Positions 1-64,000 of a stretch of 64,000 nucleotides of DNA are shown here, piece after piece. Below the pieces are notes generated by a model. The model was not told where the DNA came from. It searched no databases and saw only the letters and a program-made list of their open reading frames with translations. The translations under genes were made by a program, and so were the position numbers. This DNA comes from Strigamia acuminata (taxonomy: Eukaryota; Arthropoda; Chilopoda; Geophilomorpha; Linotaeniidae): assembly GCA_949358305.1 (NCBI GenBank), contig OX442318.1, forward strand, positions 7,116,501 to 7,180,500, written 5' to 3'. The number at the start of each line of letters is the position of its first letter. The first letter of the stretch is position 1.

Positions 1-38
1 TGCTAACTTCTAAACCAATCAGGTTAGAGCAAAAAAGT

Positions 39-419
39 CAATTACAAAGTTGTAGAGCACCATCAAATTAGTACTATCCAATTCATCTTAGACATCTTAA
101 GTCAAATGTTTTCTTTTTAAAAACGAGGCAAATCAGAAAAAAAATCTGCAAAGTGAAATTTTTTATTCATGTGATAAAATAATTATTGAGGCATTAAAAA
201 AAGGCAGTGGTTTTTCTTGTTTACTTGCATAATAATGCACATTTGAATACATTTATTTAAGTAATTCAGTATCTTTCTAACAGAAATTTAAGTTTTGTCA
301 CAATGGCTAACTTTATTTTAGCTGATTTGTCTCCTTTTTAAAAAGAAAACATTTAACTTAAGATGACTAAGATAAATTGGATAGTACTAATTTGGTGGTG
401 CTTTACAACTTTGTAATTG
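39..419. mobile_element. Fold-back (long inverted repeat) element
   Basis: Positions 39-136 and 322-419 are inverted copies of about 97 bp with only scattered mismatches, so this segment can form a large hairpin. The loop plus the 3' arm (about 130-419) is also the reverse complement of a segment near 25,490-25,780, so this is a dispersed family and not a local palindrome. No coding capacity is seen. A fold-back or MITE origin is inferred; the class is unknown. Confidence 0.75.
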
Positions 420-648
420 AACTAGGTCAGTTTAACTTAAAGGAAGATAAGTTTGTTTATTGAGTTTTTCTAAGATTAATACCATAATCGAAATTGCTTG
501 TCTTAATTGTATAATTAAGGCAATCAATTTTATTAGCTGGAAGTTTATTTTAAATATTTTTAGAGAAAATAATAGCAATCGCTGTGTTGGTTATCTCTTT
601 TTTGTGCTATGTTGCAGCAAACCTTTTACTTTAAAAGGAGATTTCATA

Positions 649-1071
649 ATGAGTTTCCTCTACGACGGTGATCCAGCAGAAATTACAATTTTCGACATTT
701 GTGATATCATCAGGGAGTTTGGAAATGAAAAAGTCGACCTAGCAAAAATTGTTTCAAAACTCATATCCACTTTTAAAATCGGCAAAGATCCAGAGACATT
801 TGCAAATCGTGTTGACAAGTTGATTGGAACGAGAAGAGACAATTGTTTGATTAGGAAAAGGGCTGACGGTACTTATTACATCGTAAACACCCGCGGTCGA
901 TCTTTGTCACCACAAAAAAAGAAAAAAAACGCCCACTTCAAAACGTCAAAAGCACGATTCACTACATCAAAGATGGAAAAGATCATCTGGGGATCCATCA
1001 GTTAGGAAGAAAGTAAAATTAATTTTAATTAATTTTTTTTTATTATTATTAATATCCAATTTTTACTTTCA
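649..1071 (+). pseudogene. Small basic protein with winged-helix-like domain, frameshifted in a poly-A run
   Basis: The ORF starting at ATG 649 encodes about 118 residues and ends at the TAG near 1003. Residues 1-80 are mixed alpha/beta in pattern: helices around IFDICDIIREFG and VDLAKIVSKLIS, then a basic hairpin around CLIRKRADGTYYIV, which recalls a winged helix. A Lys/Ser/Arg-rich tail follows. The tail crosses an A-rich run (914-929). In the +1 frame after that run the sequence stays open, reads as a natural basic tail (for example SKRQKHDSLHQRWKR) and reaches a plausible GT donor (GTAAAA, from 1013) and an acceptor ending at about 1071. The printed frame instead hits a stop. So this is either a gene with a 1-base homopolymer error or a recent pseudogene. 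I do not recognise the family. A mature-looking acceptor (TATGTTGCAG) lies upstream near 617. Confidence 0.4.
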
Positions 1072-1295
1072 GAAAGAGATTAGATTATCAAACAACCGCG
1101 TTTTTTTATTTTTATTGAATATTGATTGATTTGATTTGTGAGCTTTAAAAAAGGTCCTCATCAAATGGTGCAAGAGAGAAATACCCCAGAAACATGCAGT
1201 TCCAGTGTGTGGTCGGGCCAAGGGAACAAATTTATACAGAGCAATGGGGGATAAAAAAAATAAATTCACGTTGTTACAGCCACCGGGCCATTCCA

Positions 1296-1348
1296 GCATT
1301 GGGGTTTTTTATTGGAAAGGGAATAGTTATTAACATTGAACAAGAAAT
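1296..1348. repeat. 53-bp direct repeat, left copy
   Basis: This is nearly identical (52/53) to 1770-1822. The pair brackets an LTR plus leader fragment. It is far too long to be a normal target-site duplication. Confidence 0.85.
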
Positions 1349-1769
1349 TGTTGCATATTGCATGCGCCATTTCCATATATTATTTAGGCAATACACACTA
1401 TCATTGTATCGTGGGTTGCTGGGAGATTGTCACCTAGCAACCCACTTCATTCTTACACAATAAAACAATTAGTCGACTATTACAAATCAATCTGAGCAGT
1501 GGTGTCTTTTCTTCATTGGCCGTTTAGGCCCAAAAAGACATTCCATGACGGCCATGCCTTGGCATGGCCTGACAACATCTTCATCAACTAATATACATAC
1601 ACATTAAATGGCGCAGTCGACATTGGATTATCGCCTGCTGTCCTTGCTTGTTGCCGCGACGCGTCTGCAGAAGTGAAATCCGAGGTTGGTGTGTCGACTC
1701 GTCGAGTTTCATCTTCGACGTCGATAACGTTCATCGAACGTCGTGGATAAGCCCGTTCGACGTCGTTGA
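1349..1769 (+). mobile_element. LTR retrotransposon fragment: LTR, tRNA-Ser-type PBS and leader
   Basis: The putative LTR runs from TGTTGC at 1349 to TACACA at 1603, about 255 bp with TG...CA ends and an internal AATAAA. Five bases later, TGGCGCAGTCGACA (1609-1622) matches, with one mismatch, the complement of a metazoan tRNA-Ser 3' end, as expected for a primer binding site. A GC-richer leader of about 150 bp follows and stops abruptly at the second 53-bp repeat. No gag or pol ORF remains. A Ty3/Gypsy-type origin is likely but inferred. Confidence 0.6.
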
Positions 1770-1822
1770 GCATTGGGGTTTTTTATTGGAAAGGGAATAG
1801 TTATTAATATTGAACAAGAAAT
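1770..1822. repeat. 53-bp direct repeat, right copy
   Basis: This is the partner of 1296-1348 and differs at one base. The flanking unique sequence continues after it into the tandem array. Confidence 0.85.
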
Positions 1823-1866
1823 ATAAATACAAACAGAAAGACAGTCGCAAGGTTAGCCCACGAAGG

Positions 1867-2084
1867 TTTAAAGGAGTTTTAAGGAGTTTTAAAGGAGTTT
1901 TAAGAAGTTTTAAAGGAGTTTTAAGGAGTTTTAAGGAGTTTTAAGGAGTTTTAAGGAGTTTTAAGGAGTTTTAAGGAGTTTTAAAGGAGTTTTAAAGGAG
2001 TTTTAAAGGAGTTTTAAAGGAGTTTTAAGGAGTTTTAAGGAGTTTTAAGGAGTTTTAAAGGAGTTTTAAGGAGTTTCAATCCAA
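1867..2084. repeat. Short tandem array, unit AAGGAGTTTTA
   Basis: About twenty copies of a 10-11 bp unit (AAGGAGTTTT with one or two extra A) fill the interval. Variants differ mainly in the number of A's. It has no coding meaning. Confidence 0.9.
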
Positions 2085-3075
2085 GAGTACACCTGTACTC
2101 AATTAGGGAAAACGTCAAATTGTACCAACTTGGGAAATTTTTGATGACTAGATTCGGAGAAATTCCGGCGTGGTGGGTTAAGTGGTTTTTGTACCTTCGT
2201 TTTTGGTCCTTTAATCGACAGACGGTAGAGTCAGCGTGTGTTAGAATTAGAGCGCTTCTAAGAGAGGATGACCAATAGGTACGTACGGTACATAATTTCA
2301 TAGATTAAAAATTTATTAATTAATTGTTTTTTGGATTTAGATGGTGTAAAGTAAGAATTTATATCTTTGTAAATTAAAATAGTTATTATCAAGGACTTAT
2401 CTAGTGACTATAGTCGAGAGAGGATAGCACCATACGCCATCCACCATCTTTTGTAGAGAAATGGGGAATTCTTTTTCGTTCGGAATTTTTTTTAACTTTG
2501 TCTTACACTACAAACCCTTCAACGATTCGATCACAACGTAAACAATTGAAGGATTGGGTGTTTGAGGTTTTAAGATTTATCTGAAGTTTTTATCTAGAGT
2601 TTATTTTACTATTTATCTCGAGTTTTTATAATAAAGCAACATTTCTTTAACATTTCTCTACATTTCTGTTCATTTCTGCAACATTTCTCTTTCGAAAGTG
2701 CAACAACTGGAAAATACAGTTCAAAATACTTTTAGAAGTGATTTCAATTTCAATTTCACTTAATCTTAATCCTTATTGGAATTCTCAAAGATATGATGTA
2801 AAAGCCTATCTTGTTCAGAGAAATCATTTCAGTTGGAATGTCAGTTTATGTAGCAATATAAAGCATGAAAGAGATTAAGAACTACACCCCAATTTTTGCC
2901 TTAAAGTATTCTTTATACTATTACTACTCAAGAAATAGGAAAATAGAAATTCATAAGCAGAAATAAAAGCAAACACAACAAATTGATGGAATGTCAGTAC
3001 ACCTGCTAAAGCCATTAGCAAATGCATTTTTCCATCTGTAAATGCATTTTTTCCATCTGAAATTATTTTTTTTTC
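2085..3075. other. No gene recognised
   Basis: AT-rich sequence with only short, low-complexity ORFs. Nothing was seen beyond runs such as repeated CATTTCT near 2,640-2,690. Confidence 0.6.
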
Positions 3076-3865
3076 TGAAAATGTCATTTTTGAAGTTTAT
3101 GACCATCCTCTGAGCCACTGATAACTTTGAAAATAAAAAACCAGATTTTAGAAATCAAATCCCAAACTAAACACTTGATGACAAGACAAATTCAATTTCA
3201 AATGAAAAATTCAAACCAAACTTTGAAAAGCCACCACTAAACACCAAAAAGCTCCAAAAAGTGCATCAAATAATATTCTTGTCAAATAAATACTCAACCC
3301 ACATAACTGAAGAAATACTGAAGAAATACATTTCGTACAAAGCCTATAGTAGGCCTAAAATGGCGCCAAACAATAGCAAAAGAACATGTAGGAGAAAATA
3401 AATGGATCATTTTTCAAAGAAATGTTAATCCCGTGTGTATGAAACCAAACAAACCTTTTGAAAATCAAAACCCGAATTAAATAACGTGAAACGAACAGCA
3501 ATACTTAATGTACTCCATTTGACACTTTCTTTTGCTTGAAAATGTCATTTTTGAAGTTTATGATCATTCTCTGTGACAGTGATCGCTTTGAAAATAAAAA
3601 CCAGGTCACGAAAAATGGCATTCATTACCATAATATTCGTGCCAAATAAATATTCAACCGCCACATGAAGAAAATACAATTCTAACTAGGCCTATAGTAG
3701 GCTTAAATGGCGCCAAACAATAGCAAACGAACATATGTAAGAAACTAAATGGATCATTTTTCAAAAAATTCAAACCTGCTGATCGATTTATGGAAATGTT
3801 AATGACGTGTTTATGAAACCAACCAACCTTTTGGAAATCAAACCCGAATTAAACAACGTGAACAA
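3076..3865. repeat. Diverged tandem duplication (two units of about 330-450 bp)
   Basis: The block beginning GAAAATGTCATTTTTGAAG at about 3076 recurs at about 3537. Both copies keep, in order, a CCTATAGTAGGC palindrome, TGGCGCCAAACAATAGCAAA and AAATGGATCATTTTTCAAA, and both run into sequence containing CCCGAATTAAA. Spacer indels separate the copies. The duplication ends just upstream of the RING1-like fragment. Confidence 0.8.
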
Positions 3866-3930
3866 CGAACCATGAACGAACACAGCATATCGAACAGCAA
3901 AATCTTGCTGTTCTCCTCGCCTTGTGCTGA

Positions 3931-4269
3931 ACGAGACGAAATTACGTGACAGATTATTGTTTAGCATCTCGTATTGTTTATAACATCGTCATAAAACGGG
4001 AACAGCAAACAGCAAACGTGACAACAATTGAGTCACCAAATTCGACAAATTCTATGGTGACGCCAACTACCGGTAGTTCGTGCGATTCATCCATACCGAG
4101 AAAAAGGCAGAAAACTGCATCTGAAGATGAATCCGGCTCCGGGATCGATGCGGGGCAGGAGTCGGTCGGGGAAGAAGCCGGATCCGACTCGGCGCCGAGC
4201 AATGAAATCGAATTAGTTTTTAAACCGCATCCGCAAGTCGAAGATTTGGGCGAAGGATTTATTCTTTAA
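3931..4269 (+). pseudogene. RING1/Sce (Polycomb E3 ligase) fragment: linker and start of C-terminal domain
   Basis: The reading frame is open from 3931 to the TAA at 4267 but has no early ATG, so it looks like an exon or retro-fragment. The middle is an acidic/serine-rich linker with a basic patch (PRKRQKTASEDESGSG). It runs directly into NEIELVFKPHPQ, the strongly conserved start of the C-terminal domain of RING1/RNF2/Sce proteins, which in PRC1 ubiquitinate histone H2A. After KPHPQ the frame runs ten more codons to a stop instead of entering the RAWUL fold, and an AATAAA follows at about 4309. Neither the RING-finger exon nor a RAWUL exon is visible nearby. A truncated copy, or one exon of a gene whose other exons lie outside, are both possible. 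A donor at CAA|GTCGAA would be weak. Confidence 0.5.
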
Positions 4270-4306
4270 AAACCTGTTGCACAAATGATCATTTCCTAGG
4301 CAAAAA

Positions 4307-4325
4307 AGGAATAAATTATTTATTT
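4307..4325. terminator. Facing polyadenylation signals
   Basis: GGAATAAATT on the plus strand and its minus-strand counterpart (TTTATT on plus) sit within 15 bases of each other. They fit the 3' ends of the plus-strand RING1-like fragment and the minus-strand phosphatase gene, which would converge here. Confidence 0.4.
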
Positions 4326-4629
4326 TTCACCAATTTCTGTACATCTGGCTCGCTAAACGGCTGAACCAACCAGGTTGAACTTCCCTGCTTACCACTGGTT
4401 GTGTCAGCCGTACATCATAGGATATTTTGTACATAATTACACCGATTGTGCAGGTTTTTAACCCGTTTTCTACCAATTTGTACACTTTTCACACATATTT
4501 ATCAAGTTTAAACCCATTTTCTACCGATTTTTACACTTTTCAAACCTATTTTGCAAGTTTTAACCGCTTTTATACCAATTTCTTTATAGTTATTGATTAT
4601 TGATATTATTATTAATTTAAACAAAAACT

Positions 4630-5610
4630 TTACAAGTTTGAAAAAATCGCGTCGCGTATCTGGAACCCGTCGGACCACGGCACCACTTTGGCCTTCATTT
4701 GATATGCGGGTCTTATTTCGTCGGAGATTTGTCTCTGGCACGGAAAACCGACGCGCGGGAAAGCCAAATCGGACGATTTTAGCCTCAACATGGGACAATA
4801 ATCGTTCAGTCCGTCGCCGACGTACGCTACGAATTTATACTTGAATTGGCTGTCGTCTCGCGAGCGGTGTTTGATAAATTCGTCTAGAATTGTGCCTTTG
4901 CATAGGTTGATTGCGCTCAGTTCGCACCAGTTCTGCTCGTGGTACTTGCGGATTTGCAGACATCCGTTGTTGTCGAATTGCGCCGGGTTGGTGAACACCG
5001 AGCAAAAATGCTCCTCCATGCCCTTCGCGCCGAGGAAAGTGTTGATGAACACGGAATTGCAGTCCGAGATGATGATTAAGTCGTGGCCCAGTGCGCTCAA
5101 GTTGCGGACAAGTTCCGGCATGCCTTTCGTCCACGAAATGTTGCCCAAAAGGTCGAGAAGGTGCGCGGCTTTCACGCCGGACGTGAAGAGAAGATCAAAC
5201 ACTTTTTGCATGTATTCGAGCCATTGGAGGTTGTGGAATTGTTCCGCTTCTTGGCCTCCGTTTGGGAGAAGTTGCTGCACGTGTGTGTCGCTGTTGACGT
5301 CGATTAAGGTCTTGTCGAAGTCGAAGGCCACTAGAATTTTGTTTTCAGGCACCTAGGTTGAAGGAAAAGGTGATTTGATTATTTTAAATTTGTTTAAAGA
5401 TTGGTTTTGAATGGTTTTTACCTTTGGTTTAAGCTGGAAAATCGCTTTGTTGTTATTGATGTCGGTTTTTAGGTTTTTGAGAGGTGAGTTGCCTTGGATT
5501 TCGTGACGGTAACGAGTGGCTGGGTAACGAGTAGCTGTGTACCGGGCGATCAAGTTGACGAAGTTGCGATGGAACGGAAACATTTTCGGGGGGTTGTTAA
5601 TTTCTTGCAA
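4630..5610 (-). CDS. PHOSPHO1/PHOSPHO2-like HAD phosphatase, two exons
   Basis: This is a complete two-exon gene. Exon 1 is 5422-5610 (63 codons, phase 0, donor AAG|GTAAAA) and exon 2 is 4630-5352 (acceptor CAACCTAG|GTGCC, stop TAA). They are joined by a 69-bp intron and give about 303 residues. Exon 2 carries the HAD motifs in order: DFDKT (nucleophile and acid Asp) near its start, IIISDCNSVF (motif II Ser), and YVGDGLNDYCP (motif IV). The family-typical VFTNPAQFDNNG lies between. Vertebrate PHOSPHO2 acts on pyridoxal 5'-phosphate and PHOSPHO1 on phosphocholine and phosphoethanolamine; which substrate applies here is not decidable by eye. Family members usually begin a few residues before the DFD motif, so the Arg-rich 63-residue extension is unusual. 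A second ATG at 5583 (MFPFHRNF) begins a presequence-like stretch that could target mitochondria. Confidence 0.85.
5353..5421 (-). other. Intron of the PHOSPHO-like gene
   Basis: GTAAAAACC...TTCAACCTAG, 69 bp. The in-frame TAG that seems to separate the two ORFs is the AG of the acceptor, so the upstream ORF and the catalytic ORF join without a frame change. Confidence 0.75.
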
Positions 5611-6091
5611 AGTTGGTCGTTGTGTTTAGGTTATGATGGGAATGCTTGTGGCATATTTTGTTTACCGGTTTGTTGTTCTCGTTCGATGTTTTGACGGGAA
5701 ATTAAGCGGTTTCTAAGTGTTTTTCATTCATCACCTTTTAGTGATTGCGAGTTTTGTCAATAGTGACATCACGATCGCCATGGCAACTTGTAAACAGCGT
5801 GGCGAGTTGTCGGTTTGTTTACAATTTCACCATGGTGAATTATTGTTTATTCATCACGTCTCTAACCGAATGATTTTGCAAATCAATATAAAAATTAAAA
5901 ATAAAATATTTTATTTTAAATAACTGCCAAAAATATCACAAAAATTCGGATTTGATTTCTTTTATTATTTCGTGTACAAACAATAAAAACAATATAAATA
6001 TAATAAATGATGTATTTACAAGTACCAGGCCAGAATTACACTTCGATTTTCTCTATTTTTATAACAATTCAGTTGAGTGTTTGATACAAAA
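5611..6091. other. Intergenic, upstream of the PHOSPHO-like gene
   Basis: No gene seen. It should hold the minus-strand phosphatase promoter. Minus-strand AATAAA near 5,961-5,966 would suit the small peptide gene at 6,117-6,335. Confidence 0.4.
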
Positions 6092-6232
6092 ATGTCAAAA
6101 ATTATTCTTCTCTTGATTATTTTCCTCGCCCAAACCGAAGTATTTGGAGCATTCTCATGTAATTACTTGTCATTTCCAATCTTTGAGGTCCTGGAGTCGG
6201 AACAGCAGGCAAAAACACCAAATCAGGAATAA
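6092..6232 (+). CDS. Possible secreted-peptide ORF or first exon (signal peptide)
   Basis: ATG 6092 opens a 46-codon ORF. Its first 20 residues (MSKIILLLIIFLAQTEVFGA) are an ideal signal peptide, followed by FSCNY and a short acidic stretch to TAA. A possible donor lies just after the signal peptide (CTCAT|GTAATT), so this could be exon 1 of a spliced small secreted protein. The signal peptide resembles in style that of the cysteine-rich gene at 34,787. It overlaps the opposite-strand peptide precursor, and probably only one of the two is translated. No second exon was identified. Confidence 0.25.
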   Translation: MSKIILLLIIFLAQTEVFGAFSCNYLSFPIFEVLESEQQAKTPNQE

Positions 6233-6335
6233 ATACTTGACGTTTTTCTAGTTTCCTCGCTTGCAGTGGAACATTTTCAGCTTTTGATGCCAGCAATACA
6301 ACGATGCAAAGTGCAGCAATGAAGCAAGGACCCAT
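6117..6335 (-). CDS. Candidate RFamide neuropeptide precursor
   Basis: A 72-residue ORF with a strong start context (GATGCCATGG). Residues 1-19 (MGPCFIAALCIVVLLASKA) form a signal peptide. A short spacer ends in the dibasic site KR (31-32). The peptide from Gln33 to Phe68 ends RF-Gly-Arg, the standard amidation and cleavage context. The predicted product would have an N-terminal pyroglutamate and a C-terminal LRF-amide and be 36 residues long, with a proline-rich N half (LPAVPTPGP) and a helix-like C half (TSNYMRMLQILRF). Length and layout recall the NPY/NPF fold, but the usual RxRF ending is absent, so family assignment is open. A TATAAAG lies 52 bases upstream of the ATG, allowing a TSS about 30 bp downstream of it. 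Conservation in relatives would decide. Confidence 0.45.
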   Translation of the reverse strand: MGPCFIAALCIVVLLASKAENVPLQARKLEKRQVFIPDLVFLPAVPTPGPQRLEMTSNYMRMLQILRFGRGK

Positions 6336-6386
6336 GGCATCAACTGAGACTTCTGGAGTGGATTCCTTCAAACTATCCTTGCACCC

Positions 6387-6393
6387 CTTTATA
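6387..6393 (-). promoter_or_regulatory. TATA box of the peptide gene
   Basis: TATAAAG on the minus strand, within GATATAAAGGGG. It sits 52-58 bases before the ATG at 6335, a spacing that fits a TSS near 6,360 and a short 5' UTR. Inferred from sequence only. Confidence 0.35.
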
Positions 6394-6399
6394 TCCCTT

Positions 6400-7195
6400 T
6401 AAAAAATAAAACCCCAAGGTTTATGCTCAATTAACAAACAACTAAATTTTTCTCATGTCAAGGTTAAGTGTGCTTGGAAGTGCAAGAGTGTATTAGCCGT
6501 GTTGTTTCTAACAGTAATTAGGAGCAAGATGTGACTTTCATTTAAACTATCCATTTTTGCTCTTCCTTTCTAAAAAAAGAATTTAAAAGTGTTTTCAAAA
6601 TAACCTTTGTTGACTAACGTGTACAAGTTTGTGTACGTTTGGATGAATAAACACAACGACTTGTATTTGTCAGTTTCAAAGCAAATATTTGGTAAGAATT
6701 TTCAATACAACTCACAGCTTTTTTTTATTAACAATTTTTATTATTCCATTAAAATGTTGCAGTTTGACTATCATTATTATTCAATATGGACAAACTGCAA
6801 TTGAAACAACAGCTTAAATAAAGTCAAAATTCAATATTTAGGAAATGCAAAAAAATAAACTAGCTGTGAACATTAGTATTTCTCCTGACCAAATTCTCAA
6901 TACATCTTCTCAAGCAATAGTAATAGTAAGTTCCTCAGCTTTGTTGGTACACAACATAATAATTTATAATGTCCACTCATTTCACAAAAACAACTTTTAA
7001 GTCCAGGCAATTTAAATATATAAAATTTATAATGGAAGTTCCTCATCTTGTGATTACTTGCAGCAAATAAATCCAAGAAATAAAAACACTAAGCAAATGT
7101 AGTGAACCAGTATGAGATATTGATTGACCTAGAAACATAATCAAAACTCAAGAATTAGTCCATAATCAACAATATATTCAAAATGTCAGTTCTAA
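6400..7195. other. No gene recognised; expected 3' part of the Ig gene not found
   Basis: The last identified Ig exon ends in phase 1 at 7257, so transmembrane and cytoplasmic exons should lie at lower coordinates. None is evident in this AT-rich stretch, apart from short hydrophobic ORFs without splice sites in register. Confidence 0.4.
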
Positions 7196-7198
7196 CAT

Positions 7199-7244
7199 GA
7201 ACCAAAGATAACATGGACACGTGTCCATGTTATCCTTTGTGGTT
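7199..7244. mobile_element. Minimal palindromic MITE (GAACCAAGGATAACAT family)
   Basis: GAACCAAAGATAACATGGAC is followed almost at once by its inverse, giving a near-perfect 46-bp palindrome. The same termini bound elements at 25,096-25,322 and 27,727-27,908. Here it lies 13 bp past the donor of the last identified Ig exon. Confidence 0.75.
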
Positions 7245-7256
7245 CTAAACACTTAC

Positions 7257-7416
7257 CTAATGAGACGGAGAAGCTCGCTTGAGTTATATTGAGCCAGACG
7301 ACTCCATCATCAATTCCATACGAATTTTTGACCAGAAAAACAAACTCCCCAGAATCTTCTTCCTTCACTTCTAAAATATCCAGAATTGTTTTATAACAAT
7401 TTATATTATCCGAATA
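7257..7416 (-). CDS. Ig gene exon H: second half of Ig domain 5
   Basis: 160 bp, phase 0 to 1. It encodes YSDNINCYKTILDILEVKEE, DSGEFVFLVKNSYGIDDG and NITQASFSVSL. The usual Y-x-C on the F strand is replaced by F-V-F. The acceptor is TATTTTTTCCAG and the donor TTAG|GTAAGT. Confidence 0.8.
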
Positions 7417-10400
7417 CTGGAAAAAATACAATGAATAACAATTAGATGAGTGGGATCATGTGTGTTTTAGGTTTTTTTTTTTAAATTTAAAATTACCCTA
7501 GTAATGTTTCTGGCACTAAATCTTCCACTTGTTTCTCCCGGTTTGAGCACCAATGACTGCACAATCCAATAAGCACGCGAAGGAATTGGGTTGGCACAAT
7601 ACTGAACTGTAATGCTTACTGACTTGCCAACAATAGCAATCAGGGTTTGATTGAGAGGTTCCACAAATGGTTTACCTAATTTTATAGAAGAATAGTTTAA
7701 AAGAAATATGTTAATTATCAAACATCTTCAAAATCCAAGCAATTAGATTGAGTGTCATCTCCAACCGAGGGGTTAGCCAATTGCAAAAACGCAAAAATGT
7801 GTGCAAGATTTTGAAATCCTGTTAAATCTTGAAGATTTTATGGATTTCCAGAATATCTAGGACTTGGGTACTTCATGGATTTCAAAGATTTCGAAGATTT
7901 ACTAAAGATTTTAAGATTTTACAGGATTTCTTTAAAGATTTCGAAGATTTACTAAGGATTTTAAGATTTTACAGGATTTCTTTAAAGATTTTGCTTTATT
8001 TTGCTACAATTTGAGAGATAATTTGTACGGTTTCATGGTATCCCATGATTTCAAGAGATTTCACAGATTTCGAAATCCAAAATCTTGGCTCATACGAGAT
8101 TTCCAGCATTGGCTACTCTCTCATCTCCAACCCTGTTGGTGGCGCCCTCACTGTACGAAAAATACACACCCCATTGGATATAACAGTAGTGCCATCTGCC
8201 AGTATTAACTATTACTAAACTAAATTTTATTTTTGTGCATGTTGATGGCAAATCTCGTTTCAGATCTGCAAATCACACTTGGGAAATCAACAAATCTCAC
8301 GTTCTGATTTATTAATTCATAAATCCACACGCAAAATGATTAATATCGGCTGTCAGGCCCTCAGTTTTTTCTTACAGTGAAGGTGCTACCAACATGGCTG
8401 AAGAAAGCCGCTACTCAGTATTAGAGTGGTTCATTCTCGCTATCTCATCCAATCTTGCCGTGTCTGAATAATTTACCTGTAACTACTACTTCCACGTTTC
8501 TAGTTGAGAGATTGTCTTCTTTTCGGTTTCGAGTGATGCACTTATAAACCCCAGCGTCATTATAAAGAACATGATCAAAACGTAAATTATGTTCGGAAGC
8601 AACATTTTCCAGACCACCGCCTTCCTTCACCCTAGAGAAATTATACTATCAACACCTGTTTTGCTCCACTAATTAATTTATGACTGTTTTTACTTAGCCC
8701 AGCAATATGACTGGAAGACGTCTTCTTCAGAGGCACATTCCAACATGACAGCACTTCCCAAACCCATCTGAATTTGAGGTGGTGGGGGTTGATCTGTGAT
8801 TTCAGGTATGTCGGCTACAATAGAAAAACAATCGTTAAACAACATTACCAGCATCTACTCTTCAGTAAACCCTGGACCCTTGATTAAGCGAGCCCAGGAT
8901 TTCGCCTCACGTTTTATTTTCGCCCACTTTGTGCTGCCTATTTTATTTTTATCAGTGGGCCAGACGTAACCATTATGAGCAGCCAAATGATTACCAACAT
9001 TACCAATAACTACTCTAAGATGCGCCCCATACGTATAGAATAATCAGTTTTTTTGTAATATTTTTTTACGCTTCATCTGGAATCAAACCAATTTTTTAAT
9101 AAATGTATTTTGTCATTAGAATTCGTTTAAAATTAACAGTAAACCCAAAAATAACCTGAATTCTCTTAAAACAGTACGATACCCCACGCTCCGATGGCGC
9201 AAACCACAGTATTACGTTAAACCACGCTACGCTATTGCAAATCAAGATATTACTGCATTTATTACGCTGTGTTCAGAGAGCATGCCATCTTAAATTCAGG
9301 TTCACATGCATTTTAATATCCAAGTTGATTTTTTTTACCCCAAATTTTTGTATATTAAAGTGCACTTTAAAGGCTGAATTAATTCAAATTACTTTGCATA
9401 TAACATGGAGATGTTTCTCTGCTTTCATTATCATTGAATGCTGTTGTACTTGTGGTGGTTCTACATGCATCTGAAGAAAAAAAAAAACCATGACATTTTG
9501 GTCACTCCATTTAAAAATGACACTCCTACTTACACCGAACATTTAAGAAGTATCCAAACGAAGCGAAATGGCCAAACTCATGATAAGTGGAACATCTATA
9601 CCATCCAGCATGTTCTTTGGTAATCGACGAAAAATTAAGGTATCCTCCACCAGATTCAACATGAGTCGAAAGCGGTGCATCATCTGACAAGGAAAAGTTC
9701 ATTATTCAATCAGCAATTGCCTTTAGCACGCGCATTCATAAAGTAATTTAGACTAAACAGCATTTTAAACGACTCGTCTCCATCTTACTTCTTGTGAGCA
9801 ATAGCTCCTCCTGGGGGTCAGACTTAGCATTCTGGGTATTTGTTCTATATATAAATGTACGTTTTGATTAATAAAAGGAGTCTTGTTACAACAATCATCT
9901 TGTACGCTTGTTTTTAACATACGCACGACGTTTAAACAACAAAACACCTGTAACTCCAATTTAAACATGATTTTATGAATGCGTTGAGTGTCAATTTCAT
10001 CCCCCAATGATGGATAATCAATAAACAAGCCTTTTCAAGCTGAAATTAACGATTTTTACCTCGTTCAGTTTCTCACAATAGAAGTTGAAGTACAATCCCC
10101 ACAGCTCTCAGTAATCAGCCGATAGTCATGGTGCTCTGGCACCACGACTCACAGGTCAATGTAACACTAATGCGGTCTCGGGCAACCCCTTATCTCATCC
10201 TGCACCCAACCTGTTCGTCAACTAAGACTAATTCAGTTGGCATCCCAAAACTCTGCACTCCCATTGAGCACTTTCTTAGGTACCGATGGGAGTGAAGAGC
10301 TCATGAATACTAACTGAATACGGGCAAACCAAATCCTTCAAACAAAGGAAAACACATTTGTGGTCACATACCTTTAACCCATTGAGGAATACTGGAAGGA

Positions 10401-10509
10401 TTAGCATCTACTTCGCATTTTAAAGACACCGCAATGCCTTCTGTTATAGGATAACCAAATCCCGGAGTTCGGCTGATGACAAATGAAGGAGTATCTGCAA
10501 TACCAAAAA

Positions 10510-10564
<55 letters not shown>

Positions 10565-13250
10565 ATATATAAATAATGGGGTTCGGATGACTGTTGAATA
10601 GGTGAATTCAATCTTCAAAAAACCAATTGACTTATTCGTTTGAAATGACTTCTCCGAAGAAGATATGACGTTTTTTTTAACATCGTATCTCTGAGAAGTC
10701 AACTTGAAAGAATTCAAATACGAGGATTAATATTAAACGAAGTTGAAATGACTTCTTTGACTTATACAAGTGACTCATCTCTTCTGTATCTGCTATTGGC
10801 TATTTGTTACCGCATGTTTAGGTAGCCATCTTTTTAGTTCACTTTTTAAAGTGATTTAAGGAGAAGACAATTCGTCTTTGACTGTTTTTATTATGTTACT
10901 TTTAGTGGGCAATAGATGGCAGCACAATATGATTGCAAGAGTAAAAAATTGAGCGCTGACCTAACAATATTTTCAATTCTTTGAAACAAAAATTATTTAG
11001 CAAACCATGTAACATTCATATCATTCTTTATGAAGTGAACACAGAAAAACAATCTTCTTCTTTAACTGTAAGTTAACTGGTTGCCAGCAGGCTCTTTATC
11101 ATAATTAACATTATTATGTAAATGTTATTGTTCATGAGAGTGGTTAAAACCAGCTGGAAATTCAATTCAAAAATAAAACACCTTTCGGTTGTTACCATCA
11201 AATTTCTAATGCTTTTAAACAAAGTCCTGTGTGTAAAAATCTGATTATTAAAACAAAAAGAAACCAAGAAACTGGTAAATCTAATCAATAGAATGAGTAA
11301 AATCCCAATGGACCAGTGAATAATTTACCTCGGTCTACACAAATTCACAACAGGATTACAAGTTACTTCAACATGTTTTTAAAACCAGTGATTAAAAAAA
11401 ACTAATCAGTGTAATGTGTAATTTTGCATATCTCCCTGCCGGTTGCCAGCAGCAACCTCGTCTCACAATTCCAAAACAAATAAACTAAAAACAGGAATTT
11501 CTCCAATAAAATATCGACTTTTAACTCAAATTTTTTTAAATAATTTTTTTTTTTATAAAATGGTAAATAAAAACTCGATACTTACACAATATGTTGAAAG
11601 AAATTGACACCGTGACACTCCTCGAAAACGTGATATGATGAACATGGCAATGCAACAACACTTGATGGTGTTTGCGATTTACTTCAAAAGTTACATCACT
11701 GCGACTGTGATAAAGTCGTTCGGTTTCTAAATACTCTTCTTGAAGATGACTAGAAGAAGTTAGGTTAAGCCCGTTGCTTAGCAACCATTCAATCCTTGAC
11801 GGAGCCGGATTGGCATCTTTCACAACACACGAAAACGTCACTGTATTTTTCTCTCGGATTGTAAAAATCGTACCGTCGACTAGACGTCGGTCTTCGAACT
11901 CGATGTACGGTGTTTGGGGCGCAACTAGCGGGAAAAAGGTGACGAATTAGCTGCCACATTAAATAAGACATAGCAAGGTCGGGTTACGCCGTGTTAGAAG
12001 ATTTAAAACGAGAATTTCGTTTCAATGTTGACCTTTGTCTCGTAAAAGTCGTGCCACGAGTTTCACTGTGGTAACAGATGGCTTTTAGACACGACTGTCT
12101 CGGGTTAACGTTTGTCAGGGGCGGATCCCGAAAAGTCATTTTGGTTTATTTATTTTTATTTTTTTTAAAAAAATAATTTTTTTTTTGGTTTGAAATGTTT
12201 TTGTTGTCGTGTAAAAGTTTATTTTTTGTCTAAAATTGATTTTTTTGTCTAGAATTGAATTTTTTTTGTCTAAAATTGACTTTATATTGTCTAAAATTGA
12301 CTTTATATTGTCTAAAATTGACTTTATATTGTCTAAAATTGACTTTATATTGTCTAAAATTGACTTTATATTGTCTAAAATTGACTTTATATTGTCTAAA
12401 ATTAATTTTTTTTTCTTCTAAAATAGAATTTTGTGTCCTAACATCAATTTTTTTCTTCTAAAAATTGAAGTTTTTTGTTCTAAAATTTAATTTTTTTGTT
12501 CTAAAATTGAATTTTTTTGGCTAAAATTGATTTTTTTGTTCTAAACTTGATTTTTTTGTTCTAAACTTGAATTTTGTGTTCTAAAATCAATATTTTTGTT
12601 CTAAAATTAAACTTTTCTGTTCTAAAATTGAACTTTTTAGTTCTAAAATCGAATTTTTTGTTCTAAAATCGAACTTTTTAGTTCTAAAATAGATTTTTTT
12701 AGTTCTAAAATAGATTTTTTTTGTTCTAAAATAGATTTTTTTTGTTCTGAAATCGGATCCGCCGTTGACAATTAAGCTATCTTGCACAGCACAAGTCACG
12801 TCCAACTAGCTCTAACTCTAACGTTCTGTTAATTCTCCATCCAATGCTACCACCCAAAGTGAGCACAACAACAAAAATCGCCGACCAACTCACCCACAAC
12901 AATCAGTCGAATCGGCTGCGATGTAAATGTGAGCAATTCCTGATTCTCAGGAATCTCTTGGCAGTGCCACACCCCGTCATCTTCAATGCCTACGTGAGCA
13001 ATGTGAAGCACGTGGATGCCGTGAGTGGCATTAAAAAAAGGACGGCGTCGACTCTTTTCCACTTCGTTCTTCGACTCTCGCGACTCTTCGCCGGGAAGTG
13101 GCACCGCTTCTCCGTTCAGTAGCCACCGAATGATCGAATCACTTTTGTAGTTCGGGATTTCGCACTCGAGATTTACAGCCTCTCCCGGCGCCGAGAGCAC
13201 TTCGTCTTGATGATTTGAAAATTGTACATTTGATGCTGTCAGAATAAAAT
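7257..13250 (-). CDS. Five-Ig-domain cell-adhesion molecule, partial gene (8 exons)
   Basis: Exons, in coding order: 13250-12894, 11924-11586, 10494-10372, 9683-9534, 8814-8694, 8631-8477, 7675-7497, 7416-7257. Every junction is GT-AG and phases match (1,1,1,1,2,1,0, ending 1). They encode about 528 residues forming five Ig domains: Ig1 (exon 1), Ig2 (exon 2), Ig3 (exons 3+4), Ig4 (exons 5+6), Ig5 (exons 7+8). Cys-Trp-Cys cores are clear in Ig1-4. Ig5 lacks the usual second Cys (EFVFLV) but has another in NINCYK. A V-type first domain and a second domain ending ...HHQVLLHCHV suggest a nephrin/Kirre/echinoid-like surface receptor, with low certainty for the exact family. The signal-peptide exon (above 13,250) and the membrane and cytoplasmic exons (below 7,257) were not identified. 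Confidence 0.8.
7497..7675 (-). CDS. Ig gene exon G: first half of Ig domain 5
   Basis: 179 bp, phase 1 to 0. It encodes KPFVEPLNQTLIAIVGKS, VQYCANPIPSRAYWIVQ and PGETSGRFSARNITR. The acceptor is AAATTAG and the donor AGG|GTAATT. Confidence 0.75.
7800..8110. repeat. Degenerate AAGATTT simple repeat in an Ig-gene intron
   Basis: Loosely periodic motifs (GATTTCGAAGATTTACTAA and TTTACAGGATTTCTTTAAAG each appear twice or more). This creates spurious ORFs rich in F, R and I. Confidence 0.7.
8477..8631 (-). CDS. Ig gene exon F: second half of Ig domain 4
   Basis: 155 bp, phase 2 to 1. It completes the split Lys codon from exon E, then encodes VKEGGGLENVASEHNLRFD and NDAGVYKCITRNRKE. The acceptor is TTTCTCTAG and the donor ACAG|GTAAAT. 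Confidence 0.8.
8694..8814 (-). CDS. Ig gene exon E: first half of Ig domain 4
   Basis: 121 bp, phase 1 to 2. It encodes DIPEITDQPPPPQIQMG, VMLECASEED and SYCWAK. The acceptor is TTTCTATTGTAG and the donor CTAA|GTAAAA, the least canonical donor in the gene. Confidence 0.7.
9534..9683 (-). CDS. Ig gene exon D: second half of Ig domain 3
   Basis: 150 bp, phase 1 to 1, too short for a standard ORF list. It encodes GGGYLNFSSITKEHAGWYRC (E-F strands with the second Cys) and then HEFGHFASFGYFLNVR. The acceptor is TTTTCCTTGTCAG and the donor CGGT|GTAAGT. Confidence 0.85.
10372..10494 (-). CDS. Ig gene exon C: first half of Ig domain 3
   Basis: 123 bp, phase 1 to 1. It encodes SRTPGFGYPITEG, VSLKCEVDANPSS and PQWVK. 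The acceptor is TTTTTGGTATTGCAG, immediately downstream of an (AAAT)n tract; the donor is AAAG|GTATGT. Confidence 0.85.
10504..10566. repeat. (AAAT)n microsatellite at a splice acceptor
   Basis: About 15 uninterrupted AAAT units, read as (ATTT)n on the gene strand. They end less than 10 bases from the acceptor AG of Ig exon C and therefore occupy its polypyrimidine and branch-point region. Confidence 0.95.
10590..10880 (-). mobile_element. Diverged copy of the GGTGCATTCAAT element
   Basis: The reverse complement matches the interior of the Harbinger-like element at 61,284-61,898: TCTCCTTAAATCACTT, then GAACTAAAAAGATGGCT, CGGTAA and ATAGCCAATAG in the same order. It lies in an Ig-gene intron. 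Confidence 0.6.
11586..11924 (-). CDS. Ig gene exon B: Ig domain 2
   Basis: 339 bp, phase 1 to 1. The acceptor is CCCGCTAG and the donor TTGT|GTAAGT. The domain begins APQTPYIEFEDRR and carries VTFSCVV, RIEWLLS and VLLHCHV. The order is typical of the second, C2-type domain of nephrin/Kirre-like receptors. Confidence 0.85.
12114..12770. mobile_element. hAT-like MITE with an internal minisatellite expansion
   Basis: The ends CAGGGGCGGATCC (from about 12,118) and GGATCCGCCGTTG (to about 12,768) are inverted, and the CAGGGGCGGATCC terminus is a common hAT MITE end. The interior is almost entirely a TTCTAAAATTGATTTTTTTG-type tandem array. No clear 8-bp target duplication was seen. It fills most of the intron between Ig exons A and B. 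Confidence 0.55.
12215..12752. repeat. AT-rich minisatellite, unit of about 19-20 bp
   Basis: About 27 copies of TTCTAAAATTGATTTTTTT variants. One sub-block (12,275-12,400) is a homogeneous run of TTTATATTGTCTAAAATTGAC. Repetitive ORFs appear in several frames and are not coding. Confidence 0.95.
12894..13250 (-). CDS. Ig gene exon A: Ig domain 1 (V-like)
   Basis: 357 bp, phase 1 to 1. The acceptor is a T-run then GTCTTTGCAG, the donor GTGG|GTGAGT. It contains VNLECEI, IIRWLLNGE and DDGVWHCQE, the B-, C- and F-strand cores, with an N-glycosylation site in FFNATHG. GC content is well above the flanking introns. Confidence 0.85.
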
Positions 13251-13425
13251 CTGCAAAGACAAAAAAAAAAATCTCCACTCAAATTCGCGATTTAAAAAGT
13301 CGGCTGTCCCGCACGGCGCACGCCACTGCGCGACAAAACTGCTGCCCCTACAATTGTGGCTGCTTCACTGCCTCGCTCCGCGTCGCGCCAGCCCGTGTCC
13401 CACAATCTGACCCTAAAAATCAATA

Positions 13426-13462
13426 GGTGCATTCAATCTGCGCCCCAAAGTGAATTCTTTAT
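13426..13462 (+). mobile_element. Terminal fragment of the GGTGCATTCAAT family
   Basis: GGTGCATTCAATC followed by AAAGTGAATTC matches motifs of the element at 61,284. It directly precedes a 5S-derived SINE copy. Confidence 0.4.
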
Positions 13463-13483
13463 CATTTCTGATGTCTCACTTTG

Positions 13484-13646
13484 CTGATCACCTGTTTCCA
13501 TTAGGACACGTGGTCAGGATTTACTGGGAGGCCCCATTGTCTCTCATCCTTTCTGATCTAAGCCGTTTCTATGGCAACAAAACATCAGCTACAGTCTCCA
13601 ACTGGGTTTTTGTGGTTCCTCACGCTGGAGGGTCGGGTCAGGGTTG
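13484..13646 (+). mobile_element. 5S rRNA-derived SINE-like element, copy 1
   Basis: The head CACCTGTTTCCATTAGGACA, then GTGGTCAGGATTTACTGGGAG, is a 5S rRNA gene with internal deletions. It shares private changes with the fuller head at 35,441-35,520. The body ATCCTTTCTGATCTAA...CTCCAACTGGGTTTT...GGGTTGG matches 53,238-53,345. Confidence 0.6.
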
Positions 13647-13779
13647 GATTTTGATATTGAGGGGCCCTAAACTACAACAAATAAGGGTCCCTTTTTTTTT
13701 AAAGAAAAGGTTTGTTGTTCTTGCTTGGTATTCGCAGGTGGCTGCCTTTATTGGCATTCAAGTGCAGTATAAATAAAGG

Positions 13780-15585
13780 TTGTGCTTGAAACTGATGTAA
13801 AGCAAACTGATGGCAAGTGGTCTCTGCAAGAGCTTGCTTAAAGCAACACAATTATTGGACAGAAGTAAATTAAAATTCGGTGACATACTGCATGTGTAGC
13901 TGCAATATAGAATGCGGTATGCAAAATATTTTATATCTATCCACAAATTCATTAATTGGAGGTATGTAACAGTAATATATTTTTGAGTGCTATTGGTTTG
14001 CAAATAATAATACATTTTGTAAAATGTATTACGAAATGCAATATATTATCAAATACATTTTTGAACCATGTGGGTGTCACGATTAATTTTAGATGTAGTA
14101 AATTAATTTGACATAGATTCGCGCAAAAGCTAATTTGGCGCAAATAAGTGGGCAAAGTTCGTGGATTTCCCTCAAAATGGCTGCCGTCAAATGTGGACAC
14201 CTGGACATTAAACAGAGTAAAGAAGTAGAAAGAAATAGGATAAACAAATGAGAAAAAGGATGAAATAAACGGTAAGAAATAGGATAATTTATGGAAAAAT
14301 AAAATGGGGTGAAAACCATGCCCGTGACATGGGTTTACTTGAAAAACCGGAAACTAAACTACAACCCAGGTGAAAAGAGTTCTGCAGAAAAAATTACCAA
14401 ATTCTGCATAGTTTTGCCGCAAATGTTAACCTTTTCTGCAGAATATTTTCTGCAATAAACTCACACACTGAGTTAGGCATTTTTTTCCCCTCTATTTTTA
14501 CACTCGCGGTCTAATTGGAAGATTTATGAACGATATTAATACACACGTGCCGCTTACATGTTTAGAAATACACTTAACTTGCAGTTGTTTACAAAAATTC
14601 AAATTGCCTCGCTCGAATGAAAATTACCTCGGAGATTGAAAATATTTCTCAAATTATAATTCCCCTGGAAAAACATTTTCGGAATGATTTAACCGCAAGA
14701 ATGCTTTATTAACAACATAAGCTACATGACCAAAATTCCTTATTTCATTAGCAAAACTATGAATAAGTAATTCTATGTATACATACTGTTAAATCATTCC
14801 AATCTATGACGCAACATTGATGCAAACAACGACGCAATGTACACATTTAGTAATAAAAAGAGTAACCTGGTGGCAAAGCTTGCATAAATGAATTAAAATT
14901 AAAAGCAAGATTGCATGTTGCCGGTAATTACTCTATCTGCGTGTTTCCTAACAAACGATGTAGTGTGCACAAAGGCGTAAATATTATACATTTAAACGCC
15001 ATTGAATGAAAGGGATAGAAAGGAGGAGGCGGATATTAAAATTTCAAAAACGACTGACAAACGAGACCAAAAACGTGAAGTTGGCAGAGCGTTTTATGGA
15101 TTCACCAGGCCATAAAGCAGGGCCCCATTCTCCTTTGCATGCATACTTCCACTGGGTATATGACTCTCACGGAATTGATGAAAAAAGAGAAAATGAGTTT
15201 GATGCAACAAGACACGTCAGCCTTCTACAACAAAGCGAGTAATGGTACATCATTCCTTCCCATTTTGCCTTTTGCTGCTGAAAATTCATATTCCCCTTAA
15301 TCACTAGCGCATTCATTATTAAAACCAAATGTGGCCTTGTTTTAATGCAATAAAACGAGAAGTTCTCTAATATTTTTATTTTTATTTTTGGACTGTATTA
15401 GATCTTGGCAACAACCCGTATTTATAATGGAAAAAGAATGTCTAGTTGCCTGGAATTTTCTGATTGGATTTTGCAGTTAAATAAAGGAAAACAAACAATA
15501 TAAAATCAGATAGAGAAAAAAATCTAATGGAAAAGATATTAATGAAAAAATTGTTTTTCTCAAGATTCTCCATTTTATTTCTTTC
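13780..15585. other. Non-coding stretch upstream of the Ig gene exons
   Basis: No exon recognised. It contains one member of the TGCTATTGGTTTGCAAAT family at about 13,985-14,090 and a lone 78-codon plus-strand ORF (15,006-15,242, charged, no known motif) that I do not accept. The missing signal-peptide exon of the Ig gene may lie here or further away. Confidence 0.4.
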
Positions 15586-15648
15586 GTTATAACGAACTGA
15601 TTTTTTGGGTCACTTGCGATTCGTTATAAGTAGGTTAGACTGTACATG
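15585..15648. mobile_element. Partial copy of the CAGTCGAAAC pogo-like MITE
   Basis: CGTTATAACGAACTGATTTT...GGGTCACTTGCGATTCGTTATAAG...AGACTGTA matches one half of the complete element at 44,286-44,460. Confidence 0.55.
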
Positions 15649-15649
15649 A

Positions 15650-17810
15650 TTATGATGACGTCGCATGACGTAATTTGGTCATGTGACCAATAACAGCACT
15701 TAATGATATGGCAAAGCATTATTACTAACAATGATAGTGAACAGAAAAAGGCTTAGTCTAGGTATGTATTGGTCACATGACACGTCGTAAGTTTACCTGC
15801 TGGATATCTATAATTTATAAAGGATAAATCATACATGTCATTAGGTTAATTATTCACAGGATATTATTGATAGAACAAATCCTAAGAAAAATATTTCTAA
15901 CAAATATTCTCCACCATTTCTCCAATACACTTCGATTTACGTTGAATCATATTTTTTAAACAAAATTTACACATTTTTTTGTATTATCTTGACAGATTGT
16001 GACAGTGTGGTAGCCTATGGTGACCCTCCCAGACTGGTAAAGCGATTATACTGGCCAAACCGCATAGTCCAAACACTATTTATACACATTAACCCGCAAC
16101 ACTCTTATATATCCCCACTTTTCCACCATAAATCACTCATAAGAAGTTTGTTTGTCCCTTCCTGCAACGACTCACTTCCATTTATGTGCACATGTAATTT
16201 CTTCCACAAAATTGCAGTGGCCAAACGAGATAAGAGAGAGGATTAAACGCCAACCGAATCTCGCTATAATCCTTTAAGGCAACATCACTATATTAAAAAA
16301 AAACAGCAAAGAAAATTATATACGAGTTTCCGAAGGGAGAAGAAAGAAAAAAATGTTGAATAAACATCAACTTTGGATGTGATTTAACCAGGATTATCAC
16401 AGCTCAGCACATCAATCGAAGTTGGATCGAAAAAAGAGTGAGTTTTGACTCTGTTTACAATGGAGGTGCCTTGCAGGAAAGCCTCGTGAGCGGATTTTGA
16501 CACAGTCCTCTCCAATTCGCCTTAATCGCATTGCAAAGAAGAGAGCTCCGAGGGGAAATCTATCAAGAAGTTGCCATCATCACATTTCAAAATACCCATT
16601 GATTGACCAACCTCGGAGGACCATTACCCCAATATGAAAAATAAAAATAAAATAAAAATGTGCGGCCATTAAAACCGGATTTATGGACTCGGGCTATAAT
16701 TACTTAAAGTTTATAGTGCCAAATTGATATCGATTGGTTTGCATTTTCTCAACTTTATTGGCCCCTCATTTGCGCATATGTTAAAACAATGCAAATTTAA
16801 AGAAACATTATTTTGACATTCTGTTAAATGCCTTCTTATTTTAATGTACTTTATATTCTCTCAAGTTTCTCATTAAACCGAATGGAAAACGCGAGTTAAT
16901 TTTTTCTTCATTAAAAACCTAATGAAAGTGCACATTTTCACCTGAAGCTGAAGGTTTTAGAATTTAAAATTCTAAAACCTCCAAGTTCCGCCTTTTTTCT
17001 GCACGAAACGACGTCTTTTTCTATGTTTTTTTAATTGCCGACCAAATGTTTTGAATAGATGCGACGAGCCTTGACAAAAATGCAAATTATTTCTTAATAA
17101 GTGCAGAGAGAATGTCAAGCTTTTCAATTGACACAAAATTAGTGTAGAAACAGCTGCTGGGAACTCCCACAAGGGGGAAAAAGTCAATCTTTATTAGCAA
17201 TTCCTTATTTATTCACAAAAAACAACCCACGAGACGAAATGCGTGCTTGGGGCATTAGGACGTGTAAGGAATACGTCCTGTGGGACCAACGTTTCCTTCG
17301 ACCCGTTCATTTTTAATCGATGTCAACACTTGGCAATTGCTTCTTTTGTACTTGTGACAGCTTCCGCTCCTCTATTTCGTAAAAGATAGTGTCAATCTCT
17401 TTTCTGTACACGACAACTCAATTTTCCTACCACTCAATACAAATTTTTCTTGCATTAAAAATTTAAAAGCACTAGTATTGTCTTCGAAAAGAAAAGTTAA
17501 CTAGATTTAAAATGTATATTTGACGTGCTCACATGTTGAATTTGATCAAAAATGATTAAATATTCTTATACTATGCATTCCTCCGAGTTGTTTCATGCAT
17601 ATTTCAGTCAATAATAAGTGCTCTAGTAGCCACATCTGGCCTCAACGTAATAATTAAGAATTTAGAAGAAAGAAAAAGTTAAAGTTTCAATCAACACATT
17701 ATAATAAACAAAATATTAAATGTCAGAATACTTTAACCACGTTTACACCGTTATTTTAGCGGCTTTCGTAAGTGAAACGTCCCAAAATTGGTAATTCCAC
17801 TTGTAGCGGC
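15650..17810. other. No gene recognised
   Basis: An inverted pair (TTGGTCATGTGACCAAT at about 15,675; TATTGGTCACATGACACG at about 15,768) hints at another small element. Short ORFs near 15,989 and 16,972 have no recognisable domain. Confidence 0.5.
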
Positions 17811-17883
17811 ATGCCGCTTAAAGCGGAGTTATACAGTACCTCTGCCTTTACGCAGTACATTACAGTATACCTCCAGCCTACAG

Positions 17884-18496
17884 CCTAGTACTCATACGCT
17901 TTCAGAGTCTAAATATTTTTACAGTCTTAATTTTTCAACAGCACCATTTGAAGCAGAATGTTTTATCCTCTTATTATTCAGAGTCTGATAAATTTGTGGT
18001 ACTCATAAAATTGTCACCAGAAAGTTTCCGTACTCTTAAACTGTGTGAGTCATTGTTGCTTGTTTTGCAAATGGCTGGCAATGGCAATGAAGCTTTGTCC
18101 GACTTTTCTGACTTAAATATTTTTAAAATCAGTTTTGGTCTTTTTGCAATTAAAAAAGCATTTATTTTGTCTGAAATGCAGGCAAAAATATAATTCTACT
18201 AATCTTCAACAAACGTGTTCAATTGTAGTAGTTGGGTGTCTTTGTTTGCAACCGGCTGTGACCAGTTGCAAATTTTAGATCAAAAACAAGAGAATTCTGG
18301 GTAGACAAAATTTATTCAGAGTCTGAAACAATTAAATTTTTCCATGCACTATCGGAGCCGAAAACAATTCGTTTCCACTTGCAAGGGTGATTCAGAGTCT
18401 AAACAATATTTTTATGAGTACCACCCTTGGCAGGAAACTTAAGACTTTGATTCCTGTTACCATTCCAAGGACGGAATGGTGTTATGAGTACTAGGC
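17884..18496. mobile_element. MITE with TAGTACTCATA termini
   Basis: AGCCTAGTACTCATACGC at the left and GTTATGAGTACTAGGCT at the right are inverted. Internal TTCAGAGTCTAAA and its variants recur several times. A related terminus (GCTTAGTACTCATAAA) occurs at about 37,626. Confidence 0.6.
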
Positions 18497-18498
18497 TT

Positions 18499-18884
18499 TA
18501 AGGTGGAAACACAAGAGAGCGGGTAAAATTCCATAGCTTTCTAGTACAAGTTTAAAGAGTCATTTACAAGCTCACTTGACCCGCTTTTGGCTTACCAGCT
18601 TAACTGGTAGCTAGCTAGAAATTCCCACCAAAATAACCTCCAAGAATTTCCTCACGATTATGATTGGCTGTCAAAGTCACATGACCAAAACACCAGCAAG
18701 CTTGAAGCTGGTAATCAAACTCAGTTTGATCGGAGCGGGTGAGTACAAGCTCGCTTCAAAACAAAGCTTTGAATAAAAACGCAAGCTTGTGTTTGCTCAA
18801 GCGGGCGAGTTTTTAGCCGCTTTTTCAAGTAAAAGCCAAGCTTTTAAATTTTACCCGCTCCCTTCTGCTTCCACCTTTACGCAG
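18499..18884. mobile_element. MITE with TAAAGGTGGAAAC termini
   Basis: TTAAGGTGGAAACACAAGAG ... and the inverse CTTCTGCTTCCACCTTTA, continuing inward as GCGGGTAAAATT / AATTTTACCCGC. It abuts the preceding element. Both interrupt a short TTTACGCAGTACATTACA repeat found at about 17,842, 18,880 and 18,906. Confidence 0.65.
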
Positions 18885-18939
18885 TACATTACAATATACC
18901 TCCGGCTTTACGCAGTACATTACATTACATCTTTCAAAT

Positions 18940-20640
18940 GACCCAGGACTCAATTGAAAATCGCTGGACAATATTTCAAAATAGAAAACAACAACATTAC
19001 AACATTTATCCTGCTATGATAGAGTTGTCTAGTAGCAATGTGTTGAGTCCCTGTCTCTCATTGTTCATGGATCATGTGGTTCTAATGAAGTCCGTGAAGT
19101 CAATTAGTCTCCATCATCGCATCGCCATTACTCTCACTTCATCCTGCAGTAAGGCCGTGGAAATACCCAAACAGCTGGCCACTTGAGTCCAATGTGATAA
19201 AACGTTTCGCTCTGCTTGATTGGTTGGTTTGGGAGTTACATTTGTGAACACTACTCATTAGTGATGTTCCAGAAGTTCTTATTAAAACTAATAGAACCAG
19301 GACAGACAAGTGGACATGCAAGTTTATTGAGGCTCCACTGGCCAGACAACAACTCCATTCAGGATTAAGACATGATGTGACAGTAATCAGTGATGGCACT
19401 GATTTAGCCTTTTCTATTTCAGCTTCTAAGCTCTGTACATGTTGCTCCTTTGTGGTTTTCTTGACATTCATTCCACATTACTTCCAGTACTGATACTTAG
19501 AAAAGCCTAATTTGGGATTTAAAATGTAATGGACTTGTGTGTAATCCATGTGGAGACAGAATGGATTAAGATTTCACATGAATAATAAAGTTGTTTGTCT
19601 TTAGAGTTGATTGAAATCTGCTTTCTTATGACTTGGGAGAAACTCTAAAAATTAATTAGTATTTGCTCTTTCCACTAAACCTCATCTCTGACCAAGGATT
19701 TACTCTTTAAACTTCAATTTTGCAGCTGAATTTGCTTTGAAATAGCACTAAAGACATTCAAAGCTTTTAAGACCTCAAGACATATGATATTGATTCATAC
19801 ACATATGAAAAAGAAACAAATGCAAATGGAATTTCCATGTTTAATCTATCCTGAATTAAGGTTACACTACATTTCAAATCAGTTCAAAATTCTCCAATTG
19901 AGCCTTTTCCTCATCATTTATCTGTCAGTCAAAGAACAAATAGACATGGAGGGAAAAAATATCCAATTTTATTGCCTGAGAAGAACAACTTTTAAGAGGG
20001 AAAAAATAAAATAAAAGAGCAATGTACTGCACTTGACTAACCCATGATGTTTCTTTTCTTTCAGACCAACAAGAACATCCACTTAGACCATCATCATGAT
20101 TGAGTTTGTCCAGCTGCAAGGGTACTTGATCACCTAAAAACTTATTAGTTGCCAAAATGAGAGATTAATGATCTCCCTTGTTGAGCAACAAGTTTGTAAA
20201 TAACAGCTTTGTTAGAGAAATCTATTTCTGACCCTATTCTTCTTGCCAAAATAATAGGGGGGGAAAGGTGTCATATTATAATGTCAATGGTGGGTAATTA
20301 TTGAATAATTGGCATGGTTATGCAGCCTGAGCATGTCAACAAAAACATAAAGCTGGCACGCACTGAGGCAATAAGGTAATTGCAAATTAGCTTTCATGAT
20401 GAAATCTCATCTTCAAAGAAACTACACTCCTCAGATATGTTTTTCTCATTAAAGCTATACAGCTCCCATTGCAACTATTTTTGCACTAAGTTAAAATACC
20501 CAAGGGTTGAATTCGCTAAGATCAGAGGTATTAAGGCAGACATTTCATGTTTAGCAGTTTGTAACCTCTGCAATTGTAGTAATTTTTAAGGCAACATTGC
20601 CTGCCAGGAAAAAATAACAAGGCATTTTAAAACCTATCCT
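18940..20640. other. No gene recognised
   Basis: Only short ORFs without domain character. No splice-consistent exon was found. Confidence 0.5.
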
Positions 20641-20785
20641 ACGGTTCGCGCCCGGTGTCTTGATGCTAAATTCGTGCTGCGCATCCCATTCTGCGCAGAC
20701 AGTTTTCTAATTCCAGTTGTTATTTAGCAGTATTAAGCCTAATATTAATTATAATGCTATAAAATAATCTAACGCAGCTCGTCAT
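20640..20785. repeat. Dispersed repeat, copy 1 (pair with 22,395-22,525)
   Basis: GCGCCCGGTGTCTTGATGC, CTGCGC, TTCTGC, TTTCTAATTCCAGTT, TTTAGCAGT and AATGCTATAAAATA occur in the same order as in the copy at 22,395. Confidence 0.7.
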
Positions 20786-20789
20786 TTGA

Positions 20790-21332
20790 GTCTCCGTAAA
20801 CCTGCCGAAAGCCTTGTGCAACAAGCCGTGCTATTTGTCCTTCTGCGTCACTGTTCAGACCCACTTATTACCAAGTATTTTGTTGTTCATCGGTCCGTCT
20901 GTTGGTTTGTTTAACACAACTGCTTTATTAAAAAGGTATTGTGGGTAATATATGGGTTACACTAAAAACTAAGGTAAATACAAAAGGGGATACATTAACC
21001 ACGCTAACACGTCAACAAGATCCCAAACTTTAGTCTTCCCACCTGTGACTTATCTCTCTTTCAAAGCGGATATCCATTACAATAGGATTTAAAAGAAAGT
21101 CAACTGAAGAATAAGCAACAATTGCCCATTATTTGGATATTCAGGAACGGATGTAATTTTGTGTTTCGTCGTTTTAATATTGCACACACTTATTATTTAA
21201 ACTTTAATGCTAGCGGGAACGATTCATTTATTTGTTTGTGTTGCCTTAAATATTACAACAATAAGCATCTGCTATTCAACTAAAATCAATGAATTTTAGA
21301 TATGTTTTCGCTAATTTAAAATCAGCGCACGT
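20790..21332. other. No gene recognised
   Basis: AT-rich spacer with no structure identified. Confidence 0.5.
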
Positions 21333-21340
21333 GTCTAATT

Positions 21341-21606
21341 CAGAGTTCGGCAAGTAATTTTAAGTGGGGTCCGGATACTATTGAAAATTTTTATCGAGGT
21401 CCAGAAAAAAACAACTTATAATACTTACTCGTTTTAAATTTTTATTTCGACTTCATTTAAGTAATTATATAAAACACAGCACAGCATAGCAACAGCTATG
21501 TATCTACTTCTACAACTAGTTATATAAAAATATTAATTAAATTGAATAAGTAGGTAAGTTATTTAACAATATTTGGCGGTCCAAGTTCGCCTGTTGCCGA
21601 TCGCTG
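21341..21606. mobile_element. hAT-superfamily MITE with perfect 8-bp TSD
   Basis: A 266-bp element from CAGAGTTCGGCAAG to TGTTGCCGATCGCTG, flanked by identical GTCTAATT at 21,333-21,340 and 21,607-21,614. The 8-bp duplication and CAGnGnTCGGCAA-type termini are hallmarks of hAT. It has no transposase ORF. Confidence 0.85.
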
Positions 21607-21619
21607 GTCTAATTCATTA

Positions 21620-22394
21620 AAAATAAGTCAATGGGTTTGAATTATAAAATTCCTTTTGCTGCACTGACAATTTTGTAAAAACTTTTTATAAGTAAGATTT
21701 GACTTTTAAGCAAGCTCCAATTTTACATCTACAAAACTTTTCTACCATTTCTACTTTCTTATTGCAATTATTGCACCTTGCGCTGTAATTTTTATGGCGT
21801 GGTCCAACTTTATTGTCGCCATTTTATCTGTTTCTCTTTATGGTGATGTTGTAATAGTGTTGTGACAATAAATGTGACAAGTGTTGTTTCCTGGTGATTC
21901 TAAGATGGTGTTTCTCATTGTCTAGCTCAGCTAAATGTTTGTGTGGAAGATTAATAATTCTACACTACACATTAAAGAGTGTAAGCTATTGTTGAGTGGT
22001 TTTCATGTTATTCTTCCCAGCAGGCGCGGCTAATAGCAATTGTACTTGATATAAATTAACTGGTCGACAAATACCTCATGGTGCCACCTCATCCGAGAGT
22101 AAATTGAAAATCAATGCTCAATTTGACCATAACTGTCAAGAAAATGGATGAAGGGGAAAAACAAATTTTCGACTTAATAAACAGGTGTGCAAATTTCACC
22201 AGAATTCCCACATTTCAATTCTGTCACAAATGTTTGTTTAAGCTTCACACATATAAAACTTCATCGGAAAAAACCCACTTTGCGGCTAAAAGGTCTCCGC
22301 TGCAAGGTTCGAACAATGAAATTCAAACAATGGAAAACCCCTCATGCTGCAGGAAGGCGCTTGACAGTGATGCATTAGCAATCCAAATGAAACA
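21620..22394. other. No gene accepted; one uncertain ORF
   Basis: A 141-codon plus-strand ORF (22,114-22,539) starts here, but its 3' half is the dispersed repeat shared with 20,640. It shows no domain, so I treat it as non-coding. Confidence 0.45.
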
Positions 22395-22525
22395 TTTAAC
22401 CAACGCTACCGTTTGCACCCGGTATCTTGATGCCAAATTCAAACTGCGCAACACGTTCTGCACTCTTGATTTCCTAATTCCAGTGTTACTTAGCAGCGTT
22501 AAGTCTAATAATGCTAAAATATCAT
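22395..22525. repeat. Dispersed repeat, copy 2
   Basis: This is the partner of 20,640-20,785, about 70-75% similar by eye, in the same orientation. Confidence 0.7.
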
Positions 22526-23067
22526 ATAAACAACAATAAACTCATTAACAAAAATAATTTACAACAATATTTTTTGTTGGAAATTGAATGGAGGATGATC
22601 ACATCGATTGTTGCAGATAAAGTTTGTTTAATCGCAAGAAGACATTTTCGACACGAACCACACGCTATTGCCACGATACACGAAGTGACCGGAAGTCACG
22701 TGATTGGTCAGTCGTACAATCCAACTCCCCCTGGCGGTTGGAGACCCTCATACGGGATTTAACAATACAATTGGCCAGGTGATACAAAATACCAACATTT
22801 TTAGCACTCCACTTTTCTATATATTTGCCCAAGGTATAGAAATGAGAAGGAGGAGTCCAGATTTGTGCCGAAAACATGACAGACTCTAAAACAAAGCTGC
22901 TGCCTTGTTTCAACTCACTAACAGAAGTGAAACCCTTCATTGTTTAATAACCTGGCCAACGGTTGCTAGAGGAAAATATGGAAGCTGCATCATGTCTCAG
23001 CATGATGCCTCATACACTAACAATACAGTCTAACTTTTCATCATGCTTAAAACTGCACAATTCCTCG

Positions 23068-23398
23068 TAGACTTTGACCGATATCGATATTTTGCAGTAT
23101 CGCCGACACTGATAATTGGCAACCGAATATCGGCCGATACCAATACCTGCGTCGATATTAAAATTAAAATGTCCGACCCCCCCCACGCCCCAAAATAAAA
23201 AAAAGATTAAAATTGCGTTTATTTTATTTAAAAAATTTAAATTTTAAATAATTCCAAACAATACTAGTCTTACGAGGGTGCTTATGCGTTTCTAAAACGT
23301 GGCAATATCGGTATCGGCCGCGCAAAAAATATCGGATCCGATATCGGTGAATACCGAAATATTGACAGATAGCCGATACCGATACCAGTCAAAGTCTA
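23068..23398. mobile_element. MITE with TAGACTTTGAC termini and TATCGGTATCGG interior
   Basis: The left end TAGACTTTGACCGATATCGA is inverted as TCGGTATCAGTCAAAGTCTA-like sequence at the right. The flanks ATTCCTCG (23,060-23,067) and ATTCCTTG (23,399-23,406) match 7/8, suggesting an 8-bp target duplication and hence a hAT-like origin. Confidence 0.75.
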
Positions 23399-23409
23399 AT
23401 TCCTTGTGG

Positions 23410-24480
23410 TGCAAATACAACACAAATAACATATCAATATGACGCGTCAATGGTTTAATTCCTGAAAAAAAAAAAAAAAAAATTAACAGGCCGATGCTCG
23501 ACTTGAACAATACAAAATCAAATCCCACCAAGAAAAAAGAACAGACCAAACGCTTTGTTTCCATGGTGAAAAAAGCAGATAAGAGACCAAAAAAAAAAAT
23601 TGACAAACGCCGAAAGAAGCATTAAGTGGCAAATGACCCTAAAAGGTATTGCCAGTACAACCAAACCAAAATCACGACTCCAAGTCCCAACAGGAAGCAT
23701 CAGGACCATGAATGTATTCATGACAAATGAGTGCATCAACCCCTGAATCATTTGAAAAGCAAACCCCACCGTTCACTGAACTTTTCATTTATTAAATCAA
23801 TCAATAAACAATCAGCAGAAATGGCTTTCTGAATGAAATGCTTGTCAACAGCTGCAAATTGGCAAACATCTCAGCTTTATTACACTTTTGCACCGCATTT
23901 CCCCATGAATCACATCAAAGAATACATTTCCATAAAAAATAAAACAAAAGAAACAAAAAAAAAATAAAACAATTTAAATTGCACACACCAGACATTAATC
24001 TTCCATAATTCCACGCTACACAACCACTTTGTCATCATCAAATAGCATCAACAGGTTCTGAATACATATAGAAAAATCGGAGCCGAATCTCGGAAACAAA
24101 GCGGAGCTCTTTTGTTCACAGACGGCATTCCTGGCTCCAATCCAAGATCCAATTTGTCCCAATCAAGCCACGTTCCCTTGGAAACAAGGCGCGCATTGCT
24201 TAGTAATGTGCGTCGAGTCTTCTCACGCCTCGCAATCTTCCAACGTTTTTTATTGGTCGAATCCTACTTTGTCAGCACGTTGCGAAATGACTGAGATAGC
24301 GTAGCGAGAAAAAGACCACTTCAACAAACAATTCACGCTCTTCTATCGGCAAAAAATCTCCCCTTCAATCTAAACTTTCCCCTTGGATTTCACCAAAAAA
24401 AAGAGAAACTTACATCGCTGCCTATGGCCTGAGATTGCCATCGAAGAGTTAAACTCCATTTACCTACATTGTATGTACTC
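23410..24480. other. No gene recognised; GC-richer patch at 24,080-24,260
   Basis: Mostly AT-rich, with a CpG-containing patch around 24,080-24,260 that could be a promoter or untranslated first exon. Evidence is compositional only. Confidence 0.35.
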
Positions 24481-24482
24481 AC

Positions 24483-24518
24483 CTCTTGGTGAATAATTTC
24501 GTGGTCCTGCTTCCCCAT
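24483..24518 (-). CDS. Possible 5' exon with a consensus splice donor
   Basis: On the minus strand an ATG at 24,518 is followed by eleven sense codons (MGKQDHEIIHQE) and then the perfect donor GAG|GTGAGT at 24,482. It could be the first coding exon of an unidentified minus-strand gene, or a 5' UTR exon of the Ig gene about 11 kb downstream. It is not a signal peptide. Weak evidence. Confidence 0.2.
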
Positions 24519-25095
24519 CTTCCCCACCCAATTTCCAAGCAGGAAAAATGAATCCAAAAAGGCAATCAAACCTTATTTAACTGCCTAAGAAAGCACTTCC
24601 GTTGGACATATAAAATTCATTGGAATTTTCTCAATATTTTTTTTGTGGAAGGAAAAAGAATGAAAAAATATGACAACTGGTGTGTCATCAATCAAAATAA
24701 GCAAAATGAATAAATCATTCTCACAAACGAGGTGATAATTTATTCATTCGGTGGATACCGGTGGACCACCACTTTAAGAACTGCTGATATCGGAGTGTGC
24801 TGCCCGGTGGTAATTAAGATAACATAACCGTCAATTTGATAACATCAGATTTATAGATCATATTGTCACTGCAACGTACGATTTTTGTCGTATCCGGGCC
24901 TTGTTATTATTGCCGGGAAGAAACAGGGCCTTTGAGAGGCAAGGCGAGACCCGGGCCATGTCACAAATGTGAGCCCTGAATGAGTAAAATCCATAAATGC
25001 ACAAAGCATCGATTTTTTTTACCATTTATTATTTACATCGCAACTCCGCACTCTCATGAAAACGGAATGGCACTTGCATAGAAGAATTAAATCAT

Positions 25096-25322
25096 GAACC
25101 AAGGATAACACTAAGACGCATCAACATGTTTAATGCGTTTTGTCACCGATGATGCCACACAATATATAGCCGCACTGTATTCTGGGATGACAACAGGTAA
25201 CAAACATGCTTAGTTGGCAAGCAATGCATGACACGTGATTGCTGTCATCCAATCAGCTTACAGAACAACAAAATAGATAATACCGGTAACACACGAATAT
25301 GTGTCCACGTTATCCTTGGTTC
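25096..25322. mobile_element. MITE, GAACCAAGGATAACA family, full-length
   Basis: TIRs GAACCAAGGATAACA and CGTTATCCTTGGTTC. The interior CATGCTTAGTTGGCAAGCAATG and TGATTGCTGTCATCCAATCAG is the reverse complement of the interior of the copy at 27,727. Confidence 0.8.
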
Positions 25323-25324
25323 AC

Positions 25325-25800
25325 ACAGGGTGTTCTAAAAGTATGGTTCCCTCCAAATATTTCCTGAGCAATTGCATCTAGGCCAACTTTGATGAAGCGA
25401 CCGTGTAAGAAGTTGGGTGAGACCTTGAAGGTCATTTTCAAGATCATTCACTTGCTAACTTTCAAACCGTTCAAGATATAGCAAAATTTCCAATTACAAA
25501 GTTGTAGAGCACCATCAAATTAGTACTATCCAACTTATCTTAGTCATCTTAAGTTAAATGTTTTCTTTTTAAAAAGAAGACAAATCAGCTAAAATAAGTT
25601 AAAGCCAGCCATTGCGACAAAACGTAAATTTCTACTCCAAAAATACTGAATTACTGAAATAAACGTATTCAAATGTGCATTATTATGCAAGTAAACAAGA
25701 AAAACCACTGCCTTTTTTAATGTCTCAATAATTATTTTATCACAAGAATAAAAAATTTCACTTTGCTGATTTTTTTTCTAATTATCCACATCCAGTTTGG
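25325..25800. mobile_element. Element beginning CACAGGGTGTTCTAAAAGT, with fold-back family homology
   Basis: It starts next to the preceding MITE with a terminus common in DNA transposons (CAGGGTGTTCTAAAAGT). From about 25,490 to 25,780 it matches, in inverse orientation, most of the fold-back element at 39-419. Confidence 0.6.
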
Positions 25801-25809
25801 TTTCTAACC

Positions 25810-27110
25810 AGAGAAGCTCTGGTGTCTACATATTGAGCCAATAACACAATACACTCAAAAAATAAAAAGATGAATAAACTGACAAGCTGTCAGGTCAAAC
25901 CAAATGCCATCATAAAATGTATTACACTGCTTTGGAATTCTATTTTTCCATGCCTTTGTACATCTTTTAAAAATCAAATTTCAATCCCTACAATGCAAAC
26001 TGTCAGACCAAATGGGAAAGTGCATGATGACACATCAAACCACCACACAATCCAACGGAGAAAGAAAACATTTTTTTCCTTGCAAAACTACTATGAAGAA
26101 AAAAGAGGATAAAATCTTGTCATACCCAGTTGGCATAAGATAATTCAAGTTAAATCACGCATAAATATCAATCATTTAAAAAAAAATGAAAGCGAAGATA
26201 AAAAGACATCTCCATGCCATTTTCTTTTTACTTGCATAGCATTTTCTCCCATCCCAACCTCCAAAGTAATGAGATAATTTTTTCCCTATTTTTTTCTCCT
26301 AAACTGATGTATAATCAAACGCATGATGGAATTTCAATTTTTTCTTCTCTTCAGATGATGAGTGCCTTTGATATCACATGAATTATTTTGTATATCTCCA
26401 TAAAATAAAGCTCAAGTGTGTATAATCAAATGGGATCCCATTAAACACATATTAATGAGAATGGAAAATGAAAAATCACTTGGACCAAACATTACTATAG
26501 TAAAGCATCAAAATTTGCTTAAAGTTTTTGTGCAAAACCTATTGCATTCCATAAGCTCAAAGTAAAAGCACACAAACCATAAATTTTAAATAAAACCAAA
26601 ACAAAACTCCAGACCATTTTTTTTGTATAGCAGTTGTAAATTCATATCTCCATATTCCCCGAAGTTGCTCCACTCGAGACCCCAGCTTTACTGATTCAGT
26701 TTGCTTGTGTAGATGCGCAGGTAGTGCCTCAAATCGCATTTATGGAAACTAGGCACAGTAACAATTGAACATGGTATTTCAAATTCACAAATTTTGTAAA
26801 CCAGCAGTTCTCAAACTGTGTTTCAGAAGCTCGGCATTTAACATAGTGATTGTCAAGCACACAAAGGAAATAAAGCAACAATAAAACAGTACCATGCTGT
26901 AAATTAATTTTGTTAATGAGTTTATTGTTGTTTATTTACTTTATTTTAGTATTATCAGGTTTAATATTATGCCATAACAACTACGCGAGGGGGCAGAACT
27001 AGCGCGTCAACCGAATACGCGACACAGCGTAAAGGTGACAGACGGGTAAGCAACAATGACAGTGGGGTATAGACGACAAAGCCGAAGCGCGACAAGCAGG
27101 GAAGCGACAT
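25810..27110. other. No gene recognised
   Basis: AT-rich. An 80-codon plus-strand ORF (25,870-26,112) and others have no domain or splice support. Confidence 0.5.
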
Positions 27111-27112
27111 TG

Positions 27113-27603
27113 GAGAGTTTGCGGGATGTATTTTTCCCTCCACGATTCACTATTTAAATAGGTTATTGTGGAGCAAACAACCTTTAGTGTATCGTTTTGA
27201 ACACTAAAATAAAATATAGCGCAGCCAATCTGATAGTTTTCCACTATTTACGTCACTGATTAAAAATATGGATTATCAATGACCTTTTTCGCCGCCATTT
27301 TGAATTCCCCGCTTAATTCACGCACGGAGCACCCGTTTCGGTTTATCTAATTGTTTCTGCTTTGAATTCATTTAAATTCACAATAATAAAGTTGCAGCAT
27401 TGTATTAAAACATTTAAACACAAGAATCATCTCTTTTTATGCTAGTTTCAATAATCACGTGACATGTATAAGGTTAAGTCTAATTTTGTAACTATAACAT
27501 AAAACTTCAACCGCAACCCAAATTTTAACACTTTTACCTTACACTAAATATAGTGTAAAAAATGTCGTAATTGTAAGGGAAAAGTACCTGCCGCAAACTC
27601 TCT
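27113..27603. mobile_element. MITE with GAGAGTTTGCGGGATG termini
   Basis: Left GAGAGTTTGCGGGATGTATT and right CTGCCGCAAACTCTC are inverted, each followed inward by AGGGAAAA-type sequence. The internal GTGTATCGTTTTGAACACTA and AATATAGCGCAGCCAATC recur at about 57,098-57,140. Confidence 0.75.
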
Positions 27604-27726
27604 GATGAGCAGCTTGAAAAAAATACTAACTAAAATTCAAAAAAAATGTGTGTTTGCTTATTGTAACATCTTATGAACATAGTCTTGACCTAACTTCACA
27701 TTTACTGGGAGAGCAAACTGTACCAT

Positions 27727-27908
27727 GAACCAAGGGTAACATGCACACGTATCTATGTGTTATTTCCTATTGATTCGTTGTTCTGTGTGCTGATTGGATG
27801 ACAGCAATCACGTGTCACGCATTGCTTGCTAACTAAGCATGTTTATTTATAAGAAAATGCCGTATTACAACTGAATAAGTGGATACATGTCTATGTTATC
27901 CTTGGTTC
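27727..27908. mobile_element. MITE, GAACCAAGGATAACA family, second full copy
   Basis: TIRs GAACCAAGGGTAACATG and CATGTCTATGTTATCCTTGG, with the interior opposite to the copy at 25,096. Confidence 0.8.
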
Positions 27909-27909
27909 A

Positions 27910-29150
27910 TGACTGCACTAAAGCACCCTGGAGTCAAAAAAGTTTGAAAACCATTGAAGTAGATCAATAAACTTCTAAAAAACGAAACATTTATCAAACA
28001 TAATGGCAAAATAAAATGTCGAATATCTCTACCCACAAAATCCATATTGACTTGTTTAAACTTTCCAAGAAAAGCATGTACAAACATGCATACTTACATT
28101 AAACTACCTTTTATTTAATTCAGCCCGCAAGTTGCTGTTTCCAATTTAAAGTGACAGAAAATCATTTTTAATATATTTTTCTTTTGTCAAGAAATTCAAT
28201 TACCCATCGTAAAGTCGCGCGACTTTAAAATTGAAGAAAACTTACATTATAATAATTCATAAAGCCATTCCAGCTAATTATATTTACAGCATGGTTGCAA
28301 CAAAATCCACGTGTATAGAAAACCATTCCCCCTTTATTATTAACTTATGAAAATACAAGAAAGAGCAGGAGGAAAAAAAAAATTGATATTAGAATGAAAG
28401 CATGTAGCAAAAGGGATGAAAATTTGCTTGGCAGCAGGGAACCATTGCAGGTTTTCCAAGTTATGGCAGTTGTCAGACTTCCAAAACTTCATTTGTGTAA
28501 AGTACGACATGCAGTTAATAATGTGCGGCGAGTAGGAACTTGCAGTATTCGCTTCTCCTCATTACACTCTTGTTATTTTGTGACACTGTCAAGTTACAGC
28601 GCCCTCTGTTATTTTTGCATATTAAAAGACCACTCGTATTTTTGACTTAACAATGTCCGCATCGTTAATTGTTGTCTCCGAGCACCAAGAATACATTTAG
28701 TGCAGTACACACTTTGTTTCATTTAAAAGCATATATCCATATTTTTGGATTCTCTTCGCTCTAATTTTCAACCGTCAGCTGCAATTTGATGATGGCTTTT
28801 TATGGCTGGGTTTATTTTTAAAATGTGCACAATATCAAAGGAATTGTTCAGACGTGGTGGCTGCTTGAATAAGTGTCGTTTCTTCCCATTGTTTTCTGTT
28901 TGGTAAAAAGAAAGTTGGGTGCATTCATCATCATTATCTAGTGTGTTGAATTCGCCAATGAAAACAAATGAGGATTTGTTTTTGTTTTACCAAATTGGTT
29001 TTGGTTTGTCCTTTACTCTAATAGAACAATTAATTGGAAATGTGACAGTGCAGGCTCCGTTTGTTCGTTTGGAAACATACCAGAAAAACTGGCTTCTTTT
29101 TTGTTTAAAGCGGAAGCAAAATGTATTTTTTTAAATTAATGCTACACTCC
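27910..29150. other. No gene recognised
   Basis: Short ORFs only (for example 28,394-28,645 and 28,919-29,134), none with a domain. Confidence 0.5.
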
Positions 29151-29154
29151 ACTC

Positions 29155-29700
29155 AATCCAACAATGAAATGCAACAATTCAATCAATCCAACAATTGAAA
29201 TTCAACAATTAACCTGAATCCAACAATGAAATCCAACAATTAACCTGAATCCAACAATGAAATCCAACAATTAACCTGAATCCAACAATGAAAATCCAAC
29301 AATAAAATTCAACAATGAAATTCAACAATAAAATTCAACAATGAAATTCAACAATGAAATCCAACAATAAAATCCAACAGTGAAATCCAACAATAAAATC
29401 CAACAATGAAATCCAACAATAAAATTCAACAATGAAATCCAACAATAAAATTCAACAATAAAATCCAACAATAAAATCCAACAATGAAATCCCACAAAGA
29501 AATTCAACAATGAAATTCAACAATCCACTCAATCCAACAATGAAATTCAACAATTAACTCAATCCAACAAAGTAATGCAACAATAAAACTCAACTGGACT
29601 AAAAAAAGCAACAATCCACCCAAAAATAACACAATGACCTGCAACAGTCTCCTCAATCCAACATGAAATCAACAATAAACACAATTATTTTAAAACCAAC
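29155..29700. repeat. Minisatellite, unit AATCCAACAATGAA (about 14-15 bp)
   Basis: More than 25 variants of AAATCCAACAATGAA or AAATTCAACAATAAA. The array decays at its right end. It generates a W/F/L-rich minus-strand pseudo-ORF. Confidence 0.95.
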
Positions 29701-29704
29701 AACT

Positions 29705-30625
29705 GCAGGCACAATTTCAATAATTTAACAGAACTGCGCATGTTATTCCTAGCAGGTGCTGGATGGCTGTTCTCATTTCTAATTCCACAAGGTAAGAAAC
29801 AATTTAAAGTATTTTTTCTTTCTTTGTGTCTTTTTTATGGAACTCTCCAATGATGATGACATTGTAGGAGTAAAGTTCTTGTTTGGCGAGTCTGTATGCG
29901 TGTGCATGCGAGTTTATCGTTGCTTTTACTAAAATGATGGAGATGCGGAGAGACATCTAAAGGCTTTTTTCTCAAGCTAAAGCACACAGCATGGAATGGG
30001 AAGGAAGGAATTCAGTGTGGCACCCACTGGGTAGAATCCGTAAATCTTGTTGCAAACGCTGATCGATTTTGTTGATAGCCACATTTTGATGGCAATGTTT
30101 CTTCGGTCAACATTTTCTCTTCGGTAGATCAAAAAAAGCAAGAATTTTAATTTCAAATTAAGTGCAAATCATAAAAAATGCACAAAAACGAATTGAATTT
30201 GAAAAGAAGAAGAAATAAAAAAAAGAAATTCATTAAAATAGTTTTATTTATGACAATTTCATTGATTTCTGAGTTGAAATAAGAGAAATAGCATTTCCTC
30301 TGCTGCATAAGGTTTCAACGTGATGTGCTTAATGCAGAAATTTGCAGTATTCAATTAAGTGGTTGCTGTTTGACATTTGTTAATTGCAATTTCCAAACAC
30401 CAAAATTTTAATTAAATCCCCAACTTCCTTCTACTTCCATCATATTTCCTTACACCAGAAGTCTTGCACAATTACTGAATCAACTTTCATCAACTCCTTC
30501 CACTTGTTAATTGTGATAGATCACAGGAAGAGATAAAATAAAAAAATTCCCTCCACTCAAACGACCCCACACGGTTAAAAAATACATTGAAGTAAGTGTA
30601 AAATACATTTTACGGCGTTAAAATA
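29705..30625. other. No gene recognised
   Basis: AT-rich spacer, no structure noted. Confidence 0.5.
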
Positions 30626-30630
30626 TAAAA

Positions 30631-31200
30631 GCTAACGCCCGATTATCGGTGTCGCCCGTACGCGTAACAATAAGAAGTTTCATTAAATGAGCGATTAGTT
30701 GATTACTTTGATGTGTCATGTGACTGGATTCAACCAATCCCGAGAATAATCATTTCATCAAATAAGCAACTAAGCAACTAATCAAGTAATCACCCCAAAC
30801 CATGATTTTCTGCTGACTTGGGCCGATTATAAGTGCTCTCTCGACTGAAACCAACATGGCAGCGCCAGACCCGCTTCAACTACACAATGTCATAACATAA
30901 CAAAGTATCCTCAGTTTAGTTTAAACTGAACACATGAAACGAGTTAGGTAGTTGCAATTACTATTTGTAAGAACTTTTTTTTAAACAATTGCAACGTATT
31001 TAGGTTACAATTTAAACAATTCTGCCCATCGAAGCAATAATCACATAATCAGATTTTTGTTGGGCCCTCAATAATTGAGTGATTACGATTATTGCAATAA
31101 TCAACTAATCACAATAATCGCTCATTTAATGAAACCCCTTACTATTTAAGCTAACGCCCGATTATCGATGATTATCGGTGTCGCCTGTACGCGTAACAAT
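30631..31200. mobile_element. TIR element bracketed by long direct repeats
   Basis: The inner element (about 30,675-31,137) has TIRs GTTTCATTAAATGAGCGATT / AATCGCTCATTTAATGAAAC. It is flanked by 40-50 bp direct repeats, GCTAACGCCCGATTATCG plus TGTACGCGTAACAAT, at 30,631-30,671 and 31,150-31,200. The right copy has a small internal duplication. Confidence 0.75.
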
Positions 31201-31204
31201 ATAT

Positions 31205-32735
31205 GGGTATACACTTGAACCCTTATCCGATTTGATATTTTTCCCTTCCCTCACACATACAAGCAACAATAACAAACAACACATTTCCTTTCCATTTCAA
31301 CCTCCATTTCACTTGCAATGACCCCACAATTCACGGATCACGGGTCGAATGCAACACAGTGGCGGCTTTCAACCTAAATGCACCAACTGCATCTTCCCAT
31401 TGTAAATCAATTGAGATTGCGGATGTTAACCCGGTCCATAAAAATAAAACCCCGTATCAAAAACTGCATTGGATTAATCACATTTCCAGCTATTTATCCG
31501 CCATTGTGTCGCGCGTGAGCGTGAAATGAGGAAACTTGAACACGACAGCAACAGACACGAGTAAATCCACTCGAGAAATGAGTAAGATCAGTGGAAGACA
31601 ATGTGAGTGATTTACATGCGTACAACAGATTATAAGAGATTACACGAACCGTAAATAAAGATTCGTTGAAGTATGTAAAACGAGACGAAAAAGATAAATG
31701 CAGCATCATTTCGCAAGAAAAGCGGTAAAGTGAAATAATATTGGACCCACCCAGTGTTTTTAGAGTTTTTTTTTAATTTCTGGTTTTTCAGAGGTCGAGG
31801 AACTTTAATATGATAAGGATTACATAATACGGGTAATTTTGCGGCAGGAAATGATCGATGTAGACGGCCACAAATGCTTTTTTAATTGGAATAGATTCGA
31901 AATGACTGCAGTTGACATATTGCTTTGTGCTGACATTTGACCATTACCGGACTTGTCGGCGATCATCTGACGTCGTTGAACTCAGCGACAGAAATTCAGA
32001 TTTTGGATGCTCCAGATTAAATTATGTATGGATTATGGGCCCTCGAAATAAAACCAATATGGATTTTTGGGCCCCATCTCAAACTTACGTTTCGCCAAGT
32101 CCCAGAGTTCTTATGGAGGTTCTGCCGGGCCTCCAAATAATTGCAAAAAAGATTTTTTTTATATCAAATTTTCTTAGAAATTTGAAAGCGCGGGACCCCT
32201 CTAAGTGCAGAGTCTCAGTCCAAGTAACAACCAGCAACAACAATGCCACGATGCAAAACAATTCGCATCAAGAGATGGCATTAAAAACACTACAACACTA
32301 CAGAATAATTCAATTGTTAGACTATGAGTCTGTGATGCGAGTTTGTCCTGTGATAGTGGCGCCATCTATGGCTGAAAAGACACAAAATGACGTCATTTTG
32401 CGGACAAATGGCGGCGGCAATTACCCGCAAAAAGTTTTAGCATTGAGACGACTGATGGTGCTTACTTCATTTTATATGGGACAATATAGATTCAGGAAAA
32501 ATGGCGGATGGGAAGTCCTGTAGTTAATCGTCCTACAGGTTCTACGTTGCGGCAGAGTTACTGTACTCTAAACCGATACAACGTTGACCTATTTCCAATT
32601 GGTTGAGCTGGATTACACCTAACTGTGGATGTGGACTGTGCTCTGGATTTTATTTATTTGGTAATAAAATGTTTATTTAATTTGCTAAATTTTTTTTTTC
32701 TCATTTTGTAATTGCATGAATTATTTTTTATATTT
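31205..32735. other. No gene accepted; one 203-codon ORF of doubtful status
   Basis: The plus ORF 31,912-32,523 has no domain or signal peptide and an unlikely composition. GGGCCC-containing phrases in it recur near 13,660 and 43,893, suggesting transposon-derived sequence. Confidence 0.45.
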
Positions 32736-32736
32736 G

Positions 32737-32920
32737 TTAGGCTTCGCCTCATTCGGAGCCGCCCCCCACCAGAGGGCACGTCGCACGAACGTTCGTACGA
32801 CGTTCTGTTTAAACAGCCAATCACGGCTATGCCTTGAAGTATTTAAATCCGAACATTATTGAATAAAGTCAGTTAGACATACTCCGAACATGTGAAGTCC
32901 CTTTCCTACTTTTAAACACA
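32737..32920 (+). mobile_element. Possible solo LTR
   Basis: Starts TGTTAGGCTTCGCC, GC-rich and CpG-rich (CACGTCGCACGAACGTTCG), then a TATA-like GTATTTAAAT and polyadenylation signal GAATAAAGTC about 25 bases later, and candidate ends at ACA. This is the order expected of U3-R-U5. No target duplication or primer binding site seen. Confidence 0.4.
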
Positions 32921-32924
32921 CTAA

Positions 32925-33440
32925 AAATATTATATATTATTATTATTTTATTTTTTTTTAAAATTTTCGATTTCGAGTGCTACCATAGTCCCAAGCAAGT
33001 TGAAACTTTGTTTCGGTAGGCAATCTTGAGAGGGTTAATGGTTGACCACTAACACAAAGTCCAATGATGATAAACGACTTTGGTGAAGCCTTTTTAGAAG
33101 TCCAATCATACTTCAAAGCTAGACAGATAGTTGGAGCTTAATGTCAGAACCAGATAGTGAAAAACTCAATAATTATATATGACTGTTAATAAATTCACTT
33201 CAATGGTACACAGTATTGAAAAAATTAATTATTGCAATAGAAGACCAATTACTATTTTCTGGAGAGGTATAATTAAAATGATATACAAAATTAGATTATT
33301 TTTTTTTTGCCGGGGTTTCTGTTTCTCTTGCAATTGCCCTTCAGATGTCTCATTGATTGTTTTGGTTGTTTAGAAGCTTTTTTATCTTTCACCTTTTAGT
33401 TACTTACTGATTACATACTCAAAGAAACTAAAGAAAAATC
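32925..33440. other. No gene recognised
   Basis: Low-complexity AT-rich sequence. A 64-codon ORF (33,179-33,373) is not convincing. Confidence 0.5.
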
Positions 33441-33445
33441 AATTA

Positions 33446-34200
33446 TTTCTTTGCCAATAGACTTTTTTGTAGAAATAAAAAAATACCAGACCTTTCCCAA
33501 ACACACCTCAACGAAGAACCAACAACCAAACATCACAGACCCCAATTAAACACAACAAACAACCAAAACAAATGATAATAGAAAACACAATAACTACTAC
33601 AACTAATAAATTAACCCTAGCAGTACCATCCTAAGAAAAATCCCTTACTCACCCAACCCGGGTCATTTTGACCCAAAGCCAATTTTTTTTAAATTGTCTG
33701 AAAATGATTCTATTCTGTGACTATTTCATGTTTCTGAAGAAATTTTACCAATTTGGTATTTGTCGAAAGAGCACGATAAAAATAATTGACATTAAATTCA
33801 AAAGTAGTGGGTAAACAAAGCAATGCTGTCCAGACAAAACAACCAATCATAAATTTGAAAATTGTTTTGTTCCCTGGAAGAAGCAAGCAATAAACTTAAT
33901 AAGCAAGAATGTTGAAATAAACCAACATAAATCTTTATTTTATGACTTCAAGACACATTTCCTTAGAAAATACAAACAACATTACATCATTTCAATGATT
34001 AAAATCATCAAACAAATTTAAAACCACTCTGAACTATTTTTCCTGGTGGCAGCACCAGAAATAGGCCCAAGTTACAATTGGACAGAGTATAATTGTTGTT
34101 GGCAGAAGACTTCGCAACTTTTTCACATTTTTACCTCTCAGCCCAAATCTATAGTCAATTTCGACCCAAAAGTGTATTTTATTTAATTTTACTGTACACT
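33446..34200 (+). pseudogene. Relic second copy of the cysteine-rich secreted protein locus
   Basis: 33,446-33,640 matches 34,425-34,580 (CTTTGCCAATAGA, CAATTAAACACAA and ACAACTAAT in order). At 34,084-34,105 the frame reads WTEYNCCWQK, matching EYSYSCCWPK at the end of the intact gene. The sequence after it (TTTTTCACATTTTTACC) matches the intact gene's 3' UTR. The rest of the second exon, its first six Cys codons and exon 1 are missing or scrambled, so this is a decayed or rearranged duplicate. Confidence 0.6.
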
Positions 34201-34786
34201 TTAAACATACGAATTCACACATAAAATACACCAACACAAAGCAGAACAATTTTATTTTATAAATTCTTGAGGTTTCCATGTTTAAAAAAAGTATCTTCTT
34301 TTTCATAAAAAAAAAAATATTTTAATGCTGTTAGCTGTCCAAACAAAACAAGCTCTAGAATCTAAAAAAAAAAATCTCCTAATGTTTTAAGTGTATGTAT
34401 TGGGCCTCAGACTTTACTTTACTTCCAATTTCTTTGCCAATAGATTTTTACGTAGAATAAAAAAGACAAACCACACCTTCACAAAACACTCCAAAGACGC
34501 CAATTAAACACAAGAAACAACAAAAACAAATCCAAAAAACACCACAACCACAACTAATCTACAAACACAATAAAATTGTAAACCCCATATCTAGTTACCG
34601 GAACAACAAAACAGAATAACAAATGAAACTTAAGTATTTATAACTCTTTTAAACCCTGACATAACGGATTTAATAACTATGGCATAATAAATCAAGATGA
34701 ATTTATAATACCTAATAGATATTAAGTTTAATATTTCAACAAGAACTAAATACATTCTACAGCCCATCACAAAACAAAGATTTGGT

Positions 34787-35119
34787 ATGTTGAAGATTAA
34801 ATACATTCTTCTACTAACAAGTTTGCTGTTTTCAATGAAACCAGGTGCTAGTCTTTGGGAAGATTTTAATGCTGAAATGGGTATATTGTTAATTACTTCA
34901 AAAGTAGTGACTATTGCAGTAATTTATTTAATTATGTGACTATTTAATGTGTTTCCAGGAGGTGATCTATGCCCTGTGAAAGGATTAATAGATGACATCC
35001 ACAAAAAAGGCGCGTGTGAACTGTGTGGCACACCACTTACAAAGTGCCCTTTAACTAAAGTTTGCTGTGAACCAACAACCGAATATTCATACAGCTGTTG
35101 TTGGCCAAAGCCTAAGTAA
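34787..35119 (+). CDS. Small secreted eight-cysteine protein, two exons
   Basis: Exon 1 is 34,787-34,880 (ATG, donor ATGG|GTATAT) and exon 2 is 34,959-35,119 (acceptor GTGTTTCCAG, stop TAA), in phase 1, encoding 84 residues. Residues 1-22 (MLKIKYILLLTSLL...) are a signal peptide. The mature part has eight Cys at 36, 51, 54, 61, 67, 68, 78 and 79, including CPLTKVCC and a terminal SCCW. The CP...VCC spacing recalls a WAP/four-disulfide core, but the last pair is adjacent, so the fold is uncertain; an immune, inhibitory or venom-like role cannot be told apart. AATAAA occurs at about 35,203. A broken relic copy lies about 1 kb upstream. Confidence 0.6.
34881..34958 (+). other. Intron of the cysteine-rich gene
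   Basis: A 78-bp GT-AG intron in phase 1, separating the signal-peptide exon from the cysteine-rich exon, an arrangement common for small secreted proteins. Confidence 0.6.
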
Positions 35120-35440
35120 AGTTTTCACATTTTTACCCCCCAGTCCAAATCCAGAGTCAATTTCTGTCTAAACATTCATGTATTATTTCTATAATAAAGA
35201 ATAAAATCATAATAGAACCAAAAAATATTTTTTGTGCATAAATTGCACTAGGAACATTTAATTACTGTACTCTTTTATTGAAATTACAGGTAACTCTTGT
35301 TTGACGCTGTTATTTCGTCCCTAGTGTAATCAGTGCTAAGTGAGTAGGTATTTAATCCATGTATATTCGTGTGCTGCCCTCTATGCCACACGCGAACAGC
35401 GTTACAGCAAATCAGCATGTAGGAACAATCACCGCACTAA

Positions 35441-35556
35441 TCACCTGTTCCCATTAGAACACAGAAGTTAAGCAGCATTGGGTCTGGTCAGCACTTGGAC
35501 GAATAATCTACTGGGAATTGCATTTATTTTCGATCCTTGTTTGATCTAAAGTGGAA
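35441..35556 (+). mobile_element. 5S rRNA-derived SINE-like element, copy 2 (best 5S head)
   Basis: AGAAGTTAAGCAGCATTGGG and TCTGGTCAGCACTTGGAC, then CTACTGGGAA, align across the internal control region and 3' half of 5S rRNA (box A, IE and box C positions). The upstream CACCTGTTCCCATTAGAACA is diverged in the same way as in copy 1 (13,490). The tail GATCCTTGTTTGATCTAA matches the start of the copy 1 body. Not a functional 5S gene: its 5' third and 3' end are altered. Confidence 0.65.
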
Positions 35557-35559
35557 AAA

Positions 35560-37250
35560 ATATGGAGTACATCTCCATATTTTTTCACCCTGGAACAACT
35601 AAAAGTTTTTTCACAAACAGACAATTTGGCCCAAAGTGACTCCGGTTTCTACGACAAACACACCCGTTTACCGGCATCTTAGCAGCACTCGTATGTAAAA
35701 TTTCCAAAAGTTGGCCCTTTTACTTATAACAGCATGCTACAGTATACTGGGGACACACTATCAGGCGCAAAGTGATTTTGACGTCATCAAAAATGACATT
35801 AGGTCACACCTGATTGGCTGCGATCAAAATCGAAGACCAAAAAGTACTTCAGAAATAACAAAGTAAGATAAAGTAATAATTACAGAAGATTAGATGAAAA
35901 CAACAAGTGAGAAATAATACAAGCGATATAAAATGTAATTATTGCTCAATTTCCACAAAGTGTTACACTATTAAAACTTAATCTTACAATAAGAACCTAC
36001 TATATTACCGAAGACGGTAGCACTTTGCCAAGTGAACTTGCTAATGAACTTCCTGTAGCTTTACTACATAGCAACATTTAGGTTGGTATCTTCGCGCTTT
36101 CCAAGGCTGACTCACTTGGCTTGCTATTTTTGGGATGATTAGATTTACAAAGCAGAATACATTCATTGGGCTCTCAATGTGGAAATTCCGCTGAGTATTG
36201 TCCACATGGGAGCCCGGATATTTCCACAAGCTGCCCTCAAGGTAATCATATCATCCTGAATAACATATTCTCAGTCCGTATATTTTATTGACCCAAAAAA
36301 TGTGTGAAGAATGAAGAGTGCAAGAGGAAAGTTCCACCTGGAAAGCGAAAATTCTACACAAGTTCATTTTGCTAAAAATGCTTTTTCACGTGCAAAAATT
36401 GACATTTTTAATAAACATTTTTTATTCCAATTCAAAAATGGTCCAAAAATCAAAGTTGGTGTTATTCAATTATATTTTCCATTAAACTTTAAAATTTCAT
36501 TTAAAAATCTCATTTTTTTAACCAAACATGTTCCACCACAATTTCCACTATAATCCTCTTTTTTCGCTGACATTTTAAATTTTTCTCATGCACAATCTCC
36601 GTACTTCCTCCTCAGTTTAGCCACATTTTTCAATGCTCCTCATTACATACCATTAATACTGCATGAAGAAAACATGAACTATTCATTTCAATGCAGAATT
36701 CAATTAAATTTGAATAATTCATTTTGTTTACCTTATTTATAACCACAATTCTACTTCTTCTTCTAAGCAAATTATTCATAACTTTTCCTTCAGCTTGGTG
36801 TGTGTATACACATGGTACATGCACATTGGCCATTGCACAAGGCACTTCTCGATTCACCTCACATTTTTTAGGTCAATAAAAAAAACGGAATATGTTTTTC
36901 AGATGATATGAGTAAGTCCACCCTGAGGTCAGCTTCTGAAAGCAATCTTATTTCGCAGCGAACAACCGACTTGCTGTCTTCCGAATTGAACCAAAGAAAA
37001 AAAATATAGGTTTGTCCCATAATAAACTGTGATATTGCTAAAACTACATTTTCCTGATAAGAAATCTTTTTTGTCATCTACGTCTTTATTGCTTGTTTGA
37101 TGTCATTATCTTTGGTCAGACTCGCTTAATTATTAACAACTCACAAGATAACAGTAATGAACTAGACTACAAATAAGCCACGTGAGTGTAATGAATATTT
37201 TATGAATTCAGCTTTAAACGGAAATCAGTTTGGACAGAATAAAAACAATT
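35560..37250. other. No gene recognised
   Basis: Short ORFs only. 36,330-36,560 holds a degenerate AAAAATTGACATTTTTAA-like periodicity resembling the window's minisatellites. Confidence 0.45.
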
Positions 37251-37255
37251 TTTAG

Positions 37256-37468
37256 CTGCACTTATTCTGTGGCCACAAAAAGGTGGATTGAAACCACATT
37301 GATTGGTTTCATTGCCGTACTTATCGTTATTCTGATGTCATCAGGGCCTTCTGTTACTATTCAAGCGCCCTTCTGGCGGTATGCAACTGAACTCGATTTG
37401 CCCAGTTTTCCAGCGGCAAATCCTGATGTATTATCCAGAAGACGCTACGCACAGGGTGACCGGATTTG
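37256..37468 (+). CDS. Probable internal exon of a type II membrane protein
   Basis: A 213-bp open stretch bounded by an acceptor (AACAATTTTTAG) and a donor (ATTTG|GTAAAT), phase 2 to 2. It encodes TKRWIETTLIGFIAVLIVIL (basic residues then one membrane span), followed by a luminal-looking stretch FWRYATELDLPSFPA and LSRRRYAQGDRI. A short cytoplasmic side, one span and a basic stem resemble the N-terminus of Golgi glycosyl- or carbohydrate sulfotransferases; that reading is inference. GC content is higher than its surroundings. No partner exons identified. Confidence 0.4.
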
Positions 37469-37640
37469 GTAAATGAAAAACCTGGACGATACATAATTTC
37501 TCAAAAAATTAGCCGTGCAAACCGGAAAAAAAACTTTTCGCGAACTTCGTTCAAATGCCGAAATTAGGAATGCATCGACAAAGTTTTTCGAGGACAAATC
37601 AATATTTAGCAGTTTTTGGCGTAAAGCTTAGTACTCATAA

Positions 37641-37956
37641 AGGGCCGTTCATAAATTACGTAACGCTAATTTTTCAATTTTTAGACCCCCTCCCCCCCCC
37701 CTTGTAACAAGGTCGTAACAAATCCACAAACCCCCCCTTGAATATTACGTAACAAAACTCACCCCCCCCCCCCAAAAAAAAAATTTGATACATGCTTATA
37801 ATACAAAAATTTAAAAATTTTTCAAAAATTTTCAAAAATATTAAAAAAAATTTTGTTATGTAACATTTTTTATAACCCCCCCCCCTCCCCGTCGTAACAA
37901 TCCGTAACAAAATTTGAAACCCCCTCCCGGCGTTACGTAATTTATGGACGGCCCCT
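37641..37956. mobile_element. MITE with GGGCCGTTCATAAATTACGT termini
   Basis: Left AGGGCCGTTCATAAATTACG and right GTAATTTATGGACGGCCCCT are inverted through TACGTAACGC. The interior is a set of C-runs separated by CGTAACAA motifs. It is inserted in or next to a GCTTAGTACTCATAA element end (37,626). Confidence 0.85.
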
Positions 37957-38059
37957 AAGCAGTTTTCTACGTAAGAAACCAGTCTGCGCACAGAAACTTT
38001 GGCTACAGAAAAAACTGGTACTCACAAATTTCATTCCAGTCTTGGAATGTCTGCGAGAA

Positions 38060-40680
38060 ATGTTCTGTGACATGAAAAATTAACTTTCTGGCATGTCAAT
38101 GCAACGAAAAGCAGATCTTCGTTTCCAGGGACAGAAACTTCTGTGGCACAGAAATTAGCGATCGGTCTTGACAATTTGTGACCAGTCGTAATTTTTTTTA
38201 ATTGGTCTCAAATATGGCAGCAATCAGTTCTGCCAAAAAATGCAAACAACCGTATATTCTATTTATAAATATAGATTATTAGTTTATACATAAAATTAAA
38301 AATTAAAAACAAACTAGCAATCGTATGTATCCTAACTCCAAAAGTAGCCTTAAAAATTTTTATCGGCATCCATCTTGTCAAACTCAAAGTGATTTTTTGT
38401 TTGTTTCTTATTTAATAATAATCATGTACAGTGTTTTAAATGAGGAGTTATTGTTTCCTTTTATGATTCTTGCCTTCCTTTGTTAACATGTTTGTTAGCA
38501 AACAATTTAAATAAGAAAACAAAAACAAAAGAAAAAAAAAACATACAGAAAAAGAACAATGACCAAAAAACAAATGATAAACAATTATTGTAATGTTTGC
38601 AACAAAAATTCTTAGCTTTTTCTAATTTTCTGAAGTCACGAAAGGACATTACCACCGAAGAGCTGAAAGATACCATACAGCTGCTATAGGCAATAGGGTT
38701 TTCTAATTTAGGCTCCACATTGCAACAACAAAAAAAATTGAAAATTGAAAAATAAAAAAAAAATAAATAAAAAAAGAACATGATGAAATTTGCAGCTCCA
38801 AACCACAGCTCTCCGCGGAATGAAAGTTTGAAAATGAAATTTTTTCTTCTTCAAGTTAATTTGCAAAAAGCGTTGAGAAAACAATGTTGTATACACAAAA
38901 CATTCAAAAATCATTTCAATTTTTTTTCTTTGAGAAAAAACTCTTTTCTTCTCTCTTTCTTTCCTTTGTGAAGTTCTGTTGCTGCAGGCTGACAGTTTGA
39001 TTTAGCTTTGAAGATGTGACATCGGGCAAAACGATTTATCATTGGCTGATGCTGCAAGGAATTGCACATGGAAACCGATTTGACTTGTCATTCGGTTAAA
39101 CATTAATTTTCACTTACAAACTACAGGAAATCCATAACAACAAAACCCCAGCATTCTTGTCAACTCAAACCACAGATTCTGCAATTAAACTGCACACATC
39201 AACTATTGGTATTTCCCCCTTAATAAACTTTCACAAGAGTTGGGCCATCTGGCCACTTGATTTTCATTGGAGAAAACGAGGTAGATAAATGAGCACTGAT
39301 GGCAGTTTTCTTAGTGATTAAGTGTAAACAAAGCCTGTTCCATTATGGCACCTCAAAACAAATAGCATTTCACAAAGATTAACTGTTGCAATATGGGTCG
39401 CAATTGACAATTGACCCGGAAAGATAAAAATGCCCAAGTTTCACTTTTGAAATAACCTTCTGACCCGGCAATATTAGAATTTGTAAAGCGAATAAAATGT
39501 TGCCGCTATTGGTAATATTAAAGAAAATGGTTTGATCTCAATGCCCCTCAGATTTCTTGATAATATTGTCATATTGTTCGCAAGCCGATGCACCCATTTG
39601 AAATAAGCATAGAAAATAAATGGTTGGTTAGTACTGACTATTTTTATCTCAATAAGTTTTAATCTTCACCAATACAACTTAATTTTATTGCAATTTTAAT
39701 TTTTCTTGTTATTGCACATTTGACACATTCATTTAGTCATTTACCGTAAAGTATAAATTTGACATTTTTGTATTGTAAGCCCGCATTCCCACATGAGTGT
39801 GGCATTTACATGTCTTGAATCATGCTTCTATTCTGCTCCTAATTCTTGTTTTATCTGTGCCAAATAATGGGCATAAGTAAACGGAGCGGTACGGTAAATC
39901 ACCTTAAAAACATTGTATTGCTTCCAGACACCCTGTACATGAAAAGCAGACAAAAATGAAAGGAAAATGGCAAACTACATTGCAAATAGATCCACGAATG
40001 GCAGAGATTGGGTAGAAAATCCCATTTGGAAACAATTCCAAGTGGAAATCAAATTAACAGTAGGAGCGCTGAATTTATGGCTCACTCGATTAAAACAGGT
40101 GAAAGGAAAATGTAACTTGATTACAATTCTTCTTAATCTGCATTATCTAAGCTTCAATTGCAAACAATCTGCAGAAACTAAGCTAAATTAGATAATAATG
40201 AATCCTGATTTCCACAACCAAGATTAGAATATTGATTTTCCTGTGTTAACTTGTTTTGAATCAAAATATAGATAAGAAAGTTTGTTGAAATTGATGGATT
40301 GCATTGAAGCAGACTTATTTTTCTGAAAAAAATAATAATTGCTTTTATGCAACTCCAAATCATGAAATTGACAACAATACATTTTTGAAAAAAACGTCAA
40401 TATGTGCTGGTATTGAACACATCCTGTCTGCAAATTAGATAAGTGAAGCATTCAAAGGTGTGGTCTGCAGATGTGCTCGAATTAATTGGTTTTGGTCGCA
40501 ATTTGTCGAGTGAATGAAAGAAGAATAGATAAAGAAAAAAAGAAAGACGAAAATGTCAAAAGAAAAGAAAGCTTTGTGATAGCCATTTACCATTGTCTAT
40601 GAAATAAACTTCACAAAACAACAACAACACGCTAGGCCCATTCATAGTGATACCTTGCTTGTATAACAAGCGTTGTACAA
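38060..40680. other. No gene recognised
   Basis: AT-rich, with poly-A/T-rich pseudo-ORFs (38,461-38,971) and a CAGACACCCTGTAC terminus-like motif at about 39,926. No structured element could be closed. Confidence 0.45.
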
Positions 40681-40689
40681 AGCAAGATA

Positions 40690-40890
40690 TTACGATAAAG
40701 TAATCAAAGCCAGCAGGTCTTGCTTTTCTTTCCTGTATTTAAAACATTTGGTGCTCTTAATCAATCTGCAAATTGTTGTTTTTGATACAGCAATAGCGGC
40801 GCAGTAAGCTTTCGGTGAAGCGTCAACAAACAGGTGCAAAGTAACCGCTTCCATATTGCTGAAAGTGCCCATCCATCATGGTAGCTTGAT
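40690..40890 (-). mobile_element. Degraded retrotransposon Pol fragment (RNase H-like, BEL/Pao type)
   Basis: The minus strand encodes LHLFVDASPKAYCAAIAV followed by SKTTICRLIKSTK. This resembles the first catalytic-Asp segment of retroelement RNase H (L-H-x-F-x-D-A-S-x-x-A-Y) and the following S-K-x-x-I-x-P-K motif of BEL/Pao Pol. Frames are broken on both sides and no LTR is assigned. Confidence 0.4.
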
Positions 40891-41284
40891 TCGTCCGATT
40901 TAATATCTTTTACAGTTGCGCGCGTTTCATGCGAGGCCAAGATGTCTGGTCTTCTTGTTAATTCACCAGCAGACCATGATGTAAAATATTTCACTTTTTC
41001 GCATTTTGGCAATCGGTGGGTTTTCGGGGTCGGCCAGTTCTCGACTAACTCCAAAAATTATCATTTAATTTCAAGAATTTATCAACAACAGTGTGTGATC
41101 TTTTCTTTTTGTTCGCAATTGTTCTATACTTGATTTACTAGCTGATGTTAATGCAACAATTTGACCTTTTTCAAAGCCATACAGACTTTTTGCAACAATT
41201 ATTGTAACAGATGACATTAGATGAAATTTATGACTGGCTTTATGCAGAACAGACAAATTTAGAAATTTTTTTTTCTTCAAATTA

Positions 41285-43785
41285 ACTGATCACATTAAAA
41301 TGTGATAACCAGAAGAGCTTTATAATGACATTAAGTTCCATCATGTTGCGTTAATTCTTTATTGAATGCACATAGCGATAAACCCTTTTAAAGACACAAG
41401 CCATCTCTCCAATACGGCACTTGTATACTTTATTACTCACTCACCGGTCCGCAACAACAAACGACTTCCGCCATCTTAGCAGCGCCATTTCTCTCCCCTC
41501 TGACTTCCAAATTTAATTTCACATTTCACTGAGCTAATAGGCCCTAAACAAGTATATGTAGCGAGCTAGGCCATGTACCAGAAATCAATTGTAAATAAGC
41601 TACTTTAAGTTTAGTCGTGTTTGAGGATGAATAGCTCTACAACCCATTTCACTTTGAGTAGAAAATTGCCTTAACTATTAGCATATTTTACGACTAAATT
41701 TCAATTTATTAAAAAATGCTGGACTTTGTTTTCAGTTTTGACAAAATCGTAAAATCGATAAACTTTCTTATGGTAATTTAGTGTGTGTCTATGAACTCTA
41801 AAAGATTCATTTCGCTCGGCTTGTTTTGTTAGTTCCTATAAACATGGCAGTAAATTTTATGCACCCGAGCCGACTTGACGAAGCGTGCTGGATCTCGAGT
41901 TAGTGATCAAATGTTGTTCTTTTTTTTTACAACTAATAAAAGATGTCGCTCCTGCCAAAATGATAAATTCTGCCATTTGTAATGAAACCACACAGCAGAA
42001 TCTATTGTTCTGCGTTAAGGAGTCGCGACGCCATTTCTGCTCTAATAGAATGACACTTATTTTAAACAGCTCACGCGTTCCCATCCCACCCCTCGCACAA
42101 ACTCCGCCACCTGGCGGTCGGTCACCGATGGTCACCACTGGCGACTCACGAATTATTCCCTCACGCTAGCTGCATTCAAAAATAAAAATATTTTGTGTTT
42201 TAGTTCAATTTTAAAACAAAAATGACATCATTTCCTGTCCTATAACATGAAGAAACTTAAAATCATTTCTTGCGATAATGCAGGGAAAACAACTGTGAAG
42301 TGAAATAATATCGAACGGACTAATGTCATTTGCGCCACTGCTGCAGATGTTCGTAAATCGCAACTATTGTTGAAGGGCTTCATCCAAATTTGGAAGGCCA
42401 GCTGTGCGATCACAGGATTGTAGTTGATGCATTCATTCCAAAACGACGTAGATTCGATTTTGCACTCCAATGAATGCATAGTGATTAGTTTGGGAGATTT
42501 TCCCTTGTTCAGAGTTTGGCAAATTCTCTCGCTTGTTTCTATTTATTTTTTGCTTCATCCACAAACTAATGCTTTAATATTATTTCATTTTACTGTTTTA
42601 CTGTATATCGATATTCTTCGATATAGCTGGCGATATTATTCGATAATGAATTTAAACTAAACAAGCGATATAAAACGATACAAGGAATATTATTATTATT
42701 TAATTTCCACACCATCAAATCTAAAATAAATTCCAAACATAAAACAGAACATGACTTTCATCGTCGAAGCCATAATTCAGTTCAGTCACAGCATGAAAAG
42801 ACATTTCATGTTTCTTTCATCCTTAAACATTGTATACTACAAATGGAACAATAATTCCTGATATTTGAAATTTTATTCGACCTAACACCTATCGCGACAT
42901 TAATATCTTGAACTATCAACACGTGTAATAAAAAAGAATTATTATTTTTATGATGACTAAGAGGAGGGATGAGGATTTGTAATGGGAAGATGGTGAATCC
43001 AAGCTGTTTTGTGGCCATCAGCTTGTTTGAAGTGCGGGCCATTTGGAGAGGGCCGAGCAGCCGCTGAGGCACAATTGCATTCTGCACGTGGAAACCTTTT
43101 CGTCGAGTTCAATTTCTACTGCCCGGTCAGGCACACAGGGATAGGTTTATTAAGCATTAACGTATTTGGGAGGGTCGTAACGTTGGAGTGTCACTTGCAA
43201 TTGCAGGAGTGGTGGCAAAGAAGGTTTGGCAAAATTACCTCCACGACGACAAATGGACCAAAGCGAAAACACCGAATGCCACACGTGACAGTGTGCGCAG
43301 TGCACAGCAAAATGTAAATCTATACCATGAATACTCCTACAAGAATTCGGCCATTTTAGGGATTTTCCACCATTTATGCACTTTATTATGGCAGTTTGCA
43401 AGCAAAAGTGCTTCTTATATCTGTTTTCTAATGGAACAACTTGTGGAAAGCAACATGCCATGTTGAATAAACTTCTCATATCTATATTTAGACGGAGAAA
43501 AATAAAAACTCCTTTCCTAGTTTAATCTATAAAACTCAAATTAAGTCCGCAATGTCTTTTCTATGAATAGATATAGATACGTTCTGTTGATGCATCACTT
43601 AAGTTTGCATTAAAGCTCCATATTCAAACGTTCATTCTGTGTTTATTATTTCTCCTTGAGAATAATATATACAATACAATTTAGTGTTACAATATCTAAA
43701 CAATATTTTCAACTTGAAAATGTTTGGAAATTTACTTTTTTTCCCAGTGATCTCGACTCCCAAATTTCTGATTGAAAAAATAAAA
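41285..43785. other. No gene accepted
   Basis: 42,168-42,233 (AGCTGCATTCAAAAA...TTTTGTGTTTTAGTTC...AAAATGACATCATTT) recurs at 53,568-53,632. GC-richer stretches (41,990-42,160; 43,010-43,330) carry overlapping short ORFs on both strands without domains. Confidence 0.45.
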
Positions 43786-43792
43786 CGACTCG

Positions 43793-43864
43793 TATTCCGA
43801 AGAGTCGAACATCCCCGTTTGCCGGATAGATGGCTCTACCAATTTAGCTACCCGGGACTCCAAC
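43793..43864 (-). repeat. tRNA-derived sequence (SINE head or tRNA pseudogene)
   Basis: The minus strand contains GGGTAGCTAAATTGGTAGAG, an excellent RNA polymerase III A box, and GATGTTCGACTC, a near B box 36 bases further on. The intervening arm does not fold as a normal anticodon stem and the acceptor stem does not close. It is therefore not a functional tRNA. A T-rich tail follows. Confidence 0.6.
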
Positions 43865-44154
43865 AGAATCACGCACCGAAATGCTCTTTAGGTATTGCGG
43901 GGCCCCAAAACAAAAATCTTTTTTGCCCCTCCCCCTCCCAAAAAAAAAAGTTTAATCATAAAAAATATATCTTTATTTATAATAAATATAAATACATACT
44001 TGTATGCGACAAAGGGGCCCCTGATAGGTGGGGCTCTAAGCAACTGCTTATTTTGCTTATACGTAAATCCTGCCCTGCCACGGGTCCAAAAAATAAATAA
44101 ACGCCCAATTGCAATTTGAAGTTTTACGGTAGTCACTCGAACTTCACATTGTTT

Positions 44155-44285
44155 TTGTAATACTACATGTATGTATTTATTTGTAACGGCGACCCATCTA
44201 TGGACAAAGTTGTAATACTACATGTATGTATTTATTGTAACGGCGACCCATCTATGGACAAAGGGCGGCCGCGGTTGTAATACTA
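44155..44285. repeat. Tandem duplication of a 55-bp unit, third copy interrupted
   Basis: TTGTAATACTACATGTATGT ... CGGCGACCCATCTATGGACA occurs twice. A third copy begins GTTGTAATACTA and is interrupted by the MITE at 44,286. The joint contains GGGCGGCCGCGG. Confidence 0.85.
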
Positions 44286-44460
44286 CAGTCGAAACTCTTT
44301 ATAACAAATCGCAAGAGACCCGAAAAATCAATTCGTGCTATCGAAAATTTTTAAGATAGTGTTCTATGGCCAGCCAACCAAACCGGCCATTTTTACTTTT
44401 TAGGTATTCGTTATATCGATAATTCGTTACATCGCAATTCGTTATAAAGAGTTTCGACTG
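44286..44460. mobile_element. pogo-like MITE with TA target duplication
   Basis: 175 bp with perfect 20-bp TIRs, CAGTCGAAACTCTTTATAAC and its inverse, flanked by TA on both sides, as for Tc1/mariner/pogo elements. It is inserted in the third unit of the preceding tandem repeat. Confidence 0.9.
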
Positions 44461-44464
44461 TATA

Positions 44465-45990
44465 TAGATATTTTCAATGCAGGAACTACGTAGTAAGGTA
44501 TCTAGAAAGTCAATTATAGTACATCACAGTTTATTAAATACTCCGTAATTAAATTACTGTAAATAATCAATTGAATTTCTTGTTATCAGCAGAATCAGCA
44601 GCTATATCATTCATAATAATCAGTTCGAAAAATGAATTTACCGCTCAAGTCAGCAGCGATAAATCTGTCTGATGGCTGCCTCTGGGCCACTCAAGACTTA
44701 TCGAGGGTACTAAATGAGATCGCTAGTGCTTTTGGCTTTTGTTATAGCACTTCCAATATGGCCTATCTTTCTACTTTTATTTATGACACTATTCCACCTT
44801 TTCAACTTTTGCTAAAATAGCTAATTCTCGAAACAAAATACACCCAATTCTGTTTTTACGCGATTTTGATTTAACACGGCCTAGAAAAATAAATTCAATT
44901 CCGTTTTTTACACGATTTCTTTTGATTTAAGACAGTTAAAAAGAATTGTCTTTTTAAAATTTGATTTACCGTATATACTCGTGTACAATGCGAGAAATTT
45001 CGACCCCAAAACGAGGAAGTAGCATTATACACGTAGAACGTACAGTCATGTTCAAAAAAACTGGACCCATACTCTATGCTGGCAATTGAATTTTTGAGTA
45101 ATTTCGTGTTTTGCCACTAGGTGAAACACCAGACATCAACTGATAATTTTTTCTCGTGATTTTGTACGAATTGTTATTTTTTTAAAATGTTAAAATGGTG
45201 TTCCGGCTCGTGAAATTTTCCATTTCGAGCTCCGGTCTCGTCTGAAGTCTTGCGGTTGATTCAGTAACAATTCTTTATAGAGCAGAACTGATTATCTGCA
45301 CCCTATTAATATTTTATTACTTAATGATGCTTAACTAAACAGTTTAATGGCATAATTAACAATTCAATTTCACAGTTCAGTGGACTAATGCTGAAAGAAT
45401 CCAACATTAGTGAAAAATCAACACTCAAAAAATAAATAATTCCTTCTCTCACACAAAGAAATGGTAATCTCCTACTCTACAGAGAAATAAAAGAAAAAGT
45501 TTGAAAAAAAAAATGTAATCTTAAAAATGGTAGAATTCTATGCCAGCATAATAAGTTACTGCTATTTTATTCATGTTTTCTCTACATATTTTATTAAATG
45601 AAAAATGAATCACTAAAAATAGTCCAAAAAATAGATTTTTGGACATCTTGAAGAGAAGCAATACTTAGGAATCACAACTGCAATGCAATATGTTGACATT
45701 GCAATATACATAATTAGGAAAACCACTTGGTTTTGTGTGCTTTTGAATCTTGCATTATTGACAAACTGCTTCATCTAAATGACAAATGTGCTGGTTCAAT
45801 GAATAACATTACTACTAGATATTTGCGTATGGATTTGGTTTATTAAACGATGAACACAAAACCACTCAACTTAATACAGCTTACAGATGTTTATTGTTCC
45901 GTATGGTTCAAAAATATATTTTACAATGTATTGATTTTCACTTAGTGAAGAATCATTCACTTTTGTGGATTCTTCAGATGTACCAGCACG
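44465..45990. other. No gene; transposon-terminus-like motifs
   Basis: ACCGTATATACTCGTGTACA at about 44,968 and TACAGTCATGTTCAAAAAAA at about 45,041 look like DNA-transposon ends, but matching opposite ends were not found. A 62-codon ORF (44,632-44,820) is unsupported. Confidence 0.4.
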
Positions 45991-45997
45991 AGATCGC

Positions 45998-46170
45998 GCA
46001 AGATTTTGCTAGATTTTGTGAGATTTTGTGAGATTTTGCTAGATTTTGTGAGATTTTGCTAGATTTTGTGAGATTTTGTGAGATTTTGCTAGATTTTTTG
46101 AGATTTTGCTAGATTTTGTGAGATTTTGCTAGATTTTGTGAGATTTTGCTACATTTTATGAGATTTTAAC
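45998..46170. repeat. Minisatellite, unit AGATTTTGTG/AGATTTTGCT
   Basis: About sixteen 10-11 bp units, with GTG- and GCT-ending forms loosely alternating into a 22-bp higher-order unit. Confidence 0.95.
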
Positions 46171-46182
46171 TAAATTAAAGAG

Positions 46183-46580
46183 GCATGGTACCAAAAAAAG
46201 AGGTACAGGTATAGTACCACTATAACAAAATTCGGTACTTTTTAAAAAAACTGCGTACCGCTGAATTAATCGACAAAAGTACCACAAAATCTGAAATTCA
46301 GGAATGACTAGTGCAATCAAACTTGGCGAATTGGGACAACAATTGATTAAAAACGCAAATATCTCGACATTCTCGAGAAGGAAAACTCCGATCGTCAAAA
46401 CCTAAACACCAAACGAAAGAGCAAAAAAAACCGCACCAGAAACGTTAATTAAACAACACTACCCACAACTAAAGATTAACATACCGTGTACTGTATTTAA
46501 TTGTACAGTACATAGCCTACAATTTTTTGAGGCTCCTAGTACTATCGGGCCGGATTCATTTGGGCCACCCGGTAGTAAAG
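46183..46580. mobile_element. GGTACAGGTATAGTACC family, copy 1
   Basis: It shares, in order, CAAAAGTACCACAAAATCT, TCAAACTTGGCGAATTGGGA, CACCAAACGAAAGAGCA and CAGAAACGTTAATTAAACA with 58,870-59,760, and its 3' part with 60,140-60,300. Confidence 0.75.
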
Positions 46581-46589
46581 GAAACACAT

Positions 46590-46695
46590 TTCTTAATACA
46601 TTTTACAAAATGTATTACAAAATCCATTCTCGTTAACCCCAATGCATTTCAAAATACAAGTACATTGCAATAAATGCACTAAAGAATGTTTATGC
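46590..46695. mobile_element. ATGTATTTTGAAATGCATTG family member
   Basis: AATACATTTTACAAAATGTA and CCCAATGCATTTCAAAATAC also occur at about 13,985-14,070, 47,275-47,345, 48,700-48,800, 51,810-51,880 and 60,010-60,130. It abuts the preceding element. Confidence 0.65.
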
Positions 46696-47269
46696 TTAAA
46701 TAATATTTTCAACAAGCAATAAAATAACCATCCTCTGCTACCAAATCAAGTCCAAGAGTCAGTAAAGTCACTTTAAACTTCAACACTGAATGCAGCAATC
46801 ATTGTTTTTCTTTCAATTTTGTCAAAAATTAGATCAGTTGAACGATTTCATGTTTATAACGCACCTGATTAGAAACTTTAATAAGTTTGAGCTGCACTTG
46901 TGGGAGCACATTAGAGAGCACATTTCATCCCTGAAGAGAGACAGTGACTAAATTACAGTTGAAGCAAATTTTGATGGAAAAAGTGGTTTTTGGAATGCAA
47001 GTATTGATTTCCAACAGTGCATGGGTAGAAATCGAAACGCCAACTACTGCTCTAAGCATCTTCAAAATGAAGACTTTTAAAACTGGTCATTAAAAACTAA
47101 TCAGACTGGTAATCTAATCGTCACATTTCCGCCCTTTCACTCCGAATCAGATAGTTTGGGTAAGTGTCGCTTTTCATTTTCCTTTTGGAATCTTTTGTGA
47201 GATTCCACACTTATCTGCTAAGACAATTTCGTGAATTACTTAAAAACTTGTGAAATGGTTCAAAACTAC

Positions 47270-47345
47270 ATTGAAATTGTATAGCACACTATTTTGAAAT
47301 GCATTTTGAAATACATTTTTGCGTGCTATTGGTTTGCAAATAAAA
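47270..47345. mobile_element. ATGTATTTTGAAATGCATTG family member
   Basis: TTTTGAAATGCATTTTGAAA then TGCTATTGGTTTGCAAATAA. Confidence 0.55.
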
Positions 47346-47479
47346 ACATGTTTTCTAAAATTTAAAAATCAATTCTTTTCAATTATAGGCCTATTATGAA
47401 ATGCAAATAAAATAAAATACCTAATGCAATGCATTAAATGAAATTTCAACCTCGCAGTCCTATTCCCGTTAAAAGATGA

Positions 47480-47790
47480 AAGGTAAAACTAAAAAAAAAA
47501 AAAAAAAGTATTTCAGGTGGAAAAAGCAGTTTTCAGTGGCAAATATGCACATAACAGATGCAAAAATCCAATTTTTAGGTGCAAATATGTGCACTAAAGC
47601 TAGCAAATGCTCTTTACGTAAGCAAAAAGCCTTTACACGAGCAAAAATGGCCTATTTATGAGACAAAAATGCACTTTTAAAAGCAAAATTACACTCAAGA
47701 CCAATACGTACATTAAAAATACAAAAGTTGCAATTTTTAAGCCGCAAAATACTGCTTTAAATCCACAAAAAATCCCCTTCCAGTCTGATA
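47480..47790. repeat. Degenerate GCAAAAATGCACTTTTAAA periodicity
   Basis: Loosely spaced GCAAAAAT/GCAAATAT motifs about 20 bp apart, resembling an old, eroded minisatellite. The 61-codon ORF across it is a by-product. Confidence 0.5.
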
Positions 47791-47794
47791 ATCT

Positions 47795-48695
47795 CTAAGA
47801 GACACATCGAGCATCACCAGCATCAGCCCGGCAGCACGAGGAGCAAAATCCTCGTAATTAATTAAACACCAGCATCACCAACCATTAATTAAAAAGGTGG
47901 CAGCAAAAATATATCCCTCATTTATTTCCCGTATATAAAGAAACGTGCCTTGATGATAAGGTTACTACTCAAGATAAATGACTATTGTCTCTTGTAGCAC
48001 ACGATAAATGCCTCCGCAGTGCCCGTCTTGAGCCCCAGGTGGCTGAGGACCGCACTGTGAATTGTAGTTGGAGCCAACAACAACAAGTCTAGCGCGATGT
48101 CGGGCAAATAAAATAACGGAAAGCGAAAAAGAAAAAAAACATATGGGAAGATGGATGAGACAGGGGCTGCAGCTAGTGTGATTTGCAATCGTTGCACGAC
48201 AACTGCCCTAAAATAACTACAACTTTCTCGCGAAGTGTGTGTTTAATTTACAGCATTCTTGGCGTGGAGGAAAAGAGGAGAAATAAGAAAGAAAGAAAAA
48301 TATTCGTGGGAGAAGAAGAAAAATGTCGATTTGTTTTCTGCTGATGGACACATCGATTTTGCCATCAAACAAGGGAGAAATTATCGATAAAGTAAAGCGA
48401 AGAGACGGCTAATGAAGTCGACGAGGGGCGAAAACTCATCATCTACATTTATCCGGTTAATTGGAATCCATTTCCACTGTCTGGGGAATTGCGTTAAAAT
48501 CATCGGGCATTGTGCAAAAATCGACTTTTATCGCAAGCATTTCTTATATTTACAGAAAACGCACGCCCATGTGGTTCAAAAATATATGTTAGAAAATACT
48601 GCTTTTTGATTAATGGATTCCAAAATGCATGGAATTTCGTGCAATTAAGTATATTATTTGAAGTATAAATAACGCATTTGAAAATGGATCCATAA
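47795..48695. other. No gene recognised
   Basis: Short ORFs on both strands without domains. Confidence 0.5.
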
Positions 48696-48699
48696 TGGG

Positions 48700-48800
48700 A
48701 ACGTATTTTACAATACATTTTACAAGATTTGTTATCATTTGCAAACCAATGGCATGCAGAAATGTATTACAAAATGCATTTTTGCGAAACCCAATACATT
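48700..48800. mobile_element. ATGTATTTTGAAATGCATTG family member
   Basis: ACAATACATTTTACAAGATT, ATTTGCAAACCAATGGCATG and ACAAAATGCATTTTTGCGAA. It lies directly next to the following element. Confidence 0.6.
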
Positions 48801-48824
48801 GTATAATTTCTAAAACTATGTTCA

Positions 48825-49250
48825 GTTGTGTTCACACTGGGGACGATGCAACGCAATGCAAGAAAAAATTAGTCAAATGCAACGCAGAGTCTGTTCACAC
48901 TGTAGGGCACGTGTGAACAGAGCTGGAACAATTGATGTTGCGTCTGACCAATCAGATGGTTTCAATGAAACCTGGAATCGGATCTAGTTCTAGAACTAGT
49001 TACAGAATACAAAAATGGCGGCCTGTTTGCATGTGGCATAGTCTCCCCAACCAGACGTGAATTGACGAGAGTTGAAGTCGATCGTGATTGGATGGCCGCA
49101 AGACCTTTTCTTCCGTTGCGTCGCTTACTTCAACTTGGAGTTGAAGCAGGAATTGGCGTCAACGTCAAGAATTTGTGGACACAAGCAGCTTGCGTTGCAT
49201 AAGTTTTCTTGCGTTGCGTCTAGTGTGAACCAAGTGTGAACCTAGCTTAA
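48825..49250. mobile_element. MITE with TGTTCACACT termini and ACGCAACGCAAGAAAA subtermini
   Basis: Left TGTGTTCACACTGGGGACGA then TGCAACGCAATGCAAGAAAA; right TTTTCTTGCGTTGCGTC then TAGTGTGAACC. Imperfect inverted ends of about 40 bp; about 425 bp long; no ORF. Confidence 0.75.
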
Positions 49251-49254
49251 AAGA

Positions 49255-51288
49255 GGAAAGACTTTTGCAGCATCAAAAAACAGAACCTCACTGGTTGAAA
49301 TCAAGTCTTTTACTGATTAAACAATACATAAAATAATTAATAGTGGTAAAACTGACCACAAGGATAAAAAAAGCATAAAATAATACGTATTTAAGAAGCC
49401 CTGGTCTAAACCCTGCCCCCAAATTTCTGTTTAGAAAAAACAAAATGGCTCCAACTCCATGTTTCCTGCCCCATTGAAGAAACTAAACAAACCATTCTTA
49501 GTTTCTCAATATCCAAGCCTCTGCCACAGCAGCCAGAAAAAAACTTCACTTTTATTTCAAGAATTTACTTCTGGAGAAGCAGGATTGAATGCAGCTATTG
49601 TCTGCGATACAATGGGCACTAAATTGAGTTATTGAGACAATTAGAAGTCTAAAAATAGAATGCATTACTTGCCAAATGCAGGAAAGCAATTCAGTGGAAA
49701 CTTGAAGACAATGCTTCTTGCTTTAGCTCGATGTATATGGTAATGTGAAGTTTATGTCTTCAGATACTACAGCATAAATTTCTCTACATACATGAGGGCC
49801 TACTGTATATAGTCACCCATCAGTTTAATCTATCGGATCTCCAGAGATCTTTTCTCTTTAGTCTTTATCAAGAGTCAGCTAGTTCCAGTATTGCTAAGGA
49901 GTGTGAAAATCATGCCACAAGCTCATGATAGAAATTCTAAACATCAAAAGTTACCACTAATTCCAGAGACGGAAACACGAACAAGCAATACCAATCACCC
50001 AACTTAACTTAGAAATGCAAGACAGCTGCGAGTTCATTTCAACCACAAATGCAATTTGTTATTCTACACTAATGATAAAATAAATGTAAAACCACAGATT
50101 TGTCAAATACCTCTTACATTAGACCACAATACTATCCAGAATCTCTCAAGAATACAAGCCATAATCTTTTAAAAGACATGGAAAAAAAAAATCAAAGAAA
50201 TCCACCGGTTTCACCTTGCAAATCCCTTGAAATCTCCTGCCAAACCATGTGCCTAACTTGCATCAAGCAATGTTTGCTGCAAGCAGTGAAAAGGTTCAAG
50301 GTTGTGTCCTCAAGATCATGATTTGCATGGCCCAATAACCCTTATGGGCATTCAGCCTAAGCGGTCATGACCGTGCTAAGCAAGGCAATCCCAAATCTTA
50401 GGAAAATCAAAAGCGTGATGTGGAAATTAGATGTCCATCTTGTATAGACAAGATGGAATGGATTTATGGAACCCACGCTTTTGACATAGTCAGCTTATGT
50501 TGCATAGTTATTCTGCCAGACACATTTTCGTGGACAGCATGCTTTCGCAAATTGGGATGCTGTTGGAATAAACAAAGATAAAAATCATAATATTGACTTA
50601 TTTTTTAATACAAAAATTAAAGGAAATCAAAATCAATACAGAAATAAAGTTTTAGCGGCAAAAATTCATATTTTCATGGTGACACAATTTTGTGGACACC
50701 CAAGACACAATTTTGCGGACACCTAAAAACGTCGCCAAAAACAGTGATCAGAAAGAAGGCATTTCTTAATGATTGATTTTCCAATCGCATAAACTATAGA
50801 GGCAGACGGTTACAAATTAGAAGCACACATACATCACTTGTTAATGTATAAAAAATCAATTCGCGCATTATTGGTCACACATCGAATAATAACCTTTGGC
50901 TCAGAGGTTAGAGGATAAACTATTGCTGAGAGTTGAAAGTGAAGCAGAGCCTATTGGAGCTGAGTGCAGTCGACATAGTAAGCTTGGGGTTTGCACATAG
51001 CATGTTAAAGGACCCTTGTTGGAAATAAAGTTCAGATATGTATAGTTTGCCTGCATGAAGCCCCTGCTTGCAACTCTCCAGCTAAAACCTAAACCATGTC
51101 AGAATGAGAGCCAATAAAAATACTTCTAAAAAATTTAAAAATTCCAAACTGCCAAACTAAAGTTTACTTTCATTCCTCTTGTGAAAAAGAGTACTAAACA
51201 ACATTTCTGTTCAACAAAATGACTGTATTTATATACAGTGTAACCATATGATTAAAAAATATATTTTACAAATATCGGATTTTATCGA
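49255..51288. other. No gene recognised
   Basis: AT-rich. The 73-codon ORF at 50,100 lacks any domain. GACACAATTTTG-CGGACACC-like phrases repeat at 50,680-50,720. Confidence 0.45.
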
Positions 51289-51292
51289 TTAA

Positions 51293-51757
51293 CCCTTGGA
51301 GGCATAAGGCTATACGGATTTAGGGACAAGCTCTTTCTTGAATAGGAAATTTTTTTTTCTATCCATTTTTTTTCGCTGAAAATTTGTGACTTTGTTTATC
51401 TGATAACAAAGTAAATCTCAAGTGAAATTTGTATTGATTCATCATTTATTTAATTAGTTATTCTTCTTGCAAAATTGGTGCCCCTTAAAACTCCAGCAAA
51501 AATTTTAAACAGGCTTTGCTGCTTTAGTAAAGAGCGCTTCAGTTAACAGCCTTTTTGCATTTACTGGTAGTGTTTAAAACCACCACCAGATGGTTCAAAG
51601 TTCATTATTATTGCATTAACATATTGCGCCCTCTATAAATTTAGTAAAGAACTACAAAAAACCTAAACAGCGCTTCAACTAACTGACCTGAAAATTGTCC
51701 CAAAATCCGTAATGGCTTATACCAGAACGGCACATTTTAGCCTTATGCCTCCAAGGG
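51293..51757. mobile_element. piggyBac-like MITE with TTAA target duplication
   Basis: 465 bp with perfect 20-bp TIRs (CCCTTGGAGGCATAAGGCTA and inverse), flanked by TTAA at 51,289-51,292 and 51,758-51,761. The host sequence TTTTATCGATTAA|GAGCTGCG...CTCTTATTCAAAAC exists uninterrupted at about 53,180-53,215, serving as a paralogous empty site. Confidence 0.9.
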
Positions 51758-51804
51758 TTAAGAGCTGCGACTCTTATTCAAAACTGCCATTTTGATTCTC
51801 TTGA

Positions 51805-51880
51805 TTCTCTTGAAACCCAATGCATTTCAAAATACATTGCAATATAATTTCAATTTATTTTTGAACCATATGGGTATTTT
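51805..51880. mobile_element. ATGTATTTTGAAATGCATTG family member
   Basis: AAACCCAATGCATTTCAAAA then ACATTGCAATATAATTTCAA and TTGAACCATATGGGT. Confidence 0.55.
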
Positions 51881-52459
51881 AACCAGGTTCTTAGTTAATG
51901 AATACCTTCTGTTATCAACTGTCTAATTTATGGTTTCTTTATTTGCCTCAACTCTAGACAATAACCAGCCTTTGTTAAATGCTAAAATAAGTCACACCCA
52001 AAAAAAAACAAAGGAAAGAAATGCTTTAGCAAAAAAAAGTGGTGCAATGGGACCATTACCCAGTATTTATTTCAGTAATTGCCTTACATGTCTCTTTTTC
52101 AAACCGAGTCAATATACTACTTCAATCTGGTGCTGTGATAAGTCACCAAATAAAAAATCTAGCAAAGGAATTCAAGATAAAACTGGTCACTTGGGGGGAA
52201 AAAAAGTGCTATTGTGTCAGTTTTTTAAAAAATCACATTGATACTGATGCCAAGATTCAAATTCAATGATATCATGGCAATATTTAAACTGAAAAAAGAA
52301 TGATTTCTTCGATGTAATTCAATGTTTAAAAATGATTCACATTACTGTCTACCTCCATTAAACAAAACGAAATGAAGCTTTCCCTTCAATTTTCCATGAG
52401 TTTTTCAATTTTCTTCAAGTTTACAAAAGTTTCTCATCTTTCCTCAACTCGATCAGCAG

Positions 52460-52682
52460 CCTGAAGTGAACAATTATCCTGATAATACCACTTGTCTCAT
52501 CTTGACCAATGAAAAGTGGCCTCAAAGAAAAATTATCCTGATAATTTTTCTGGGTCTCAAACCTGACAAGTGCAAAAAAAATTATCGGGGTAATTTTTAA
52601 GCATGAGTGGTATTCAGTAAGATAACACCACGAGTTGGTTCTAAACCCTGAAAAAATTATCAGGATATCTTTTTTCACAGGC
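52460..52682. mobile_element. Short inverted-repeat element (AATTATCCTGATAAT)
   Basis: CTGAAGTGAACAATTATCCT at the left and TTATCAGGATATCTTTTTTC-ACAGG at the right are inverted. Two further AAAATTATCnnGnTAATTTTT palindromes lie inside. Confidence 0.55.
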
Positions 52683-52740
52683 TAGATGTTTGATCAAAAT
52701 CAACGCTTACCCATTGGCCCAGAACTGACAAGTATATCAA

Positions 52741-53152
52741 GTTGCACTCAAAAAGGCACCTCACAATGTGTACTCCCATTGGTCGAGCCAGTTTACTGGT
52801 GTAGTGATCCGGAAAAGTAGACCCAAACACCAGAATTGCATTACAATGTACAGACATTGCAATCGATTGCCTAGGCAACAGCCTAAAATTCAAACTTCCA
52901 GACGATGTAAGCAATAAACACAACAAACATGAGTTTGACATTTTTTAATGTGTAAAACTTCATTTTAATGATGGAAATAACATTTTTTATTAAATAAAAT
53001 CCAAATAACATTAACTAAACTAGTCATAACAATCACAACAATAAATAAAAAACAAAACTACTTCTCCTAGTAGTAGCATACAGTCTGGAGTTTGTAGTAA
53101 ACTGGCTCGACCAATGGGAGTAAACCTTGTAAAGTGCCTTTTTGAGTGCAAC
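52741..53152. mobile_element. MITE with long terminal inverted repeats (about 57 bp)
   Basis: GTTGCACTCAAAAAGGCACC ... TGGTCGAGCCAGTTTACT at the left is inverted almost exactly at 53,095-53,152. GTATA occurs on both flanks three to five bases out. 412 bp, no ORF. Confidence 0.85.
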
Positions 53153-53164
53153 TCGAGTATAGTG

Positions 53165-53215
53165 TTATCAAATACCGTATTTTATCGATTAAGATCCGCG
53201 GCTCTTATTCAAAAC
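53165..53215. repeat. TATTTTATCGATTAAGATCC repeat (empty piggyBac site)
   Basis: ATTTTATCGATTAAGATCCG-CGGCTCTTATTCAAAAC is the uninterrupted paralogue of the sequence split by the element at 51,293-51,757. Confidence 0.75.
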
Positions 53216-53235
53216 AGGAATCTCCGTCGTTTCTC

Positions 53236-53345
53236 ATCCTTGTCTGAATAAGATACTGTTTCTACGGCAAGAACATCTGCCACCCACCTCCAACTGAGTT
53301 TTCTGTGTTTTCCCAGCTCTCGACGCAAATGCAAGGTTGGGTTCT
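53236..53345 (+). mobile_element. 5S-derived SINE family, copy 3 (body only)
   Basis: TTCTCATCCTTGTCTGAATAAG, TGTTTCTACGGCAAGAACATC, CTCCAACTGAGTTTTCTGTG and CAAGGTTGG align in order with the body of copy 1 (13,541-13,646). The 5S head is absent. Confidence 0.5.
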
Positions 53346-55265
53346 TAAGAAAGTCATCCCACAGATCACGACTCGCACGACCTAAATCCCCACTCAAGTA
53401 TTCTACTTACACAGCCATGACCATGCGAAGTGTCACACTACTTATACTTACATCCCTCGTGCTAAAATAAATTATCGATAACTTTTTCTGCAGTTGTAGT
53501 TTGATAATTTTTCTCGCTCTGTAACTAGACTGCTTTAATTAAACCCCATCTTTACTTGTCAATACAGTAGCTGCATTCAAAAACTAAAATATTTTGTGTT
53601 TTACTTCAATTTTAAACCAAAAATGACGTCATTTGTTCACATGAAAGAACGATGCTTTTTCAATCATATCTTTTTTGTTTTTTGAAATTTTTAAAAATTA
53701 TTTACGTTTTCTGAAAGACCATGAGCTATTTGTGTTAGAATTTAAAATATTTGCTTTCTAAGAAATCATTATAAATCTTTTTTTTTGCCAATTAAAGATA
53801 CTACCACAAACATGTGAACAATTTTTTGAGTCACTGTACAAACATTCAAGTTACGAACTTTCAGAGATGTTGAAATGTCAAACATCTCAGGCAATGTTGT
53901 CAATCCGACCCCATTGGTCATATTGACCCGTTTTGTCCTAAAAACGTTAAATTGTTATTTGTAGGGTTAGGATAAATGCATAGGAATTATTTTTATTCAA
54001 TAAGATCCGAAATTGGCTATAAATGCATATTTTCCAAAAATCAGAAATAAATGCATAAATTGCCATTTTTCCGGAAAAAACCGGCGATTTGTGTCTACGT
54101 AACATGTTCGTATCAATTTATGCCTTTTTTGGGTATACAAGATACAAACTTTAAATTTTTCGGCAGTTAGTTCGCACGTTTAGCGTCAGCACTGCATACC
54201 CGCTGTTGTACTTTTCAAAGTAAGATTGAAAATATTTTCTTTAATTAAAATTAACAATTTTTCCACCGATGCCGGACTTACGAACAACTTGCAAACCCAT
54301 TCTCAAAACAGAACTCGTTCGTGTGTAGAAGACTTACCGTACCCTAATTTCCAAATTATAAAACGCAAATGATCAAACTGCAATTCCCTTTTAAAAAAAT
54401 ATAAATATTATTTCACCGCACGATTAACGTTCAATAATTTTTCTCTTCCACTTGACAATTTCAAGCTTTCAAAGCTCGAAATGATACATGGTCATGGTCC
54501 AAATTCACCACATACATCCAGGAAAGGATTCGAGTAAACCAAGCTTAAAATCGAATGGGGCAGGCAAAGTACCGAATATAGCGTAATACGAGCGCCATTT
54601 CACCGATCGTGCGCATTCAAGTGTTTTGTTTGCTTGTCCTCGTGAATAATTCAGGGCCATGTGTTAAGGGCTTTGTGGTGGCGCCCACCGAGTCACTTTT
54701 AGTGTCTATCTTCGCCAGCAGTTATTCACAAACGATGATCTTTTAATGTTAGCGGACGAAAAGAAATCGGTTTTTCTCCAAACTCCATTTGGTTTTGTCT
54801 AGTGGCGACATAAAAACCTTCTTCGAGGCTTGTGGCTTGTCCGTGTTATTTCTATGGGAAGAATTTATTTTTCTTGTTAGAAGTTTTATGGGAGAAATGT
54901 GAACATTTCCTGCATGTTTTTTTGTGTTTTCGAGTTTAATTTGAGATGATCTTTGTGGGTTGGATTTAGTTTTGTCAATAGAGGTGGTCTTTTACTCTTT
55001 TGTACTCAGAACCGGAACAGACGAGCATGGTCACAACAGATGTTGGGGTAGGATAGGTTAGGTGTACTTATCGAAGGAGGGGTTGGAGGAAATCGGGTGG
55101 AAAGACACTTGAAAGAATAGTTCCAACAGTGCCGGTTGACTGGCGATTTGCCACGATAACAGGAAAGGTGGTTGATTGATGCGAGACGGGGCGATTTGGA
55201 CTTGGGATAGTGCGGATTATTCTTTTGTTATTTTAAATTTTAAATTGATTTTTTTTTTATCTAGA
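53345..55265. other. No gene recognised
   Basis: 53,568-53,632 is the second copy of the 42,168 repeat. 54,560-54,740 is CpG-containing and less AT-rich, possibly a promoter or UTR, but no exon can be supported. Confidence 0.4.
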
Positions 55266-55267
55266 CA

Positions 55268-55745
55268 GATGAAAATACAAATATGGAAAAAATTGGAATT
55301 TTTTTCATACGAAAATGGAAAAATTTGGAATTTTTTTCATTCAAAAATGGAAAAATTTGTAATATTTTTCATACAAAAATTGAAAAATTTGGAATTTTTT
55401 CATCCAAAAATTGAAAATATGGAAATTTATTTCATCCAAAAATTAAAAAATTGAAATTTTTAATCAAATGGAAAAAAAAGAATTTATAATCAAAATATAG
55501 AAAAAACCGGTGATTTTTAATCTAATTATGGAAAAATTGAAAAAATTTCATTCAATTATGGAAAAATTTGATTTAATTACGGAAAAATTGAAAAAATTTC
55601 ATCCAATTATGGAAAAATTTGAAAATTTTGATCTAATTATGGAAAATTTTGAAAATTTTGATCTAATTATGGAAAAATTTGAAAATTTTGATCTAATTAT
55701 GGAAAAATTGAAAATTTGTCATCTAATTTAAAAAAAAATTAAAAA
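55268..55745. repeat. Minisatellite, units ATGGAAAAATTTGGAATTTT and AATTATGGAAAAATTTGAAA
   Basis: Two sub-blocks: an irregular 20-27 bp unit (55,268-55,450) and a regular 27-30 bp unit ending TTTTGATCTAATTATGG (55,530-55,730). The ORFs through it are repetitive by-products. Confidence 0.95.
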
Positions 55746-55749
55746 ATTT

Positions 55750-57075
55750 CACAAGTCCCACAAGTGCGAAAAAAAATACGGTATTTATAATTTTCGACGA
55801 TTTTTCACCAAATATTTTTGCCCCAGTTTGAGTCAGCCGATTGGCTGCTTCGGCATTTCCCATTGGCTGAGACCCAACGAGTGACATTATCACCGGTAAC
55901 ACCACAATTCCAAAAACCTTATCGATAACATTATGCCTTCGCTCACACCTCTTATACCTCAAACCACAACAACCACAATTATTCCTTCACTGCCTAAACT
56001 TTCATCCTTATACACTGCAAATATATAATTAAAACAAAAACTATTTAAAATTCTAATCTTTCCCTCTGCAGTTGGTTACATGACACCAAGCTAAGGCCAA
56101 AGCTCAAAACCAAGTAAAAACATAACAATTTGTAGTCATCACAAACCAAAATTAAACCCCCCAAAAGCTGCACAATTATTACAACTCCACTTCTTTACAT
56201 CTCTCACTCCAAAACTCCTAAAAACTGTCACACAAATTGATTTTCCACCAATTCAGCTCCATCAACAAAGAAAACCTACTTTAAAACAACCAATACCATA
56301 AAAGCTTTCAACACTGCCTTTTTACAACCCCCCGAAACACAGTTTTCAAGATTTATGTTGCATGGTTATCATCTGACCTTTTAAGTGCAAGATTAAAAGG
56401 GATATCAATTTCCAATAGTCAAGTGCCTGATATAATACATTTGACAGCACTTAAATAAAGATTACTTTCTTATTAACAAGAAAGCATCTATTATGCCAAC
56501 ACTATTCTCAGACCTAGGTCAAACCAGGTTGAACTTCCACACATAACATTCATTTACATGTTTTCTTCAAGGATTTCTCCTACTCTTAACTATTGATGAT
56601 CATACCCCCAACAGAATATCAATGTAAGAAAAAATAAATTCAACATTGAGGAAAATTTTTTTTCCTGTCTTGAATGCATTTTCTATGTTTTCACCCCTCG
56701 CAAATGCATCGATTTGTCATCATAAGCATTTCTTAGAATTACATTCGAAGCCATTGCAGAACGGAAGCGAGTTACAACGTAGAAAAATCATATCGAGTCG
56801 TCGGTTGACATAGATTAATGTTGCCAAGCGGTTAAAAGAAAAGCAGGAGTTAAAAGTTACGGAGTTCCATGATGAAAGAATGAGGCACGAGCAACATTTT
56901 TCACTTCCTACGTCGTGTAAAATGTCATTGACAAAGTGCGGTCACGACTCCACTAGAGACCAAAATTAACATCTCAATTTTTTTTAAGGCAACACTGGCA
57001 CGTTGCTCGGGTCTGTTGTTGATTTAGTATTTTAGGATAACGTTATTTCAACGCGTCATTTAAAAGAAAATGCCA
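55750..57075. other. No gene recognised
   Basis: AT-rich spacer. The 79-codon minus ORF (55,723-55,962) starts in repeat-derived sequence and has no domain. Confidence 0.45.
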
Positions 57076-57079
57076 TATC

Positions 57080-57512
57080 GTAAGGGAAAATTCTTTAGTG
57101 TATCGTTTTCAACACTAAATTAAAATATAGCGCAGCCAATCAGAATTGAGAACACTATATTGTTAGCTCCGCCCATTGGAAATGGCGATTATTTTGTTGT
57201 CCCGATAAAACACATCACAGTCACAGGTATGTAGATTGAATGATACATGGGGCCCAAAATTGAATTTTAGGCCCAAAACCATACTTTATAGGCATAATAA
57301 TGTAATTTTATGCAGAAATTTGCACATTTACGTCCCCAAATTAAATTTTTAGGCCCAAAATTACTAACTGTCAGTAGTTGGCTGAAATAGTGTAGTGATA
57401 AGGGAAAAGTGCAGCCCGCAAAAAACTTAATTTATCATTTTTTCCTTACATTATTTTTATACCGTATAGTGTTTAACTGTAAGGGAAAAATGCATCCCGC
57501 AAACTCTCTAAT
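57080..57512. mobile_element. GAGAGTTTGCGGGATG family, truncated copy
   Basis: GTAAGGGAAAATTCTTTAGTG, TATCGTTTTCAACACTAA and AATATAGCGCAGCCAATCAG match 27,180-27,235 and the interior. AAAATGCATCCCGCAAACTCTC at 57,489-57,510 is the terminal repeat; a second internal copy of GGGAAAAGTGCAGCCCGCAAA lies at 57,402. A CCCAAAATTGAATTTTAGG minisatellite-like block sits at 57,250-57,365. Confidence 0.6.
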
Positions 57513-57540
57513 GTTTACTTTACTTTACTTTACTTTACTT
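57510..57540. repeat. (TTTAC)n microsatellite
   Basis: Six units of TTTAC directly after the MITE terminus. Confidence 0.9.
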
Positions 57541-57544
57541 CGAT

Positions 57545-58855
57545 CTTTGAAATTAGATCAAGAAAAACCTCGATTACGGTGGCCGGATCAAATTTATGCT
57601 AAATATACATTCAAAATATGAAGTTTAAACAGGCAGACTGATTGCACAAAGAAAGATAAATCGACATTCCAGGCGAGAATTGATATTAAATTGAAATTAG
57701 GTTCAATTTCCACGTTTATATTTTCAGTTTTAAATTAATCATCTACTTTCCAGTGACTTGGCTTATGCACCCAAGTGTACTAAGCATTCGGAGTCATGCC
57801 AAATGGTTAAAATTAATCACAGGGGCCTACGTGGCTTAGGTATAGCAGTTGCAATCACAGAACACGCGATTGAAACTCCGTCGCGCAAAAATCTCTTTTT
57901 TTCTTCGATAATGAGCTCAAACATTTATTTTACTTTCATCCACTGTGTATAATACCACGTTTGACTGGGCTAAGAAGGTAAAATCCCTAAAAATGAAGAA
58001 AAAAGAGAAGAAAAAAAAAGATCTGAAAGTTTACACTCGATCAAATTTGCAAAATTAGTTTTATTAAATTACTTTTCGTGGTATTAACCTTTCTCAAAAT
58101 TTAATTTCCCCGCCCTTTTGGGATTTCATGTGATTCATTTTTACGTCTCGTAATTAGCAAACGCAATATGGTGTCTGAACTTTGACAAAAAAAAATAGGA
58201 AAAGATGAAAAGAAAATCAATAGGTTGAAGAGAAGAAAGAAAAAAAAAATAGAGCAGAAAAGATAGATTTTTCTGCTCGCAAATGTCATGTAAATATCAC
58301 AATTTAGTGTAGATAAGCTTCCAACAATAATAAAACACGACAACCAACGTTGTTTATAATCCACACATTTATCATTGAAATGGGGAAAATGGTCATATCC
58401 AAAAGGATAAATTAACCACAAGCCACTCAATTCAGACACAAACAGGTTTAACATTCGAGCAATGTGATTACTAAATGCAACATGGTGCAATGATCCATAG
58501 CAAAGCTGTCTCTGTTATTTTATTTGATTAGTAAAATCAGAAACAAATAATAAACAGCCAGGAATAAAACTTGTTTCAGAGGATAAATCAAACTACGACT
58601 AATTAAGTTACCGGCAAGATTTGATAACGTTGGAAGAATGAACCAAGCTAAAGCAATAATAGTAGCAACCATTAGTTATTGCTTGTACAAAGATCTACTG
58701 TCTACCACTGATGAATAAACAACTTATGTTTGGTATGAAAGAAGATTTATGACATAGGTACTGTAGTTCATGTTCATGCCAACTAAGACAGAATAATCAA
58801 GTTTTTTACTATTACATTTTATTGCTAGGCATATAAAAAAGGCAACAATTTTTAT
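57545..58855. other. No gene recognised
   Basis: Short ORFs only; A/T-rich pseudo-ORF at 58,101-58,490. Confidence 0.5.
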
Positions 58856-58859
58856 GACC

Positions 58860-59765
58860 GGGATTGTACAGGTACAGTACCATTACCACAAGATGCGGTA
58901 CTGTTTGAAAAATACTAGGCGCATTCAATAACTCATAAACGGTCGTTTAAACTCGTTTGCACGAACTTTTAAACGAGATTCTCGTTTAAAAGCTCGTTTA
59001 AATGAGTTTAAACGGGCTGAAAATAAACGACCTAAGGTAGGTCGTTTAAATCTCCGTGTAACGAGTTTTCTCGTTCTAATCGCACATTTTGGCCGCCATC
59101 TTGACTTTTCGTTAGATCGATTGCGACGATCGGCGATTTGAGTACAATTTTGCAGCAGTTGTTAAATTGTTTTGAGTAAACAACAATATTAAACATTACT
59201 TCATTAATTATTACGACTGGAAACAATTTAAAATTGCGAGGAAACGAAAATCTCGAAAAAAAATACCCGTATGCGACTTGCAGCGGGAAGATGACCTGGA
59301 ACTTGATCTGGAATCCCAGATTAAGTTTTGCAGTTAAACAGTCGTTTATTTGCTAAATAAACGATTTCATTCAGAAAGAGACTTTTCGTCTAAAAATTCG
59401 TGCGAGACGAAAATTTAGACGAGAAGTTATTGAATGCGCCTACTGTATATCTGTACCGGTACTGCTGAAAAAATCCACAAAAGTACCACAAAATCTAAAA
59501 TTAAAAAATGACTAGTGTACTCAAACTTGGCGAATTGGGACAAAAATTGATTAAAAACGCAAAAATCTTGAGAACAAAAACGGGGATCGTCAAAAACTAA
59601 ACACCAAACGAAAGAGCAGAAAAAACTACACCAGAAACGTTAATTAAACACCACTGCCCACAACTAACAATTAATATATATATTTAATTGAACAATGTAT
59701 ACATGTTTTGAGCAACCCTTAGTAACCCTCCTTGTATTGTCGGGCTGGTTTTATCGAGCGACCTG
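58860..59765. mobile_element. GGTACAGGTATAGTACC family, copy 2 (interrupted)
   Basis: Homologous to 46,183-46,580 on both sides of the insertion at 58,918-59,440. Confidence 0.75.
58918..59440. mobile_element. TIR element GGCGCATTCAATAACT, nested, TA duplication
   Basis: 523 bp with perfect 16-bp TIRs (GGCGCATTCAATAACT and inverse), flanked by TA. The uninterrupted host sequence is known from the copy at 46,183. The interior is dense in CGTTTAAA and AAACGA motifs of both orientations. Confidence 0.85.
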
Positions 59766-60009
59766 GTATAACGATATATACCCGCACACACTACCCTTAG
59801 AAAGTGTGGATTCGGGTATAAAAACTTTCGCAGAAATCCATTACTGAGCACTTTTTGATTTCCCACTTTATCGTGGCATTTATTACAGATGGGTGTGTCA
59901 AAAACAAATGCTCGTAAATATGCTTTAAGCTGCACGGTGACATTCTCATGATTTCGCCTTTACTTACAGATTAGCATTTCCATCCTTATCCGATACCCTC
60001 ACCCATATG

Positions 60010-60140
60010 ATTCCAAAATACATTGAAATTATATTGCGATGTATTGCAATGTATTTTGAAATGCATTGGGTGTCACGAGAACGCACTTGTAATACACTTT
60101 TGTGTGCTATTGGTTTGCAAATGATTATACATTAATTAAA
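60010..60140. mobile_element. ATGTATTTTGAAATGCATTG family, longest copy
   Basis: AAAATACATTGAAATTATAT, TGTATTTTGAAATGCATTGG, GTGTCACGAGAACGCAC and GTGTGCTATTGGTTTGCAAA. It covers the motifs seen piecemeal in the other copies. Confidence 0.65.
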
Positions 60141-60310
60141 CGTTAATTAAACAACACTGCCCACAGCTAATGATTAATTTATATTTAATTTTGTGTGTGT
60201 GTACATTTTTTGAGTCACCCTTCCTAAGCCTCCGTGTATTGTCGAGCCGGTTTTATGTGGGCCACCCGGTACATGCGGTATGTACCCACACCCTACACTA
60301 CGAAACTATG
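60135..60310. mobile_element. GGTACAGGTATAGTACC family, copy 3 (3' part)
   Basis: ACGTTAATTAAACAACACTG, GTGTATTGTCGAGCCGGTTT and GGGCCACCCGGTA match the 3' parts of copies 1 and 2. Confidence 0.7.
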
Positions 60311-60314
60311 ATCC

Positions 60315-61280
60315 TCTTTACTCCCCAAAGCGTTTCGCCACACCTTTGACCATCTTCAGTGGGTGATGATCTGATGAAGAAATACAATTACAAAGAATTG
60401 ATATATAGAACAATATAAGACAAGTCATGTGCTACCGCTATACCACACCGCTTGAATCAGAAACAACAAAATGATGCTGTATGCAGGGTCAGATTTAAGA
60501 AAAAGAAACAGAGCACTTCCCCAGGGTTTCCACCAGATTATGCCACACCATCAATATTTATTTAAATTTTATTACAATTTAATTTTTTATTAAAATCCTG
60601 TCACATGCTCCGCTTTACCCCCTTTAGTAAAATTCGTCTACCGCTATACTAACTTTCGAGCCAATTTGGCGATACCAATATATATAAAAATTGCAACAGC
60701 AAAAAAATAATTGAAATCTGAACTTTAATTTTTCCAATGTAATAACTAACAAGCTCATTAATTTTTTTTTCTAACTCAAACTTTTTCTTTTCTTACATAA
60801 TAATAATTGCTTTTTTTCCTTCCTTAATGAGTTTAAAATAAAATAAAAAATTAAAAACCCAAGATGATTAATCCACTGCTAGACTATTATTTACATTGTT
60901 ATTGCTTTCGCAAAGTTGTCGACATACCATATACGTAGGTATTTCACATCCACGAAGACTCCTAACATACCTTCTACGATAATAGAAAGTGCACAAGACA
61001 AGATATCTTGCGACAAAGTATTAAGAACAAACAAAAGCTGCTTTCAATGCCTAAGGTCTGATGCAGCCATTGACTATAAATTTGGGACATATAACACAAG
61101 ACAACAGCCAACAAGCTCTTTATAATTAAATACAACATTGTAATTTCTGATTTAGTCTAAGAGTATGTTGTTATATCTGTACATTACATTACATTACTTG
61201 TAGGCTTATCGCTGTTGAGGGGCACCTCCTCAATCCTGTATTGAGTATTAAACTTTATCATTATTATTATTATAACATAA
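60315..61280. other. No gene recognised
   Basis: AT-rich spacer. A 69-codon ORF (60,916-61,125) has no domain. Confidence 0.5.
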
Positions 61281-61283
61281 TTA

Positions 61284-61898
61284 GGTGCATTCAATGTTTT
61301 GCTTTATACGATTTACAAAAACGGCCGACAAATACAATATTTATGCTTGTTTTGCTCCAAAGGCTTTTCGACTGTTGCCGGTCATCTCCAGTGGTTACAA
61401 CGTTTGTATATTCAGTGCATTCAATCCTCAAAAGACCAATTCACTTCTCCTTAAATCACTTAAAGAAGTGACTTGAAAAAGTGAATTCTCGATTGAACAC
61501 ACTGAAAACTGAACTGAACTAAAAAGATGGCTATCTACAACAAGCGGTAATGATAGCCAATAGAAGCTGACCATTAATGTAATATAATACCTCATTTCCG
61601 GTATCAGTCTGTAATAGACGGTTAAAAGTCTAGTAAAACCAGTTTATTAATTAAACCGGAGGTCGGAAAAATATGAAAAGACCTTAGGAACCTAATACAG
61701 GTATGCTGAGTTCATTGCCGTTGCCCATTTGGCTCTACCTGCTATAGTTTTTTCGATATGGATGCAGACGGACGGACGGACGGATGGACAGATGGACAGA
61801 GCCGTTTCATTAGACTTTCTGAACATCAGGTTTAGAAGTCTAAAAACGTCACATCCTGTTTAGAGAATTCATTTCGTCTTTTTAAGATTGAATGCACC
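61284..61898. mobile_element. PIF/Harbinger-like element with TTA target duplication
   Basis: 615 bp with 12-bp TIRs GGTGCATTCAAT / ATTGAATGCACC flanked by TTA at 61,281-61,283 and 61,899-61,901. The 3-bp TWA duplication points to PIF/Harbinger. It includes a GACGGACGGACGGATGGACA microsatellite (about 61,766-61,800) and a sub-terminal GTGCATTCAATCCTCAAAAG repeat (61,416). No transposase seen. Confidence 0.8.
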
Positions 61899-61904
61899 TT
61901 ATCT

Positions 61905-62455
61905 AATTGTCTCTTAGATTCAAAAAACAGCACACACCTCTTCCCCAAGGTGGAGATTTGTTCATGTGTCTTAAAAGAGTCATGACCTCAGAATGTAATT
62001 AAACTGATCAAATGTAAGTAAATTCGTCTCAGCTGTATAACTCTGAATAAAAAGAATCATTTAAAATTGATTTTGGCAATATAATTCTACTTTGACTGCT
62101 CTAAATATTTTTTTTTCATTACAAAATGTATTTTAAAAAGTAAAAAATGAAAAAAAAAATAAAAAAAACATTATTGCAACCATTCCAACATTCCAGTAGC
62201 CATTTTATTCTTTATTGCTTGTTCCCTGCCATCATCATTATTGCCCAGTCTCGATTCTTGTTATTACCTAGCAATAATCATTACAAGTGTACATCAACTC
62301 CCCCCTGTTGACAAACGAAAGAGCTTCTCCTCCCTCTTGCAACACAAAATCAGTATAACATAGAAACCTTCTCTTGTAGTAATTTATTAAATACTTCATT
62401 ACCGTTTACGCCGTTTACAAAAACAGCCAAAATAGTATGCAAAAACGTACCTAAC
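61905..62455. other. No gene recognised
   Basis: AT-rich spacer, no structure noted. Confidence 0.5.
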
Positions 62456-62458
62456 CGA

Positions 62459-62752
62459 AATGCTGGGCGCACACATACCGCGATTTCGCATCGCCCTGTG
62501 AATCGCGCGCAATGCTACACACATGTAGCTATTCCAGCTTTGCAATTTCAAGGTTATGACGTCATTCCTTCATTTCACACAGCTCACGGATTGGCTGCGA
62601 CATGAATCGCGGGCAAAATAGTACTTGTCCCAAGTACTATTTTCAAAAGTACATTTCCAACCGATGCGAAGGAAATGACATCATCTGCGCATGCGCAATG
62701 GCAACGCGATTGTGCCGCGATGCAAAATCGCGGTATGTGTGCGCCCAGCATT
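62459..62752. mobile_element. MITE with 35-bp TIRs (AATGCTGGGCGCACACATAC)
   Basis: Left and right 35 bp are inverted with one mismatch. The interior is GC- and CpG-rich (ATCGCGCGCAATGC and similar). 294 bp, no ORF of its own; the 85-codon minus ORF reads through the repeat. Confidence 0.9.
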
Positions 62753-62754
62753 AA

Positions 62755-63670
62755 TGTGTTCGTTTTTAGATCCGCTTGTTGTATCGTTTTTGCGTCACAA
62801 TCACGCGAGTACATGGCGCATAAAAATTCCATTTCTTTCATTTAACCAACGAATTGAGGTTGTGGCCCCTTATTTAAACATAATTTAGCATTTACTCACA
62901 TCTTGGGAGGCGAGTGCTTCGCCTGAAAGTGTTTATGACACTTGAAAGTCTGATCCGTCGATCTAACGTTCGATAGGCTGCCATTTTGAATTTGGTTGTA
63001 AAAACCAAATCCCGGCATAAACCGATTCATAAACCACTCCAGTCGTGGTTTTGGTTTTTGTGGGTTTTGGTGATGGTTCTTGGCTGTTTTTGATGCCATT
63101 CCATTTATAGAAACGGTAAAACCCATCAAAACCGGAACTTTGAACGGGCCAGACAAGGATTTTTCAGTTGTCAGACAAAGTATGGGTGAGTGGTAGATGT
63201 TCTTGCCATAGAAACTACCTTGTGTATGGTCGGTCATTCAAGTACTGCCCATGCCTAATTCTGCTCAACCCATGCGTAATAACGGGATCGGTTAGAACTT
63301 GATTTTCAATGCGGGAATTAATTTTTCCCCTCATAATGGGATCGGAGTGATCGGCATGACCGTTAGTTTGGTATCCATTACACCGCAAACTGCGTTCTGC
63401 TTGCGATTAATTAACTCGGAAAAGAAGTACACCGTTATTGTCCAGACAGTAAGCGTTTGTAGGCAGTTGGGACTAAAAATACTCGGATCAAATTGTCGTT
63501 GCATAAATCAACGTTGCGTTCGAAAACTCTAAAACGACCGTTTCTGTCATTTAATGATTTTCCAGGTCGAGCTTCGTATTTTAAAAGGCTCGAATTCATG
63601 CATCTCGTTTTAGGAAACACGCTTAGTTGAAACCGGACCAGTTACCCCAAATAATCGTTATAATCGGACC
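62755..63670. other. No gene recognised
   Basis: Short ORFs on both strands, none with domain, signal or splice support. Confidence 0.45.
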
Positions 63671-63674
63671 TAAA

Positions 63675-64000
63675 ATTTATTTTTTGAATGAAAAATTCAT
63701 TTATTGGACAAAAAATCATTCTTTTAAACCAAAAATTAATTTTTTTGAACCAATAATTCATTTTTAAACCCAATAATTCATTTTTAAACCCAAAAATTCA
63801 TTTTTAAACCCAAATATTCATTTTTAAACCCAAAAATTCATTTTACGACCAAAAATTCATTTTTAAGACCAAAAATTCATTTTTAAACCCAAAAATTCAT
63901 TTTTAAGCCCAAAAATTCATTTTTAAGCCCAAAAATTCATTTTTAAGCCCAAAAATTCATTTTTAAGCCCAAAAATTCATTTTTAAGCCCAAAAATTCAT
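63675..64000. repeat. Minisatellite, unit CCCAAAAATTCATTTTTAAG, running off the window
   Basis: About fifteen 19-20 bp units become steadily more homogeneous towards the right edge, where five are identical. The array continues beyond the window. Confidence 0.95.

Follow-up and report, generated by a model that had tools for sequence, protein, structure and literature searches.

The genome of the geophilomorph centipede Strigamia acuminata very probably carries a dispersed family of SINEs of the SINE3 kind, headed by a 5S rRNA sequence, whose copies are diverged and likely inactive, with transcription by RNA polymerase III and reverse transcription by some LINE as the likely means of their spread. 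The family came to light as a possible 5S-derived SINE in three places within a single stretch of chromosome 5 (contig C6, positions 7,116,501 to 7,180,500), and this whole stretch of 64,000 nt is referred to here as the window. That reading is supported by the assembly as a whole (237,517,015 bases in 157 contigs), and none of the findings that might have spoken against it, i.e. few copies, an inconstant head-body junction, or a location within a 5S array, appeared.

SINE copies in the window

The stretches at 13,484, 35,441 and 53,236 from which the family was proposed are all present, and the private head changes and the junction said to be common to the first two are real. BLAST comparison inside the window ties the three stretches together and also shows a segment at 63,185-63,215 on the minus strand. 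A profile search, using a profile built from 28 loci of which none is from the window, recovers all three (35,429, E 2e-32; 13,472, E 4e-18; 53,217, E 2e-63) together with two diverged fragments; the three linked copies of the original prediction are thus confirmed as copies, but the window contains five. The 53,236 copy was described as sharing only the body, and it does have the body, but it begins at profile position 94, about 20 nt or less before the head ends. The copies and the features associated with them are as follows:

13,472-13,618, plus strand: SINE copy 1, profile positions 5-188, with a 5S head carrying an internal loss, the junction, and body
13,484-13,543, plus strand: the 5S-derived head part of copy 1, with a net loss of 34 nt relative to the consensus
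35,429-35,547, plus strand: SINE copy 2, profile positions 9-127, with a nearly complete 5S head and about 15 nt of body
35,541-35,598, no strand assigned: hairpin-like inverted repeat, a separate sequence after what is left of the body in copy 2
53,217-53,449, plus strand: SINE copy 3, profile positions 94-327, starting inside the head and continuing through the complete body, linker and 3' end
50,284-50,387, plus strand: SINE copy 4, profile positions 199-315, a diverged fragment of body and 3' end (E 4e-6), absent from the original prediction
63,291-63,184, minus strand: SINE copy 5, profile positions 25-166, a diverged head-to-body fragment (E 1e-10), likewise absent from it

Copy 3, which includes the 3' end with ACTTATACTTA, is the best kept of the window copies, with a Kimura two-parameter (K2P) distance to the consensus of 0.12. 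The head of copy 2 contains a tag identical to that of the family, and the Rfam 5S model matches this copy at 35,417-35,535, scoring 39.9 bits where the gathering score is 38. Copy 1 is at a K2P distance of 0.25, its net 34-nt shortfall lies between GATCACC and CTCATCC in the zone from box A to box C, and a weaker likeness to the 53,217 copy extends to about position 13,650. When 13,484-13,646 was used as a genome query, three other places were among the matches listed, and we think the number is small because copy 1 is both diverged and partial. The head at 35,441-35,556 and the body at 53,232-53,350, used as queries, gave 235 and 288 candidates, respectively, and the best 40 of each were taken, with the queries themselves included. 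As a control, the fetched loci and the window were read backward (362,033 bases) and searched with the profile, and no match was seen at E<=100.

Other features of the window include long AT-rich tandem arrays at 12,222-12,753, 29,155-29,554 and 63,668-64,000, with units of 13 to 60 bases, and an open frame at 4,630-5,352 on the minus strand encoding a PHOSPHO1/2-like phosphatase, with its best match (76% identity) to an S. maritima protein.

Consensus structure and genome-wide spread

Distinct loci around the genome matches were fetched (77 less three duplicates, leaving 74), and the alignment and profile were built from the 28 of these that passed a filter requiring head and body to be nearly complete and uninterrupted. 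All 28 align through the same junction, which bears out the expectation of a consistent boundary between head and body. The resulting consensus is about 330 nt long and consists of a complete 5S rRNA head that starts GGAACGGC and ends CCCAGTTGTTTCTCA, a body of about 150 nt (consensus positions 113 to 260, approximately), a variable linker at 261-300 with 68-71% identity to the consensus, and a conserved 3' end, GACCATGCTAAGTGTCACACTACTTATACTTAT, which is followed in some copies by short tandem repeats of ACTTAT. The 3' end is defined by about 13 alignments at positions 321-329 and differs from the consensus in some copies; the family 3' end sequence suited to comparison with LINE 3' ends is GACCATGCTAAGTGTCACACTACTTATACTTA. 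The 5' end is not sharp, and among 49 alignments that reach the start, seven have AGGATA and 13 have GGAT before it. Two TTTT runs are present in the consensus, at 176 and 186, and these could stop RNA polymerase III. Six-frame translation covered two loci, L112 and L113.

The consensus head and a dispersed 5S gene of the host can be aligned over their full length, with 97 of 120 aligned positions identical. Identity is unevenly distributed, with 31 of 45 positions identical before position 45, 47 of 53 in the zone 45-97, and 19 of 22 thereafter, such that the best-kept part of the head corresponds to the internal promoter zone, the limits of which we take to be 45 and 97.

Tags for three parts of the consensus were used to estimate the number of copies, allowing at most three mismatches. 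The head tag CACCTGTTCCCATTAGAACACAGAAGTTAAG has 102 matches in the genome, the junction tag 88 and the 3' end tag 16, and each of these tags read backward has none. Merging the 188 places listed for the first two tags (100 of the 102 head places and all 88 junction places) yields 175 distinct dispersed elements, 92 on the plus and 83 on the minus strand, with a median gap between tagged elements of 393 kb, in agreement with the many copies expected of a SINE. The head and junction tags occur together in 13 loci, 44-191 nt apart, and this small number is expected if each strict tag misses most of the diverged copies. The flanks of known copies (111,575 bases) contain 14 further profile matches, eight of which belong to the fetched copy itself, as collinear remainders on the same strand; the other six scale to about 13,000 copies per genome, and the five copies in the 64-kb window to about 18,500, both figures being rough and biased upward. 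No profile match besides the 5S genes themselves is present in the roughly 25 kb that surround eight dispersed 5S loci. The family total is thus probably in the range of thousands to about twenty thousand, fragments included, as a rough and upwardly biased estimate.

The tagged elements are not evenly distributed among contigs. C6 has 28 and C11 has 18 (11.9 and 7.2 expected, respectively), C8 has one of the 175 where 10.8 are expected, and C13 has none where about 7.6 are expected, if C13 is the 10.34-Mb Y.

Probable retroposition, age and the host 5S genes

Some copies lack the start of the consensus. In 18 of 20 alignments that start at profile positions 60-150 and pass position 200, no head is present within 250 nt upstream. 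Six of these 18 are headless in appearance only, being split by an insertion (L003, L037, L070, L098 and L106) or altered by a deletion internal to the head (L097). The remaining 12 start at different points and have no common upstream sequence longer than 24 nt, a staggered pattern consistent with reverse transcription that began at the 3' end and stopped early. A 146-nt upstream match (95%) between L050, i.e. the 53,217 copy, and L098 was considered as a possible alternative head and rejected, as in L098 it is an insert between head and body.

We considered whether the body is the true mobile unit, either a SINE in its own right or a LINE fragment, to which a 5S head was recently joined in a subset of copies. 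Headless copies do exist (12 of the 20 in the class tested), and the excerpted account of lepidopteran HaSE3 describes a chimera of 5S and tRNA SINEs (PMC3272025). We nonetheless regard this origin as unlikely, since the headless copies start at varied points and have no other head in common. No second head type was found on the same body in the 20 alignments examined, and no tRNA gene was found in the window or upstream of the 18 headless-looking alignments. Moreover, divergence from the consensus is about the same in both parts (identity per 20-nt block is 80-91% in positions 1-120 and 82-90% in 121-260), and head and body therefore likely travelled together.

A second alternative is that the carrier of the unit was not a LINE but either a non-autonomous DNA transposon or some LTR-type element similar to Ajax or Cassandra, the LTRs of which contain 5S pieces, and two lines of evidence could be read in favor of this alternative. 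First, the target duplications that the original prediction anticipated are not clearly above the crossed-pair control over 93 alignments. The mean best match is 4.76 for 17 full copies against 4.96 for crossed pairs, 5.08 against 4.75 for 24 copies cut at the 5' end, and 4.90 against 4.86 for all 93, with scores of at least 8 in three alignments where 1.7 are expected. Some LINE types make no target-site duplications, and with copies about 16% diverged, short duplications could have been erased. Second, LINE-type endonucleases are scarce, whereas candidate reverse transcriptases are many: Exo_endo_phos_2, a domain typical of many LINEs, has ten genome matches among 30 candidates scored, and RVT_1 has 4264 candidates, of which the best 150 were scored. 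Transposition by either type of carrier is nevertheless very unlikely, because no terminal repeats were seen, the 5' end (GGAACGG) differs from the 3' end (ACTTATACTTAT), and both the varied internal starting points of 12 of the 20 tested copies and the short tandem repeat ending some copies fit reverse transcription from the 3' end.

LINE-driven retroposition thus remains the preferred reading, and it is the anatomy of the copies that points to this putative route, namely a promoter-bearing head, staggered starts, and a repeat-like 3' end. RNA polymerase III would transcribe the element, starting from the 5S internal promoter of the head, and the 3' end of the transcript would be recognized by a LINE reverse transcriptase and copied by target-primed reverse transcription. 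A co-resident LINE with a common 3' end had been suggested as a partner, and none was found among the matches listed. Two places containing only the 3' part of the consensus were rejected as LINE candidates, both being SINE copies. None of the ten LINE-type endonuclease places is within 600 kb of the tail places among the matches listed, and the 150 reverse transcriptase candidates scored yielded no partner; our guess, from frame length, is that the top RVT_1 places are mostly LTR-type. On the simplest view, the partner LINE decayed or was lost and took the SINE with it, such that the family would have become extinct along with its LINE.

The copies look old. In 95 alignments covering at least 80 sites each, K2P distances to the consensus range from 0.087 to 0.58 around a median of 0.163, with three window copies counted twice, the second time as fetched loci, and a few shorter alignments excluded. 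With the consensus as query, the best 40 of 826 candidates are 79-92% identical to it, three short extra pieces being recovered as well, and as no near-identical copies are seen among these 40 it is likely that the family is no longer active. Later insertions have split several copies, the collinear remainders of which are 319-969 nt away, and the inserts in L003 and L070 have terminal inverted repeats at their edges, as expected of old, fixed insertions.

The inserts in these two loci (L003 spans C6:10,934,571-10,937,648 and L070 spans C11:3,913,642-3,915,700) are MITE-like, about 420-450 nt long, and begin TATACTCTGGCTCACCG and GGCGCATTCAATAACT, respectively. By eye, a likeness to the insert end of L003 is present beside the L065 copy and, reversed, before the 53,217 copy in the window. 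A repeat with inverted ends near CAACTACAGGACTTC is also present in L112 (C1:8,855,480-8,856,380), inside or next to a SINE copy, and matches window positions 32,307-32,535.

The true 5S genes of the host are organized as a tandem array on C8 (2.04-2.44 Mb, with a unit of about 202 nt), and others are found on C1 and C3, either alone or as inverted pairs. Ten dispersed 5S genes (L006-L011, L017 and L020-L022) are nearly identical to each other, some forming inverted pairs 520-570 bases apart. A CTTTATA box is located at -32/-33 in nine of the ten, T-runs follow all ten, and the SINE body follows none; the box and the T-runs suggest that these are working genes with an upstream element. A SINE copy would leave the box behind on insertion elsewhere, and this counts against the mechanism proposed here. 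An origin of the SINE copies as separately arisen 5S rRNA pseudogenes, or as degenerate units of the array, can be dismissed as extremely improbable. In its favor, the head represents an entire 5S sequence, one copy is recognized as 5S by Rfam, and the host does have dispersed 5S genes besides the array. Against it, the head tag is present at 102 places with none of the 100 listed on the array contig C8, as was anticipated for copies lying outside the array, the ten dispersed 5S genes examined run into T-runs rather than into the SINE body, and the 28 aligned loci share the private changes of the head, the junction and the body, the common body being what refutes this origin.

Relationship to other 5S-derived elements

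Several features that characterize SINE3 elements are found in the centipede family: a 5S-derived head with the A, IE and C promoter zone, a non-5S body joined at a constant junction, many dispersed copies outside the 5S array, and a length of about 330 nt, under ~500 nt. SINE3 elements have been reported, in the excerpted accounts, in vertebrates, moths, a beetle and a fungus. No report of a 5S-headed SINE in a myriapod was found in the literature searched, which did not extend to the supplementary repeat table for S. maritima, and no earlier description of this family was found; it is an addition to the known SINE3 kind. 5S-headed SINEs are a minority class, and a myriapod family with a full-length 5S head would widen the range of their hosts. 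If the family is common to S. maritima, it could give a dated class of markers for centipede phylogeny, and it would also offer a test of the fate of a SINE when its LINE disappears.

The affinities of the body are less clear than those of the head. No occurrence of body sequence strings was found in literature text, and external matches to a gapped motif of the body (one in a viral contig and eight in prokaryote genomes) were rejected as unlike the element by profile, the best having an E value of 0.03. The body does align with what we take to be a repeat common in insect and crustacean genomes, with a score of 20 against 10.5 +/- 1.7 for shuffled sequences and none of 2000 shuffles scoring as high; this repeat is a lead only, since its sequence was chosen in view of the similarity itself. 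The body could be the Nin-domain, a deeply shared SINE body domain that is reported, in the available parts of PMC3899998, to occur in arthropods. The Nin-SINEs described in the portions seen of PMC3747384 and PMC11121367 have tRNA heads, in contrast to the 5S head of the centipede family. We offer only tentatively, and with some doubt, a broader scenario in which an ancient Nin-like SINE domain, common to arthropods or perhaps to eumetazoans, was captured by a complete head of host 5S type, and the resulting family gave rise to thousands of copies and then died at the near-total loss of LINEs, leaving an orphan SINE in an LTR-dominated genome. In the excerpted description of the S. maritima genome, 71 5S copies are reported, as well as an expansion of tRNA-Ala that may be a mobile element (PMC4244043).

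The closest parallels by description are the insect families HaSE3, PxSE4, PxSE5 and SINE3-1_TC, which, in the excerpts of PMC8010984 and PMC3272025, similarly combine a 5S head containing the A, IE and C zone with a non-5S body. Several insect SINE3 elements end in a short tandem 3' tail, as do some of the centipede copies, and the moth families are reported to have hundreds to thousands of copies (PMC8010984, PMC3272025, as excerpted). The centipede copies look older, with a median K2P distance of 0.16 compared with averages of 0.078 and 0.132 given in the excerpts for PxSE4 and PxSE5, although the measures may differ. The family also departs from the insect elements in its centipede host and in that no partner LINE or clear target-site duplications were found, and the likeness is one of anatomy as described.

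The vertebrate SINE3 elements or DeuSINEs, such as AmnSINE1 and zebrafish SINE3, also have a 5S head (PMC3747384, in part). As described there, they have a 3' end in common with a CR1-like LINE, whereas the centipede family has no assigned LINE. Ajax and Cassandra provide a further parallel, in that a 5S promoter has been captured by a non-autonomous retroelement (excerpts of PMC10886601), as here. In contrast to these LTR-type miniature elements, no LTRs were seen in the centipede family, and it carries a complete 5S sequence at its 5' end.
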